Shown here one piece after another: positions 1 to 49,197 of a stretch of 49,197 bases of DNA. The stretch is from Thermoflexales bacterium. Its GTDB lineage: Bacteria; Chloroflexota; Anaerolineae; J036; Brachytrichaceae. The notes under the pieces are model-generated. The model did not search any database. It worked only from the letters and a program-made list of their open reading frames with translations, and was not told where the DNA came from. How positions within the stretch are numbered: the stretch's first letter is position 1; every line of letters begins with the position of its first letter. A program made the translations under genes and the position numbers. The stretch lies in assembly GCA_019694215.1 (NCBI GenBank), contig JAIBCK010000013.1, positions 1 through 49,197 of the forward strand, given 5' to 3'.

Positions 1-1867
1 GATCGAACATCGTCTGCGCATCCAGCGTGGCGTAGCGCCGCTCGACCTCCTCCGTGGCGTGCCGGAGCGCGGCCAGGCCCTCCGGATCGATCTCCGCGCC
101 GGGGGTGTGCAGGCGCTCGGCCATGGCCCGACGCCGACGAAGCAACTGGGAGAGTTCATCCAATTCCGGGCGCGCGGCCGGGCGGCCGGTCTGCGCCGTC
201 AGCCCGTGGGTGAGCCACTGGGCGCGGCGGTGCTCGGAGAAGCCGAGCGCGGCCCCGGCGTCGCCGAGCTCGCCGGCCAACGCGAGGCCACGCCGATACA
301 CCGCCTCGTAGGGCCGCGCGCTGAAGGAGGCCATCACCGGATCGTCGCCGCTGGCGCGAATGACGCGCAACGCGGCGACGGCCTGCTGCAGGTGGAGGAG
401 CGCGCCCGTCTTGTCGCCCGTGCGCGTCGCCAGGGCGCTGCCGACCAGCGCCGCCCGCACGCGGATCTCGGGCAGGTCGGCCGCGACGGCCTCGATCTCG
501 TTCAGCCGGGCGCGCAGCGCGGCCGCACCCGACAGGCCATCGTTGGCCAACGATGCGAGCTCCGCCTCTGCCAGGCGTACCGCAGCCATCGCCCATTGCA
601 GGGGATAGTGTCGCTGTTGCTGCTCTGCTTCCTGAAGCAGGGGCAGAGCACCCGCGTGATCGCCCTCGCGCAGCAGGCGTTCGCCCAGCACGCGCAGGGC
701 CGCCGAGCGGTTGTTGGAGGGTTCGTTCTTCGCAAATGCGTCGAGCGCCCGTTGCGTGAGCGCAGCCACTTCGGCGCGGGGGCAGACGGCGGCGGCGAAG
801 GCCAGGCCAATCATCGTCGGGCCGCGCAGCCCGGCCGGCTCCGCAAGGGCGTGTGCGGCGAGGAAGCGGTCGCGCGCGCCGGGCAGGTCACCCAGCAGGG
901 TCAGCACCGCTCCCTGGCCGATGAGCGCGTGGGCGATCACGTGTGGGTCGCCGGCGCTGCGGCCGACCTGCTCCGCGGTGCGGTAGCGCGCGCCGGCGCC
1001 ATGCAGGTCGCCGCGCGCGTAGAGCGCCAGCCCGATATTGACGTGCTGCTGTCCAACGCCCGCGACATAGCCATGCTCCTCGTAGATCGCCAGCGCCTGC
1101 CCGTGCAGGCGGATGCAGTCCTCCAGATCGCCGAATGCATTGCGAGCGTGCGCGTCCAGGAGGAGGATGTCGCCTTGCAGCAGCGCGCCGCCGCTCTCGG
1201 TGACGGCTGCGCGGGCGCGTTCCAACCAGTGGCGCATGGCGGGGAAGTCGTTGCGGTTACTGGCGGTGACGGCGAGGCTGTAGCACAGATGCGCCTGGCG
1301 GTAGACCAGGCCGAGCGCTTCCGCCAGCGCCAGCCCTTCCTGTGCGACGGTGTCGCACGCGCTGAGCGCATCGAGGATGCGATGGGCCAGCGCCGCTTGC
1401 GCCAGGGCGTATGCGGCCCAACGGCGGTCGCCCTGCTGATACAGCGCCTCCGAGATCGGGCGATAGGCGGCGAGGTAGCCGGCGTGGTCGCCCGCGCGCT
1501 GACGGCGCAGCAGTTCAGCCAGTTCGGCGCGCAACGTATCGAGCTCGGCACCAGCGGCGAAGACCGGGCGGCAGGCGGCCAGGGTTGTGGCGGCCTCGGC
1601 GACGCGGCTTGCGCGGATCTGGGCCAGGGCGAGGTCCAGCGCGCAGCGGGCGCGCTCGAGTGGGTCGGTCAGCGCGGCGTGGGCGCGTTCGAGGGCGGCC
1701 AGCGCGGGGGCGAATGCGTTGAGCCCGGCCAGCGCCGCGCCGCGCTTCCACAGCGTGAGCGGGGTCTCTGGCAAATTGGCCAGGGCCGCTGCCGCTGCGC
1801 GGTAGCGTTCCTGATCGAGCAAGGCGAGTGCGGCGTGTACGTCGGTGTCCGGGTCTGCGGGCGACAT
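1..1867 (-). CDS. TPR-repeat protein, N-terminal ~620 residues (likely TPR-CHAT), C-terminus beyond window
   Basis: Reading the minus strand from ATG at 1867, the frame stays open to the window edge, giving about 622 residues without a stop. The N-terminus begins MSPADPDTDVHAALALLDQE. The product is almost wholly alpha-helical, with degenerate TPR-like units about 34-40 residues apart, for example the segments around GQQHVNIGLALYARGD and ALRVLGERLLREGDHAGALP. Near the edge, the helix containing ALGFSEHRRAQWLTHGL resembles the linker that precedes CHAT (caspase-like) protease domains in TPR-CHAT proteins, and a charged helical stretch follows it. The CHAT domain is therefore inferred, not seen. 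The competing 639-codon frame on the plus strand (59-1978) has an Arg/Gly/Gln-biased composition typical of an antisense shadow. It could instead be a TPR regulator of another kind. Confidence 0.75.
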   Translation of the reverse strand, partial: MSPADPDTDVHAALALLDQERYRAAAAALANLPETPLTLWKRGAALAGLNAFAPALAALERAHAALTDPLERARCALDLALAQIRASRVAEAATTLAACRPVFAAGAELDTLRAELAELLRRQRAGDHAGYLAAYRPISEALYQQGDRRWAAYALAQAALAHRILDALSACDTVAQEGLALAEALGLVYRQAHLCYSLAVTASNRNDFPAMRHWLERARAAVTESGGALLQGDILLLDAHARNAFGDLEDCIRLHGQALAIYEEHGYVAGVGQQHVNIGLALYARGDLHGAGARYRTAEQVGRSAGDPHVIAHALIGQGAVLTLLGDLPGARDRFLAAHALAEPAGLRGPTMIGLAFAAAVCPRAEVAALTQRALDAFAKNEPSNNRSAALRVLGERLLREGDHAGALPLLQEAEQQQRHYPLQWAMAAVRLAEAELASLANDGLSGAAALRARLNEIEAVAADLPEIRVRAALVGSALATRTGDKTGALLHLQQAVAALRVIRASGDDPVMASFSARPYEAVYRRGLALAGELGDAGAALGFSEHRRAQWLTHGLTAQTGRPAARPELDELSQLLRRRRAMAERLHTPGAEIDPEGLAALRHATEEVERRYATLDAQTMFD

Positions 1868-1937
1868 GGGGGTACCGCGAACGGTGGGGCCATTATCGCG
1901 CTGCGCGAGGGGCATGCCGCCTTGCCGCATGCGCTGA

Positions 1938-3143
1938 TCACGGGCGCGACGCGGTCCGTGCCTCGATGTCTTTGCTGATCTCGCCGTGTTGATGAGTGAG
2001 GCCTGCCGTGGCCGCCAGCATCAGCGCCTGGTTGGCGTGTGTTTGCCACCCATCGCGATCCCCCAGCTTCCATAGACAGGTTGCGTAGGCGCGCAAGAAC
2101 TGGACCTTGTGCAATGGGCCGGCGTACGGAAGCTTGTCCAACCCGTCCACCCATCTGTCCAGGACGCGTTTTGCCTTGTCGCTGCGGTTGGCGGCGGTCA
2201 GTGCGCGCGCGAGCGTCCTCGAGATCATCAGCGCGAGGAGTTGGTCCTGCGCAGCGCCGCGGCTGTCACAGATTCTCAGCACCTGATCCGCGAGGCCCTC
2301 GGCCTCACTGATTGCGAAGCGAGGAAGCCGGGCCAGGGAGGACAGGCGATCCCGGAAAACATGGGGCTTCCAAAATTCAGGCGTGTGGCGGAATGCCGGT
2401 TCTGCCTCATGGGAGAGGCTGAGATCGTAGGCGCGCTTCCAGAGGCCGAGGTTGTTCAGGGTCACGACCGTGGATCGGCGGGCATTCATTGACAAGGCTT
2501 CGAGTCTTGGCAGCTCCTCGCGCAGCGCGGATCGATCCGCCAGGTCACACAGCAGCGTGCAGCGATTCGACGCCCACAGTGCATCGGCGTGGCGACCGAG
2601 GACCGAGAAGACATCGTGAAGGATGAGGTGACTCTCGGCGCTGTGCAGCGTGGACGGGTCGCTTCCCATCCAGCGCACCGCTGTCGTGCCGATATCGGCT
2701 GCTGCCCGGTAGGCGCGTGCGCTTTCCGCTGCGTTGGCGTTGTGCGTCGCCCCGCCATGGAGATCGCGCAGCACGGCGACGAGGTGGTCCGGGCTGTCCT
2801 GTGCTTGGCCAGCGATCTCGATCTCACGCCCCTGATGCAGCGCCCAGTAGACGTCGACGTAATGCAGCCAACGTTCGGATTCGTACGCGTCGAGACAGCG
2901 TGTCTCTGACAGGCTGGCCGCCATCGTCATCGCGGTCTTCAGGCTGGGCATCCGGCTGCCGCCGATGATCTGGCTGATGAACTGAGGCGTGATGCCCACA
3001 AGTTGTGCGAAATGCGCCTTGGACGTGCCGTGCCTCAGCGCGCCATCCAGCACCGTTATGACAACGCTTCTGGCCGCATCGATCCGATCGTTTTGCGCTT
3101 CTCCCGCCATCGTCGCTGCGAACTTTAGCAAAGAATTAAACAC
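1938..3143 (-). CDS. HTH (Cro/C1-type) regulator with C-terminal TPR-like helical domain
   Basis: The N-terminal ~75 residues hold a helix-turn-helix of Xre/Cro type (AHFAQLVGITPQFISQIIGG, then a PSLKTAMTMAASL helix). The remaining ~320 residues are alpha-helical with TPR-like spacing (for example LHDVFSVLGRHADALWASNR and LRAYATCLWKLGDRDGWQTH). An HTH plus helical-repeat layout is that of peptide-responsive RRNPP-type regulators (PlcR, Rgg, AimR). That family assignment is by architecture only. Two starts are possible: GTG at 3143 (used here) or ATG at 3110 (MAGEAQNDRID), and neither has a clear Shine-Dalgarno sequence. Upstream lies an operator-like repeat array and a divergent 13-codon mini-ORF with an excellent ribosome-binding site. 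It may control the island to its right. Confidence 0.8.
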   Translation of the reverse strand: MFNSLLKFAATMAGEAQNDRIDAARSVVITVLDGALRHGTSKAHFAQLVGITPQFISQIIGGSRMPSLKTAMTMAASLSETRCLDAYESERWLHYVDVYWALHQGREIEIAGQAQDSPDHLVAVLRDLHGGATHNANAAESARAYRAAADIGTTAVRWMGSDPSTLHSAESHLILHDVFSVLGRHADALWASNRCTLLCDLADRSALREELPRLEALSMNARRSTVVTLNNLGLWKRAYDLSLSHEAEPAFRHTPEFWKPHVFRDRLSSLARLPRFAISEAEGLADQVLRICDSRGAAQDQLLALMISRTLARALTAANRSDKAKRVLDRWVDGLDKLPYAGPLHKVQFLRAYATCLWKLGDRDGWQTHANQALMLAATAGLTHQHGEISKDIEARTASRP

Positions 3144-3172
3144 CTGCCGTTTTGCGATTTGCTACGGTGGTG

Positions 3173-3248
3173 GTGAAGGTGATCTGCGGTCGTGAAAACC
3201 TGACGGACCGCGTTCACCTTCACAACGAGAGCTGCAGCTCCACAACGA
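3173..3248. promoter_or_regulatory. Operator-like repeat array upstream of the HTH regulator
   Basis: The divergent gap holds two nested repeat systems. GTGAAGGTGA (3173-3182) is exactly inverted as TCACCTTCAC (3214-3223). The 8-mer CACAACGA occurs at 3221-3228 and 3241-3248, flanking a perfect 12-bp palindrome GAGCTGCAGCTC (3229-3240). The direct repeats are therefore 20 bp (about two helical turns) apart. This is the layout expected for dimeric HTH-regulator binding, and the nearest candidate is the adjacent HTH-TPR protein. No convincing -35/-10 pair is visible on either strand. Confidence 0.4.
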
Positions 3249-3347
3249 TATCCGCGAAGTGCCCAACGTGTGCGATCGCGCGCGCTGAGCACCCGCGGCG
3301 ATGGCGGCCGCCTGTCGGGTGGCCGCTCCCACAGCGGAGGTGGAGCC

Positions 3348-3389
3348 ATGGGCTATCCTGGAACTGGCGGCGGCGGCGGCGGCGAGTAG
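3348..3389 (+). CDS. Candidate 13-residue Gly-rich peptide mini-ORF
   Basis: ATG at 3348 opens a 13-codon frame, MGYPGTGGGGGGE, ended by TAG. A near-consensus Shine-Dalgarno GGAGG (3336-3340) sits 7 bases upstream, stronger than that of most genes in this window. A strong hairpin follows at 3413-3442. A longer version in the same frame could start at GTG 3270, but it has no ribosome-binding site. The peptide is divergent from the HTH-TPR regulator, the arrangement of regulator/peptide signalling pairs. It could equally be a leader peptide or chance. Its length is too short for any homology argument. Confidence 0.3.
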   Translation: MGYPGTGGGGGGE

Positions 3390-3412
3390 ACCGTCACCTG
3401 CGCCTAACGTTG

Positions 3413-3442
3413 CGGGTCGGCGTGCCTCGGTACGCCGACCCG
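3413..3442. terminator. Hairpin terminator between convergent units
   Basis: An 11-bp perfect stem (CGGGTCGGCGT with ACGCCGACCCG) has an 8-base loop and is followed on the plus strand by a short T-containing run. It lies between the end of the mini-ORF (3389) and the end of the minus-strand gene 3452-3856, so it can serve both strands. Confidence 0.55.
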
Positions 3443-3451
3443 TTTCTGCGT

Positions 3452-3856
3452 CTACGCGCAGGTCAATCCAACGAAATAGGGCTTGAGCGGGCGTTTGCTC
3501 TTGGGATCCAGCACGGCCCGCTCCGGGACCGTCAGCGTGGCGACGCCGTCCGCGTCAAGGGGGGCGGTGAAGGTTCGGTCGGCGATCTTGAGTGACGCGA
3601 CGCAATTGTCCTGGAAGCCCGTCTCGGCGGTGAAGCGCAGGACAAAGACCACCGTCTCCGGCTCGGACAGGCGGCGCCGCATCTCGAATTCGTACCACAC
3701 GTCGCGGTTGTCGAGGACCAGCACATCGATCTGCAGCACATTGACGCGCTCCTCGGTGGCGTCGTTTGCGGCATCCCGCAGGGTTTGTGGATCGCCCCAC
3801 AGCAGCGTCTCGAGGGCGCTCTCGGCCTCGATGGCGTGAATCAAGACACTGGACAC
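3452..3856 (-). CDS. Unknown 134-residue protein downstream of the sigma factor
   Basis: GTG start at 3856, only 6 bp after the sigma-factor gene ends, so the two are probably one operon. The first ~45 residues are helical and acidic (AIEAESALETLLWGDPQTLR). The rest alternates short beta-strand-like segments (VNVLQIDVLVLDNRDVWYEF, TVVFVLRFTAETGFQDNCV, LKIADRTFTAPL) and ends KPYFVGLTCA. There is no signal peptide or membrane segment. I do not recognise a family. By position it could be a partner or antagonist of the sigma factor, or an accessory protein of the caspase/NACHT system. That is inference from neighbourhood alone. Confidence 0.65.
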   Translation of the reverse strand: MSSVLIHAIEAESALETLLWGDPQTLRDAANDATEERVNVLQIDVLVLDNRDVWYEFEMRRRLSEPETVVFVLRFTAETGFQDNCVASLKIADRTFTAPLDADGVATLTVPERAVLDPKSKRPLKPYFVGLTCA

Positions 3857-3862
3857 GGCAAC

Positions 3863-4624
3863 CTAGGCGGATTGCGAGAGGGCCTGGCGGATTCGCGCGC
3901 GGCGATTGTTCACCGCAGCCACCGTCAGGCCGAGCGTGCGGGCGGTCTGCTCCACGGTATAGCCTTCCGCCCACAGGCGGGCCACTTCCTGATTGGTCGG
4001 CCGGAGCTTGAGCAGGCCCGTGCTGTGATCGAGATGCTGCTCCTGGCAATTGCAGCCGGACTTGCCGCACAGGCAGGTGCTGGGCAGCGAGAGGGTGCTC
4101 TCCTCGTTCAGATCCGTCAGGCGGACCGTGACGACGCGCCGGCTGGGGCCGGACTGGCTGAGGCGTCGCGCGCGCAGCCAGACAAACTGGCGCAGCCAAT
4201 CCGTGAGGGGTGTGTCAAACGGGTAGGCGCACAGGCGCCCCTGGCCGATCAGGGCGAAGAATGCCTCACTGGCGATGTCCTCCGCGGCGAGGCCGTTGTC
4301 GGGCACCCAGGCGTAGTGGGGGGCCACCTTGCCGGCGAGGGCCAGCAGGGTCTGATAGAGGCCGGCGTGCTGGTCGGGGTGTTGTGCGCGCAGCCAGGCC
4401 CCATATTCCTCACGCCGGAAGCGGACCACCCGCTCGACGTATTCGGGGAGGTATTCGCGCAGCGGCGTCCCTGACTTGCGTTGGACGCGGGCGACGCGCC
4501 CCCGCCGCAGGTTGCGCCGGATGATGAGTTCGAGGATGGCGCAATAGCCGGGTGGGGTTCCTGCGGGGGTGTGCCTGGCGACGAGATCGTGGATCTGTTG
4601 AGGGGTGAACGCGGTCGTTGTCAT
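3863..4624 (-). CDS. ECF-like RNA polymerase sigma factor with Cys-rich linker
   Basis: The 253-residue product from ATG 4624 has a sigma-2-like helical region (about residues 88-155, including GLAAEDIASEAFFALIGQ and PLTDWLRQFVWLRARRL). It also has a sigma-4-like HTH at residues 205-250 (NQEVARLWAEGYTVEQTART, then AAVNNRRARIRQAL). Between them are four cysteines in ten residues, CLCGKSGCNC (184-193), a likely metal- or redox-sensing linker. A 100-bp N-terminal extension is open, but the start at 4624 places the protein cleanly in the divergent gap. It is transcribed away from the caspase gene, with 233 bp between them. It probably directs RNA polymerase to island promoters; the target is not visible. 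Similarity to a plain sigma-4 transcription factor cannot be excluded. Confidence 0.75.
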   Translation of the reverse strand: MTTTAFTPQQIHDLVARHTPAGTPPGYCAILELIIRRNLRRGRVARVQRKSGTPLREYLPEYVERVVRFRREEYGAWLRAQHPDQHAGLYQTLLALAGKVAPHYAWVPDNGLAAEDIASEAFFALIGQGRLCAYPFDTPLTDWLRQFVWLRARRLSQSGPSRRVVTVRLTDLNEESTLSLPSTCLCGKSGCNCQEQHLDHSTGLLKLRPTNQEVARLWAEGYTVEQTARTLGLTVAAVNNRRARIRQALSQSA

Positions 4625-4750
4625 GGTTGTGCGAACGCCTCGGACTGCATACTGTAGCTGCTTCTTGAAAATTGCGCAAGTTGCTCGCAGCGAGCATGGT
4701 CGTTGCAAAACCCTCAGGCGCATTGGCCATTACGTCTCTTGAATTGGAAA

Positions 4751-4820
4751 GTGCCCGCCGCATCCGCGATTCGGACGGGCACTGCGTGCCAGCCATCGCG
4801 AGTCCCATAACGGGTACAAT
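4751..4820. promoter_or_regulatory. Divergent promoter region of sigma factor / caspase operon
   Basis: An imperfect hairpin (GTGCCCG 4751-4757 pairing with CGGGCAC 4776-4782, plus an inner CCG/CGG step with one bulged A) precedes a -10-like TACAAT at 4815-4820. With a start about 7 bases later, the caspase mRNA would have a leader of about 30 bases containing GGGAG (4844-4848), nine bases before the ATG at 4858. No consensus -35 element is present, which fits an alternative sigma factor or an activator. Confidence 0.45.
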
Positions 4821-4857
4821 CTAGCCCGGCCATTCGCTATCACGGGAGACGACGGAT

Positions 4858-6408
4858 ATGGGACTTCCTTTCACCAATGACGAGTACCGCTGGATTCTGG
4901 ATTGTCTCTCAAACTTGCAGGAGTTGCTTACGCCGGAAGCGCAGCGCGCCTTCATCGGCAATGCCTTTAACGATAGTCCGCGACGGATCAGAATCGCGAC
5001 CGGCCTTCGCTACAGCAGGCGCCCGCGCGATTTCGTTGTTGACGCGCTGCGCTACTTTGGCGAAGAGGCACAGGAGGACATCCCTGGCCGCAAGACGGTC
5101 GGGGTGTTTCTGCGTGAGGCGCTCGATTGCCTTGGCGAGGGGCCCGACGCCACGACATTGCGCGACCTGCTGATCCGGTATTACCCGGGTGCATTGATCG
5201 CCCACGCGCCGGCCGAACAGCCGGCCGAGCCCCCTGCGGTACCCGCGTTGAATGCCGATGCGCAACTGGTGTCCCTGGCCCATTATTTTGCCGCGATGGA
5301 ACAGGCGCATCGGGTCGAAGTCAATTTCCTCCTCGACCAAATCGCCGAGACCAGTGCGGTTGCGGAGGAGGTCGTTGCGTCCGCGCGCGACCTGCAAACC
5401 TGGGCGGGACAAATGCTGGCTGAGTCGGCAAACCTCAATGCCGAGCTCCGAAGCCAGCTCGAGTCCCTCGCAGACAACTCGGCCAACGCGAGCAATTACT
5501 TGACTGCGTCAATCCCGATTATTCCGGGGTTCCTGAGCTACAACGTCGAAGTCGGTTCGCAACATGGACTCGACCTGGGCAAGCTTTGGGAGCGCATCAA
5601 GAAGCGCTTTCGAAAGGGTGACGGCGCTGAAAAGGGATCTCACTCGGGACCCTCCAGAGCGGTTCTCAACCGTGGCCGGGCGCGCGGGGTGTTTGCGGGC
5701 GTAGGCCGATACGCCGACGACAGCTTTTCCCCGCTGCAGTACCCTGCATCCGACATGATCGCGCTGGCGAACCTCCTCGCGGGAAGGTACACGGCAACGA
5801 ACGTCCTGACCGACGAGCAAGGCGTTTCCCCGACAAACGCCAATATCCGCAGTGCGCTGATCGCGCAGGCAGCCGCGGCGGAGGCAGGTGACTTGCTCTT
5901 GTTTGCCTTCAGCGGACACGGCATACTGCAGGATGGCAAGAGCTATCTGATCCCGCGAGACGCCGCGTACATCACGGTCAGCGGCACCGCAATCCCCCTG
6001 GACGACGTGCGCCAGATCATGCTTGAATCGGCTGCGCGGGCGAAGGTGATCCTCCTCGATGCCTGCCATGCCGGCGCGCAGATCGGCAAGGGACCTGAGC
6101 CGATGACCGACGACTTCATCCGGCACGTCTTCGAGCAGGCCCGCGGCATCTGCGTGCTCTCATCCAGCACGCAGAGCCAGACTTCGTGGGAGTCAAGTGA
6201 CTTCGGCCACGGTGTCTATATCCGCTACCTGCTCGAGGCGTTGATCGGACGGGCGGACCGCGACGGCAAGGGATTCGTCACGGTGACCGACGCGCATCGC
6301 TACGCCTCGGGGATGGTCAAACGCTGGGCCGCCGATCACCACAAGATCCAACAGCCAACCCTGGATTGCCAGATGGACGGCGACATTGTTCTGCATCACT
6401 ACGCGTGA
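4858..6408 (+). CDS. Caspase-fold (C14) protease with N-terminal EAD-like domain
   Basis: 516 residues. Residues ~265-516 form a caspase/metacaspase domain, with the catalytic His in FAFSGHG (His354) and the catalytic Cys in LLDACHAG (Cys403). The substrate-loop segment SSSTQSQTSWE follows. Residues ~19-108 form an all-helical effector-associated (EAD/death-like) domain, visibly similar to the N-terminus of the TIR-NACHT protein at 11413-14688. A coiled-coil-like linker (~140-215) and a short hydrophobic stretch (SIPIIPGFLSY) separate the two domains. It is expected to cleave cellular or partner proteins when activated by proximity, as in caspase-NLR conflict systems. The NACHT gene begins 11 bp downstream, so the two form an operon. 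RBS GGGAG at 4844-4848. Confidence 0.9.
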   Translation: MGLPFTNDEYRWILDCLSNLQELLTPEAQRAFIGNAFNDSPRRIRIATGLRYSRRPRDFVVDALRYFGEEAQEDIPGRKTVGVFLREALDCLGEGPDATTLRDLLIRYYPGALIAHAPAEQPAEPPAVPALNADAQLVSLAHYFAAMEQAHRVEVNFLLDQIAETSAVAEEVVASARDLQTWAGQMLAESANLNAELRSQLESLADNSANASNYLTASIPIIPGFLSYNVEVGSQHGLDLGKLWERIKKRFRKGDGAEKGSHSGPSRAVLNRGRARGVFAGVGRYADDSFSPLQYPASDMIALANLLAGRYTATNVLTDEQGVSPTNANIRSALIAQAAAAEAGDLLLFAFSGHGILQDGKSYLIPRDAAYITVSGTAIPLDDVRQIMLESAARAKVILLDACHAGAQIGKGPEPMTDDFIRHVFEQARGICVLSSSTQSQTSWESSDFGHGVYIRYLLEALIGRADRDGKGFVTVTDAHRYASGMVKRWAADHHKIQQPTLDCQMDGDIVLHHYA

Positions 6409-6419
6409 GGTGATCCGAC

Positions 6420-9341
6420 ATGCCCGCCAAGTTGCCGCCCGACCTAAAGCGCGACCTCAAGGCCGCGTTGCTGCTCGACCTGGACGTGAACCGAAGCGAC
6501 GTCAAGCATCAGGTCAGTGAACGCACGCGATACCGGATTGGTTGGGGAGACAGTGTCAGCGCGGCGGAGCTGGCCGATAAGCTCTTCGATCAGGCCATGT
6601 TGTCGGACTGGCTGGCCATCCTGACGGCTTGCCGCGAGCGCGATGTCATGGCTGCCCATGTCGCCACGTTCGATGGTCTGATCACCCGGGTGAAGGCGCT
6701 GGCGTCCACACCGGCCGATCTGAGCGAGGATAGGTTTGCGGCCTATCATGAGCGCCGGATCAGGCACTGGCGCGACACGGTACAGATCGACACCCGCTTT
6801 GTGCGCCTCACCCTCGTTCAGCAACAAGCCGGCGCGGCCGGACCCGGCGGGATGGGCGGCGGAGCGCCGGATGTGTATACCGACTTGTGGGCGCTTGTTG
6901 AAAACACCGGTGCCGGTTGCCTCATGATCCTGGGCGAGCCGGGCGCGGGGAAGAGCACGCTACTTCGGCGCCTTCAGTTTGACATGGCCAGCGCCGCCCG
7001 AAATGGCGAGCCCGTTCCGGTGACCTTCTTCGTGCCGCTGTACTTGTATCCACGCGGCGAGCGCGATCCACGGGCCTGGCTCGCCCGCGAATGGGAGCGC
7101 CAGTACAGCGACCTCGACGCCTTTGAAACGCTGGTCCAGGCGGGAAAACTGTGGCTGCTTCTGGACGGGCTGAATGAACTGAAGCGCGAGGATGCCCGCG
7201 ATCTGGCGGCGCGCAACGAACATTGGCGCGACATGCTGCCGGGCCTGGTCGAACACGGCAACCGCGTCATCGTCACCCGGCGCCGGTCGGACGAGGAATT
7301 GACCTGGGACGGCCCCCAGGTCAAGGTGCAGCGCGTGGCGGTTAGCCCGATGAGCGACGACGTGATCCAGGAATTCCTGGTCGCCTATCTTGGCGACGTC
7401 GCCCGGCCCGTGTGGAAGGCGATTCGGAAAGACCCCAAGCTGCTCGATCTTTTTCGAACCCCCTATTTCCTGCGCATGCTGACGGATCTGGGCGAGGTGA
7501 AGGCCGACGGCAAGGTGCCGTCCGGGCGGGCCGACTTGTTTACCCGGGGTCTGCGCCATGCGTTCCAGCGCGAGGCCATCGACAAGGCCATGCCGTTGCT
7601 GCGGGACCCCGGCATCTTGACGCTAGCGGAGCGTGAGCGGCTGCGACACAACAACGAACGTCTTGCATGGCAGGGATTTGACCTGCCCCACAGCCCGGTG
7701 GTCGCGGCAATGAAGACGCTTGCCTTTCGCATGCGCCGGGCCGGCCGTCGCGTCAGCGTCGAAACCGAGCAGGCCCGCGCGTGGATTGCCCATCCGCGGG
7801 CCGACGATCTGCTGGCCGCCGCCGCGGACCTCGGCGTCCTGAAGCGTCCCGATCTCGTCGGGGCGGCGGCCCCGGGCGACCAGGTGACGTTCTCGCACGA
7901 GTTGATGCAGGAATACTTTGCGGCGCGGCAGCTTGCCGAACCCGGGCAAATCGGCTCAATCATCGATGCCTTGCGCGTTCCATGGAAGGCGCACAACATC
8001 TTCAAACGCTGGCGCGACAACCGCCGGCGCAGGGTGGGCGAGGCGGGTACGCGGGTGGAGGAACCGCCTTTGCCAACGACCAACTGGGAGGAGATCGCCC
8101 CGATGGCGGCCGAAATGCTCCCCCCGGAACAGGCGGAAGCATTCATCGAACGGATTGCGGCCGTCAACCTGGCGCTGGCCGGACGGAGTGCGGCCGCGCC
8201 GGGGGTTCGCCTCAGCGAACAAGGCAGACAGTCGCTGCAAGATCGCCTTCTCCGCCGGATGCAGTCTGAAAGGGCGAATCTGCGCTCACGTGTGGCGGTC
8301 GGAATCGCCCTCGGCCAACTTGGCGATCCTCGCTTTGAACGAGGTGAAGGGCCATATGGTCCCTACTTGCTGCCGCCACGGATCATCGTGCCGAGCGGCG
8401 TCTATACGATTGGCGACAACGCGAGCGACCAGACCGACGAGCGGCCCGCCCATTCCGTTACTCTGCAAGCATTCGAGCTTGCCAAATTCCCGGTGACCAA
8501 TGCCGAGTATCGGCTGTTCATCGACGCCGGCGGATATACCGAGGCCTTTGATTGGTGTTGGGAGACCGAGGCGGCCAAGGCCTGGCGGGCGGCGGGGACA
8601 GGATCCGGAAGCGCGCGAGCGTTGAGCCTGCGGCACTACCGCCGTCGCTTTGCGCAAAAGGCCTACGAACCCAGCGAAGGCAACATCCAGACCCTCATGG
8701 GGTGGGGATATTCGCGTGAAGACGCGGAGTCGATGTTTTTCAGAGACGATGCTCAGTTTGAGGCATACCTTTCAACGGCCATTCGCGACGAGGTGTCGAC
8801 TGAACCCCTGTTCTGGCACGACCCGCGCTTCAGCGCGCCCAATCAGCCAGTCGTGGGCGTGACCTGGCATGAGGCCCGCGCCTATTGCGCGTGGTTGAGC
8901 GCTCAGGATGGAAAGCGCCGGTTCCGCTTGCCAACTGAAGCGGAGCGTGAGGCGGCGGCCCGCGGCCTGGCCGGTCGGCGCTATGCCTATGGCAGGCGAT
9001 TTGACCCGACCCGGGCCGTTGTGTGGACCAGCGGGCTCGACGCCCCAGTGCCGGTCGGTCTTCTGCCGAGGGGCGACACCCCCAAAGGGTCGGGGGGGGG
9101 GATATCCGATCTGGCCGGAAACGTCGTGGATTGGACCAGTTCGCTGTACACAAAGGATTACTCGGCGTCCGGAATCGCTGTAGAGGATCCGAACTCCGAT
9201 GCGTCCCGGGCGCTGCGCGGCGGGTCGTGGCTCAACCTTCCGGACATCGCGCGCGCGGCGTATCGCGACGGGGACTTTCCGAACGACCGCAACGACGGCA
9301 TCGGTTTTCGGCTTGTGTGCGCCCCTGTTCACCCCCTCTGA
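6420..9341 (+). CDS. EAD-NACHT-FGE protein, DGR target 1 (caspase-linked NLR-like sensor)
   Basis: 973 residues. The N-terminal ~90 residues are helical and EAD1-like (AELADKLFDQAMLSDWLAIL). A NACHT/STAND NTPase follows, with Walker A GEPGAGKST (172-180) and Walker B LWLLLDGLNE (244-253), then helical NACHT-associated regions to about 640. Residues ~655-973 form an FGE-sulfatase (formylglycine-generating-enzyme) domain of C-type-lectin fold, with the signatures VVGVTWHEARAYCAWLS, RLPTEAERE and DLAGNVVDW. This is the fold usually diversified by retroelements. The C-terminus from residue ~932 is VR1 (9210-9324). A G10 run at 9092-9101 lies inside the FGE domain. It follows the caspase gene by 11 bp with RBS GAGGTGAT. 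I infer that it senses a ligand through the lectin fold and oligomerises to activate the caspase. FGE enzymatic activity is not implied. Confidence 0.92.
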   Translation: MPAKLPPDLKRDLKAALLLDLDVNRSDVKHQVSERTRYRIGWGDSVSAAELADKLFDQAMLSDWLAILTACRERDVMAAHVATFDGLITRVKALASTPADLSEDRFAAYHERRIRHWRDTVQIDTRFVRLTLVQQQAGAAGPGGMGGGAPDVYTDLWALVENTGAGCLMILGEPGAGKSTLLRRLQFDMASAARNGEPVPVTFFVPLYLYPRGERDPRAWLAREWERQYSDLDAFETLVQAGKLWLLLDGLNELKREDARDLAARNEHWRDMLPGLVEHGNRVIVTRRRSDEELTWDGPQVKVQRVAVSPMSDDVIQEFLVAYLGDVARPVWKAIRKDPKLLDLFRTPYFLRMLTDLGEVKADGKVPSGRADLFTRGLRHAFQREAIDKAMPLLRDPGILTLAERERLRHNNERLAWQGFDLPHSPVVAAMKTLAFRMRRAGRRVSVETEQARAWIAHPRADDLLAAAADLGVLKRPDLVGAAAPGDQVTFSHELMQEYFAARQLAEPGQIGSIIDALRVPWKAHNIFKRWRDNRRRRVGEAGTRVEEPPLPTTNWEEIAPMAAEMLPPEQAEAFIERIAAVNLALAGRSAAAPGVRLSEQGRQSLQDRLLRRMQSERANLRSRVAVGIALGQLGDPRFERGEGPYGPYLLPPRIIVPSGVYTIGDNASDQTDERPAHSVTLQAFELAKFPVTNAEYRLFIDAGGYTEAFDWCWETEAAKAWRAAGTGSGSARALSLRHYRRRFAQKAYEPSEGNIQTLMGWGYSREDAESMFFRDDAQFEAYLSTAIRDEVSTEPLFWHDPRFSAPNQPVVGVTWHEARAYCAWLSAQDGKRRFRLPTEAEREAAARGLAGRRYAYGRRFDPTRAVVWTSGLDAPVPVGLLPRGDTPKGSGGGISDLAGNVVDWTSSLYTKDYSASGIAVEDPNSDASRALRGGSWLNLPDIARAAYRDGDFPNDRNDGIGFRLVCAPVHPL
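9092..9101 (+). repeat. G10 homopolymer inside DGR target 1
   Basis: Ten consecutive G residues encode part of KGSGGGISDL in the FGE domain, 108 bp before VR1. As written the tract keeps the frame. Loss or gain of one base would remove the VR-encoded C-terminus. A matching C9 tract lies in target 2. An assembly error in the run length is possible. Confidence 0.7.
9210..9324 (+). repeat. DGR variable repeat VR1 with IMH
   Basis: This 115-bp segment at the 3' end of target 1 aligns without gaps to TR (offset 288). Fourteen of the fifteen differences fall on TR adenines (for example AAC to CTC, AAT to CTT, AAC to GAC, AAT to TTT, AAC to GGC). The remaining one, a G/C difference at 9218, lies in the 5' boundary. 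The last ~25 bases (from ATCGGTTTTCGG) are identical to TR and form the initiation-of-mutagenic-homing (IMH) region. Confidence 0.97.
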
Positions 9342-9393
9342 GCTCTGTTCCTTGGCTCTCTGTACCTCTGGGGTTCTGGCGCTGGGAGGGGGT

Positions 9394-9417
9394 GCAGGGG
9401 GAGGCCTCTCCCCCTGC
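9394..9417 (+). promoter_or_regulatory. Post-VR1 cruciform/hairpin (retrohoming element)
   Basis: A perfect 10-bp stem GCAGGGGGAG / CTCCCCCTGC has a 4-base loop GCCT and lies 69 bp after VR1. The same hairpin with the same spacing follows VR2 (11337-11360) and is absent after TR. In Bordetella phage BPP-1, a stem-loop just downstream of the VR stimulates retrohoming, so this is the likely counterpart. It may also terminate the caspase-NACHT mRNA. Confidence 0.8.
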
Positions 9418-9451
9418 CGAAAAACGATCACGGATTCTGTGGATCTCGGGG

Positions 9452-9457
9452 TATGAT
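9452..9457 (+). promoter_or_regulatory. Candidate -10 element for TR RNA
   Basis: TATGAT lies 40 bp before TR on the coding strand of TR and RT. Initiation about 7 bases later would give a short leader before TR. No -35 match is visible. The hexamer resembles the -10 boxes seen before leaderless genes elsewhere in this window. Confidence 0.35.
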
Positions 9458-9497
9458 CGGGCCCGTTGGGCGCATGCCCATCAGGCCGTTCGGGAGG

Positions 9498-9612
9498 GCG
9501 CTGCGGGGCGGGTCGTGGAACAACAATCCAGACATCGCGCGCGCGGCGTATCGCAACAGGAACAATCCGAACAACCGCAACAACAACATCGGTTTTCGGC
9601 TTGTGTGCGCCC
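9498..9612 (+). repeat. DGR template repeat (TR)
   Basis: This 115-bp non-coding template holds eleven AAY codons and one AGG in the VR reading frame (it would read [17 protein letters not shown], then an Asn-rich stretch). That is the codon design that lets adenine mutagenesis reach many residues without creating stops. Its IMH* end (to GCGCCC at 9612) matches both VRs, then diverges at once (A at 9613 where both VRs have C). TR lies between target 1 and avd, on the same strand as RT and 615 bp before it. It carries no downstream hairpin, which is consistent with one-way transfer from TR to VR. Confidence 0.97.
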
Positions 9613-9860
9613 ATGTTCTTTCGCCCCTTCTTCTGGGCCGGCGCTTCCACGGCCGGTCGGCGCGGTGCCGCGCAACTCGCGCTGCCGTGTTCCGGAAATG
9701 CCCGCTCATGGCGGTTCAGTGCCGCTGTCATCGGGCCGAGGCGAAGGAGGAAGAACAGCGCCGAACGTGTCTGGTCCGCGCGCAGGAACGGGGCGGCACA
9801 CAGGGACGCCGCCCGCGCCGGGCGCATACGAAAACCAGGGCGTAGCCTGGCGCATGCCCG

Positions 9861-10208
9861 CTACGCCCGTCCCTGGGTGTGCTTCAACCAGCCGCCCAGC
9901 AATCGGCCGATCTCGGCGACCATCGCGCTGACGTGAGCATACTGGCCGGTGTTCAGCCAGTCCCATTGACGGGCCAGCCTCAGATACAGCCGGAGTTTGT
10001 TCAGGTGGGCGTCGGCCGCCTGCAAGTGGGTGAGCCGAACCGGTCCCTTGCGGGCGTTTGCCTCGTAGAGAGCCTCGCTGAGATCAAGCGCGGCCCCTTG
10101 CAGCCGTTGGGTCACCGCAAAACGCTGGGACTTTGGAAAACGGTCACAATGCGGAATGAGCCAATTCAACAGATCGTAGGCTCGGGTGAAGATGACCATA
10201 TCGTCCAT
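9861..10208 (-). CDS. avd: DGR accessory variability determinant (Avd-like four-helix protein)
   Basis: 115 residues from ATG 10208 (MDDMVIFTRAYDLLNWLIPH). Residues such as FPKSQRFAVTQRLQ, LDLSEALYEAN, ADAHLNKLRLYLRLA and MVAEIGRLLGGWLKH are the hallmarks of the Avd/23S-IVP four-helix bundle. In other DGRs, Avd is a basic pentameric barrel that binds the RT and the TR RNA. It is required for mutagenic cDNA synthesis. A -10-like TACATT (10220-10215) leaves only 6 bases before the ATG, so the mRNA should be leaderless. This argues for the 10208 start over an upstream in-frame ATG at 10292 that would overlap RT. The gene is oriented opposite to TR and RT and lies between them, which is not the usual avd-TR-RT order. 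Confidence 0.92.
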   Translation of the reverse strand: MDDMVIFTRAYDLLNWLIPHCDRFPKSQRFAVTQRLQGAALDLSEALYEANARKGPVRLTHLQAADAHLNKLRLYLRLARQWDWLNTGQYAHVSAMVAEIGRLLGGWLKHTQGRA

Positions 10209-10214
10209 GCCGTG

Positions 10215-10220
10215 AATGTA
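10215..10220 (-). promoter_or_regulatory. Leaderless -10 box of avd
   Basis: TACATT on the minus strand, with a 6-base spacer to the avd ATG at 10208. It overlaps the 19-bp gap between the divergent avd and RT start codons. Confidence 0.5.
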
Positions 10221-10227
10221 ACAGCCC

Positions 10228-11292
10228 ATGTGGGACCTGCTGACCTCCTGGGACAACCTTTGGCTTGCGTTCGGCAAGGCCGCCCGCGGCAAACGGGGCG
10301 GATTGTCCGTGGCCGCCTTTGAGCACCAACTCGCCGATCATCTGCTGTCTCTGCAGGCCGAGCTGCGAGACGGAACCTATCGGCTCGGCGCGTATCGCCA
10401 CTTCGTCATCCATGAACCCAAGCGCCGCAGGATCAGCGCCGCACCGTTTCGAGACCGGGTCGTGCACCATGCGCTATGCAACCTGATCGAGCCCGTCTTT
10501 GACGCGCGCTTCATCGACCACAGCTACGCCAATCGGGTTGGCAAGGGCACCCACCGAGCCGTCGACCAACTTCAGATCTGGGCGAAGCGCTATCGGTATG
10601 CGTTGCGGATGGATGTCGTGCAGCACTTCCCTTCACTCGATCACGGCGTGCTGCGGGCCGAGATTGGGCGGGTTGTCTCAGATGAACGGACACTCGCATT
10701 GGTGGATCAGATTCTGGCCAGCGGCGCGGGTGTGCTGGCGGGCGAATACACCCCGGTGTATTTCGCTGGTGACGATCTATTCGCGGCCAACCGCCAGCGC
10801 GGCCTTCCCATCGGTAATCTGACCTCCCAGTTCTGGTCAAACGTCTACATGAACGATCTGGACCAGTTTGTCACCCGCGAATTGGGATGCGCCGCCTACT
10901 TGCGTTACGTCGACGACTTCTGCCTGTTCAGCGACAGCAAGCGCGCGCTGTGGGCCTGGCACACACGCATCATTGGGCGTCTCGCCGGCCTGCGCCTGAC
11001 CGCCCACGAGCGCGAAGCGCAAGTGATGCCGGCGACGCAGGGAATCCCGTGGCTGGGCTTCGTGGTGTATCCAGATCGGCGGCTGCTCAAGCGCCGCAAC
11101 GCGGTTGCCTTCACCCGCCGGTTGCGCAACGCCCTCGATCTGTATCAATTGGGCCGCATTTCGTTCGCCGAATTGGATGCCAGCATCCAGGGCTGGATCA
11201 ACCACGTCCGCTATGCTGACACATGGGGACTGCGGGAGCATATTCTCGAAAGCAATCCCATTGGCCGCCGGTCTTCCGTGACGACTCCATGA
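10228..11292 (+). CDS. DGR-type reverse transcriptase
   Basis: 354 residues, a typical DGR RT length. The N-terminus ([19 protein letters not shown]) and the [20 protein letters not shown] motif are retron/DGR-like. RT motif 4 is [13 protein letters not shown] (residues 193-205), with the DGR-diagnostic IGNLTSQ in place of the QG-x3-SP of group II introns. The catalytic YVDD is at residues 227-230. The thumb segment [17 protein letters not shown] and a C-terminal helix pair follow. The enzyme copies TR RNA into cDNA with adenine-specific errors. Its ATG is 19 bp from the divergent avd ATG with no clear RBS, so it may be translated from a transcript that starts before TR. It ends 120 bp before the convergent target 2. 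Confidence 0.96.
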
Positions 11293-11336
11293 TCCGTGCC
11301 ATCCGCAGTCTCCGGATCCTCCATGATCGTTTTTCG

Positions 11337-11360
11337 GCAGGGGGAGAGGCCTCCCCCTGC
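11337..11360 (-). promoter_or_regulatory. Post-VR2 cruciform/hairpin (retrohoming element)
   Basis: The same perfect 10-bp stem and 4-base loop as after VR1, here 69 bp beyond VR2 on its strand. About 105 bp on from the VR, including the hairpin and the flanking CGAAAAACGATCA, is nearly identical between the two targets. Lying between convergent RT and target 2, it may also act as a bidirectional terminator. Confidence 0.8.
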
Positions 11361-11412
11361 ACCCCCTCCCAGAGCCAGAACCCCAGAGGTACAGAGCACT
11401 GAGAAACAGAGC

Positions 11413-14400
11413 TCAGAGGGGGTGAACAGGGGCGCACACAAGCCGAAAACCGATGCCGCCGTCGAAGCGGTCGTTCGGATCGTTCCTGAAGCGATACGCC
11501 GCGCGCGCGATGCCTGGACTGTCGTTCCACGACCCGCCCCGCAGCGGCCGGGACGCATCACCTAAAAGCGTTGTGCGGTCCGGATTCTCGTACTCGTTCA
11601 GACACCACTCCCAAACGTTGCCGGTCAGATCCAGCACGGCCTCAGGCCGGGGGGGGGCCCCATTCGGATACATCCCGACTGCGCTGGTCAAGCCAATGCT
11701 CTCGTCTATGTTTCCCTTGGCTGCATCGTACTCTCCCGGATAGGCATACGCACGCCCCTTTGTGCCGCGCGCCGCACGCTCCCACTCGTATTCGGTCGGC
11801 AACCGCACGTCGTATCCCAGCCGCGCTGACAGCCATCTGCAATACGCAACCGCGTCATACCAGCTTACACATTCGCGCGGATGATTCCAATACGGGAAGG
11901 CTTGATTGCCTGGTTGCGCGCGGTGCTTCTCGTCGGCACTCAGGCCCTCCCACCAGCGCGGGTTCGACCAGCCCTCTGCGGCGTCCAAAAAGGCCTGGAA
12001 TTGGGCATACGTCACCGGATATCGGGCGATGTGAAACGATTCGACCCTGCGCGTTCCCTTCTGGTAGATGAAGTCGCCGCCTTGGATAGGCACCCAGTCA
12101 ATCTCGGGCGTGGGCACATGGTCGCGATCGGCTCCCACGATGGCGCGCACGCCCGGCCGGTTGTCGAGCGTTTCGCCCGTGGTGAGCCTCAGCACGCCCA
12201 GCGCCCGGCCGACGGCCGCGCGAGCCCGCGGAGCCGGGTCGCGCTCGAGGTCGGTCAGGCGCGGCAGCCAGCCCGCGCGCAGCTCAAGCAGCAGGGAGTC
12301 GGGGACATCGGCGCCGCTGTCAAGGATGCATCGGGCCGCCACTTCCGGGTTGGCCTCGGCCAGCCAACGCAGCACCGGCGCACAGTTGTCGGCCTGCATG
12401 CCGGTCAACAAGACCGCCGCTTCCTCCCAGCCACTGCGCTCCCACCACCGATCCGGCGGCCACAGTTCGGATGCGCGCAGCCGGCCGGCCTCGATCTCGG
12501 CCAGCATCTTGCGGGCGGCGAAGTATTCCTGCAGCAGCTGATGGGTAAAACGGACCTGATCGCCAAGGGTGATCAGACTCGCGCTGGCGGCCAGAGACAA
12601 CGCGGTCTCGTCCAAATGGCGGCGTGCCTCGCTCAACGCCATCGCAGTCGTGGCGGTCTTGCCGTTGTCCTGATCCCGATCTGTCCGGGCAGCCCTGGCG
12701 CTGCGCTGCATCGCATAGGCCAGGCCCGCGAGGCGGTCCAGGAGTCTGGCTGCGTGCTCGGGCAGCGCAACGGTGCCCGAGCCTTTGTCCCTCTCGGCCA
12801 GGCGTTCGCGCAACAACAACACCTCGATGAACTCGGCAAACAGGCTAGCCCGATTGGCGGGCAGGCGCTCGTTCCTGTTTCTGCGATAGACCTGGACCAG
12901 CATCGATAGCATGTACGGGTTTTCGGCCAGCTTGATCAGCGCGGCGGGCGCCCGAATGTGCTTGCGCCAGGCGTCATCATCGACGCGCAGAGTTGAGTGA
13001 AAGACATCGGGATCGTCGCGTGGGATGTCGGTGGCCGTAAAGAACAGATCGAAGCTGGCACCTGCTGCGCGCCATTTCTCCCAGACCGGTTTCAGGTTTC
13101 CGGCGAGCTCCCAGAAGAACGTTTCGCCTTCCTCGGACCCAAGATACCTTTGCGCGAACTCCAGAATGCGCCCGGCATCCAGGGGCCGGATGGTCACCCG
13201 ATCCAGGCGCAGGTCCTGGCCTTCATAATCCTGCTTGCGGCAGGTCACGAGGGTCATCAGGTCCCGTTGCGGCGCGGCCTGCACGAAGGTCCGCAGCAGG
13301 CCGACCTTCCGTTTGCGCTGGGCGACTGGGATTTCGTTCAGCCCATCGAGCAGGAGAACGGCCTTGCCCTCCGTCAACAGCGCATCCAGATGCGCGCCCA
13401 GCCCGCCCATCTGGCTGGCGATGAGTTTGGCCAACGTTTGCTCAGCGTCGGTCCACTTGCCCAGCTTTACCAGTAGCGGAATCGGCGCGCGCGGATCGCG
13501 CCTGGCGGTGTCGACAAGCCGCCGCGCCACCGTCCACAGGACGGTGCTCTTGCCCGCGCCCGGTTCGCCCAGCACGGCCGCCCTGCGAATGGCCATCAAC
13601 TCCTCGGCCGCATTGGTGAACACGCGCGGCGTTGCGTTCATATCCGCCGCCGTGCGCCAGGCCAGATGCTCAAACTCCTGACGTTGGACGACGCTCTCGA
13701 GATCCGCAATCGGGCGCGCAACGGTCTGTGTGCTCCCCGCCAGCGCGACGTACTTGTCGGTATTGCGCAGTTCTTCGAACAACAGCCGATCCAGGTATTC
13801 CAATTCCAGGACCCGCCGCGAATCGAGCATTTCACGGGTGGCCTTGCTGGCCACGGGACCCGGAGCTGGTGGGTGGGGCAAAGCGGCCACGACGTTTGCC
13901 GGCCCTGTGTCAGCGGTATCCCCGTACCACGTGATGTACTGGTATCCGTGCAGGCCAAAGAAATCGACTCCGCCAGCGCAGTCTTCGAGCAGCACCGGCA
14001 CAATCAGTTTGCCCTTGATCTTCGCCCAGACAACTTCGTCCCGCACCCAGGGGCTGCGCATCGTGTCGCTGCTGCACAGGACCACGACGGCATAGGCATT
14101 GTTGACGGCCTCGCCGATGGCGCCCAACCAGTCCTCACCACCATTGATGTTTAAGGTGTCAATCCAGACGGTGTGTCCGGCGGCCCGGAGGGCGGCCACG
14201 AGCCTCTTGGCGGGGGTTGCGTCGGCATGCAGGTAGCTGATGAAGACACTCGGCAGCCGCTCGTCGCGCGGGGTTTCCGCGCTCTGCACAGGCGCCTGGT
14301 GGATCGGCGCAACCGCGTCCTGTGGCGGGGCGGTGGCGCGTGGTCGTGCCTCTTGCGCGCAAAGGCCATTGCTCAGCGTTATTAGCTCGCCGATCTTAGC

Positions 14401-14688
14401 ATCGGCTTCGGCGCCAAGCCGATCTCGGGCAACCTCCAGCAGCGCCGCAAGAGGGTGCTGGCCGCTGGCAAAGCACGACATCGCAAGAAGCTTCCCGACG
14501 CAATCGACGGCAAAAAGACCGGCGCGCGCGTCCACGTCGATGTCGCGCACCAGACTCAGGCCACCGTTGGTCGTGAATGCTTCGGTAAGGAGTGAGCGGC
14601 GTTCAGCCAGCGTGGTGCTCAACGGCGCAATCACATGCTTGACGCGGGTGACGAAATTTGGAGGAAGCCCGGCGACGTTGGGCGGCAT
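11413..14688 (-). CDS. EAD-TIR-NACHT-FGE protein, DGR target 2
   Basis: 1091 residues. An EAD-like helical domain (~15-107), similar to that of the caspase, is followed by a Pro-rich linker. A TIR domain (~146-262) comes next: SVFISYLHADATPAKRL, WIDTLNINGGEDW, VVVLCSSDTMRSPWVRDE and KLIVPVLLED. The NACHT NTPase has Walker A GEPGAGKST (374-382) and Walker B AVLLLDGLNE (443-452), and helical repeats run to ~860. The FGE/C-type-lectin domain (863-1091) has YPVTYAQFQAFLD, LPTEYEWERAARG and LTGNVWEW, ending in VR2. TIR domains of this type often degrade NAD+. An acidic residue is present in GGEDW, but I cannot prove catalysis. A C9 tract (coding strand) lies in the FGE domain. A -10-like TACACT lies 8 bases before the ATG, so the mRNA should be leaderless. 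Confidence 0.93.
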   Translation of the reverse strand: MPPNVAGLPPNFVTRVKHVIAPLSTTLAERRSLLTEAFTTNGGLSLVRDIDVDARAGLFAVDCVGKLLAMSCFASGQHPLAALLEVARDRLGAEADAKIGELITLSNGLCAQEARPRATAPPQDAVAPIHQAPVQSAETPRDERLPSVFISYLHADATPAKRLVAALRAAGHTVWIDTLNINGGEDWLGAIGEAVNNAYAVVVLCSSDTMRSPWVRDEVVWAKIKGKLIVPVLLEDCAGGVDFFGLHGYQYITWYGDTADTGPANVVAALPHPPAPGPVASKATREMLDSRRVLELEYLDRLLFEELRNTDKYVALAGSTQTVARPIADLESVVQRQEFEHLAWRTAADMNATPRVFTNAAEELMAIRRAAVLGEPGAGKSTVLWTVARRLVDTARRDPRAPIPLLVKLGKWTDAEQTLAKLIASQMGGLGAHLDALLTEGKAVLLLDGLNEIPVAQRKRKVGLLRTFVQAAPQRDLMTLVTCRKQDYEGQDLRLDRVTIRPLDAGRILEFAQRYLGSEEGETFFWELAGNLKPVWEKWRAAGASFDLFFTATDIPRDDPDVFHSTLRVDDDAWRKHIRAPAALIKLAENPYMLSMLVQVYRRNRNERLPANRASLFAEFIEVLLLRERLAERDKGSGTVALPEHAARLLDRLAGLAYAMQRSARAARTDRDQDNGKTATTAMALSEARRHLDETALSLAASASLITLGDQVRFTHQLLQEYFAARKMLAEIEAGRLRASELWPPDRWWERSGWEEAAVLLTGMQADNCAPVLRWLAEANPEVAARCILDSGADVPDSLLLELRAGWLPRLTDLERDPAPRARAAVGRALGVLRLTTGETLDNRPGVRAIVGADRDHVPTPEIDWVPIQGGDFIYQKGTRRVESFHIARYPVTYAQFQAFLDAAEGWSNPRWWEGLSADEKHRAQPGNQAFPYWNHPRECVSWYDAVAYCRWLSARLGYDVRLPTEYEWERAARGTKGRAYAYPGEYDAAKGNIDESIGLTSAVGMYPNGAPPRPEAVLDLTGNVWEWCLNEYENPDRTTLLGDASRPLRGGSWNDSPGIARAAYRFRNDPNDRFDGGIGFRLVCAPVHPL
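11430..11546 (-). repeat. DGR variable repeat VR2 with IMH
   Basis: Against TR, the 117-bp segment shows 12 base substitutions, all at TR adenines (AAC to GAC, AAT to AGT, GAC to GGC, AAC to TTC, AAT to GAT and others). It also has one in-frame extra codon in the AAC run (TTC GAC GGC GGC against AAC AAC AAC). No substitution is seen at a TR G, C or T. The encoded tip reads RFRNDPNDRFDGGIGFRLVC. The IMH end is identical to that of VR1. Confidence 0.97.
11649..11657 (-). repeat. C9 (coding strand) homopolymer inside DGR target 2
   Basis: Nine consecutive C on the coding strand encode part of NGAPPRPEA, 102 bp before VR2 and just before the LTGNVWEW motif. The position is equivalent to the G10 tract in target 1. 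A one-base slip would truncate the protein before the VR. Confidence 0.65.
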
Positions 14689-14696
14689 TGGTCGGA

Positions 14697-14702
14697 AGTG
14701 TA
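14697..14702 (-). promoter_or_regulatory. Leaderless -10 box of the TIR-NACHT gene
   Basis: TACACT on the minus strand, 8 bases before ATG 14688. The context TACACTTCCGA also occurs before the FRG gene at 18441. Confidence 0.5.
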
Positions 14703-14933
14703 CCCTTCATTTTCCGTCTGTCTTCTGGGCCGATGGGGCCGACGCCGCGGGCGCCTGACAGGCGATCGAACGGCTGCCGCCCGATGCGGATTCGCGGCGG
14801 GCCGGGTTGTCTGTCCTGGCTGCTGATGCCGCACACAATACGCCGGGGTCGCGCCGCGGCGATGTCGATGGTCCCGCGTGTCAATTCAAGGCGTGGCCAG
14901 TGCCCGTTGTCCGGCCATCCTCCGTCCCTCCCG

Positions 14934-14939
14934 TACAAT
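14934..14939 (+). promoter_or_regulatory. Leaderless -10 box of the SpoU/TrmH gene
   Basis: TACAAT, 7 bases before the GTG start at 14947. It decides against earlier in-frame starts such as 14878. Confidence 0.55.
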
Positions 14940-14946
14940 CCCCGGC

Positions 14947-15771
14947 GTGGCGCAGCTCATCACCAGCCTGACCAACCCCCGCATCAAGCACGCGGTCGCC
15001 CTGCGCGACAAGAAGACGCGCGACTCCGACGACCTCATGCTGGTCGAGGGCTATGACGACCTCTCGCTGGCCGTCACCTGCCTGCCCGGCCTGCGCGCGC
15101 TCTTCTTCTGCCCGGCCCTGATCAAGCTCGCCGCCACCGACGCCCAGGCCTTCCGCGCCACGTGCAGCCGCGCCGGCGCGGAACTGATCGAGGTTACGGA
15201 ACCGGTCTTCCGCAAGATCGCCTACCGCGATGGGCCGGACGGCTGGCTTGCCGTCGCCCCACGCCCGGCCTTCACGCTGGACCGCCTGCCGCCGCTCAAG
15301 GAACACCCGCTCCTCATCGTCGCCGAACGGGTGGAGAAGCCCGGCAACCTCGGCGCCATCCTGCGCACCGCCGACGCGGCCGGCGCGGATGCCGTCATCG
15401 TCTGCGATCCCATCGCCGACCTGACCAACCCCAACGTCGTCCGCGCCAGCATCGGTGCCCTGTTCAGTGTCCCGGTCGCGACGGCGTCCAACGCAGAAAC
15501 ACTTGCCTGGCTGCGCGCGCGCGGCATCGCCCTGCTGGCGACCACGCCGGCCGCCACGCAGTCCTTCACCGACCTCGACCTCACCGGCCCCCTCGCCATC
15601 CTGGTGGGCGAGGAGAAATACGGCCTCAGCCGCTTCTGGCTCGAGCAGGCCGATGTCCGCGCGCTCATCCCCATGTCCGGCAAGGTGAACTCGCTCAACG
15701 TCTCGGTCTCGGCCGCCCTGCTGGTGTACGAGGCCGTCAAGCAGCGCGGCCAGCGGACGCCCAAACGCTGA
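14947..15771 (+). CDS. TrmH/SpoU-family RNA 2'-O-methyltransferase
   Basis: 274 residues from GTG 14947 (MAQLITSLTNPRIKHAVALR). The N-terminal ~100 residues are the L30e-like RNA-binding domain common in 23S rRNA methyltransferases. The C-terminal SPOUT domain shows motif 1 VEKPGNLGAILRTADAAGAD, motif 2 LAILVGEEKYGLS and motif 3 IPMSGKVNSLNVSVSAALLVYEA, which form the knotted SAM site. It methylates a ribose in rRNA or tRNA; the exact site cannot be read from sequence. The start is chosen because it follows a -10 box by 7 bases and matches family N-termini. It appears to be the first core gene after the accessory island. Confidence 0.93.
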   Translation: MAQLITSLTNPRIKHAVALRDKKTRDSDDLMLVEGYDDLSLAVTCLPGLRALFFCPALIKLAATDAQAFRATCSRAGAELIEVTEPVFRKIAYRDGPDGWLAVAPRPAFTLDRLPPLKEHPLLIVAERVEKPGNLGAILRTADAAGADAVIVCDPIADLTNPNVVRASIGALFSVPVATASNAETLAWLRARGIALLATTPAATQSFTDLDLTGPLAILVGEEKYGLSRFWLEQADVRALIPMSGKVNSLNVSVSAALLVYEAVKQRGQRTPKR

Positions 15772-15793
15772 ACGCGCCCGGTTTCACACGTCG

Positions 15794-16852
15794 ATGATGC
15801 TCGCGCCGTCCAACGTTCGTTGTCATGCACTGGCGGGCTGCGCGGCCGCGCTTCTCATCGCGCTTGCCGCCTGCGCGCCGGCACCGACCCAGACTGCGGC
15901 CGCGACCGCGCCGGTCGGCCGACCCACCGAGCGCACGCCCGTCCCCCTGCCGCTGGCAGCTCCCTTCGACGCCGCCCAGGTGGAGCTCTCCGGCCTGGCC
16001 TGGCACGGCGACACGCTCATCCTGCTGCCGCAATACCCCGACCGCGTCGGCGGGCTGCTGGCGCTCCCCCGGCAGGCCCTCCTGGATGTGATCGAGGGCC
16101 GCACGACGGCGGCGCTGGTGCCGCGCAAAATTCCGTTGGACGATGGCGGGCTGGCGCGTACGCTCCCGGGGTTCGAGGGCTTCGAGGCCATCGCCATCAT
16201 CGGCGACCAGCTCTACCTGACGATCGAGCGGCGGCGCGGGCCGAACGACATGGTCGGCGCGCTGGTGGCCGGCGCGCTCGCCGCCGATGACAGCGCCGCC
16301 CGGCTCGACGCGCCGACGCGCCAGGACGTCCCCGCCCAGGCCCCGCTCGACAACCTGAGCGATGAAGCGATCGCCGTGTTTGGAGATCGCCTGCTGACGT
16401 TTTACGAAGCCAACGGCGCGGCGGTCAATGCGAAACCGGTTGCGCACCTCTTTGACACCGCCGGAGGTCTGCGCGCCGCCGGCACGCTGCCCGCGGCCAC
16501 GCTCGAATACCGCCTCACCGATGCGACACCCGCCGATGCCGACGGCCGCTTCTGGGTGATCAACTATCAATTCCCTGGCGATGCCGCCAAGCTCAAGCCC
16601 GCGCCCGATGCGCTGGCCGCGCGCTTCGGGCAGGGCGAGAGCCACGCGCGCTGCCCGCAGGTGGAACGCCTGGTCGAGCTGCGCGCGACGGCGCAGGGCG
16701 TGGCGCTGACGGAGACGCCCCCCGTCCAACTGACGCTCTTGAACTGCCAGACCGCGCGCAACTGGGAAGGCCTGGTCGTCCTGCCCGGGCGCGGCTTCCT
16801 CCTCGCTACCGACAGCTTCCCGGGGACGATCCTCGCGTTTGTCCCGCGCTAA
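15794..16852 (+). CDS. Lipoprotein of unknown function, beta-propeller/phytase-esterase-like
   Basis: 352 residues with a lipoprotein signal: a hydrophobic N-terminus ending in the lipobox LIALAACAP, then a Thr/Pro/Ala-rich spacer. The mature part alternates strand-like blocks with GLAWHGDTLILLPQYPDRVG, FEGFEAIAIIGDQLYLTIE, NLSDEAIAVFGDRLLTFYE and NWEGLVVLPGRGFLLATDSF. This periodicity resembles phytase-like or SdiA-regulated beta-propellers, but the match is weak. It follows the methyltransferase by 22 bp and may be co-transcribed. Its stop overlaps the convergent dapB-like gene by 4 bp. Confidence 0.7.
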   Translation: MMLAPSNVRCHALAGCAAALLIALAACAPAPTQTAAATAPVGRPTERTPVPLPLAAPFDAAQVELSGLAWHGDTLILLPQYPDRVGGLLALPRQALLDVIEGRTTAALVPRKIPLDDGGLARTLPGFEGFEAIAIIGDQLYLTIERRRGPNDMVGALVAGALAADDSAARLDAPTRQDVPAQAPLDNLSDEAIAVFGDRLLTFYEANGAAVNAKPVAHLFDTAGGLRAAGTLPAATLEYRLTDATPADADGRFWVINYQFPGDAAKLKPAPDALAARFGQGESHARCPQVERLVELRATAQGVALTETPPVQLTLLNCQTARNWEGLVVLPGRGFLLATDSFPGTILAFVPR

Positions 16853-17655
16853 AGGTCGTCGAGCACGCGGTCCAACCCGCGCGTGACGCCGACCCGGCCC
16901 ACCACCTTGCGGATTGCCAGCAGGGCGCCGCCCACATACGGTTCGGCGCTGGTCCCGGCCACGTGGCGCAGGGTGAGGGTCTCATCCGGCAAGCCGAAGA
17001 CGACATCGACGCCGAGGGTGTGCCCGGGCAAACGAACGGAATGCACCTGCGTGCCACCCAGGGTGGCACCGCGCGCCTCGCGCGGGCCGACGGTGTCCTC
17101 GACCGGCACCGTGTGCGCGGGGGGCCGCCCCTCGCCCAGACGGGCCGCCAGCTCGCGCGCCGTGCCGCTGGGCGCGTCGCGTTTGCGGTCACTGGCGTAG
17201 TCGATGATCTCCCACTGCGGCAGCACGCGCGCGGCGAGCAGGGCGAACTTCTGCAGCAGCGCCACGGTGAGCGCAAAATTGCCGCAGGCCAGCACGCCGC
17301 GTCCGCGCGCCCGCGCAACCTGATCGATGTCGGCGTAGTCGGCATCTGTCAAACCGGAGGTGCCCACCACCACGTTGGCACCACTGGCCAGCGCGGCCAG
17401 CACGTTGGCCCGGGCCGCATCCGGCTTTGTGTATTCGACGAAGACATCGCACGGCACGGCCAGCGCCTGCGCGGCCGTGGCATGGACCGGGACCCCGGCA
17501 AGCGCGGGCTCGCCGAGCGCATCACCGAGGCTGCGACCCGCCGCGCCACGGGACACGGCGGCCACGAGCTGGAGGTCGGTCGTGCGCGCGATCCCGCGCG
17601 CAAGCGCGGACCCCGCCCACCCGGTGGCACCGGCCAGACAGATACGAAGGCTCAT
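16849..17655 (-). CDS. dapB: DapB-like dihydrodipicolinate reductase family protein
   Basis: 268 residues. The Rossmann fingerprint is GATGWAG (residues 9-15). Family motifs are VEYTKPDAARANV, VVGTSGLTDADY, ACGNFALTVALLQKF and DRKRDAPSGTARELA. DapB reduces the 4-hydroxy-tetrahydrodipicolinate made by DapA in lysine/diaminopimelate synthesis. In the E. coli enzyme, the segment before DAPSGTA carries two catalytic-site histidines (His159, His160) and Lys163. Here the two His positions are Ala154 and Ser155, and only the Lys (158) and DAPSGTA remain. It may be a divergent DapB class with altered chemistry, or a paralogue with another substrate. It follows the FRG-domain gene by 9 bp on the same strand. 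Confidence 0.85.
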   Translation of the reverse strand: MSLRICLAGATGWAGSALARGIARTTDLQLVAAVSRGAAGRSLGDALGEPALAGVPVHATAAQALAVPCDVFVEYTKPDAARANVLAALASGANVVVGTSGLTDADYADIDQVARARGRGVLACGNFALTVALLQKFALLAARVLPQWEIIDYASDRKRDAPSGTARELAARLGEGRPPAHTVPVEDTVGPREARGATLGGTQVHSVRLPGHTLGVDVVFGLPDETLTLRHVAGTSAEPYVGGALLAIRKVVGRVGVTRGLDRVLDDL

Positions 17656-17664
17656 CCTGCTCCT

Positions 17665-18429
17665 TCAGCGCCGACGGCGCCAGCCGCGCAACTCGCGCGC
17701 GAGGTTGTCCAGATCGGGGAAGAGGTCCCCGAGGCGGAGGCCGAGCAGGGCCAGCTCACGCGCAAAGGCGGGCAGGTGCTCGGCCGGGATAACGAATTTA
17801 CGCAACCAGCGGTTGCAGTCGGGCATGCCGTTGAGCGCCACCGTGGAGGCATGCGCGGTGAAGGCGCCCTGCTGGACGAGCATGCGCAGGTCGGTCTCGA
17901 CCGGCGTGGCGGCCACGACGGCATCCGTGCCGTCCTCGCCCTTGAGCGCCGGGCGGACAAGGCCCTGCAGCATGTAGGCGTTGAGCGGATACAGCAGGGG
18001 CTCGAAACCCTGCGCCGCGTTCAGCTCGGTCGGCGAGAGCGCCCAGATGCAGGCATCGTGCGCGACGGCGGGCGGGTCACTGTGCGGGTGGTAGCGCTCG
18101 GTGGCGAAGAACGCGGCCACCATCGGCGAGTAGGTCCAGTCCAGCAGCCGGGTGGGCAGGCCGAAGTGCTGCATCAGCGCCAGCCAGCCGCCGTAGTCGT
18201 CGTGGGCGGGGCAGTCGGGATGCCGCGAGCGCGCCCGCACGTAGAACTCGTTTGCGACGTGGCGCTCCTCGCTCTTGCTGAACATGCGCCGGGCGCCGGG
18301 CAACAGATCCCAACCGGCGTTGGTGTGGCCGCGAAACCACCAGCGCAGCCCCGTCGTCCGGGTGAGGTCATCGACCGCGCCGGTGAGCTCGCTCAGCCCG
18401 CGCAGGGTGAGGGTCGGGATGTCGGACAT
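17665..18429 (-). CDS. FRG-domain protein
   Basis: 254 residues. The FRG signature is clear: LRWWFRGHTNAGWDLLPGAR near residue 30, an acidic ERHVANEFYVRA helix, then WLALMQHFGLPTRLLDWTYS and PMVAAFFATERY. The domain is widespread in bacteria and phages. Its biochemical role is not firmly established, and it is often found near defence genes. No other recognised domain is present; the C-terminus is basic (RELRGWRRRR). The -10 box TACACT leaves 6 bases before the ATG. It precedes the dapB-like gene in an apparent two-gene unit, whose functional logic is unclear. Confidence 0.88.
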   Translation of the reverse strand: MSDIPTLTLRGLSELTGAVDDLTRTTGLRWWFRGHTNAGWDLLPGARRMFSKSEERHVANEFYVRARSRHPDCPAHDDYGGWLALMQHFGLPTRLLDWTYSPMVAAFFATERYHPHSDPPAVAHDACIWALSPTELNAAQGFEPLLYPLNAYMLQGLVRPALKGEDGTDAVVAATPVETDLRMLVQQGAFTAHASTVALNGMPDCNRWLRKFVIPAEHLPAFARELALLGLRLGDLFPDLDNLARELRGWRRRR

Positions 18430-18435
18430 ATCGGA

Positions 18436-18441
18436 AGTGTA
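18436..18441 (-). promoter_or_regulatory. Leaderless -10 box of the FRG gene
   Basis: TACACT with a 6-base spacer to ATG 18429. The divergent epimerase promoter lies about 40 bp away. Confidence 0.5.
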
Positions 18442-18478
18442 GCGCCCCGCGGCCGGCGCGCCGGTGCACCCGCCGCGT

Positions 18479-18484
18479 TATAGT
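18479..18484 (+). promoter_or_regulatory. -10 box of the epimerase operon
   Basis: TATAGT, 10 bases before ATG 18495. A start 6-7 bases downstream gives an almost leaderless mRNA. Confidence 0.5.
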
Positions 18485-18494
18485 CCGTCCTGTC

Positions 18495-19532
18495 ATGAAA
18501 ATCGTCATCACGGGCGGGTCGGGCTTTCTCGGCATCAACCTCACCCGCTACCTCCTCGCGCGCGGCCATCAGGTCGGCGTGATCGACATCGCCGACTTTG
18601 ACTACCCGGAGCGCGACCGCATCGACTTCCACAAGGGCGATATCCGCAACCCGGAGGCGCTCAAGACCGCCTTTGCGGGCACCGACCTGGTCGTGCATTG
18701 CGCCGCGGCGCTGCCGCTGTACTCGAAGGAGGACATCTTCACGACCGACATCGACGGCTCGCGCAATGTGTGCGAGGCGGCCTTCCAGGCCGGCGCAAAA
18801 CGGATGGTGCACATCTCCTCGACCGCCGTGTATGGCATCCCCGACCATCACCCCTTGCTCGAGACCGACCGCCTGCAGGGTGTGGGGCCGTATGGCATCG
18901 CCAAGATCGAGGCGGAGAAGGCCTGCGAGGCGTATCGCCAGAAGGGCCTGGTCGTGCCGATCATCCGGCCCAAGTCGTTCATCGGTCCGGAGCGCCTGGG
19001 CGTGTTTGCCATGCTGTATGACTGGGCCAGCACCGGCCACAACTGGCCCGTCATCGGCAAGGGCGACAACCTGTATCAGTATCTCGATGTCGAGGACCTG
19101 TGCGAGGCGATCTGGTTGTGCCTCACCCTGCCCGCAGAACGGGTGAATGACACCTTCAACATCGGCGCGAAGGTGTTCGGGACGATGAAGGCCGACTTCC
19201 AGGCCGTGCTCGATCACGCCGGCAAGGGCAAGCGTGTGATCGCCTTCCGGGTCGCCACGCTGATGGTGTGGACGCTGCGCATCCTGGAATTCTTCAAGCT
19301 CTCGCCGCTTTACAAGTGGGTGTATGAGACCGCCTACAAGGAATCCTTTGTCTCGATCGAGAAGGCCGAGAAGGCGCTGGGTTACGCGCCGAAATACTCG
19401 AACAAGGATGCGCTCATCCGCAACTACGACTGGTATGTGGCAAACGTCGCGCGCTTCGCCGGGGCGACCGGGGTCTCGCACCGCGTGCCGTGGAGCCAGG
19501 GCATTCTCTCGATCCTGAAGCTCTTCTTCTAA
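18495..19532 (+). CDS. NAD-dependent epimerase/dehydratase (extended SDR)
   Basis: 345 residues. The N-terminal MKIVITGGSGFLGINLTRYL carries the GxxGxxG dinucleotide motif. ISSTAVYG and the catalytic YGIAK follow, then IRPKSFIGPERLG and a C-terminal substrate domain. Family members epimerise or dehydrate nucleotide sugars, or reduce related substrates; the exact substrate cannot be assigned. The C-terminus (VPWSQGILSILKLFF) is hydrophobic and may touch the membrane. The next gene begins 3 bp after its stop. With the peptidase and glycosyltransferase downstream it suggests an envelope-related operon. Confidence 0.88.
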   Translation: MKIVITGGSGFLGINLTRYLLARGHQVGVIDIADFDYPERDRIDFHKGDIRNPEALKTAFAGTDLVVHCAAALPLYSKEDIFTTDIDGSRNVCEAAFQAGAKRMVHISSTAVYGIPDHHPLLETDRLQGVGPYGIAKIEAEKACEAYRQKGLVVPIIRPKSFIGPERLGVFAMLYDWASTGHNWPVIGKGDNLYQYLDVEDLCEAIWLCLTLPAERVNDTFNIGAKVFGTMKADFQAVLDHAGKGKRVIAFRVATLMVWTLRILEFFKLSPLYKWVYETAYKESFVSIEKAEKALGYAPKYSNKDALIRNYDWYVANVARFAGATGVSHRVPWSQGILSILKLFF

Positions 19533-19535
19533 CCC

Positions 19536-20660
19536 ATGAACTTCATCATTGACGCCCACCTGGACATCGCCTACAACGCGCTGTGCTTCTCCCGCGACTA
19601 TCGCAACGGCGCGCATCGCACGCGCGCGCTGGAACGCGGTGGCGCGCAGGAGAAGGAGAACGGGCAGTGCATCGTCGGGCTGCCGGACATGCTGCGCGCG
19701 CGCGTTGGGCTGACCTTTGGCACGATCTTCGTCGGGCCGCGCAACGCGACCACGACCCCGCTGACCGAGGCGCTGTCCTACACGACGGTGAAGGAGGCGC
19801 ATGCCTCCGGGGTGCGCCAGCTGGACTGGTATCACCGTTGGGCGGATCGCGAGCAGCACATCCGGCTGATCAAGACCCGCCGCGACCTGACCGAGCTGCT
19901 GGCGGCCTGGGGGATGCAGGCCAGCCCGGCCGGTGCGCTCACGCCGGCCGCGAAGAAGCGGGCACCGGGAGAGATTCATCCGTTGGGCGTCATGCTGCTG
20001 ATGGAGAGCGCCGACCCGGTGCGGGAGCCAAAGGAGCTGGAGTGGTGGTATGAGCGCGGCGTGCGCGCCATCGGGCCGGCCTGGGCGGGCACGCGCTACT
20101 GCGGCGGCACCCGCGCGCCGGGGCCGCTGACCGATCTCGGCCGCGAGCTGCTGGAGCACATCGCCGCGTTTGGCATGATCCTTGACCTCAGCCACATGGC
20201 CGAGGCCTCCTCGCGCGAGGCGCTGGATCGCTTCGAGGGCAAGTCGATCATGGCCTCGCACAGCAACCCGCAGAAGATCACGCCGACCGACCGGCATCTG
20301 CCCGATGACGTCATCCGCGGCATCGCCGCGCGCGGTGGCGTGATTGGCAGCGTGCTCTACAACCGCTTCCTGCGCCACACCTGGGCGCGGCCCGAGCCCA
20401 AGCAGGCGGTGACGATCGATGACATCATCCGCTGCATCGACTATGTTTGTCAGCTGACCGGCAGCGCCGATCATGCGGCACTGGGCAGCGACTTCGACGG
20501 CGGGCTGGGTGCCGAGTCCATCCCCGCCGAGCTGGACACTTCGCGCGATCTGGGCAAGATCGGCCAGGCCCTGTTGAAACGCGGCTACACCCGTGCCGAT
20601 GTCGATAAGATCAACCACGGCAACTGGTTGCGCCTGATGCAGACGGCCCTGCCGGACTGA
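19536..20660 (+). CDS. Membrane dipeptidase family M19 (renal-dipeptidase-like)
   Basis: 374 residues. Metal-ligand motifs of M19 are present: IDAHLDIAYN at the N-terminus (H-x-D), LLMESADP (bridging Glu), LDLSHM, IMASHSNP and GSDFDGG near the C-terminus. The enzyme is a binuclear zinc dipeptidase that cleaves dipeptides, including those with a D-residue at the C-terminal side. No signal peptide is seen, so it is probably cytoplasmic. It sits 3 bp after the epimerase and 13 bp before the GT-C gene. It contains insertions (about residues 25-45 and 120-140) relative to short M19 members. Confidence 0.93.
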   Translation: MNFIIDAHLDIAYNALCFSRDYRNGAHRTRALERGGAQEKENGQCIVGLPDMLRARVGLTFGTIFVGPRNATTTPLTEALSYTTVKEAHASGVRQLDWYHRWADREQHIRLIKTRRDLTELLAAWGMQASPAGALTPAAKKRAPGEIHPLGVMLLMESADPVREPKELEWWYERGVRAIGPAWAGTRYCGGTRAPGPLTDLGRELLEHIAAFGMILDLSHMAEASSREALDRFEGKSIMASHSNPQKITPTDRHLPDDVIRGIAARGGVIGSVLYNRFLRHTWARPEPKQAVTIDDIIRCIDYVCQLTGSADHAALGSDFDGGLGAESIPAELDTSRDLGKIGQALLKRGYTRADVDKINHGNWLRLMQTALPD

Positions 20661-20673
20661 CGGGTCGACACCC

Positions 20674-22518
20674 ATGACGCACTGCAAACGGCGATTGGCG
20701 ACAGGCGCCATCCTCTTCGTCGGGTTTGGCATCGCCACGCTGTCGCTGGGGTGGCGCGCGTTGTGGGGCGATGAAGCCTTCGCCGTCTGGGCCAGCACGC
20801 AGCCCTGGGCGCAGTTGTTTCAGGGTCTCGACAACAGCCCGACTGGCTACTACGCCGCCCTCAAGCTGGCGCGGGCGGCGTTTGGCGAGAGCGTGTTTGC
20901 CATCCGTTATGGCTCGGTGCTGTGTGCGCTGGTCTTTGGGGCCTTGAGCCTCCGCCTGGCAGGTTGGGTGCTCCCGCGCGCCGCGCGCCCGGCGGCAACG
21001 CTGCTGGTGGTCGCCTGGGTGGCGCTGGCCCCGCTTGCCACCTACTACGCGCAGGAGGCGCGCATGTATGCGCTGGCCTGCGCGCTGATGGCCGGGGCCA
21101 TGCTCACGACGACGCGCCTCGCGACAGGTCAAGGGCGCACGGCTGTGCTTTGGACGTTGTATGCAGCTCTATCCATCGCCGCGATGGGCGTGCACCTGTA
21201 CGCGGTGGCCATCGTCGCTGTCGACGCCGTCTTCCTGTTCCTGCTGGCCATGCGCCGTCGGGTGGACTGGCGCGGTTGGGCGACCGCGCATGCGGCGATT
21301 GCGCTGCTCTACGGGGGCTGGTTCTTCGGCATCCAGTCGCGCAATGTTCAGGCCGCCCACAGCGAGGGCCTGCTTCCCGCCCTGCCGACGCTGCTCGCGA
21401 ATTTCGGCCAGGGCTGGCTGGGCTTGACCGCGGGGGCCACGCCCGATCCGCGTCTGTGGCCCGTGGCCGTGGCCCTGGCGGCGTTGATCGTGCTGGGTCT
21501 CCTGAGGGGGAGGGCGCTGCGCGAGCGGCGCGCGCTCGCGGCCGGCTGGATGCTGGGCGCGCTGGCCATCGCGACGCTGACATCTAGTCTGGTTCCGGTC
21601 TTTCACCCGCGCTACTTCCTCTTTGCCCTGCTGCCAGCCGGGCTGGCGCTGGCGCTGGGCTATGACCGTTTGCCGCGGGCGGGCCGGCTGGTGACCTGGC
21701 TGGTCGTTCTCGCGCTCGCCACGAGCGGCGCGCTGACGCTCTTCGACCGCAGCTGGGCCAAGAGCCGCTACGACGAGCTGCTCACGCTCATCCGACGCGA
21801 GGCCCAGCCCGGCGATGGCGTCATCCTGCAGAACAGCGACCAGATCTTTCAATATGCCTACTACGGCCCGCTGCCGCAGGAGCCCCTCGTGGTCCAGAAC
21901 AACTGGTCGGAGGAGCGCATCGCGCAGGCCTACGACGCCTACAGCGCGAACCATGCGCGCATCTGGCTGCTGAACTATGGGCGTGATGCGATTGTCACGC
22001 CGAGGCCTCTGATCGAGCGCCGCCTGGCGTCGGTGGCGGTGCGCTCGAAACTCGTCTCGGGCGGTGATTCCACCCTTGCCCTGTTCGAGCGCATTCCCGC
22101 GGAGGGCGGTCCGATCACACCGCGCAACGACCGCTGGGCGGATGGGCTGACGCTCACCGGCTGGCGCTGGCGCGCGCGCAACATCCAGCCCGGCGGCACG
22201 TTGGTCTTCGACCTGCTCTGGCGCGCCGATGCGAAGCCCTCGACGGACTACACGCTCTTTGTCCACCTGCGGAGGGGGAGTGAGGACGCCCGCGTCGCCG
22301 GGTCGGATGCCGCCCCCGTCTCCGGCTCGCGGCCGACCGGCGGCTGGCAGAGCGGCGAGGCCATCACCGACACGCGCTCGCTGGCGCTGCCGCCCGACCT
22401 GCCCGCCGGCGAGTACCGCCTGGTGATCGGGTGGTATCGCTTCCCGAGTTTCGAGCGGCCGAATCTGGCGGACGGATCGGGCAGCGAAGTGGTGCTGACG
22501 ACGCTGACGGTGCCATAG
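20674..22518 (+). CDS. GT-C (ArnT/PMT-like) membrane glycosyltransferase
   Basis: 614 residues with about 9-10 membrane segments in the first 360 residues, then a soluble beta-rich C-terminal domain (~residues 460-614). The first periplasmic loop holds WGDEAFAVWAS, the Asp-containing catalytic loop of GT39/GT83 enzymes. A second loop has PLATYYAQEARMYAL, a conserved GT-C signature. Such enzymes move a sugar from a polyprenyl-phosphate donor to a protein, lipid or glycan outside the membrane; donor and acceptor are unknown. The C-terminal domain (FVHLRRG, ITDTRSLALPPDLPAGEYRL) resembles carbohydrate-binding add-ons found in Chloroflexota GT-C proteins. Last gene of the epimerase-M19 operon. 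Confidence 0.88.
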   Translation: MTHCKRRLATGAILFVGFGIATLSLGWRALWGDEAFAVWASTQPWAQLFQGLDNSPTGYYAALKLARAAFGESVFAIRYGSVLCALVFGALSLRLAGWVLPRAARPAATLLVVAWVALAPLATYYAQEARMYALACALMAGAMLTTTRLATGQGRTAVLWTLYAALSIAAMGVHLYAVAIVAVDAVFLFLLAMRRRVDWRGWATAHAAIALLYGGWFFGIQSRNVQAAHSEGLLPALPTLLANFGQGWLGLTAGATPDPRLWPVAVALAALIVLGLLRGRALRERRALAAGWMLGALAIATLTSSLVPVFHPRYFLFALLPAGLALALGYDRLPRAGRLVTWLVVLALATSGALTLFDRSWAKSRYDELLTLIRREAQPGDGVILQNSDQIFQYAYYGPLPQEPLVVQNNWSEERIAQAYDAYSANHARIWLLNYGRDAIVTPRPLIERRLASVAVRSKLVSGGDSTLALFERIPAEGGPITPRNDRWADGLTLTGWRWRARNIQPGGTLVFDLLWRADAKPSTDYTLFVHLRRGSEDARVAGSDAAPVSGSRPTGGWQSGEAITDTRSLALPPDLPAGEYRLVIGWYRFPSFERPNLADGSGSEVVLTTLTVP

Positions 22519-22556
22519 GTCCATGAGTGGGATGGGGGATACTGTCCGGCGTACGG

Positions 22557-23966
22557 ATGGAACTCTCCGATCTCATCGCCGCGAACCGCGATCTGATTTA
22601 CTTTGTGTATGGTCAGGTCTTCTTTGTCATGGGGCTGGCCGTGGCCCTTCAGACGCGGCGGCGATCCCGACTCGAACTGGCGCGCAGCCTGCAGTGGCTG
22701 GCGCTCTTTGGCCTGATCCACGGCGCCTACGAGTGGGGCGAGGTCTTCATCCCGATCCAATCGCGCTTCCTGCCGGAGTCCACGATTCACTTCCTGATGG
22801 CCGGGCGCAACGCCTTGCTCGGCCTTTCTTTCGCCTGTCTGCTGGCCTTCGGGCTTTCCCTGCTGCACGGTTTTGTCTCAGCGGCCGTGTTGACGCGCCT
22901 GCGCGCGGTGCCAGCGGTCCTGTTCGTCGTGTGGTTTGCCATCGCGCTGTATGGCGTGCTACCGGTTGCCCCGACCTTTGACGAGTGGTCGCGCACGGCC
23001 AATGCGCTGGCACGCTATTTCATCGGGTTGCCGGGTGCGCTGCTCGCGGCCTACGGATTGCGTCGCCACGCGCTGGAGCGGATCGCGCCCCTGGGCCTGC
23101 CCGAGATCGTCCGTGCGCTGCGCGTGGCAGGTTATTCGCTGGCGTTGTACGCCGTCCTGGCCGGCGTCATCGTCCCGCAGGTCGGCTTCTTCCCGGGCAA
23201 CCTCATCAACGGCTTGGCCTTCCAGAACACCGTTGGTCTTCCCGTGACCGTATTCCGCTCGTTGTGCGGTGGTGTCCTGGCCTTCACGATCATCCGCGCG
23301 CTGGAGGTCTTCGACGTGGAAGTCGTCCGGCAGGTGGAGCGGATGGAGCAGGCGCAGATCCTGGCCGCCGAGCGCGAGCGCATCGGCCGGGACTTGCACG
23401 ATGGCGCCATCCAGCTCGTCTACACCGCCGGTCTGCTGGTGGAGTCGGCGCAGGCGCAAGCACCGGATCCCTCTCCCCTGCGCGACCGCCTGGACCGCGC
23501 CGTCGCCGTGTTGCGCGATGCCGTCACGGCATTGCGGCGCAACCTGGGCGAGCTGCGGGCAACCCCGGCCGGCGTGCCGCTGCGGGAGGCCCTGGCCAGC
23601 CTTGCGCGGGACCGACGCTGGGCGTCGTTCATCGAGATCACGCTCGAAAGCAACCTGACAGCCGAAGACAGCATGGATTCCGAGCGGGCCGACCATCTCG
23701 TCACCATCGTCAATGAAGCCCTCTCAAACGTTGTGCGACACGCGCAGGCGCGGCGTGTGCTTCTGCTCGCGCAGCGCAACGCGGAGGGCCTGCGGGTGAT
23801 GGTGCAGGACGATGGCACGGGCATGCCCGCCCGCGTCAACGCCGGCTACGGGCTGCGCAACATGCGCGAGCGCGCGCGCCTGCTGCGCGGGGAGCTGCGC
23901 ATCGAGCCCGGCGGCCGACGCGGGACGCGCGTCATCGTCGACGTGCCCTGGGAGGATGTGCCATGA
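22557..23966 (+). CDS. NarL-type sensor histidine kinase (HisKA_3)
   Basis: 469 residues from ATG 22557. Roughly seven or eight hydrophobic segments occupy residues 10-255 and form an integral-membrane sensor without a large extracellular domain. The dimerisation/phospho-acceptor helix is ERERIGRDLHDGAIQ, with His281. The ATPase domain has the N box HLVTIVNEALSNVVRHAQA and G boxes VQDDGTGMP and GYGLRNMRERA. An earlier GTG at 22527 adds ten unlikely residues. The response-regulator ATG overlaps its stop (ATGA), so the two are translationally coupled. The signal is unknown. A TACTGT 11 bases before the ATG could be a near-leaderless -10 box. Confidence 0.92.
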   Translation: MELSDLIAANRDLIYFVYGQVFFVMGLAVALQTRRRSRLELARSLQWLALFGLIHGAYEWGEVFIPIQSRFLPESTIHFLMAGRNALLGLSFACLLAFGLSLLHGFVSAAVLTRLRAVPAVLFVVWFAIALYGVLPVAPTFDEWSRTANALARYFIGLPGALLAAYGLRRHALERIAPLGLPEIVRALRVAGYSLALYAVLAGVIVPQVGFFPGNLINGLAFQNTVGLPVTVFRSLCGGVLAFTIIRALEVFDVEVVRQVERMEQAQILAAERERIGRDLHDGAIQLVYTAGLLVESAQAQAPDPSPLRDRLDRAVAVLRDAVTALRRNLGELRATPAGVPLREALASLARDRRWASFIEITLESNLTAEDSMDSERADHLVTIVNEALSNVVRHAQARRVLLLAQRNAEGLRVMVQDDGTGMPARVNAGYGLRNMRERARLLRGELRIEPGGRRGTRVIVDVPWEDVP

Positions 23967-24637
23967 GCCGAATTCGGGTCATGCTGGTCGACGATCACGA
24001 GATCGTCCGGCTCGGGCTGATGACGCTGATCAACGATCATCCCGGGATGGAGGTCGTGGCTGAGGCTGGCAGCGCGGCGACGGCGCTCGAGATGGCGCAA
24101 CGTCACCGGCCCGACGTCATCCTGATGGACATCCGTATGCCCGGTGAGAGCGGGTTGGATGCCACGCAACGCATTGTCGCAGCCATGCCCGACATGCGCA
24201 TCGTCATCCTGACCTCGTTTGCGGATGATGAGCTGGTGGCGCGCGCGATACGGGCCGGGGCCATTGGCTATGTGTTGAAACAGGTCGGCAATGCCGAGTT
24301 GCTGCGGGCCATTGCCGCAGCGGGGCGCGGGGAGGCCGTGCTGGATGCAGCGACGACCGCACGCCTGATGGCGCGCCTGCGCGAGGCGGATCGCAAGAGC
24401 GACCAGGATGCCTTTCGTGACCTGTCCGAACGGGAGCTCGACGTGCTCGAGCTCATCGCGCGCGGCATGAGCAACGGGGAAATTGGCGCGCAGCTTGCAT
24501 TGGCCGAGAAGACGGTGCGCAACCATGTCAGCGACATGCTGGACAAGTTGCATCTCGGCAATCGCGTCGAGCTGGCCGTCTATGCCGTGCGCCATCACCT
24601 CGACGAGAAGCGCGAGCGGCCTGGCCGGGACGCGTGA
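23963..24637 (+). CDS. NarL/LuxR-type response regulator
   Basis: 224 residues. The receiver has the acidic pair in VMLVDDHE, phospho-acceptor Asp56 (VILMDIRMP), Thr/Ser in LTSFADDE and Lys in GYVLKQVG. The C-terminal LuxR HTH is LSERELDVLELIARGMSNGE, then KTVRNHVSDMLDKL. It is the partner of the kinase at 22557, with a 4-bp overlap. An 11-bp-stem hairpin begins at its stop codon. Likely a transcription activator; its targets are not visible here. Confidence 0.95.
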   Translation: MSRIRVMLVDDHEIVRLGLMTLINDHPGMEVVAEAGSAATALEMAQRHRPDVILMDIRMPGESGLDATQRIVAAMPDMRIVILTSFADDELVARAIRAGAIGYVLKQVGNAELLRAIAAAGRGEAVLDAATTARLMARLREADRKSDQDAFRDLSERELDVLELIARGMSNGEIGAQLALAEKTVRNHVSDMLDKLHLGNRVELAVYAVRHHLDEKRERPGRDA

Positions 24638-24672
24638 GAGGCCGCCCCGGCATGGAACCGAGGCGGCCTCTC
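24636..24672. terminator. Hairpin terminator between convergent operons
   Basis: A perfect 11-bp stem (GAGAGGCCGCC 24636-24646, GGCGGCCTCTC 24662-24672) with a 15-base loop and no T-tract. It begins inside the response-regulator stop codon and lies before the convergent gene ending at 24717. Confidence 0.55.
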
Positions 24673-24716
24673 AGTCGCGAGGGGCGCGGGTCTGGACCCG
24701 TGCCAGACAAGCGCGG

Positions 24717-25091
24717 TTATTTCGCCGTGAAAGCCTCAAAGACCGGCGGGAAGCTGCCGATCAGACCAATGGCGAAGCCAACCAGCCCGATCGTGACGGC
24801 CGTGCGGGTGGTGGTGTTCTTGCCCTTCCACAGAATGCCGAGCACCGCCCACACGATGAAGAACAGCACGGTGGGGATGATCGTCTTGCCGGAGAGCGGA
24901 CCCACGCCCTTGTCCCAGGTGAGGAAGGTCTTGAAGGCAGGGAGCGCCTCGCTGAGCGGAATGATCAGACCCAGCGCCGCAGCGCCGATGCCTGCAGCAA
25001 TGAAGCTGGCGTTCACGGGGCCATTGGCGACATCGGCCAGCTCGATCTGCTCAGCCTTGGTCGTGATCGTGATCTTGTTTTCGTTTGCCAT
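24717..25091 (-). CDS. Small membrane protein of unknown function (124 aa)
   Basis: ATG 25091 is preceded by a strong Shine-Dalgarno (AGGAG, ~8 bases upstream). The N-terminus is soluble (MANENKITITTKAEQIELAD), followed by three membrane segments: SFIAAGIGAAALGLIIPL, TIIPTVLFFIVWAVLGIL and AVTIGLVGFAIGLIGSFPPV. I know no family name. It is the second gene of a two-gene membrane unit with 25133-25681 (41 bp apart). A longer upstream frame to 25514 overlaps that neighbour and has shadow-like Arg-rich composition, so it is rejected. Confidence 0.75.
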   Translation of the reverse strand: MANENKITITTKAEQIELADVANGPVNASFIAAGIGAAALGLIIPLSEALPAFKTFLTWDKGVGPLSGKTIIPTVLFFIVWAVLGILWKGKNTTTRTAVTIGLVGFAIGLIGSFPPVFEAFTAK

Positions 25092-25132
25092 GACAGTTTT
25101 CTCCTGACGCTTTGAATTCCAATCGACCTGGC

Positions 25133-25681
25133 CTAGTGCAGCGGAGCGGCCTTGGTGATGAAGGCGCCGAACGCGCCAGCAGCGGCGGCGGCGACGAAGG
25201 CGAGGATGAAGAAGATCGCCGCGGCGCGGCGGATCTGCGGGTGCTTGCTCAGCGTCGCGCCGTAGTGCGACGTGACAAACGCGACAACCGTGGCGGCGAT
25301 GGGCGCCAGCCAGGCGACGTGCTCCTTCCACTCCATGCCAAACGTATGCCACTCTGCCGTCGTCTTGCTCGCCAGCAGGAAGTAGCGCGGGTAGTTCAGC
25401 AGCTGCGCGGCCACCTTGGTGTCGATGCCGGCAGGCGGCGCGGCGCGGTACCAGGGATACACCACCCAGGTGCCGGTGATCACGGTCAGCCAGACCACGG
25501 CGGCGAGCACCCACATGCCGATCTGAAGACGGCGCGCGCGCTCATTAATGCCGGATACGGTCACCCATTCTGGCTTGAAGCTGTACAGGCCGGCCAGACC
25601 GCCCGCGAACGCGAGCAGGAAGATGGCCCCGAAGCCCATGCCGTGGATCAGCGTCCACAGCTCTCTGGTTGTAACTTCCAT
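25133..25681 (-). CDS. Integral membrane protein with conserved-looking His/Trp residues (182 aa)
   Basis: Four hydrophobic helices: LIHGMGFGAIFLLAFAGGLA, IGMWVLAAVVWLTVITGTWV, HVAWLAPIAATVVAFVTSHY and AAAIFFILAFVAAAAAGAFG. Histidines lie near helix ends (His13 in TLIHGMG, the WHTFGMEWKEHVAW segment, TSHYG), as in small heme- or quinone-binding membrane proteins, but no cytochrome motif is certain. A Shine-Dalgarno GAGGT precedes ATG 25681. Its partner downstream is another small membrane protein. The function is unknown. A respiratory accessory role is a guess from the His pattern only. Confidence 0.75.
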   Translation of the reverse strand: MEVTTRELWTLIHGMGFGAIFLLAFAGGLAGLYSFKPEWVTVSGINERARRLQIGMWVLAAVVWLTVITGTWVVYPWYRAAPPAGIDTKVAAQLLNYPRYFLLASKTTAEWHTFGMEWKEHVAWLAPIAATVVAFVTSHYGATLSKHPQIRRAAAIFFILAFVAAAAAGAFGAFITKAAPLH

Positions 25682-25840
25682 TGGATTTACCTCGTGAATG
25701 AAGACAGGACACCGCGCGCCCGAAGCGGACGCGCAGACCCAGGGGTCCGCTTCAGTCTTATCCCAGCACCGGCCGCGAGGGCAGGGTCAATCGACCCCTT
25801 TGTGTTGAGACAGGTGTCCCAGATGGAAGAGGACGGGCGC

Positions 25841-25846
25841 TAGAAT
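25841..25846 (+). promoter_or_regulatory. Leaderless -10 box of the DUF4230-like gene
   Basis: TAGAAT with a 6-base spacer to ATG 25853. Confidence 0.5.
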
Positions 25847-25852
25847 GCCCGC

Positions 25853-26695
25853 ATGCTCAACGTCGCCAACACTGCAAAAAAGCTGCTCCGTCAGGGATGG
25901 ACGTATCTCGTGCTCGTGGCCGCGGCCATCGCCCTTTTCTATCTTGCCTACAGCGTGCGGGGGGTCAACCTCGACGCCATCCTCGCCGCCGGGCTGGTCT
26001 TTGCCTGCCTGGTCGCGCTCTTTCTCGGCGCGCGCCGCCCGCCCGGGAAGCTCGAAGCCCCGCGCGTGACGACGACGCTGCTCACGCCCACGGTGCTGGT
26101 CAATGAGATTCGCGCCGCCGCCCTGGTCAGCCTGGGCCAGATTGGCACGGTGACGGTGAAGAAGGAGCGCGACAAGAAGGTCGACGATGGGGAAGCGCTC
26201 TTCGTCGGGCTGCGCAACAAGATGCTGGGGGAGGAGCTGGTCATGGACGTCGGCGTGCGCATCGTTGCCGGGGTCAACCTCAAGCACCTGACCGAGGATG
26301 ACATCAAAATCAGCGGCGCCGGCGTGGACATCACCCTGCCGCCGACCAAGGTGTTGATGGTGTATGTCGACGAATCGCTCACGCGCGTGGTCGAGCGCAA
26401 GAAGGGCTGGCTGAGCGGACACGAGCTCGCGCTCATGGATGAGGCACGCCGGGATGCCATGAATGCCATGGTCAATGCCGCCATCGACAAGGGCCTGTTC
26501 GAGCGGGCCGGGCAGCAGGCCGCGCTCACGGTCGCCGGCCTCGCGCGCGGGCTGGGTGCCGAAAACGTGAATGTGCGCGCCACCCTCCCCGTGATCGGGC
26601 AACACTTCGAGGAGCTCCAGGATCCCGAGCTGATCGCCAAACTCAAGGCCCTCCCGGACGCGGTCGTGCCACGCGACGACCAACACGACGCCTGA
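25853..26695 (+). CDS. DUF4230-like membrane-anchored protein
   Basis: 280 residues. Two adjacent hydrophobic helices (WTYLVLVAAAIALFYLAY, and ILAAGLVFACLVALFLGA) anchor the N-terminus. The rest is soluble, with the DUF4230 pattern: IRAAALVSLGQIGTVTVKKE, VMDVGVRIVAGVNLKHLTED, ITLPPTKVLMVYVDES, and a long amphipathic helix (residues ~200-240) before LGAENVNVRATLPVIG. The family's function is unknown; it looks like a membrane-associated scaffold. It stands just before cysS, but both have their own -10 box. Confidence 0.75.
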   Translation: MLNVANTAKKLLRQGWTYLVLVAAAIALFYLAYSVRGVNLDAILAAGLVFACLVALFLGARRPPGKLEAPRVTTTLLTPTVLVNEIRAAALVSLGQIGTVTVKKERDKKVDDGEALFVGLRNKMLGEELVMDVGVRIVAGVNLKHLTEDDIKISGAGVDITLPPTKVLMVYVDESLTRVVERKKGWLSGHELALMDEARRDAMNAMVNAAIDKGLFERAGQQAALTVAGLARGLGAENVNVRATLPVIGQHFEELQDPELIAKLKALPDAVVPRDDQHDA

Positions 26696-26700
26696 TCGGC

Positions 26701-26706
26701 TACGAT
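26701..26706 (+). promoter_or_regulatory. -10 box of cysS
   Basis: TACGAT, 9 bases before ATG 26716, giving an essentially leaderless mRNA. Confidence 0.5.
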
Positions 26707-26715
26707 AGCACGACC

Positions 26716-28095
26716 ATGCTTCGCTTCTTTGACACGTACACACGCACCCTGCGCGACTTCGAGCCCCTGAACGGTCCCGCCGTCGGGATGTACACCTGCG
26801 GCCCCACGGTCTACGACTACGCCCACATCGGCAACCTGCGCACCTACATCTTCGAGGACCTGCTCCGCCGCGTGCTCGTCTTCAACGGTTATGCGGTCAA
26901 GCACGTGATGAACATCACCGACGTTGGCCATCTCACCTCGGATGCCGACAGCGGCGAGGATCGCATGGAGAAGGGTTCGCGCCGGACGGGCCGCAGCGCC
27001 TGGGAGATCGCCGCGATGTACACCGAGGCTTTTCAGGCCGATCTGCGCCGGCTCAACATCAACGAGCCGCACGTGTGGTGTCGCGCGACGGATCACATCG
27101 CAGAACAAATCGACTTCATCCGCGAAATCGAGGCGCGCAGCTTCACCTACCGCACCTCGGATGGCCTGTACTTTGACACCTCGCGCGTGGACGACTACGG
27201 CTATCTCGCGCGACTCAACACCGAAGGGTTGCAGGCGGGCGCGCGCGTGGAGATGGCCGAGAAGCGCCATCCCACCGACTTCGCGCTGTGGAAGTTCAGC
27301 GCGCCGGAGGAGAAGCGCCAGATGGAATGGGCGAGCCCGTGGGGCACGGGCTTCCCGGGCTGGCACATCGAGTGCTCAGCGATGGCCGCGCGCTATCTCG
27401 GCCCGTATTTCGACATCCACTGCGGGGGCGAGGATCACATCATGGTCCATCACCCGAACGAGATCGCGCAGACGCAGGCGCGCCACGGCACGCGCCTGGC
27501 CAACTTCTGGATGCACGGCTACTTCCTGCAGATCGACAGCAGCCGGATGGGCAAGTCGATGGGCAACTTCCTGCGCGTGCAGACCCTCATCGACGAGGGC
27601 TACGAGCCGCTGGTCTGGCGCTTCTTCTGCCTCGGCGCCCACTACCGCAGCAAGCTGAACTTCAACTGGGAGGCGCTGGAGGGCGCCCGCGCGGCGCTCA
27701 ATCGCCTGCGCGCGGCCGTGCTGGGCTGGCCGGCCGATGCCGCCGCCGCGCCCGATGCGGCGTTTGTCGCGCGCTTCACCGACGCCGTCAACGACGACCT
27801 CAACCTGCCGCGCGCGTTGGCCGTGACCTGGGAGCTGGTGCGCAGCGACCTTCCGTCCGGCGTGCGGCACGCCACGATGGGCGTGTTCGACCGCATCCTC
27901 GGGCTGGACCTGCTGACCTGGAAGCCGGAGGCTGTCGCCATCCCCGCCGAAGTTCAGGCCGTGCTCGACGCGCGCGCGCTGGCCCGCAAGGAGCGGCGCT
28001 GGGCGGATGCCGATGCGCTTCGGGCGAAGGCCCGCGACCTGGGTTTCGAAATTGAGGATACCCCGCAGGGTCAGAAAGCGCGAAAAGTCACCTGA
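26716..28095 (+). CDS. cysS: Cysteinyl-tRNA synthetase
   Basis: 459 residues, the usual bacterial length. The class I HIGH motif is YAHIGN (in TCGPTVYDYAHIGNLRTY) and the KMSKS loop is SSRMGKSMGNF. Zinc and Cys-selection ligands are seen in MYTCGPT, GWHIECSAMA and HCGGEDHIMVHHPNE. The C-terminal anticodon-binding helices end ADALRAKARDLGFEIEDTPQ, the classic CysRS tail. It charges tRNA-Cys. The variant RMGKS for KMSKS is unusual but keeps the catalytic lysine position. A downstream gene follows after about 85 bp. Confidence 0.97.
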   Translation: MLRFFDTYTRTLRDFEPLNGPAVGMYTCGPTVYDYAHIGNLRTYIFEDLLRRVLVFNGYAVKHVMNITDVGHLTSDADSGEDRMEKGSRRTGRSAWEIAAMYTEAFQADLRRLNINEPHVWCRATDHIAEQIDFIREIEARSFTYRTSDGLYFDTSRVDDYGYLARLNTEGLQAGARVEMAEKRHPTDFALWKFSAPEEKRQMEWASPWGTGFPGWHIECSAMAARYLGPYFDIHCGGEDHIMVHHPNEIAQTQARHGTRLANFWMHGYFLQIDSSRMGKSMGNFLRVQTLIDEGYEPLVWRFFCLGAHYRSKLNFNWEALEGARAALNRLRAAVLGWPADAAAAPDAAFVARFTDAVNDDLNLPRALAVTWELVRSDLPSGVRHATMGVFDRILGLDLLTWKPEAVAIPAEVQAVLDARALARKERRWADADALRAKARDLGFEIEDTPQGQKARKVT

Positions 28096-28179
28096 TTTCC
28101 GGCAGATTCCGCATCGTTGGCGTCTATTCTTCGTATCACAGGAAAGGGCGACGTGGGACGATCACGGCGCTCGGGAGTG

Positions 28180-28701
28180 ATGATGAAAGCGCTGCAAAAA
28201 CTGATCGGGCGTGGCCTGGACTGGGTGCAGACCCGTGCCTTGCGCCCGGAATTTGTGCTTCGAGACGGCGACGAACCCGTCGCCACGCTCGCGCTGTCCC
28301 GGCCGGACGGCGCCTCCGCGTTGGCGACCTGCGCGGAGGGGCGCTGGACGTTTGAGCGGGCCGGGTTTCTGCACACCGAGATCGCCATCCGCTCCGCCGT
28401 GACGGGGCTGCGCCTGGGCGTGTTTCGGCGCAACCTGCGCTCCATTCGCGGCACCCTTACGCTCGACGACGGCCGCCAGTTTTCGGCGGCGCTAAACCCG
28501 AGCGGCATGGCGATCGAGTTTCAGACCGAGGCCGGCGAACCGCTCCTGCGGCTGCAGCAGACCGGGCGCAATTTTGGTCGCGGCCTGCAACTCACCGGGG
28601 CGGCCAGGACGGCGCCAATGCTGCATGAACTGCCGTGGTTGGCCGAGCTCGGTTGGTATCTGGTGATGCTCAACCGCAACGCTGCGGCTGCCGCGGGATA
28701 G
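28180..28701 (+). CDS. Unknown 173-residue beta-rich protein
   Basis: ATG 28180 (MMKALQKLIGRGLDWVQTRA) follows GGGAG at a normal Shine-Dalgarno distance; a longer form could begin at TTG 28117. After an N-terminal amphipathic helix, the body is a series of strands (EFVLRDGDEPVATLALSR, WTFERAGFLHTEIAIRSA, LRLGVFRRNLRSIRGTLTLD, AIEFQTEAGEPLLRLQQT) and a C-terminal helix LPWLAELGWYLVMLNRN. This layout recalls tubby-like/LURP-one folds, only loosely. No catalytic motif, signal peptide or membrane segment is seen. The neighbours (cysS and a protease) do not define a role. Confidence 0.65.
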   Translation: MMKALQKLIGRGLDWVQTRALRPEFVLRDGDEPVATLALSRPDGASALATCAEGRWTFERAGFLHTEIAIRSAVTGLRLGVFRRNLRSIRGTLTLDDGRQFSAALNPSGMAIEFQTEAGEPLLRLQQTGRNFGRGLQLTGAARTAPMLHELPWLAELGWYLVMLNRNAAAAAG

Positions 28702-28713
28702 CGTTGCACTGGC

Positions 28714-28719
28714 TATACT
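28714..28719 (+). promoter_or_regulatory. Leaderless -10 box of the SDH-type protease gene
   Basis: TATACT with a 6-base spacer to ATG 28726. Confidence 0.5.
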
Positions 28720-28725
28720 CGCGGT

Positions 28726-29757
28726 ATGACAGAAGCGCAAACCGCGACACCGCCTGAGCCCACCAAAGCCAAGGTCAAGCAGCCACCCGTCCTGTTCGAG
28801 CAGACGCAACGCGTCATCGCCGAGGCCTCCAGGGCCCTGGGCGGACCGCTGATCGCGTACTGGAACAACCCGCGCGGCAGTGTCTGCCACAACGATGTCA
28901 TTGCGCTGTACGAATTGCTCGACAAGCTGGGCCAGCACGAGACGATCTATCTCTTTCTCAAGTCGGATGGCGGCAGCGGTCAGGTCTCGCTGCGCCTGGT
29001 CAGCCTGCTGCGCCAGCACTGTCGCCGGCTGGTCGCCCTGGTCCCGCTCGAGTGCGCCTCGGCGGCGACGATGATCGCGCTGGGCGCGAACGAAATCCTG
29101 ATGGGCCCGACGGCTTATCTCACCGCCGTCGACACCTCACTCAACCATGCCCTCTCGCCCGTCGATCGCGACAACGAGCGGGTGAGCGTCAGCCTGGACG
29201 AACTGCAGCGCGTGATCCGGCTGTGGCGCGCCGAACAGCCCGACTCGACCGAGAATCCCTACAAGCACCTCTTCCAGTGGGTGCATCCGCTGGTGATCGG
29301 GGCGGTGGACCGCGCCGAGTCGTTGTCGATCATGCTCTGTCGCGAGCTGCTGGCGCACCACATCGCGGATGAGGCCGTCGCCAATCAGATCGCCACGACG
29401 CTGAACTCGAAATACCCGTCGCACAGCTATCCCATCCTGCTGCCCGAGGCGCGCAAGATCGGCCTGAACGCCAACCCGCTGCGCCCGGACGTCAATGCGC
29501 TGCTGGTTGAACTCAATCGGTTGTACAGCGAGATGGGTCAGAAGGCCACGACCGACTTCGACGAGATCCACGCCCACGGCAACGAGATCCTGAACATCTG
29601 GGAGGGCGAAAACCTGCAGGTGTATTTCCAGCAGGACAAGGACTGGTTCTACCGGATCGAGGAGCGGCGCTGGATCACGCTCAACGACAACAGCGGCTGG
29701 CGACGCATCGCGCGGGTGGGCGGCAAGCTCAAGCGCTCGCTCATGCACATCGCCTGA
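28726..29757 (+). CDS. SDH/ClpP-fold serine protease-like protein (PF01972-type)
   Basis: 343 residues. The crotonase/ClpP-like core spans residues ~45-220: PLIAYWNNPRG, YLFLKSDGGSGQVSLRLVSL, LVALVPLECASAATMIALGA, NEILMGPTAYLTAVDTSLNH. The Ser in ECASAATMIALGANE is at the nucleophile position of membrane-type serine proteases (SppA, archaeal SDH proteinase). No transmembrane helix is present, so it is probably cytoplasmic. The C-terminal ~110 residues (NEILNIWEGENLQVYFQQDK, WRRIARVGGKLKRSLMH) are a separate small domain. The substrate is unknown. Confidence 0.82.
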   Translation: MTEAQTATPPEPTKAKVKQPPVLFEQTQRVIAEASRALGGPLIAYWNNPRGSVCHNDVIALYELLDKLGQHETIYLFLKSDGGSGQVSLRLVSLLRQHCRRLVALVPLECASAATMIALGANEILMGPTAYLTAVDTSLNHALSPVDRDNERVSVSLDELQRVIRLWRAEQPDSTENPYKHLFQWVHPLVIGAVDRAESLSIMLCRELLAHHIADEAVANQIATTLNSKYPSHSYPILLPEARKIGLNANPLRPDVNALLVELNRLYSEMGQKATTDFDEIHAHGNEILNIWEGENLQVYFQQDKDWFYRIEERRWITLNDNSGWRRIARVGGKLKRSLMHIA

Positions 29758-29776
29758 CGCACACAGCCGATCTGCG

Positions 29777-30490
29777 CTACCTCTTGCCCTTGTAGTCGAC
29801 GAAGCGATACCCGGCCCCGCGCTCGGTCAGGATGTAGCGCGGGTGCTGGAGGTCGGGCTCGATCTTCTGGCGCAGGTAGGTGATGTAGAGGCGCAGGTAT
29901 TGCGTCTCGTCGCGGTATTCCCAGCCCCACACCTTGGTCAGCAGCGTCTCGTGCGGCACCACCCACCCGGCGTTCTGCATGAGGTGATACAGCAGCCGCC
30001 ATTCCGTCGGGCGCAGCTTGATGGCGTTCCCGCCGACGATGACCTCGCGCCGGTTGAAATCGACCTGCAGGTGGTCGTCGACGCGGATGGGCGCCTTGTC
30101 GACCTGCGAGGGCAGCTCGGCGCGGCGCACGACGGCCTTGACGCGGCTGACCAGCTCGCGCGGGCTGAAGGGCTTGGTGATGTAGTCGTCGGCGCCCAGG
30201 TTCAAGCCGCGCACCTTGTCGTCCTCGTCGCTGCGAGCGGTGAGCATGATGATCGGCGCGTTGGTTTCCTCGCGCAGCGCGCGCAACGTTTCAAAGCCAT
30301 CCATCTCCGGCATCATGACGTCGAGCAGGATGCAATCGGGGAGGCGCTCGCGCGACTGCTTGATGGCTTCGAGCCCATTCTCGGCTGCGACCACCCGGAA
30401 GTTCTCCAGCTCGAGGTTCATGCGGATGAAATTGGTCATCCGGGGCTCGTCATCCACCACCAGGACCAGCTTTGCGTCTTCTGAGGGCAT
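29777..30490 (-). CDS. OmpR/PhoB-type response regulator
   Basis: 237 residues from ATG 30490 ([18 protein letters not shown]). Receiver residues are the DDE acidic pair, phospho-acceptor Asp57 ([13 protein letters not shown]), MLTARSDED and KPF. The winged-helix DNA-binding domain has [30 protein letters not shown] and [10 protein letters not shown]. No kinase gene is adjacent, so it is an orphan here. A perfect TATAAT ends 6 bases before the ATG, so the mRNA is probably leaderless. The upstream in-frame codons MVSPAYNLR overlap the -10 box and are not likely translated. Confidence 0.95.
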
Positions 30491-30496
30491 GCGGAG

Positions 30497-30502
30497 ATTA
30501 TA
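30497..30502 (-). promoter_or_regulatory. Leaderless -10 box of the OmpR-type gene
   Basis: A consensus TATAAT (minus strand) with a 6-base spacer to ATG 30490. The cleanest example of the leaderless pattern in the window. Confidence 0.65.
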
Positions 30503-30535
30503 GGCGGGCGAGACCACCGTGGGCGGTTCGTCACC

Positions 30536-33031
30536 TTACGCCTTGGGCCTTGGCACCCCAAGCGCCGCAAAGGCTGCGGCCGCGAGGGGTTCCGAGGCCG
30601 CATCGCCGGCGCGCGCGCGCCAGTGCAGGGCGTGCGCGCGCGCAAACCGATCCTCGATGGCCTCGGCGCGCGCGACGGCCTCGCCCAGCGTGTGCGCGGC
30701 CTGTGGGTCGCGCTGCGCGAGCTGGGCGCGCCCGAGCGCGGTCAGCGCATACGGCAGCGGTGCAGTCTCCTCCTGGGCCAGCGCGGTCCGCGCCAGGCGC
30801 TCCGCCTCGGCCGGATCGCCCAACGCAAGACAGGCCTCCGCGGCATTGACGCTCAGCCCGGCGATGAGGTAGGCGTGCCCCATCGGCTCCGCGACTGCCA
30901 GACCGGCGCGGGACTGCGCGAGCGCGGTCGCGGCATCGCCGTCCGTCAAGGCCGCGGCCGCCAGGTTGATGCGCAGATACAGCCCGCTCAGCGTGTCGCC
31001 CATCTCGGTCGCCAGCGTCAGGGCCTGCCCGAGCAAATCCCGCGCCCGAGTGGTCTGACCGCGCTGCCAGCACAACGTTCCGAGGCGAGATAGCGCCTCG
31101 CGCATCAGGGCGGGATTGGCCTGACCGGCCCGCGCCAGATCCAGCGCCTGTTCCAGCAGGGCCTGCGCGGGTTCAAACTGGCCGGCCTGGGTCTCGACAA
31201 AGCCACGGAAGCTGAGCGCCTGCACGTGGGCGTCCAGCGCGGCGCGCCGGGCTTGATCGAGCTCCCGCTCGCGCAGGTGGACGAAACCGATGGCCGTTTG
31301 GGCGCGGGCGGCATCGCGCTCGCGCGTCGTCGCAAACTCGCGCAGGCTCTGGCGCAGCTCGCTCAGCGCCGCATCGATGCGCCCGCGGGTCTCGAGCAGC
31401 TGGCCGCGCAGCAGGCGGGCGCTGCCCGTGGCCGGGTGTCCGCTCGGCCAGGGTGCGGCCTCCAGCGCCGCGAGCCCCTCCTCGGTATCGCCCAGCGCAC
31501 GATGCCAACCTGCGCGAAGCAAGGCGAGGGCGCGCCGATCGTCGGCCTGGGGCAGATCGGCCTCCGCCACATCCGCGAAGATGGCGCGGGCCGCCGCCCC
31601 GCGGCCCTGATGGGTCTCCGCGTCGCGATGCCGCCACCAGGTCCACACCGCCATCGCCGGTTCGCGCCCGGCGAGGTAGTGCCACGCGGCCGCCGTGAAA
31701 TCCAGGCGCTGTTCCTGTTCGCGGGCGGCCTGCAGGTGCAGCCCGGCCCGCACGTCGACGGGGACCATGGCGTGGACGAAGTCGCGCGCAAAGGTGGGCA
31801 CGCTCACACCGCCGGCACCGTCTGGGCGCAACAGCTCACGCGCGATGAGCCGGGCGTAGGCGGGATCGGCGGCGTAGACATCGGCCGGCGCACGGCCGGG
31901 ATGCACGCAGATGCGCGCGAGCAACGTGCGCTCCTCGTCCGGTAGCCGTCGCCACACCCGCCGCACCATGATTTCGAGCGTTGGCGCGGCGAGCATCTGC
32001 CGAAGGGCGCTTTCGATGGGCTCACCGGCCGCGACCAGCGCCGCGAACAAGCGCAGCAGGGCGGGGCTGCCCCGCGCGCCCTCGCGCAGACGGGCCAGCG
32101 GCTCGGCATCCAGTGTCGGCACCCCGGCCGCGGCGAGCAGCGCGTGCGTGTCCTCCGGCTCCAGCCCGCGCAACACCAGGCTGAGCGCGGGCTCGATGAC
32201 CAGCTGCTGGCCCATCAACAGCAACGCGGCCAACGGACGCAACTCCTCCAGCAAGTGGATCAGCCGGGCGTGTTCGCTGGTGTCAAAGCGCAGCAGGTCG
32301 ATCTCGTCGATGGCCAGCAGCGCCCGACCTCGCAGGGTGGCCAGATCGTGCCGCAGCAGACCGAGGATGCGGCCGGCATCCACGGCCCCCTCGGCGGCGA
32401 CCAGCTGTTGCCAGCTGAGCGCCCCACCCTGATCGCGCAGAAAGGCCGCCAGCGCGAAGACGAAGGTGTCGAACTGGTCGTTGAGCGGGGGCCGGACGGT
32501 GTACCAGAACACCGCGGGCGCGCCTTGGACGAGGCTGGCGCCGAGCGTGGTCTTGCCGATCCCGGCCGGCCCGGCGATGGCCACCGTCCCGCCCTGCGCG
32601 AGCACGGCCGCGGCGGCCTCGCGCTCGCGCGTGCGGCCGATCAGCGTCGTGCGGGGGGCGGCCTCGAGGCGCAGCGCTGGCTGCACGCGGGCGGTGAAGG
32701 CGCGCGCCAGCTCGGGCAGGATGCCGTCGCGGTGTCGATAGAAGGCGGCGCGGCTGAGGTGCAGCTGGCGGGCCAGACCGACCACGGTCAGGGCCGGGTT
32801 GCGCTGAAAGTAGGCGACATCGAGAAAATGCCGTGCCTCGGCATCCAGCGCCGCCGCGGCGCCGCGCAGACGCTCGCGCAGGGCCTGACCGCGGGCTGGC
32901 GCGTCGCCCCGGGCGGCATCGCCCAGCACATACGGCGTGGCGAGGGGGGAGTGCGCGCCCAGCCAGGCCGCGTCCCCGAAATGGTCGAGGGCGGCCTCGA
33001 GGGCTTGCAGAAATGCATCCGAGCGGGTCAT
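30536..33031 (-). CDS. HTH-NTPase-TPR (STAND/MalT-like) protein, 831 aa
   Basis: The N-terminal ~125 residues are helical and include an HTH-like LTVVGLARQLHLSRAAFYRH (81-100). The NTPase has GRTRERE, Walker A GPAGIGKTT (154-162) and Walker B ALLAIDEIDLLRF, as in MalT/AfsR-type STAND regulators. Residues ~420-831 are Ala-rich TPR-like repeats. It probably responds to an inducer by ATP-driven oligomerisation; whether it regulates transcription or acts in conflict is open. No VR-like tail is seen at its C-terminus (AAAAFAALGVPRPKA). The stop lies 46 bp before the start of the OmpR-type gene, on the same strand. Confidence 0.82.
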   Translation of the reverse strand: MTRSDAFLQALEAALDHFGDAAWLGAHSPLATPYVLGDAARGDAPARGQALRERLRGAAAALDAEARHFLDVAYFQRNPALTVVGLARQLHLSRAAFYRHRDGILPELARAFTARVQPALRLEAAPRTTLIGRTREREAAAAVLAQGGTVAIAGPAGIGKTTLGASLVQGAPAVFWYTVRPPLNDQFDTFVFALAAFLRDQGGALSWQQLVAAEGAVDAGRILGLLRHDLATLRGRALLAIDEIDLLRFDTSEHARLIHLLEELRPLAALLLMGQQLVIEPALSLVLRGLEPEDTHALLAAAGVPTLDAEPLARLREGARGSPALLRLFAALVAAGEPIESALRQMLAAPTLEIMVRRVWRRLPDEERTLLARICVHPGRAPADVYAADPAYARLIARELLRPDGAGGVSVPTFARDFVHAMVPVDVRAGLHLQAAREQEQRLDFTAAAWHYLAGREPAMAVWTWWRHRDAETHQGRGAAARAIFADVAEADLPQADDRRALALLRAGWHRALGDTEEGLAALEAAPWPSGHPATGSARLLRGQLLETRGRIDAALSELRQSLREFATTRERDAARAQTAIGFVHLRERELDQARRAALDAHVQALSFRGFVETQAGQFEPAQALLEQALDLARAGQANPALMREALSRLGTLCWQRGQTTRARDLLGQALTLATEMGDTLSGLYLRINLAAAALTDGDAATALAQSRAGLAVAEPMGHAYLIAGLSVNAAEACLALGDPAEAERLARTALAQEETAPLPYALTALGRAQLAQRDPQAAHTLGEAVARAEAIEDRFARAHALHWRARAGDAASEPLAAAAFAALGVPRPKA

Positions 33032-33083
33032 GAAGCGAGACGGTCGACCTCAAAAGCGAGACGCGCGCGACCGTCTTCGCCAG

Positions 33084-33089
33084 TATAAC
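33084..33089 (+). promoter_or_regulatory. Leaderless -10 box of the secreted-protein gene
   Basis: TATAAC, 8 bases before ATG 33098. Confidence 0.45.
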
Positions 33090-33097
33090 GACGGCCC

Positions 33098-34021
33098 ATG
33101 AAAGCAACTCGATGGGCCATTCGAACCGTGTTGGCCGCACTGCTCGGCGCGGCGCTGGTGAGCGCGCCCGTGTCTCCCGCCGCGGCGCGGGTGCCACAAG
33201 CACCCCGCGCCCCACTGGTCCTGCCACCGGAGTGTGTGCCGCTCCTGCGGCCCCCGCGCATCACGCAGACGTTTCTGCCCCGCGCCTGGGTGTTCATCGC
33301 CAACTTCGAGGTGCCGAACACGGCGTGTCTGCTGACCTACAGCATCGATGACCCCAACCTGATCGAGGGCTATGTCTCGTTGCCGACGTGCACGACGGTC
33401 GGCGACGTCTGGATGCACGACGGGCGGGCGAGCTTCGAGGGCGCCGGCTACATCGGCTGCGCCGTGGACATCATGGCGGCGGTCAACGGCATCGGCGGCA
33501 GCATCACGCTGACCGACACCGCGCTGATCAACGGCTTCTACATCTACGCGCGCGGCACGCTCTCGCCGACGGTGATGCCCTCGAATACGCTGCCCAACCT
33601 GCTGGCGGGCTATGTGCCCACCAACACGTTGCGTCCGCCCGTTGCGCTGAGCGCGCCGATTTCGAGCACAGGCGAGATGACCCGCGCGCTCATCTTCAGC
33701 GACTTCAACGGCACGCTGAAAGGCCTGCCGCACTGTGCCATGAACGTCACCGCGGGCGATCAGTCCATTGTCATGACGCGCTACAACTTCGACACGAAGT
33801 ACTGGTCGGATGGACAGCTGCGCTGCGACCTTCCGCCACTCCCCAGGATCGACTTCGCCCAGGATGGCGGCTGGTTCCTGATCGGCGGCACACCGGCCGG
33901 GCGCAACCTGCGCGGCACGCTCGAGGAGATCGTGATCGATCCGTTTGATGGTGGGGAGCCGCCGGCGATTCCGGATGGTGTATTTGCGGCACGCCTGTTC
34001 CTGCCGCTGAGCATGCGTTAG
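33098..34021 (+). CDS. Secreted protein of unknown function, C-terminal FLPLSMR
   Basis: 307 residues. A Sec signal peptide is clear (MKATRWAIRTVLAALLGAAL, cleavage near PAAARV). The mature protein is strand-rich and aromatic, with six or so Cys residues that could pair outside the cell (PPECVP, NTACLLTYS, PTCTTVGD, YIGCAVD, PHCAMN, LRCDLPP). It ends ARLFLPLSMR, a C-terminal signature that recurs, to my knowledge, in exported Chloroflexota proteins. A related YLPRVAR occurs in the next protein. The next gene, a giant exported protein, starts 57 bp downstream, so they may be co-expressed. No enzymatic motif is seen. Confidence 0.78.
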   Translation: MKATRWAIRTVLAALLGAALVSAPVSPAAARVPQAPRAPLVLPPECVPLLRPPRITQTFLPRAWVFIANFEVPNTACLLTYSIDDPNLIEGYVSLPTCTTVGDVWMHDGRASFEGAGYIGCAVDIMAAVNGIGGSITLTDTALINGFYIYARGTLSPTVMPSNTLPNLLAGYVPTNTLRPPVALSAPISSTGEMTRALIFSDFNGTLKGLPHCAMNVTAGDQSIVMTRYNFDTKYWSDGQLRCDLPPLPRIDFAQDGGWFLIGGTPAGRNLRGTLEEIVIDPFDGGEPPAIPDGVFAARLFLPLSMR

Positions 34022-34078
34022 ACAAGCGTTCAGTCAAATCGCTGGCGCGGTGGCGCGTCGGCTCATGTGAGGGGGAAT

Positions 34079-37000
34079 ATGTCATCACAGATGCTGTTCG
34101 GTCGGGCGGCGATGGCCGTCGCGGTTGCGATGAGCGTGCTCGGGGGGCCGGCACTGCCCGCCCTCGCCAGCCCGGTTGCGGGGGCGCTGCCGCAGGCGGG
34201 TCCGGCGTCCACGACGCCGCTCGTCGTCGCGGCCCCGGTCACGACGCTGGCGCTGCAGGCACCCCTCGGCACGCAGTCCTCGGCACGCCCGCTGGTCGTC
34301 GCCATCCACGCGAGTGGCTTTAGCGACCTGGGCGCGTGGGAGTTCGACCTCGGCTTTGACCCGACCTACGTCGAGGTGGTGTCGACGACGCTTGCCCCGG
34401 CCTTCGGCGGGGGCAGTGGCTGTGCGCCGGCCACTGCACGTTGCGGTTATCCGTTGGGCCCCTGGGTTGATGGGAATGTGGCCGAGATCGGCGGCGTTAC
34501 CTACGGCGCTGGCCCCGCGATGAGCAGCGCCGGTGTCGTGGCGTGGATCGGCCTCGTGCCGCGTGGCAAGGCCGGGGTGACCACGCTCAGCATCACCCGC
34601 ACGCTGGCGACGAGCGCGAACGGAAGCGCGCAGGAAAGCGTGGGCGTCTCGACGGTGATCACCTTTGGCGCGCCGGCTGGCGTGGCCTATCTGCCGCGTG
34701 TGGCCCGCGATGGCGTCCCGCTCAGCGCGATGGAGGGGGAGAAGGCGATGGCCAACCCGGCCCATGACGGGGCGCGGCCCGAGGCCCCCCAGATCACCAG
34801 CTACTGCGCGCCCTATGACATTCGCTGCGATGGCTTCATCGATGTGCGCGACCTGCAGCCGATGGCCAACCTGTATGGCGTGGTCTCGACCTCGCCACCC
34901 TACAGCCCCGCGCTCGACCTCGATGGCAACGGCATCATCGATCTGGCCGACCTGGCGCTGAACGCCGGCGGCTGGCACAGCACCCCGCAACAGCTCGCGG
35001 GTGGGCCGCCGCGGTTGGGCTATGCCGTCAACAATAGCGGCGACGTCTTCCTGCGCTGGACGCTGCCCATCTCGCCGTATGTCGCGCCCGTCACCGTGAT
35101 CCGCCAGGATTTGAGCGGGACCGTTGTGCTGACGCCGGTCATCGCCGGCGTGGTCGGCCCGATCTACGATGAAGCGCTGGCGCTCAGCCTGCTGGGGACG
35201 AACTGGAACACGATGCAACAGCTCAGCTTCACGACCGACATCAGCGGCGTGACGACGCCCGCGACCTTCACGTCGGTGCTGAACATGCACCTGGCCTTTG
35301 CGCAGAACAAGGGCAATCTGCTGGCGATGAGCCAGCTCATCAACTCCCAGCCGGGCGTGGCGCTGGTCATGGGCAAGGGCTTTGTCGATCTGCACGGCAG
35401 CTCACCGGTGTCGCGGTTCTGGATTCGCGTGCGTGGGCGGCTGCTCGGCCCGGTGCTCGTGGATCGCACCCAGCGCACCATCGAGCCGGCCCCGCAGAAC
35501 CTGACCGCCTTTGACGCAAGCGGCTACATCACGACCACCGACCTGCGCCAGCGCGCCAGTCAGCAGCGCTTTGCGCATGGCACGATCTTCCTAAAGTGGT
35601 CGGCACCGAACGTGGGGCAATTCAACCCGGTATGGATGTATGGCTACGATCTCTTCCGGCGCGAGTGCGTGCCCGCAAACCCGAGCAGCTGCACCGCCTA
35701 TCACATCCTCAATGATGAGGCGCTGATCCCGCGCAGCAACACGCGCAGCACGCCCGTCGACGTGCCCATCACCACGACGCCGGGCGCGAACCTGGTCTTC
35801 CGCGATGCGGTCAACAACATCGACTTCTCGTATGCCGACCGCAACCTCAGCCCGACGGTGCTGTATTGCTACAGCGTGGCCGCGCGCGACCTGCTCGGCC
35901 AGTCCGGACTGCCGACGAACGAGGCCTGTCTGACCGGTCCGGACTTCTCGGGGCCCGAGGCGCCTCAGCCCGTCTTCGTCGCGCCAGGCGAGACCAACGC
36001 CGAGCTGTGCGAAATCAACCTGAACGTGGCCTGGCCGCGCGACCCGGACGCGGTGCGCTACGAGGTGTGGCGCGGCGTGCCGCCGAGCGGAACACAGAGC
36101 GCGGAATGGACGTTGATTGCGAACGTGACGCAGAACAGCCTCGTGTTCTCCACGACCAACGCCTTTGCCATGACCGGCGGGTATGTCTACTCGCGTCTGA
36201 ATGCGCTGGGCCAGGTGGTCGGGGTGAATCCCGTGACTTGGCGCAGCGAGGCGCTGTTCTCGGCCGGCCTCGCGCCGCAGGCCGCCGACGCGGTGCTGTT
36301 CAGCCGCCTGACCGTGACCGGGGCGCACCCCAGCGTGACGACCCTGGTCTTCACCCCCACCGCAGTGTTCACGGGACCGCGCTCGAACCAGCGCGGCGAT
36401 GTGCATGGCGCGCTCGATCTGCGCCAGCTGCTGTATGTCGTCGACACCGCGGTGACGCGCGGCGACCGCTATCGCTATCGCATCATCCCGTTTGACGCGC
36501 GCGGCAACATGGGCGAACCCAGCGCGCCCGCCGAGACCATCACGCGCCAGCGGCCCGGGACCTGTCTGCCTCAGCCGCCGGCCTTCGGGGCACCGGTCAA
36601 CGACCCGGATGTGGCCACCGTCAACCTGTATCGCAAGTTCGGCAGCGAGGGTCAGCCCGTGCTCGTGTCGCGCATTCCGGTGGCGCAGTGGAACAGCAGC
36701 AACATGACCGTGACCGACTTCTTCTCGCCCACGGTTGAAATGGAAGTGAGCTATGAGCTGCGCGCCGAGAACGGCTATGGCGAGACCAGCCTGCCCGGCA
36801 CGCTGCGCACGATGCTGCTCACCCCGGCCGCCGTCCGTGCGATGCCTGTCGCCCAGCCCATCATCGCGGACGCCAAGATCACAAAGGTCGATGGCCGCTA
36901 TCAGGCCACCGTGGACTGGGTGTCGAATGACAACACCAGCGGGACAAGCTTCATGCTGTATCTGTCCAAGGGCATCACCGAGCCGGCCAGCTACCTCAGC

Positions 37001-40000
37001 ATGACGCTGGTGACGAGCGGCACGGCGAGCAGCTACGCCTTCACCAAGACCAGCGTCTACTCGGATGCGGCCGGCACCGGCAATATCACGGTGACGCAAA
37101 AGGTGTATCGTTATACGTTTGACAACACGGACTATGCCGGGGCCCCGCGCCTGAATGGCAAGGATGTGTTCTGGTTCTCAGTGGGCGCGCGCAGCCGCTG
37201 GGTGATCTCGCTCGGAGGGGCGCCGACGCCGGTCATCACCAGCACAGCGCGGCCGGCCAAGTATGTCGCGCGCGTCGATGAGCCCACACGCGACCCCGGC
37301 CGCTTCGATGCCGAGCTCCACGCGAACGCCCTGCAAAGCGTGGTCAGCGTCGAGGAGAGCGGCCTGACCGACAGCGATTACGCGGCGTGCTGCTACATCG
37401 TCTTCCGCTCCCGCGATGGCGTCACGGACTGGACGCCGCTGAGCAAGCCCTTCGTCGGCTTTGACTCGCTGCTGGGCCTGGACATCGAATCGTCCTACAG
37501 CGACGACGACGACAGCCTGTTTGACCCCACCTACACGGCCTACTTCAACGACAGTGTGCATTACAAGATCGTCAAGCTGGACGCGGGCACGCGCAGCTCG
37601 ATCGCGCCGTTTGCCATCAACCTCTACAACGTGACGGGCGAGATCGTCGAGGCCAGCGATGTACTGACCTACACCTTCACCAATGGCGTGCTCCCCGGGA
37701 CCGCCAGCGCGACCGCGGGTGCCGTTCCCGGCAGCCTGCCGGCCAACGTGCCCAAGGTGCTCGACTTTGGCGGCATCCTCGTCGATGTCATCACGGCGAC
37801 GCGCATGGCCGGCACCTTGCCGCCGTATGCCTGGCAGGGCGAGGGCAGCACCTGGATCCGGAACAACAGCGGCCTGTCCGCCCGCGTGCGGGTCGACTTT
37901 AACGGTGTGACAACCACGCTGGACAATCTCTTCACCCCCTACACCGGCACGGTCACCGGCCTGCGGCCCACCGGCTATGCCGATGTCGGCCTGGGCACCG
38001 TGAGTGACTGCTATCGCGTCAACCGGAGCAACCGGGTCAAGTACCGCCTGTGCGACGTCAATCTGGATCAGAACGGCCTGCAGGCCGGCCAGCTCATCCT
38101 CGATGCGTTGGGTGCGGACTTCATCCCCTGGGATGTCAACGGCGGCATCGGCAGCAGCGACGTCTACACCTTCAACAATGTGCCGCTGCTCAATGCCAGC
38201 CTGGATTGGACGCGCACGGTCACGCCCAGCAATGTCTGCGGCGGACCGATCGCCGATCAGGCCCGCGTATCCACCCATGCCGACTGGCCGCTGCTGATCT
38301 ACCCGATCGGCCCGATGACCTACACCCACAACAGCGTGGTGTATGGCACCGCCTGCACGGCCCTGCGCAGCAGCCGCTATTCGGGCATCAACCAGGCAGG
38401 AGATGCGCTGACTGCGTTGGACTATGACAACAACGGCTTCCTCGGCCCGAACTACACCAGCACCAACGCGAGCTGGTCGCCCCAGCATGGTCTGACCGGC
38501 ACCTTCAACTACAACGGCGCCTACAGCTACACGCTGGCGATGCCCTTCCGCATGCTGATCGAGGCCAGCGACTGGCGCATCCGTTTTGAGAATGGCCGCC
38601 TGAGCAGCGGACACATCCGAAGCGGTGGTGCCCTGACCCAGCGCTACTTCACGACCACGGCTGTGAATGCCAGCCCGACGACGTTCACGGGCAACTTCTC
38701 GCAGCTCACGATCGGCCTCAACGGCGCGATGTGGGGCGATGTCACCGGCACCGTGCCCTTGTTCTGGTCGACCTTTGGCTTCACCGGCAGCCTGGTCTAT
38801 CAGGTCTACGTCCCGCCCACCCTGACGCCGGACTTCCCCGAGAAGACCTGGCTGGCCGGCCGCGGGGCCACGGCAAGCGGGCTGGATGCGACCGGGCTCA
38901 GCGCGCAGCAGAAGACCGAGAACGGCGGGCTGAATGTCTTCAAGCGCGGGCTGACCTGGAACAGCTGCGCCGCCACGGGCGGCAGCGATGGGCCGGTCAC
39001 CTTTGAGAGCGCGCCGACCAGCGGCCTGCAGATGTACTTCCGCTACGGTGGCGCAACTGGCAAAGTCAATATGCCTGTCCCGGGCGGATACAAGGCCGTG
39101 ACGCTGTCCGGTTACGAGACCCGCATCACCCGCTTCAGCCAGAGCTGGCTTGACAACGTCCCGCACGTCGGTGCCACACTGGGCGACCTCTTCATCCCCT
39201 TCCCGGTCTCGATCACGCTGCAGATGGCGGGCATGACGATGAACAACGAGGGATGCATGAACGGCGGCCCGGTCCTGCCCATCCCGAGCAGGCTGGACTG
39301 GTGGCAGCTCGACGTCACCCCGCAGGCCGCCGAGTGGCGGCGCGGCGACGCGGGTGCGACCTCGGTCTGGCTGATCGGCGAGTACGAGATTCCCAACCTC
39401 ACGCGCGTTGATGGCGTCGTCAACGGGACGACGTTGGATGACCCGACGGTCCCGCTCGAGCTGTCCTTCAAGCCGAATGGCGACTTCGGAAAGGCAAACG
39501 CTTATCCGCAACCCACCGTCTACGAGATCGATGGCTTCTACTCGGTCATCGAATCCTTCGCGCTGAGCGACTGCAATCCCAAGATGGCCAACGGCAATCC
39601 ACCGGCCAACCGCACCTCGCCCATCGCGCGCTGCGATGGCCCGGCCGGGAGCAGCCCGTGGAATGCCAACGCCACGTTCCGGCCGGTGCCGACGGCGAGC
39701 ACCGCCATCAGCGCCTACGTCGACATCGTGGGGAGCATGGTCTTCCCGTGGTTTGGTGAGGTCATCTCACCCAGCGCCAACCACATCTACCTGCTGCACC
39801 GCGCCGACTACATCGGCTTCAGCCAGCGCCCGCGCCTGGAGGGGGCGTTGAGCGATCTGCTGCCCATCGGCATCGAGATGGACCTGGCCTTTGCGCAGGG
39901 CAAGGACGGCTCCGCGCAGCCGGATGGCCGCTGGGTGGGCATCGCCAAACAGGGGGCGGAGCGGGAGGCCCTGCTGGTGATGGAGGCGCCCTACGCCGCC

Positions 40001-41434
40001 ATCATCACGCCCGACAACACCTCGTTGATCTTCGGCTTCCCGGCGTTGACGGCCGCCGCGCTCGGCGCGCAGCAAAACGAATGCGTCTGGGATGCGACCC
40101 GCTGCGGCGAGAGCGCGACTGCCTCCGGCTGGCAGACGCGCTGGAACGGCTTCCGCAACAAGCTCGGCATTGGCGGCAGCGCCTACGATGCGGAGTGGGC
40201 GGATGCCAAGACCATCGCTGCTGCGTTGTCGGATCAGCCTGGCACGCTGACCGATGGCAGCCTGCTCGACGATCTGTACAACGACATGTGCTCGGCCAAC
40301 GGCCCCGCCTGCGACAGGGCGGAGATCGAAGCCTGGCTGGATGCCAATGCCAACAGCACGGGGCAGGCCCACGCCCGCTTCGCACTGCTGCGCAACCTGC
40401 TGGCGGACAGCCCGGTTCAGCTGCAGTGGCTGCGGGGCGGGGTCAGCATCCAGGGTGTGCGCGACAGCCAGGGCCGCCTGGTCGGCGGCACCGTCGGCGT
40501 CGTGCAGCTGGATGCCTATGCCACCATCTTCAACCGCCGCACGGCCACGAGCGCCGCGAGCACGGGCACCACGCCGATGTTCGACGCCATGCTCGGCATC
40601 GAGATCGACACGCTCAACAACACCTTCAAGCTGCGCGCGGATGGCGTCGATGTCAGCCTGGTCGGCAACAGCGCGCAGATGAACATCGATCTGGACGTCT
40701 ACATGGGCGCGCCCAACGGGTATGGCGTGCATGGCTCGATCGAGCTGCTCAACCTGCATCTGGAGCTCATGACGATCAACGAGGCCGATGCCGACTTTGG
40801 CTTCACGATCGAGGGCGGCCAGCTCGACGAGCTGTATCTTGGCGTTACGTTCAATGCCGAGGTGCAGACTGCTGCCTTTGGCAGCCTGATCGTGGGCGGC
40901 CAGTTCCTGGTCGGGCGGCTGGATCCCGACCACCCGACGCTTCAGGAGGACTACGGCGATCTGTTTGCCGAGATGGATACAAATGGCAACGTCATCGAAG
41001 GGCTGTATCTCTCGGTGTATGCCAACAACATCCCCATCGTCAACATCGCCGGGTGTCTGGTGGCCGAGTTGAGCGGCGGCGGTGGGCTGGCCTTCTGGGC
41101 CTTCACCGATCCCAGCCAGAACGATACGGCCTGGGGCACCCGCATCAGTGGCTTTGTGCAGGGCAAGGGTGGGGCGTGTCTCGTCGCGCTGGCCGTGAAT
41201 GTTGATCTGACGTTGGACAACGGCTTTGGCGAGGATGAGACCTCGATCACGGGCGATCTCTTCGTCGCGGGTGGGTGCGGGTTCTGCGAGCCCGAGACCT
41301 GGATCACCGAAGCCGGCTACGAGAACGACAAGGGTTGCATCAAGTGCGGGTTGACGCTCACATTCATCATCCCGCTGGATGGTTCGCCCGCGCCCTACAT
41401 GAATCCCGAGCCGGCCTTCAGCTGTTCCCTGTAA
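34079..41434 (+). CDS. Giant secreted multidomain protein (2451 aa) with cohesin-like and dockerin-like segments
   Basis: ATG 34079 has a strong RBS (GAGGGGG); a GTG 12 bp earlier is also open. A signal peptide (~residues 1-31, ending LPALAS) is followed by a cohesin-like beta domain (~65-197: WEFDLGFDPTYVEVVSTT, GVVAWIGLVPRGKAG), then AYLPRVAR (203-210). A dockerin-like pair of calcium-loop repeats comes next (~248-300: CDGFIDVRDLQPMANLYG, LDLDGNGIIDLADLALNAGG). The middle carries several fibronectin-III-like modules (for example DPDAVRYEVWRGVPPSG). The C-terminal ~1,000 residues are Asn/Gly/Thr-rich beta repeats (GVHGSIELLNLHLEL, FGSLIVGGQFLVGRLD). It ends with a Cys cluster, GGCGFCEP to KGCIKCGLT. 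Probably surface-exposed; ligand unknown. Lacks any recognised glycoside-hydrolase catalytic site. Confidence 0.85.
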   Translation: MSSQMLFGRAAMAVAVAMSVLGGPALPALASPVAGALPQAGPASTTPLVVAAPVTTLALQAPLGTQSSARPLVVAIHASGFSDLGAWEFDLGFDPTYVEVVSTTLAPAFGGGSGCAPATARCGYPLGPWVDGNVAEIGGVTYGAGPAMSSAGVVAWIGLVPRGKAGVTTLSITRTLATSANGSAQESVGVSTVITFGAPAGVAYLPRVARDGVPLSAMEGEKAMANPAHDGARPEAPQITSYCAPYDIRCDGFIDVRDLQPMANLYGVVSTSPPYSPALDLDGNGIIDLADLALNAGGWHSTPQQLAGGPPRLGYAVNNSGDVFLRWTLPISPYVAPVTVIRQDLSGTVVLTPVIAGVVGPIYDEALALSLLGTNWNTMQQLSFTTDISGVTTPATFTSVLNMHLAFAQNKGNLLAMSQLINSQPGVALVMGKGFVDLHGSSPVSRFWIRVRGRLLGPVLVDRTQRTIEPAPQNLTAFDASGYITTTDLRQRASQQRFAHGTIFLKWSAPNVGQFNPVWMYGYDLFRRECVPANPSSCTAYHILNDEALIPRSNTRSTPVDVPITTTPGANLVFRDAVNNIDFSYADRNLSPTVLYCYSVAARDLLGQSGLPTNEACLTGPDFSGPEAPQPVFVAPGETNAELCEINLNVAWPRDPDAVRYEVWRGVPPSGTQSAEWTLIANVTQNSLVFSTTNAFAMTGGYVYSRLNALGQVVGVNPVTWRSEALFSAGLAPQAADAVLFSRLTVTGAHPSVTTLVFTPTAVFTGPRSNQRGDVHGALDLRQLLYVVDTAVTRGDRYRYRIIPFDARGNMGEPSAPAETITRQRPGTCLPQPPAFGAPVNDPDVATVNLYRKFGSEGQPVLVSRIPVAQWNSSNMTVTDFFSPTVEMEVSYELRAENGYGETSLPGTLRTMLLTPAAVRAMPVAQPIIADAKITKVDGRYQATVDWVSNDNTSGTSFMLYLSKGITEPASYLSMTLVTSGTASSYAFTKTSVYSDAAGTGNITVTQKVYRYTFDNTDYAGAPRLNGKDVFWFSVGARSRWVISLGGAPTPVITSTARPAKYVARVDEPTRDPGRFDAELHANALQSVVSVEESGLTDSDYAACCYIVFRSRDGVTDWTPLSKPFVGFDSLLGLDIESSYSDDDDSLFDPTYTAYFNDSVHYKIVKLDAGTRSSIAPFAINLYNVTGEIVEASDVLTYTFTNGVLPGTASATAGAVPGSLPANVPKVLDFGGILVDVITATRMAGTLPPYAWQGEGSTWIRNNSGLSARVRVDFNGVTTTLDNLFTPYTGTVTGLRPTGYADVGLGTVSDCYRVNRSNRVKYRLCDVNLDQNGLQAGQLILDALGADFIPWDVNGGIGSSDVYTFNNVPLLNASLDWTRTVTPSNVCGGPIADQARVSTHADWPLLIYPIGPMTYTHNSVVYGTACTALRSSRYSGINQAGDALTALDYDNNGFLGPNYTSTNASWSPQHGLTGTFNYNGAYSYTLAMPFRMLIEASDWRIRFENGRLSSGHIRSGGALTQRYFTTTAVNASPTTFTGNFSQLTIGLNGAMWGDVTGTVPLFWSTFGFTGSLVYQVYVPPTLTPDFPEKTWLAGRGATASGLDATGLSAQQKTENGGLNVFKRGLTWNSCAATGGSDGPVTFESAPTSGLQMYFRYGGATGKVNMPVPGGYKAVTLSGYETRITRFSQSWLDNVPHVGATLGDLFIPFPVSITLQMAGMTMNNEGCMNGGPVLPIPSRLDWWQLDVTPQAAEWRRGDAGATSVWLIGEYEIPNLTRVDGVVNGTTLDDPTVPLELSFKPNGDFGKANAYPQPTVYEIDGFYSVIESFALSDCNPKMANGNPPANRTSPIARCDGPAGSSPWNANATFRPVPTASTAISAYVDIVGSMVFPWFGEVISPSANHIYLLHRADYIGFSQRPRLEGALSDLLPIGIEMDLAFAQGKDGSAQPDGRWVGIAKQGAEREALLVMEAPYAAIITPDNTSLIFGFPALTAAALGAQQNECVWDATRCGESATASGWQTRWNGFRNKLGIGGSAYDAEWADAKTIAAALSDQPGTLTDGSLLDDLYNDMCSANGPACDRAEIEAWLDANANSTGQAHARFALLRNLLADSPVQLQWLRGGVSIQGVRDSQGRLVGGTVGVVQLDAYATIFNRRTATSAASTGTTPMFDAMLGIEIDTLNNTFKLRADGVDVSLVGNSAQMNIDLDVYMGAPNGYGVHGSIELLNLHLELMTINEADADFGFTIEGGQLDELYLGVTFNAEVQTAAFGSLIVGGQFLVGRLDPDHPTLQEDYGDLFAEMDTNGNVIEGLYLSVYANNIPIVNIAGCLVAELSGGGGLAFWAFTDPSQNDTAWGTRISGFVQGKGGACLVALAVNVDLTLDNGFGEDETSITGDLFVAGGCGFCEPETWITEAGYENDKGCIKCGLTLTFIIPLDGSPAPYMNPEPAFSCSL

Positions 41435-41464
41435 CGGCGCCGGGGGGACCGTTGCGGGGGAGGG

Positions 41465-44095
41465 TCATCGGGCGGCCACGCGCCGCCCGATGATCGCAAC
41501 CGCCAGCAGCGCCAGCAGGCTGAGGATCAGCCCGGCGTTCACGACGCCCGGCGCATAACGGAAGACAACGTCCTGCGCGCCGGCCGGCAGGTCGATCCCG
41601 CGGAAGAACCCGTCGACGCACGAAATGGCGACCTCGCGGCCATCGACGCTGGCCACCCAGCCCGGGTAGCACGCGTCGCGCAGGACGAGCTGTCCCCCGG
41701 CGCCGGAAGGCACGCTCACCCGGACGCGCTCCGGGGAGTCATCGTGCAGGTCAACGGGGCGCCGTGCGCCATCGGCGGCCTGCACAAAGGCGCGCGGCGC
41801 CGCGTGGGCGTTCTCGTAGATCTTGACGTCGCCGGAGTAGACCAGGCGCAGGTCCTGCTCGCCGCCGAGCGCCTGCGACAGAAAAGTGCCGTCGCTCGCG
41901 TCGATGCTGGTGAGCGCGCGCAAGGCGCTGCCGGTCGGGGTTTCGAGCGTCAGCGTGAGGGGCGTGTGCCGGCCGCCCAGGTCGAGGCGGGTCGCAAAGG
42001 TCGGGCTGAGCGCCAGCCCGGCCACGATGCGCGGCGCGCCATCGGCGCCCGCGACGGTGGCGGTGAAGGGCAGGCGGGTGGTCCCCGGCGGCGCGGCCAG
42101 CACGATGCCCAAACTGGTGCTGGCATAGGGACGTAAGGCGATTTCCGCGCGCGCGGCCAGCGGCGCGGTGAAGAGCAGGTCGTAGTACACCCCGTCGATG
42201 AAAACATCGGCGGTCTTGTCTGCGATGACGAAGCGCGTCGCGGTCGCGTCCAGCCAACGCTCCGCCGGCACGCCGTTCAGCGTTTCGCGCAGCCGGCCGT
42301 CCAGCGTGCCGCCCTTCTCGCGGGCGACAAAGGCGCTGACGTAATCGACATAGCGCCGCAGCGGCAGCAGGCCGCCGTCATAGCCATCCAGGCTGGGCAG
42401 GCGGTAATACAGCGACAGGTTGGGCGACAGGATCTCCTTGTGTTTGGCCGCGATGATGCGGTCATAGAACCCATCGGCCCCCAGTGCGCTGGCATAGATC
42501 AAGCGTTGTTCAGGCAGGTCGCCCGGATCGAAGAACAGCCCCGAGAGCGCCAGCACGCGGCCCTGCGCGCCGCGCTGCTCGTACTCCACCAGCAGGTGCG
42601 TGGTGGCCGGGCGGAGGTCGGTCAGCGCGCCGCGGTCCGAGGTGCGCGTGTAGGGCTGGCCCTGCGCGGTCAGGAGCAGCTCGATGCCCAGCACGATCGG
42701 GAAGGCGAGCGCCACCCCCGCCCGCGCGCGCGGCGCGAACACGCCCAACCCGATCAGCAGGCTTGCCATCGCGGCGAGCGCGACCCAGGCCTGCACGATC
42801 GCAGGGGCGGGCAGGCCGCGGTATTCGGCTTCCGGTGAGAGCCGTGCCCCCAGCACCAGCCCGGCGACGATCACGCCAAGGACGCCCAGCCAGGCCAGCC
42901 CCAACACCCGCCAGCGGCGCGGGGTGGCCGGGTCGGAAAGGGCCTCCGCGCCGCGCCCGATCAACACGCTGGCCCCCAGCGCGGCCATGATCAGCCAGCG
43001 CGCCTGCGCGCGGAAGAGGTTGAAGCCGGGCAGAAACCGATACAGCACGTTAAACAGCGGGGTGGCGATCCCCAGCGCGAGCACGACCCCGACGCCAAAC
43101 AGCAGCAGCCCGAAGGCGCGCCCCGAGCGGGCGCCGCCGTCTCGCCCGGGCAGGATCACGCCGGCCAGCGCCAACCCGAGCCCGGAAAAGCCCAACGTAA
43201 AGACATATTCTGGGAAGAGCGGATCGCCCAGCGTCGGCAGCAGCGCGCGGGCGGCCACCCAGGGCCGCCACGAGAAGGAACCGACCTCGTTGAGCGGCAA
43301 CCCGCCGGCGCGCGCCGACTGACCGGACAGCTCGAGGGTGGGCAGCAGCTGCGCCGCCGCGAGCAGGCCGCCCAGCACCCCGGCCCCCGCGACGAGCAGA
43401 ACGGTCAGCGCAACCGGCCGCGCGCGCCAGGCGCTGCGTCCCGCCAGTGCGATGCGCAGAACTGCCGCCAGACCAACGGTGAGAAGCGAGATGTAGAGGC
43501 TTTGCGTATGTCCGGCGAAGGCCTGTAGCGCAATCAGCACGGCCAGCCGCAGCGCGTGGCGCAGGCCGGCGCGCCGGTCCCCGGCCGCCGCCGTCTCGAC
43601 CAGCCGCAACGCGCACAGCACCATCAACGGCAGCCAGGCCAACGCCTGCACCTGATTGATGTGCTCGACCTGCGCGCCAAGATAGCCGCCCAGACCGAAG
43701 GCCAGCCCGCTCACCAGCGCGCCGCGCGGGCGCAGACCAAAGCCCTTGCGCGCCAGCAGCCACGCGCCCAGCCCGGCAATCGCAAGGTGCAGCGGGATCT
43801 GCCACGCGATGGCCTGATCGGCCGGCAACCAGGCCAGCAGCAGGTTGAAGGGATAGAAAAACCCGGCCTGCGAATTGGCCAGGAACGGCGCGCCCATGAA
43901 CGTGTACGGGTTCCACAGCGGCAGGCGTCCCTCGCGGACCGCCTGCGCGGCGAAGTCGCGCAACGGATAAAAGTACAGCAGCAGGTCGCCGCGCGCGATG
44001 ATGCGCCCACCCACGGTCAGCGGCCAGGTCGCCACCGCGATCAGGGCAAGCAGGATCGCCGGGCCCGCGGCCCGCCGCACGGTCTTCCGCGTCAT
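41465..44095 (-). CDS. YfhO-like polytopic membrane protein
   Basis: 876 residues from ATG 44095 (MTRKTVRRAAGPAILLALIA). About 13 membrane helices fill the first ~550 residues, with the YfhO signature loops RGDLLLYFYPLRDFAAQ and PLWNPYTFMGAPFLANSQAG. A ~290-residue extracellular beta-rich domain follows, then a final helix (FRYAPGVVNAGLILSLLALL). YfhO proteins are GT-C-related and implicated in glycosylation of surface polymers in Firmicutes; the substrate here is unknown. The start is decided by TATCAT (44108-44103), which leaves 7 bases before ATG 44095. The earlier ATG at 44104 lies inside that -10 box. The upstream gene ends at 44117. Confidence 0.88.
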   Translation of the reverse strand: MTRKTVRRAAGPAILLALIAVATWPLTVGGRIIARGDLLLYFYPLRDFAAQAVREGRLPLWNPYTFMGAPFLANSQAGFFYPFNLLLAWLPADQAIAWQIPLHLAIAGLGAWLLARKGFGLRPRGALVSGLAFGLGGYLGAQVEHINQVQALAWLPLMVLCALRLVETAAAGDRRAGLRHALRLAVLIALQAFAGHTQSLYISLLTVGLAAVLRIALAGRSAWRARPVALTVLLVAGAGVLGGLLAAAQLLPTLELSGQSARAGGLPLNEVGSFSWRPWVAARALLPTLGDPLFPEYVFTLGFSGLGLALAGVILPGRDGGARSGRAFGLLLFGVGVVLALGIATPLFNVLYRFLPGFNLFRAQARWLIMAALGASVLIGRGAEALSDPATPRRWRVLGLAWLGVLGVIVAGLVLGARLSPEAEYRGLPAPAIVQAWVALAAMASLLIGLGVFAPRARAGVALAFPIVLGIELLLTAQGQPYTRTSDRGALTDLRPATTHLLVEYEQRGAQGRVLALSGLFFDPGDLPEQRLIYASALGADGFYDRIIAAKHKEILSPNLSLYYRLPSLDGYDGGLLPLRRYVDYVSAFVAREKGGTLDGRLRETLNGVPAERWLDATATRFVIADKTADVFIDGVYYDLLFTAPLAARAEIALRPYASTSLGIVLAAPPGTTRLPFTATVAGADGAPRIVAGLALSPTFATRLDLGGRHTPLTLTLETPTGSALRALTSIDASDGTFLSQALGGEQDLRLVYSGDVKIYENAHAAPRAFVQAADGARRPVDLHDDSPERVRVSVPSGAGGQLVLRDACYPGWVASVDGREVAISCVDGFFRGIDLPAGAQDVVFRYAPGVVNAGLILSLLALLAVAIIGRRVAAR

Positions 44096-44102
44096 CGCGG
44101 CC

Positions 44103-44108
44103 ATGATA
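44103..44108 (-). promoter_or_regulatory. Leaderless -10 box of the YfhO-like gene
   Basis: TATCAT on the minus strand, 7 bases before ATG 44095. It overlaps the alternative ATG at 44104, which argues against that start. Confidence 0.45.
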
Positions 44109-44116
44109 GCCCGGGC

Positions 44117-45370
44117 CTAATCGAGCGCTTCCAGCAGTCGATCGATCTCGGCGGCCGTGTTGTAGTGGGTGATCGACGCGCGGATCACGCCGCCGCCGTC
44201 TTCGAGGCCAAGCCGCTCGCTCAGGTTCTGGGCATAGTAGTTGCCGTGCTGGACGAGGATGCCGCGCTCGCCAAGCGTCGTCGAGATGTGCTCCGGCGCG
44301 CCCTTGCGCACCCGGAAGCCCACCGTCGGCGCGCGCCACTCGAAGCGGGCCGGGTCGGTGATCCCGTACACCTTGGAACCCGGGATGGCCTGAATGCCCC
44401 GGATGAGCTGCTCGCACAGCCCGCGCTCGTAGGCCTGCATGGCGTCCATCACCGCGCGGAAGCGCGATGCGCGGGCCGAGCGCAGTTTGGCGGTGCTGGC
44501 CGGGACGCGCGTGGAGAGCCACTCCAGATAGTCAAACGTTCCAATCAAACCCGCCCACGCCTCGTGGCTCTGTGTGCCGGTCTGGAACTTGCCGGGCAGC
44601 TCGTTGCCCGCCGGGCGCACCTTGTAGGCGGGGAGGGCGTCCAGCAACTCGCGCCGTCCCCACAGCGCGCCGAGGTGCGGACCCCAGAACTTGTAGGGCG
44701 AGCAGGCCAGGAAGTCGCAGCCCAGCGCCTGCACGTCGATCGAGACGTGCGGGGCATACGCCACCGCGTCGACAAAGGACAGCGCCCCGGCCGCGCGCGC
44801 CATCCCAATGATCTGCTTGAGCGGGTTGATCGTGCCGACCATGTTGGACGCGCCGCCGACCGCGACCAGGCGCGTGCGCGGCCCGAGATAACGCTCAAAG
44901 TCGTCCACCACCAACGTGCAGTCGTCGGTGTTGATGTCCACCACCCGCACCGTCACGCCCCGGTCTCGCGCGGCCAGATGCCAGGGTGAGAAGTTGCCAT
45001 CATGGTCGAGGCGGGTCAGGATGATCTCGTCGCCGGGCTGCCAGCTCGCGCTCAGCGCGCGGCTGAGGGCGAAGGTGAGCGTGGTCATGTTCGGGCCGAG
45101 AATCACCGAAGCCCCATCCGGCGCGTTGATGAAATCGGCCATGGCCGCGTGGGCGTTGGCGATGACGGCATCTGTCTCGACCCCGGTCACATACGGATTG
45201 TGCGTGTTCGAATTGGACTCCGAGAGATAACGGACGAAACCCTCGATGCACTGCCGGGGCACCTGCGTGCCGGCGGCATTGTCCAGAAAGACTAGCGGAT
45301 TACCGTTGTGCTTGCGACTGAGGATCGGAAATGCGGCGCGAATGTCGGTCAGGGTTTCGGGGGTAAACAT
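44117..45370 (-). CDS. Cysteine desulfurase-like class V aminotransferase
   Basis: 417 residues. PLP-fold features include VFLDNAAGTQVPRQCIEGF, GPNMTTLTFALSRAL, the Asp-containing SFVDAVAYAPHVSIDV and the Schiff-base lysine in ACSPYKFWGPHLGALWG. The C-terminal IRASITHYNTAAEIDRLLEA matches the NifS/SufS-like RxSxxHYNT motif. No cysteine is seen in the usual catalytic loop near residues 340-375, so true desulfurase activity is uncertain. This fits the desulfurase-like subgroup known from VC1184-type proteins. It could use another amino acid substrate. Its own stop lies 21 bp before the YfhO-like gene start, but the latter has a separate -10 box. Confidence 0.88.
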   Translation of the reverse strand: MFTPETLTDIRAAFPILSRKHNGNPLVFLDNAAGTQVPRQCIEGFVRYLSESNSNTHNPYVTGVETDAVIANAHAAMADFINAPDGASVILGPNMTTLTFALSRALSASWQPGDEIILTRLDHDGNFSPWHLAARDRGVTVRVVDINTDDCTLVVDDFERYLGPRTRLVAVGGASNMVGTINPLKQIIGMARAAGALSFVDAVAYAPHVSIDVQALGCDFLACSPYKFWGPHLGALWGRRELLDALPAYKVRPAGNELPGKFQTGTQSHEAWAGLIGTFDYLEWLSTRVPASTAKLRSARASRFRAVMDAMQAYERGLCEQLIRGIQAIPGSKVYGITDPARFEWRAPTVGFRVRKGAPEHISTTLGERGILVQHGNYYAQNLSERLGLEDGGGVIRASITHYNTAAEIDRLLEALD

Positions 45371-45440
45371 GTCTTTGATTTGAATGGGTCAGCTGCCGGC
45401 AAGGCATGGCTCGGAGGAAGGCGACATTATCGTGCAACGG

Positions 45441-45884
45441 CTAACGCGCCGCCGCCTGGCTGCGGCGGGCCTCGACCACCAGGCGATGACAGCGCTCGTT
45501 CTCGCGGCTTCCGGCGTGGCCGCGCGTCCATTGCCAGGTCATCGTGTGGGCGGCTGCGGCGGCGTCCAGCGCGATCCACAAGTCCTGGTTGGCCACGGGC
45601 CGCCGGTCGGCGGTCTTCCAGCCGCGTGCGCGCCAGCCCTTCAACCAGGTCGTGATGCCGTTCTTGAGATACTCCGAGTCCGTGATCACGGTCACGATGC
45701 AGGGGTGCTTGAGCGCCTGCAGCGCGCGCAGCGCGGCCGTCAGCTCCATGCGGTTGTTGGTGCTCTCGGGCTCGGCGCCGCTCAGCTCCTTGCGGTGGCT
45801 GCCGGACAGCAGCACGGCTGCCCATCCGCCGGGGCCCGGGTTGGGGTCACAGCCCCCGTCGGTGTAGATGGTGACACTGGTCAT
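45441..45884 (-). CDS. rnhA: Ribonuclease HI (catalytic Asp replaced by His)
   Basis: 147 residues from ATG 45884 (MTSVTIYTDGGCDPNPGPGG); an ATG at 45887 is equally possible. RNase HI hydrolyses RNA in RNA/DNA hybrids. Catalytic-site residues Asp9 (YTDGG), Glu47 (NNRMEL), Asp69 (ITDSEYL) and His123 (RGHAG) are present. The fourth acidic residue, Asp134 of E. coli in NERCDELA, is His133 here (NERCHRLV). In E. coli, replacements at Asp134 are tolerated better than at the other three, so activity may remain. A -10-like TAGAAT (45918-45913) gives a ~20-base leader. Divergent from the rpsR operon. Confidence 0.92.
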   Translation of the reverse strand: MTSVTIYTDGGCDPNPGPGGWAAVLLSGSHRKELSGAEPESTNNRMELTAALRALQALKHPCIVTVITDSEYLKNGITTWLKGWRARGWKTADRRPVANQDLWIALDAAAAAHTMTWQWTRGHAGSRENERCHRLVVEARRSQAAAR

Positions 45885-45939
45885 CATGCGTCCGGGGCGT
45901 GCCCGGCCCGGTATTCTAGACGGCCGATTGCCCGTGTGA

Positions 45940-46037
45940 TAAAATCCGCCCCCGCTAAAGCCTGTGCTGCGTGTACAGGCGCCCGGTTTCGGGCACCAGT
46001 TTAGTCCGCGCACTGCGCGGTGAGCAAGGAGAGAGTC
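45940..46037 (+). promoter_or_regulatory. rpsR-rpmG promoter and structured leader
   Basis: TAAAAT (45940-45945) is a good -10. The ~85-base leader forms two adjacent hairpins: GCCTGT/ACAGGC (45960-45980, 9-base loop) and GCCCG/CGGGC (45981-45994, GTTT loop). The RBS AAGGAG follows, just before GTG 46038. Leaders of S18 operons can bind S6:S18 for autoregulation. I cannot confirm that motif here. Confidence 0.4.
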
Positions 46038-46364
46038 GTGATCAATGATGTTTCGGCCGGCTCGGGCAACGATGGTGGTCCGCGCGGCAAAAAGGCCTTC
46101 GGCAAGAAGAAGCTCGGCAAGAATGCCGGAGCGACCAGCTACGACAACCAGTCGGCGCGCCCCAAGCGGATCGATGAGTTCGCCGCGCAGGGCACTTCGC
46201 CGGATTACAAGGACTTCGAGCGTTTGCGCCGCTACGTGAATTCGCAGGGCAAGATTCTGCCCCGCCGCCGCACCGGCCTGAGCGCCAAGAATCAGCGCAT
46301 GCTCGCCCGCGCCGTCAAGCGCGCGCGCCAGCTGGCACTGCTGCCCATCGCAGGCACGCTCTAG
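46038..46364 (+). CDS. rpsR: 30S ribosomal protein bS18
   Basis: 108 residues from GTG 46038, chosen because AAGGAG lies 7-8 bases upstream; a GTG at 46020 would bury that RBS inside the gene. The conserved S18 core is [20 protein letters not shown], then [20 protein letters not shown] and ARQLALLP. The N-terminal extension (~40 residues, Gly/Lys-rich, [15 protein letters not shown]) is longer than in E. coli. It binds 16S rRNA in the platform with S6. It is separated from the usual rpsF-ssb-rplI neighbours and instead precedes rpmG by 32 bp, sharing one terminator. Confidence 0.95.
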
Positions 46365-46396
46365 GCGTTTGCCGCGACGGTTGAGGAAGAGAAATC

Positions 46397-46561
46397 ATGG
46401 CCAAGAAGAAGGGAAACCGGATCGTCATCAAGATGCGCAGCACCGAGAGCGGGCACACGTTCTGGACGCAGAAGAACCGCAAGAACGACACGGCGCGGCT
46501 CGAGCTCAAGCGCTACGACCCGCATCTGCGCAAGCACGTCGCCTACAAGGAAGAGAAGTAG
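46397..46561 (+). CDS. rpmG: 50S ribosomal protein bL33
   Basis: 54 residues, ATG 46397 to TAG 46561, preceded by GAGGAAGAG. The sequence [20 protein letters not shown] leads into [20 protein letters not shown] and [12 protein letters not shown], the full bL33 fold. It lacks the two Cys pairs of zinc-binding forms, so it is the C-minus type. It sits in the 50S subunit near the E site. Co-transcribed with rpsR and followed by a strong intrinsic terminator. Confidence 0.95.
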
Positions 46562-46580
46562 GCCATCCCCGACGAAAAAC

Positions 46581-46619
46581 ACAGGCGCGGACCATGCGGT
46601 CCGCGCCTGTTTTGTTTTT
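46581..46619 (+). terminator. Intrinsic terminator of rpsR-rpmG
   Basis: A perfect 13-bp stem (ACAGGCGCGGACC / GGTCCGCGCCTGT) with loop ATGC, followed by TTTGTTTTT. The A-run before the stem makes it work on the minus strand too, for the convergent Fe-S oxidoreductase gene. The clearest intrinsic terminator in the window. Confidence 0.95.
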
Positions 46620-46627
46620 CGTTCGCG

Positions 46628-48649
46628 TTATGCGACCAGTGCGTCGGCGACCAGCTCGGCCACGTCCTTGACCTGCATTGGCGCGCCCTCGGCGGCGTTG
46701 GCGTCATTCAGCATGCGCGCGCAGAACGGGCAGCCAATGGCCACCGTGGCGGCACCCGTGGCGCGGGCCTCGGCGAAGCGGTTGAGGTTGACCGCCTGCG
46801 TGCCGTGCTCCTCCTCCTTCCAGACCTGGGCGCCGCCAGCCCCGCAGCAGAAGGAGCTGCGCCGGCTGCGCGGCATCTCGACCAGCGTCGCGCCACCGGC
46901 CGTGAGGGCGGCCCGCGGCGCATCGTATTCACCGTTGTGCCGGCCGAGGTAGCACGGGTCGTGGAAAGTGACCGCGCCGGCCTTGAGGCGGGCGGCATCC
47001 AGCTTGAGCTTGCCCGCGCCGACCAGGCCGTTGATGTACTGCGTGTGGTGAACGACGTTGAACACGGCACCGAAGTCCTGATACTCCTTGCCGAGGGTGT
47101 GCAGACAGTGCGGACATCCGGCGATGATCGTCTTCTTGTCCGCCCCGACGCCCTTCAGGGTCTCGATGTTGGCCTTGGCCATCTCGAAGAACAGGTATTC
47201 GTTGCCGGCGCGGCGGGCCACATCGCCCGTGCACATCTCCTGATTGCCCAGCACCGCGAAGTTGACGCCGGCCGCGTGCAGGACGGTGGCGGTGGCGCGC
47301 GCGATGTTCTGCGCGTTCGGGTCAAAGGCACCCGCGCAGCCGACCCAGTACAGCACCTCGTAGTCGGGGTTGTCCTCGACGGTCGGGACCTTGAAGGTCA
47401 GTGGTGCCGTCCACGCCATACGGTCGTCGCTCATCTGCCACGGGTTGGCGTTGCGTTCCATCCCCGTGAACGCGCCCTTGAGCGCGGCGGGGAAGTTGCT
47501 CTCCATCAGGACCTGATTTCGCCGCAGGTTGAGGATGTCGAACATCGGCTCATTGCCGACCGGGCAGACCTCGACGCAGGCACCGCAGCTCGTACACGCC
47601 CATACTGCGCTCTCGCTGATGGCGTAGTCCAGCATCGGCGTGCCGTCCTCGCCGCCCGCGGCCAGCAGGTCAAAGTGCTCGCGAATCCAGTAGCGCTTGT
47701 TCACCTCGAGTGCCGAGGGCGACAGCGGCTTGCCCGTGGTGTAGGCGGGGCAGACCTCCTGGCAGCGGTTGCACATGATGCAGGCAAACGCGTCGAGGAT
47801 GTGCTTCTGGCTGAGGTCCGTCAGTTTTGCGGCCCCGAACTGCTGGATGCTCTGATCGTCGAAGTTGATGCTCTCCAACGCGCCCAACGCCTTGCGCTCG
47901 GGTCGGGTCATGAAGTTGAACGGACCCATGAACAGGTGCGCGTGTTTGGTGTACGGGAAGTAGGGCAGGAAGGCCAGGATCAGGCCCAGCGCCGCCCACC
48001 AGCACACGTGGCGGGCGACCTCGATGGCCTCCGGCGAGAGCCCGCGCCACAGCCCGCTTAGCGCGCTGGCCACGGGCTGCCAGGCATCCGGGCGATGTGC
48101 CACGTCAAACGAGGCGCCCAGCAGCCGGAAGCCGATGTGGAGGAAGATGAAGAAGCCGACGATGAGCGAGTCGCGCATCACGCCGCCGGCGGCCACCGCC
48201 GGGTGCAGCTTGATGTTCTCGCGGAAGCGCAGAATCGGGGCCTTTGCGATGAAGCGGCGGACCAGAAAATAGACCACGCCGATCAGCACCGAGGCGCTGA
48301 ACAGGTCGGCCAGCAGGCGATACACGCCGCCCACCACGCCATCGCCGAGGAAGCGGAAGCCAGGGACGTAGCCCTCGAGCACATCCACCAGGTTGACCAG
48401 CATGAAGAAGATGAACCCCCATGCCACGCCGTAGTGGAAGAGCGAACTGACCGGGCGGTTGCGCAGGATGCCCCCCTGGGTCACCAGCGCGGCGATGCCC
48501 TTGAGCGCCCGTTTTGGCAGGTCGTCCAGCCGCAGCTTGCCCTGGCCGCGCTGGATGATCTTGAACATCTTGACGAATGTGATACGGGTGAGGGCGAGCG
48601 AAGCGAGGACGGCGACGACGAAGAGGATTTTTTCAAGCGTGGTCAGCAT
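46628..48649 (-). CDS. Membrane-bound Fe-S oxidoreductase (NarI-like cytochrome b + CCG domains)
   Basis: 673 residues. Five or six membrane helices fill the first ~250 residues, with His residues (SSLFHYGVAWGFIFF, FFIFLHIGFRLLG) suited to heme b, as in NarI/DsrM-type subunits. Two [4Fe-4S] motifs follow (CIMCNRCQEVCP and CTSCGACVEVCP), then two CCG domains (YWVGCAGAFDP with AGCPHCLHTLG, and HDPCYLGRHNGEY with SSFCCGAGGAQVW). The layout fuses HdrD/DsrK-like and cytochrome parts in one chain. It probably passes electrons between a soluble donor (perhaps ETF) and the quinone pool; the partner is not in the window. Shine-Dalgarno GGAG precedes ATG 48649. Confidence 0.9.
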   Translation of the reverse strand: MLTTLEKILFVVAVLASLALTRITFVKMFKIIQRGQGKLRLDDLPKRALKGIAALVTQGGILRNRPVSSLFHYGVAWGFIFFMLVNLVDVLEGYVPGFRFLGDGVVGGVYRLLADLFSASVLIGVVYFLVRRFIAKAPILRFRENIKLHPAVAAGGVMRDSLIVGFFIFLHIGFRLLGASFDVAHRPDAWQPVASALSGLWRGLSPEAIEVARHVCWWAALGLILAFLPYFPYTKHAHLFMGPFNFMTRPERKALGALESINFDDQSIQQFGAAKLTDLSQKHILDAFACIMCNRCQEVCPAYTTGKPLSPSALEVNKRYWIREHFDLLAAGGEDGTPMLDYAISESAVWACTSCGACVEVCPVGNEPMFDILNLRRNQVLMESNFPAALKGAFTGMERNANPWQMSDDRMAWTAPLTFKVPTVEDNPDYEVLYWVGCAGAFDPNAQNIARATATVLHAAGVNFAVLGNQEMCTGDVARRAGNEYLFFEMAKANIETLKGVGADKKTIIAGCPHCLHTLGKEYQDFGAVFNVVHHTQYINGLVGAGKLKLDAARLKAGAVTFHDPCYLGRHNGEYDAPRAALTAGGATLVEMPRSRRSSFCCGAGGAQVWKEEEHGTQAVNLNRFAEARATGAATVAIGCPFCARMLNDANAAEGAPMQVKDVAELVADALVA

Positions 48650-48714
48650 CGTGGATCTCCAGAGCTATCTTACTGCCGATCGCTCGGTGCCCTTCTGACA
48701 GGGGTGCTTCCGGC

Positions 48715-48743
48715 TTGATCGAGCCCCCGGTGCATGGTAAAAT
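48715..48743 (+). promoter_or_regulatory. tRNA promoter
   Basis: TTGATC (48715-48720), an exact 17-bp spacer and TAAAAT (48738-48743), 38 bp before tRNA-Thr. This is the best sigma-70-type promoter in the window and the only one noticed with a good -35. Confidence 0.8.
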
Positions 48744-48781
48744 CCGTTCCCGCCGACCAAGGCAGGAGTGCGCTTGCCCGC

Positions 48782-48853
48782 GCCGATGTAGCTCAATGGT
48801 AGAGCAACCGATTTGTAATCGGTAGGTTACGGGTTCAACTCCCGTCGTCGGCT
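48782..48853 (+). tRNA. tRNA-Thr (anticodon UGU)
   Basis: Cloverleaf: acceptor GCCGATG with CGTCGGC (one T-G wobble), D-arm GCTC/GAGC, anticodon stem ACCGA/TCGGT around TTTGTAA (anticodon TGT), T-arm ACGGGTTCAACTCCCGT. No CCA is encoded. Shares the promoter at 48715 with the tRNA-Tyr 39 bp downstream. Confidence 0.96.
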
Positions 48854-48892
48854 TGCGCGCGATGGTCGCGCGGACGAATCGAATAGTGACAT

Positions 48893-48975
48893 GGGTCGAT
48901 GTCCCGAGTGGCAAAGGGGACGGACTGTAAATCCGTTGGCAGTAGCCTTCGCAGGTTCGAGTCCTGCTCGGCCCA
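48893..48975 (+). tRNA. tRNA-Tyr (anticodon GUA)
   Basis: A class II tRNA with a long variable arm. The acceptor GGGTCGA pairs with TCGGCCC, discriminator A. Anticodon stem ACGGA/TCCGT around CTGTAAA (anticodon GTA). T-arm GCAGGTTCGAGTCCTGC. CCA is not encoded. Confidence 0.95.
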
Positions 48976-49050
48976 CCTTCAGACAGTCCTCTGCCCGGCG
49001 CGTTCGCGCGCAGGGCGGGGGAGTGGCTGTGCGGCGGGGAAACCGCCACG

Positions 49051-49197
49051 GGCGGTAATCCGCACAGGGTGCGGTAATCCGCACAGGGTGCGGTAATCCG
49101 CACAGGGTGCGGTAATCCGCACAGGGTGCGGTAATCCGCACAGGGTGCGGTAATCCGCACAGGGTGCGGTAATCCGCACAGGGTGCGGTAATCCGCA
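49051..49197 (+). repeat. 19-bp tandem repeat array, each unit a small hairpin
   Basis: Unit TGCGGTAATCCGCACAGGG repeats at 49051 (first base G), 49070, 49089, 49108, 49127, 49146 and 49165, with a partial eighth copy at 49184 cut by the window edge. All full copies after the first are identical. Each contains TGCGG-TAAT-CCGCA, a 5-bp stem with a 4-base loop. There are no spacers, so it is not a CRISPR array. The 57-bp super-period opens an artefactual repeated reading frame on the minus strand. Confidence 0.95.

Follow-up and report, generated by a model that had tools for sequence, protein, structure and literature searches.

RRNPP systems (NprR-NprX, PlcR-PapR, Rgg-SHP, PrgX, and Rap-Phr) pair a receptor with a small peptide gene, and in the parts of the literature considered here their descriptions come from Firmicutes and the elements of Firmicutes (PMC10075063; PMC4873490; PMC12700828). 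A large survey of these systems covered Firmicutes and virus genomes, as far as the portions of that paper used here go (PMC10075063). Leaderless peptides beside RopB-type receptors are likewise known in Firmicutes, according to part of one account (PMC10518010). Two other bodies of work, each drawn on in part, concern EAD8-STAND-FGE proteins as targets of diversity-generating retroelements (DGRs; PMC10907252) and conflict systems with linked peptide-processing genes (PMC7159879). Among the open-access literature matches listed, none describes an RRNPP-type system in Chloroflexota in its title or the opening of its abstract. The locus considered here lies in a stretch of 49,197 nt (hereafter the window; contig JAIBCK010000013.1 of assembly GCA_019694215.1) from a Thermoflexales bacterium, a member of Chloroflexota. 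It combines a putative HTH-TPR regulator, a predicted divergent transcript that contains a 13-codon mini-ORF, and a neighboring TPR gene that apparently extends into a CHAT domain.

The regulator gene (1938..3110, minus strand) encodes a 390-aa protein that was assigned as HTH-TPR on the basis of Pfam, AlphaFold2, and full-length homologs. ATG 3110 is the more likely start than GTG 3143 because the latter falls inside or at the edge of a conserved box (see below); in the alignment, each homolog begins at its own start codon in the corresponding position, a choice that is partly the analyst's. The Pfam match to HTH_3 is just under the cut-off (E 1.4e-4), that to TPR_19 is weak, and no NCBIfam family matched at E up to 0.1. 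PrgX_C_TPR was matched by one of 11 family members (E 0.099; Pfam scan, among the 25 families shown out of 28). A PDB profile search returned 21 sequences at E up to 1, consisting of HTH and general helical-repeat chains, none of which is named as an RRNPP receptor. The AlphaFold2 model of the window regulator, built from three sequences, is all helical (mean pLDDT 81), and a second model, of a relative's regulator, is helical throughout (pLDDT 83). Both have the N-terminal HTH and C-terminal TPR superhelix that characterize RRNPP receptors. In structure comparisons, the window model matched NprR with its peptide NprX at Z 21.9 (rmsd 3.8, 255 aligned), and the relative's model matched NprR at Z 22.1 (rmsd 3.2, 251 aligned). 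Rap, which lacks an HTH, matched the window model at Z about 21, and NprR and Rap were the best bacterial structural matches. Comparisons of the models with PlcR (3u3w) gave Z 17.8 (rmsd 17.2, 263 aligned) and Z 19.2 (rmsd 3.1, 212 aligned). However, eukaryotic TPR proteins tie with NprR in the matching of the window model, so this structural similarity does not single out RRNPP proteins. The resemblance to peptide-sensing RRNPP proteins that the first-pass annotation had proposed thus extends to the architecture and the best bacterial folds, but not to a match specific to that group.

Homologs of the regulator are sparse in Chloroflexota. They were found in eight of 60 relatives, 14 of 396 genomes of the class, and six of 400 genomes of the phylum. 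All three counts include the genome of the window itself, and each sample is part of a larger group. One of the six phylum homologs (G664) was dropped because only its HTH part matched (model positions 29-98). Two extra loci (L047 and L048) came from a named collection, in which they are titled as Chloroflexi and Chloroflexota MAGs. The expectation of a system outside Firmicutes is therefore borne out by homologs in Chloroflexota, both from the searches of class and phylum genomes and by the titles of these two loci; the difference from the described range of RRNPP systems is a matter of range, not mechanism. No close ortholog of the window regulator was found, the best match being 36% identical. 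No homolog was found in the one same-genus genome searched (67% complete), in the genome contig collection searched with the window protein, in viral contigs searched with the window and L030 proteins, or in plasmid records searched with the L030 protein. The window region is not repeated elsewhere in its own genome.

Sequences upstream of the regulator were compared among 16 loci, including the window, with just 173 nt available for L005; the G023 and G519 loci were left out since contig ends cut them before the upstream region. These loci are not all independent, as seven belong to a single family and L025 is close to L036. Several have features of their own. The L036 regulator is split between two frames. 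In L035 (665-2494) and L036 (8077-9834), a second, larger HTH-TPR protein lies behind the regulator (609 and 585 aa by ORF, the one in L036 examined with Pfam). In L050, the regulator is accompanied by a SufB-type protein with Hint and LAGLIDADG matches (1121-4888, minus strand), which looks like a SufB carrying an intein.

The upstream regions share a 21-bp box, which in the window reads TGTTTAATTCTTTGCTAAAGT (3122..3142, minus strand) and is proposed as the operator. It aligns ungapped in 15 loci, with the consensus TGTTTAATT-N4-GC-N2-atTT. Because a GTTTAAT, GTTTAAA, or CTTTAAT core was the basis for selecting rows (L051 was left out), the outer columns alone are unbiased; among these, +11 is G in all 15 rows, +12 is C in 11, +17 is T in 13, and +18 is T in 14. 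In 11 of the 16 loci, the sequence TGTTTAAT lies no more than 70 bases upstream of where the regulator starts, and 11 of its 12 copies in 345,634 fetched positions are upstream of regulators. Searching 16 genomes with the pattern TGTTTAATTNNNNGNNNNNNT gave 16 matches, nine of them at these regulators, compared with five matches for the reversed pattern. The window's 3.4 Mb genome has a single match, at the regulator, and G224 has four beyond its regulator. TANNNT stands 18-25 nt from the box at seven of the nine regulator sites, compared with one of the seven other matches. The seven extra matches sit within stop-to-stop frames of >150 codons, as do six of the nine regulator sites, and this frame test was discarded because, unlike the -10 test, it does not tell the two groups apart. 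By these counts, the box is nearly private to the regulator locus, which ties the regulator to its own gene and the divergent transcript. A further similar stretch, CATGA...GTTTAC, lies beyond the box in L035, L036, L025, and L028.

On the opposite strand, TANNNT lies 20-22 nt after TTAAAC in 13 of the 16 loci. Among 1000 dinucleotide shuffles, the mean was 0.63 loci and the maximum five, even with the best spacing class left free; the test was devised after the sequences had been inspected, and no other 3-nt spacing class exceeded five loci in the 1000 shuffles. The window's hexamer, TACGGT (3163..3168, plus strand; 21 nt after TTAAAC), is a weak match to TATAAT. The exceptions are L029, L030, and L051. 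In the f43 pair L029 and L030, which have the best candidate peptides, TANNNT is absent at the tested spacings and -10-like hexamers are found at 16 nt. Because this spacing is kept in so many loci relative to the shuffles, a two-way promoter with a predicted divergent transcript is conserved among the regulator loci. The box in the window overlaps the regulator's own -10 (TTTAAT), and binding of the HTH-TPR protein to 3122-3142 would cover this -10 and amount to autorepression. Relative to the predicted start of the divergent transcript, the box also lies about 33-53 bases upstream, an activator position at a promoter that lacks a proper -35, where the regulator may help RNA polymerase.

The predicted divergent transcript would start near 3175 and end at about 3445 (about 270 nt). 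Its 5' leader is predicted by RNA folding to form a hairpin (3173..3223, plus strand) from an exact 10-bp inverted repeat (GTGAAGGTGA at 3173-3182 and TCACCTTCAC at 3214-3223). Also inside the predicted leader, direct repeats of CACAACGA at 3221 and 3241 flank the perfect 12-bp palindrome GAGCTGCAGCTC at 3229-3240 (3221..3248 in all, plus strand). When 3111-3451 was shuffled 500 times by dinucleotides, 2.6% of the shuffles contained an exact inverted repeat of at least 10 bp with a loop of 3-60, and none contained a 12-bp palindrome flanked by 8-bp direct repeats. These repeats had been pointed out in the first-pass annotation and are present as described, but the operator array that they were taken to form at 3170-3250 is rejected, as they sit downstream of the conserved divergent -10 and inside the predicted transcript; the box shared among the loci stands at 3122-3142. 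As RNA, 3170-3230 folds at -30.8 kcal/mol (z -4.9), and the predicted transcript (3174-3445) has a z of -5.4 relative to shuffles.

Within this transcript, the 13-codon mini-ORF MGYPGTGGGGGGE (3348..3389, plus strand, stop included) follows a 7-nt Shine-Dalgarno match, GGAGGTG (3336..3342, plus strand); as had been noted, GGAGG at 3336-3340 stands 7 nt before ATG 3348. ATG ORFs of at least 8 aa with Shine-Dalgarno matches of 7, 6, and 5 nt occurred in 0.35%, 0.8%, and 5%, respectively, of 2000 shuffles of 3175-3445. The Gly run of the mini-ORF is a (GGC)6 repeat, the sole one in the window. No export signal was found in the mini-ORF, and no signal-like hydrophobic stretch in the forward frames of 3175-3412 (maximum 1.29). 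Other candidates in this region were set aside, namely a 147-aa TTG ORF (3152-3595) that begins upstream of the predicted transcript start and reads through the stem described below, an ATG at 3301 without a 4-nt Shine-Dalgarno match whose frame also reads through the stem, and GTG 3270, a 39-aa version of the mini-ORF with no Shine-Dalgarno listed.

The mini-ORF has no Gly-rich counterpart in the divergent stretch of any of the 15 relatives (600 nt each, 173 nt for L005), and a conserved 13-mer signal is therefore not supported. With regulators at most 36% identical, however, this comparison falls short of the strict refutation by orthologs that the first-pass annotation had set. In addition, its predicted leader is structured and 173 nt long, compared with 29-35 nt in L029, L030, L031, and L033. 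Similar to the LCP-RopB systems, the window would have a very short peptide without an export leader beside a TPR regulator. However, LCP comes from Firmicutes (PMC10518010, in the part considered) as a short leaderless ORF conserved with its receptor, whereas the window 13-mer is Gly-rich and stands alone among the loci compared, despite its Shine-Dalgarno sequence. It is plausible but unproven that this 13-mer serves as the signal in a peptide-sensing pair; a leaderless peptide gene and an incidental ORF in a structured RNA are both plausible. If the latter, the divergent transcript in the window may be a structured regulatory RNA in which the mini-ORF is incidental or a translated lid and carries no signal. 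The folding of the transcript and of its leader hairpin, the lack of conservation of the 13-mer, and the fact that 13 codons are too few for coding evidence all agree with this. Nevertheless, a Shine-Dalgarno match as strong as the one observed is rare among shuffles and some relatives carry translated small ORFs in the same slot, such that we consider a regulatory RNA unlikely, if not strikingly so.

A terminator-like stem followed by TTTCTG lies downstream of the mini-ORF (3413..3442, plus strand). Its arms (3413-3423 and 3432-3442) form the longest inverted repeat (11 bp), which was seen in 0.6% of shuffles, and the window's post-stop hairpin has a z of -3.5. However, a terminator scan that required five T in eight did not list this stem, the tail of which is TTTCTGCG. 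The strong terminator previously proposed after the mini-ORF is thus retained as a stem, but with a weak T run. Moreover, the stem begins 9 nt past the stop of a minus-strand ORF (3452-3856) and could for this reason serve either side. This raises an alternative in which the regulator is an ordinary autoregulated HTH-TPR gene, the mini-ORF arose by chance, and the stem ends ORF 3452-3856. Such an arrangement would fit the position of the stem, the weak T run, and the 5% of shuffles that contain an ORF with a 5-nt Shine-Dalgarno match. It is improbable in our view, given that the divergent -10 is kept in 13 of the 16 loci, that the T-bearing side of the stem is on the mini-ORF strand, and that an ORF plus hairpin is found in the same slot of relatives. 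Post-stop hairpins beat shuffles in six of seven cases (z -2.0 to -5.7), with L029 as the exception.

Small ORFs occupy the divergent slot in six of the 15 relatives, or seven if the doubtful L036 is counted, and eight or nine have no clear small ORF there. Those of L028, L029, L030, L031, and L033 have strong Shine-Dalgarno sequences, and that of L049 is less certain. In four relatives the products are of exported type, with one hydrophobic segment and a terminal Cys...Cys, and two or three more have other small ORFs. In L029 and L030, ORFs of 58 and 59 aa with an 8-nt Shine-Dalgarno match begin 29 nt after the predicted start; their products have a hydrophobic N-terminus followed by a spacer rich in Pro and Thr, and they end in CHGIGC and CHGGGC. 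Over 58 codons, the two ORFs differ at 19 first, 12 second, and 32 third positions, and this clustering at third positions suggests that the pair is translated. The L028 ORF, from another family, has 63 (or 84) aa and ends in CGCPNGC, and that of L049, from another class of the phylum, has 77 aa, or 144 if read from a start with a better Shine-Dalgarno, and ends in CPGTPMRC. The ORFs of L031 and L033 (79 and 62 aa) have 8-nt Shine-Dalgarno matches and lack Cys...Cys ends. The doubtful 70-aa ORF of L036, with AAGGAGG 3 nt before its ATG, reads by eye like the tail of a surface protein, and a 12-codon ATG ORF without Shine-Dalgarno in L034 was left out of the count. The slot in L019 holds a 243-aa enzyme-like protein that looks by eye like a hydrolase. 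From these sequences, the small divergent peptide of some relatives is apparently exported.

The small protein may instead be an output, such as a small membrane or antimicrobial peptide or a CHAT substrate, with the TPR groove sensing something else. Hydrophobic segments and Cys-rich ends would suit such a product, as would the adjacent CHAT genes, the enzyme-like protein of L019, and the single, weak similarity to the lactococcin 972 model seen for the L028 peptide (E 0.088; 13.1 bits, where the cut-off is 32.1). Yet a rare box found mostly at the regulator/divergent promoter suits a receptor-signal pair at least as well, and the layout of leader, spacer, and C-terminal peptide is propeptide-like. 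We regard an output role as doubtful, and a peptide-sensing pair as the best reading for the regulator family. The peptide-signaling pair anticipated for the window thus gains from the conserved divergent transcript and the propeptide-like ORFs of relatives, but its 13-mer has no Gly-rich counterpart in the relatives compared.

The gene behind the regulator (2..1930), likewise on the minus strand, is truncated by the end of the contig and encodes a TPR part (TPR_MalT, E 1.7e-7, below the cut-off). The last 313 bases of contig C133 from the same assembly are 97.8% identical to positions 1-313 of the window (seven mismatches), and on C133 the TPR frame is followed by a CHAT domain (E 1.2e-35) without interruption. 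The window gene therefore appears to continue into CHAT on C133; the overlap may reflect strain variation in a single gene or a second, near-identical TPR-CHAT copy in the MAG. Among relatives, the peptide genes of L028, L029, and L030 converge on genes for TPR-CHAT proteases of 1056-1081 aa (CHAT E 9.5e-59 to 2.2e-62), and the L028 and L030 proteins are homologous over their full length (34%). The window gene was not assigned to the same CHAT family because its TPR part has weak similarity to these two proteins (BLASTP E 0.031 and 0.003, respectively). The idea of a pair that guards a suicide system accordingly finds an apparent TPR-CHAT neighbor in the window, but not a conserved 13-mer to act as the signal.

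On the other side of the regulator, the window contains a putative defense island, which includes a caspase with a weak EAD8 match, NACHT-FGE, a reverse transcriptase, and TIR-EAD8-NACHT-FGE. These components are shared with NACHT/EAD/CHAT conflict systems that carry DGRs, whereas an HTH-TPR regulator with a divergent peptide gene is not described in the parts of those accounts considered (PMC10907252; PMC7159879). The reverse transcriptase gene (10228-11292) lies between two NACHT-FGE genes, and both NACHT-FGE C-termini share GGSW...ARAAYR...GFRLVCAP, of which an Asn-rich copy is found in ORF 9453-9845. From this reading of the ORF list, 6420-14688 looks like a DGR with template and variable repeats. 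In L028, a NACHT STAND gene (9965-12001) adjoins the cluster of TPR-CHAT, peptide, and regulator genes and echoes the NACHT genes of the window. Closer to the regulator, 3452-4723 (minus strand) holds a 134-aa ORF that matched no family at E up to 0.1 and a gene with a weak sigma-70 region 4 match (below the cut-off). The latter was matched in two of 28 family genomes, one being the window's own and the other at 27%, and possibly encodes an accessory sigma factor with a partner.

Compared with RRNPP systems, the loci are alike in the HTH and TPR superhelix, in the candidate small peptide gene beside the regulator at some loci, and in the layout of L028-L030 and perhaps L049, which resembles that of exported propeptides. 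They are unlike in the Chloroflexota host, in having no clear sequence match to RRNPP families, in the C-terminal Cys...Cys peptides and CHAT neighbors, and in that peptide import and binding are putative here. We do not claim RRNPP membership; the predicted fold and the layout fit. Our tentative interpretation, to which we give somewhat less than an even chance, is a dedicated self-regulating two-gene switch. The divergent transcript would encode a small peptide, which is exported and propeptide-like in some relatives and probably a leaderless 13-mer here. The TPR groove of the regulator would sense this product or a fragment of it, and so determine how far the regulator is expressed together with the adjacent TPR-(CHAT) gene, with which it may be co-transcribed.

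A broader version of this interpretation, which we put forward as speculative and rather unlikely, is that Chloroflexota harbor a peptide-signaling lineage in which HTH-TPR receptors bind one 21-bp box, drive a divergent gene for an exported peptide whose C-terminal, possibly cyclic Cys...Cys part is the signal, and gate TPR-CHAT proteases. In the window, the signal would have shrunk to a leaderless Gly-rich 13-mer coupled to the caspase/NACHT/DGR island. If true, an RRNPP parts list would exist in Chloroflexota, beyond the Firmicutes range catalogued in the portions of the survey considered here (PMC10075063). Furthermore, population-dependent control of a bacterial caspase-like protease would become directly testable, for which the loci supply exact test pieces in the form of one 21-bp box and several concrete candidate peptides.

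Follow-up and report, generated by a model that had tools for sequence, protein, structure and literature searches.

A predicted two-target diversity-generating retroelement in a Thermoflexales bacterium, with an adenine-only footprint and an A/C difference at the template edge

Gene content and organization of the locus

The window, i.e., the whole stretch of 49,197 nucleotides that was analysed, is one contig of a 3.4-Mb assembly in 184 contigs. Two target genes converge on a region that contains, in this order, the TR (+), a 242-nt spacer, the gene of the accessory protein Avd (-) and that of the reverse transcriptase (RT, +), as detailed in Table 1. Judged by its sequence, this set of RT, Avd, TR, spacer RNA and hairpins makes up a complete diversity-generating retroelement (DGR). 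At E <= 0.001 no second RT match was obtained in the genome. The IGNLTSQ stretch of the RT fits the (L/I/V)GxxxSQ motif defined for DGR-type RTs (PMC3521204), with YVDD also present. No further VR, FGE copy or similar RT was found elsewhere in the genome. A phage origin was set aside, the RT being at most about 36% identical to phage sequences among the matches listed.

Table 1. Coordinates and main characteristics of the features of the locus
Feature	Position	Strand	Characteristics
EAD8-caspase protein, putative effector, 516 aa	4858-6408	+	Pfam Peptidase_C14 8e-18; EAD8 7e-4, below cut-off
Target 1, NACHT-FGE/CLec protein, 973 aa	6420-9341	+	Pfam FGE-sulfatase 4e-45, NACHT 1.5e-14
VR1	9208-9330	+	From alignment with TR; C-terminus of target 1
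3' flank of VR1	9331-9434	+	Inverted copy after VR2 at 11320-11423; absent after TR
GC hairpin after VR1, GCAGGGGGAG-GCCT-CTCCCCCTGC	9394-9417	+	63 nt past VR1; cruciform-like target element
TR (template repeat)	9496-9618	+	From alignment with VRs
TR 3'-edge adenine	9613	+	C in VR1 (9325, +) and VR2 (11429, -); putative IMH*/IMH mark
TR-Avd spacer, conserved structured RNA	9619-9860	+	Consensus helices at 9598-9823
Avd accessory protein	9861-10229	-	Antisense, between TR and RT; NCBIfam NF033474 1e-28, above cut-off; PF22296 1e-21
DGR reverse transcriptase (P0003), 354 aa	10228-11292	+	RVT_1 1e-13; LPIGNLTSQ and YVDD motifs
Same GC hairpin after VR2	11337-11360	-	
Target 2, EAD8-TIR-NACHT-FGE/CLec protein, 1091 aa	11413-14688	-	Pfam FGE 6e-40, TIR_2 5e-22, EAD8 5e-10, NACHT 1.5e-9
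VR2	11549-11424	-	From alignment with TR; one extra codon, inserted bases ~11465-11467

The Avd gene has possible starts at 10229, 10208 and 10199. With the first ATG the start codons of Avd and RT overlap in CATG, and the starts at 10208 or 10199 are also possible. At 10199-10229 the two genes are arranged head to head, with starts that overlap or nearly so, and ordinary promoters would not fit in between. The same head-to-head arrangement, with close or overlapping starts, is found in many relatives.

Both targets contain PF03781 (FGE), and the VR is contained in their C-terminal CLec/FGE fold, the solved relatives of which include the Treponema variable protein 2y3c. The gene of the EAD8-caspase protein precedes target 1, and its EAD8 match reaches 1.5e-4 when the N-terminal part is used alone. 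The locus combines a target made of a STAND NTPase and a CLec VR with a neighbouring EAD-linked effector, EAD8 being carried by target 2 and, with a score below the Pfam cut-off, by the caspase gene. By analogy with known systems, the targets are probably NACHT-type sensors with C-type-lectin-like ends, linked through EAD8 to TIR and caspase effectors. Farther along the window, at 30536-33031 (-), lies the gene of a further protein, of NTPase-TPR type (AAA_22, a weak NACHT match, TPR repeats), that has neither FGE nor VR.

Substitutions between the template and the two variable repeats

The alignment of TR with VR1 is ungapped and shows 16 differences, 15 at TR adenines and, near the 5' end of the repeat, a single G>C (TR 9506). 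VR2 carries a 3-nt insertion and differs from TR at 14 positions, 13 of them adenines, the remaining one being a 5'-edge G>C at TR 9498. The variable core, defined as TR 9507-9612, holds 28 A and 78 non-A positions. Within it, all 14 differences of VR1 and all 12 of VR2 fall on adenines, with 0/78 non-A positions changed in either comparison (Fisher p = 3.8e-10 and 1.4e-8, respectively). The adenine-only footprint is genuine and is what is expected for a DGR. The first-pass annotation, made from the same DNA, had placed all 26 VR substitutions at TR adenines, which is exact for the core. For VR1 it had given the 14 core differences and the 5'-edge G/C correctly, and had missed A9613>C at the 3' edge. 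For VR2 its 12 substitutions, all at adenines, hold for the core; the G>C at TR 9498, the extra codon and A9613>C had escaped it. The eleven AAY codons that it reported in TR were found again when counted in the target reading frame.

Because the sets of changes at adenine sites differ between VR1 and VR2, the two repeats appear to have been rewritten separately. Together with the intact look of the RT, Avd, TR, spacer RNA and hairpins, this lends support to the earlier claim that the footprint reflects a DGR that has acted on both targets. This comparison of TR and VR relies, for the source species, on a single assembly; the same approach recovers the TR/VR of BPP-1, which served as control.

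Related loci

Seventy-seven RT loci were examined, the window included, and a TR-VR pair was recovered in 43. The annotation had named VR changes spread evenly over the TR bases in relatives as the observation that would speak against it. The spread is far from even: in the 42 loci outside the window 814/848 pooled differences (96%) fall on A, versus 15 on C, 12 on T and 7 on G. This figure is partly ascertained, given that a pair was retained only when 70% or more of its differences were at A. When all directed repeat pairs are taken without this filter, 44 pairs form a peak of their own at a fraction of A differences above 0.9, another 33 fall between 0.5 and 0.9, and the others lie below, the lower-scoring pairs including unrelated repeats and pairs taken in the reverse direction.

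Two layouts are common among these loci, one with TR upstream and Avd antisense, as here, and one with RT, Avd and TR all in sense; the inverted two-target layout is also found in L029 and L036. The nearest RTs are from Chloroflexota, Accumulibacter and Nitrosomonas. Locus L029 lies on a Gammaproteobacteria MAG contig and has a layout and a spacer RNA like those of the Anaerolineae loci, with an RT 72% identical, which could reflect horizontal transfer or a misbinned contig. In L057 (G022:C104) there are two Avd genes, one antisense before the RT and one in sense after it, an arrangement that may represent a transition from one layout to the other.

Spacer RNA and hairpins downstream of the variable repeats

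The spacer has a common structure in 13 loci (the window and 12 related ones), with 92% of cells paired, a percentage of which part of the excess is expected because this alignment also served to derive the structure. Compensatory changes on both sides are the stronger evidence, and these occur in 51 cells versus a mean of 16 in shuffled alignments, far above slid versions. No credible match was obtained in Rfam. The spacer RNA resembles that of BPP-1, of which it would be the equivalent in a cellular DGR.

The 3' flanks of VR1 and VR2 are identical at 97/104 positions (93%), and each contains the 10-bp GC hairpin, which is not found after TR. A perfect hairpin of at least 8 bp follows 14 of 28 VRs of the clade, versus 166 of 2400 random stretches (7%). 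In BPP-1, a GC hairpin is needed for efficient homing (PMC3240598). The loop is GCCT here versus GRNA in phage DGRs, and the hairpin stands 63 nt from the VR versus 4-34 in phage DGRs (PMC3240598).

The 3'-edge A/C difference

Beyond the conserved GFR codons, the first difference at an adenine sets a TR A against a VR C in 45/45 scorable pairs of the RT clade, where 4 of 49 pairs have no such difference inside the aligned stretch and the independent number is slightly below 45, given that some loci give two VRs. In the core, A>C makes up only 106/807 changes (13%). It is because of this contrast that the A/C edge looks like a fixed IMH*/IMH difference between donor and acceptor rather than a product of mutagenesis, which is the simplest reading. 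For the window this means that A9613>C, although located at an adenine, was probably not caused by mutagenesis. Selection at the protein level as the source of the edge was ruled out, since the edge adenine occurs at each of the three positions of a codon (8, 28 and 9 cases).

Mismatches at the corresponding place set the direction of transfer in BPP-1 (PMC3240598), with a pattern unlike that of the present locus. The corresponding edge pair is TGGAAT/TGGGGT in Nanoarchaeota (PMC4372165), and cyanobacterial DGRs have a TR/VR edge mismatch of another kind than A/C.

Codon insertions and deletions in AAY runs

VR2 is one codon longer than TR inside AACAACAAC, where it reads TTC-GAC-GGC-GGC versus AAC-AAC-AAC. 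Indels of a multiple of three were found in seven TR-VR pairs from six loci, and in 6/7 the VR is the longer partner. All seven lie inside AAY runs, which account for 20% of TR length, and this fits slippage on AAC repeats, as proposed earlier for other DGRs (PMC12875486). The other gaps (1, 2 and 11 nt) are few and are located at edges or in odd loci. Loci L060 and L085 have 2-nt TR/VR gaps, from which a frame shift is expected on homing, and which may reflect a degenerate template or a sequence error.

The extra codon of VR2 could instead have arisen without RT slippage on the AAC run, by contraction of the AAC run in TR after homing or by replication slippage on GGC in VR2. The GGC-GGC of VR2 is compatible with a duplication of GGC, and the predominance of longer VRs would be accounted for in this way. 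Nonetheless, the confinement of the in-frame indels to AAY runs and the precedent in other DGRs speak against it, the extra codons in the other loci are diversified and not duplicated, and in L082 a shorter and a longer VR go with a single TR, for which contraction of TR alone fails. This origin of the extra codon is a serious contender, to which we nevertheless give less than even weight. A working idea, to which we give slightly less than even odds, is that in this DGR lineage the 3'-edge base, fixed as A in the template and as C in all targets, would distinguish donor from acceptor and direct homing. RT slippage on AAC runs would add or remove whole codons, so that the receptor loop would vary in length and not in sequence alone.

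Interpretation and comparison with known DGRs

The footprint could in principle be a relic of past retrohoming, left by a DGR that was formerly active and is now silent. Degenerate DGR loci are known in Thiohalocapsa PB-PSB1 (PMC10907252), and the 7/104 positions that have diverged between the flanks of VR1 and VR2 are in line with this possibility. Against it stand the intact look of the RT, Avd, spacer RNA and both hairpins, and the fact that 0/78 non-A core positions differ versus 7/104 in the adjoining flank (p = 0.018), a contrast that is expected if retrohoming still resets the VRs and that coding constraint, which could also lower the core rate, may share in producing. A silent element is thus unlikely, and we infer that the DGR would be active at present. 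The VRs and their 3' flanks are clearly duplicated, but a plain duplication of the C-terminal FGE part with later positive selection, and with no retroelement involved, has practically no chance of being correct. Selection would neither restrict 26/26 changes to template adenines nor leave an untranslated AAY-rich copy beside RT and Avd, and this reading is in effect refuted by the A-only pattern of the window and of the 42 related loci.

The locus is, almost certainly, best explained as a cellular DGR that rewrites VR1 and VR2 of two NACHT-type sensors from cDNA of an adenine-mutagenized TR, an explanation built on the adenine-only footprint, the genes, the covariation of the spacer RNA, the hairpins and the A/C edge as read in the DNA. 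The + strand over TR and spacer would be transcribed as a structured RNA, which the RT with Avd would copy into cDNA, placing random bases at template adenines. This cDNA would then replace VR1 and VR2, each target being marked by a 3'-edge C, where TR has A, and by the downstream GC hairpin. The priming of the cDNA, the direction of homing and the role in sensing or defence are modelled on BPP-1 and other DGRs, and would apply here by analogy.

The closest known counterparts are the clade 5D DGRs, represented by DGR 3 and DGR 6 of Thiohalocapsa PB-PSB1 (Dore et al. 2024, PMC10907252). As here, these belong to a cellular RT lineage that includes filamentous Chloroflexi, Accumulibacter and Nitrosomonas, their two targets have the STAND NTPase in the middle and the FGE/CLec VR at the C-terminus, and EAD8 is common to a target and a peptidase protein. 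Unlike in those examples, target 2 adds TIR, the peptidase is caspase-like and the targets converge on TR-Avd-RT. The shared taxa and domains, rather than a joint tree, suggest that the present RT falls in clade 5D. With the DGR of Bordetella phage BPP-1 (Guo et al. 2011, PMC3240598; Unlu et al. 2026, PMC12875486) the locus shares adenine mutagenesis between TR and VR, Avd, RT, a GC hairpin downstream of the VR and IMH/IMH* differences at the edge; the Avd gene, antisense in the present locus, runs in sense in BPP-1, and the RTs are about 33% identical. Cyanobacterial DGRs (Nostoc, Fischerella and Acaryochloris plasmids) likewise have FGE targets and Avd, with two or three VRs per TR and RTs 41-44% identical to the present one.

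On the strength of its sequence, the locus is a well-preserved DGR of a known kind that diversifies STAND-type sensors in multicellular bacteria, of which smaller details may be undescribed. The new mechanistic detail is modest. The locus adds a clean two-target case to the DGRs that are thought to diversify immune-like sensors in filamentous or aggregating bacteria, and the A/C edge, the spacer RNA and the codon indels offer testable handles on donor and acceptor recognition and on the diversity output of cellular DGRs.
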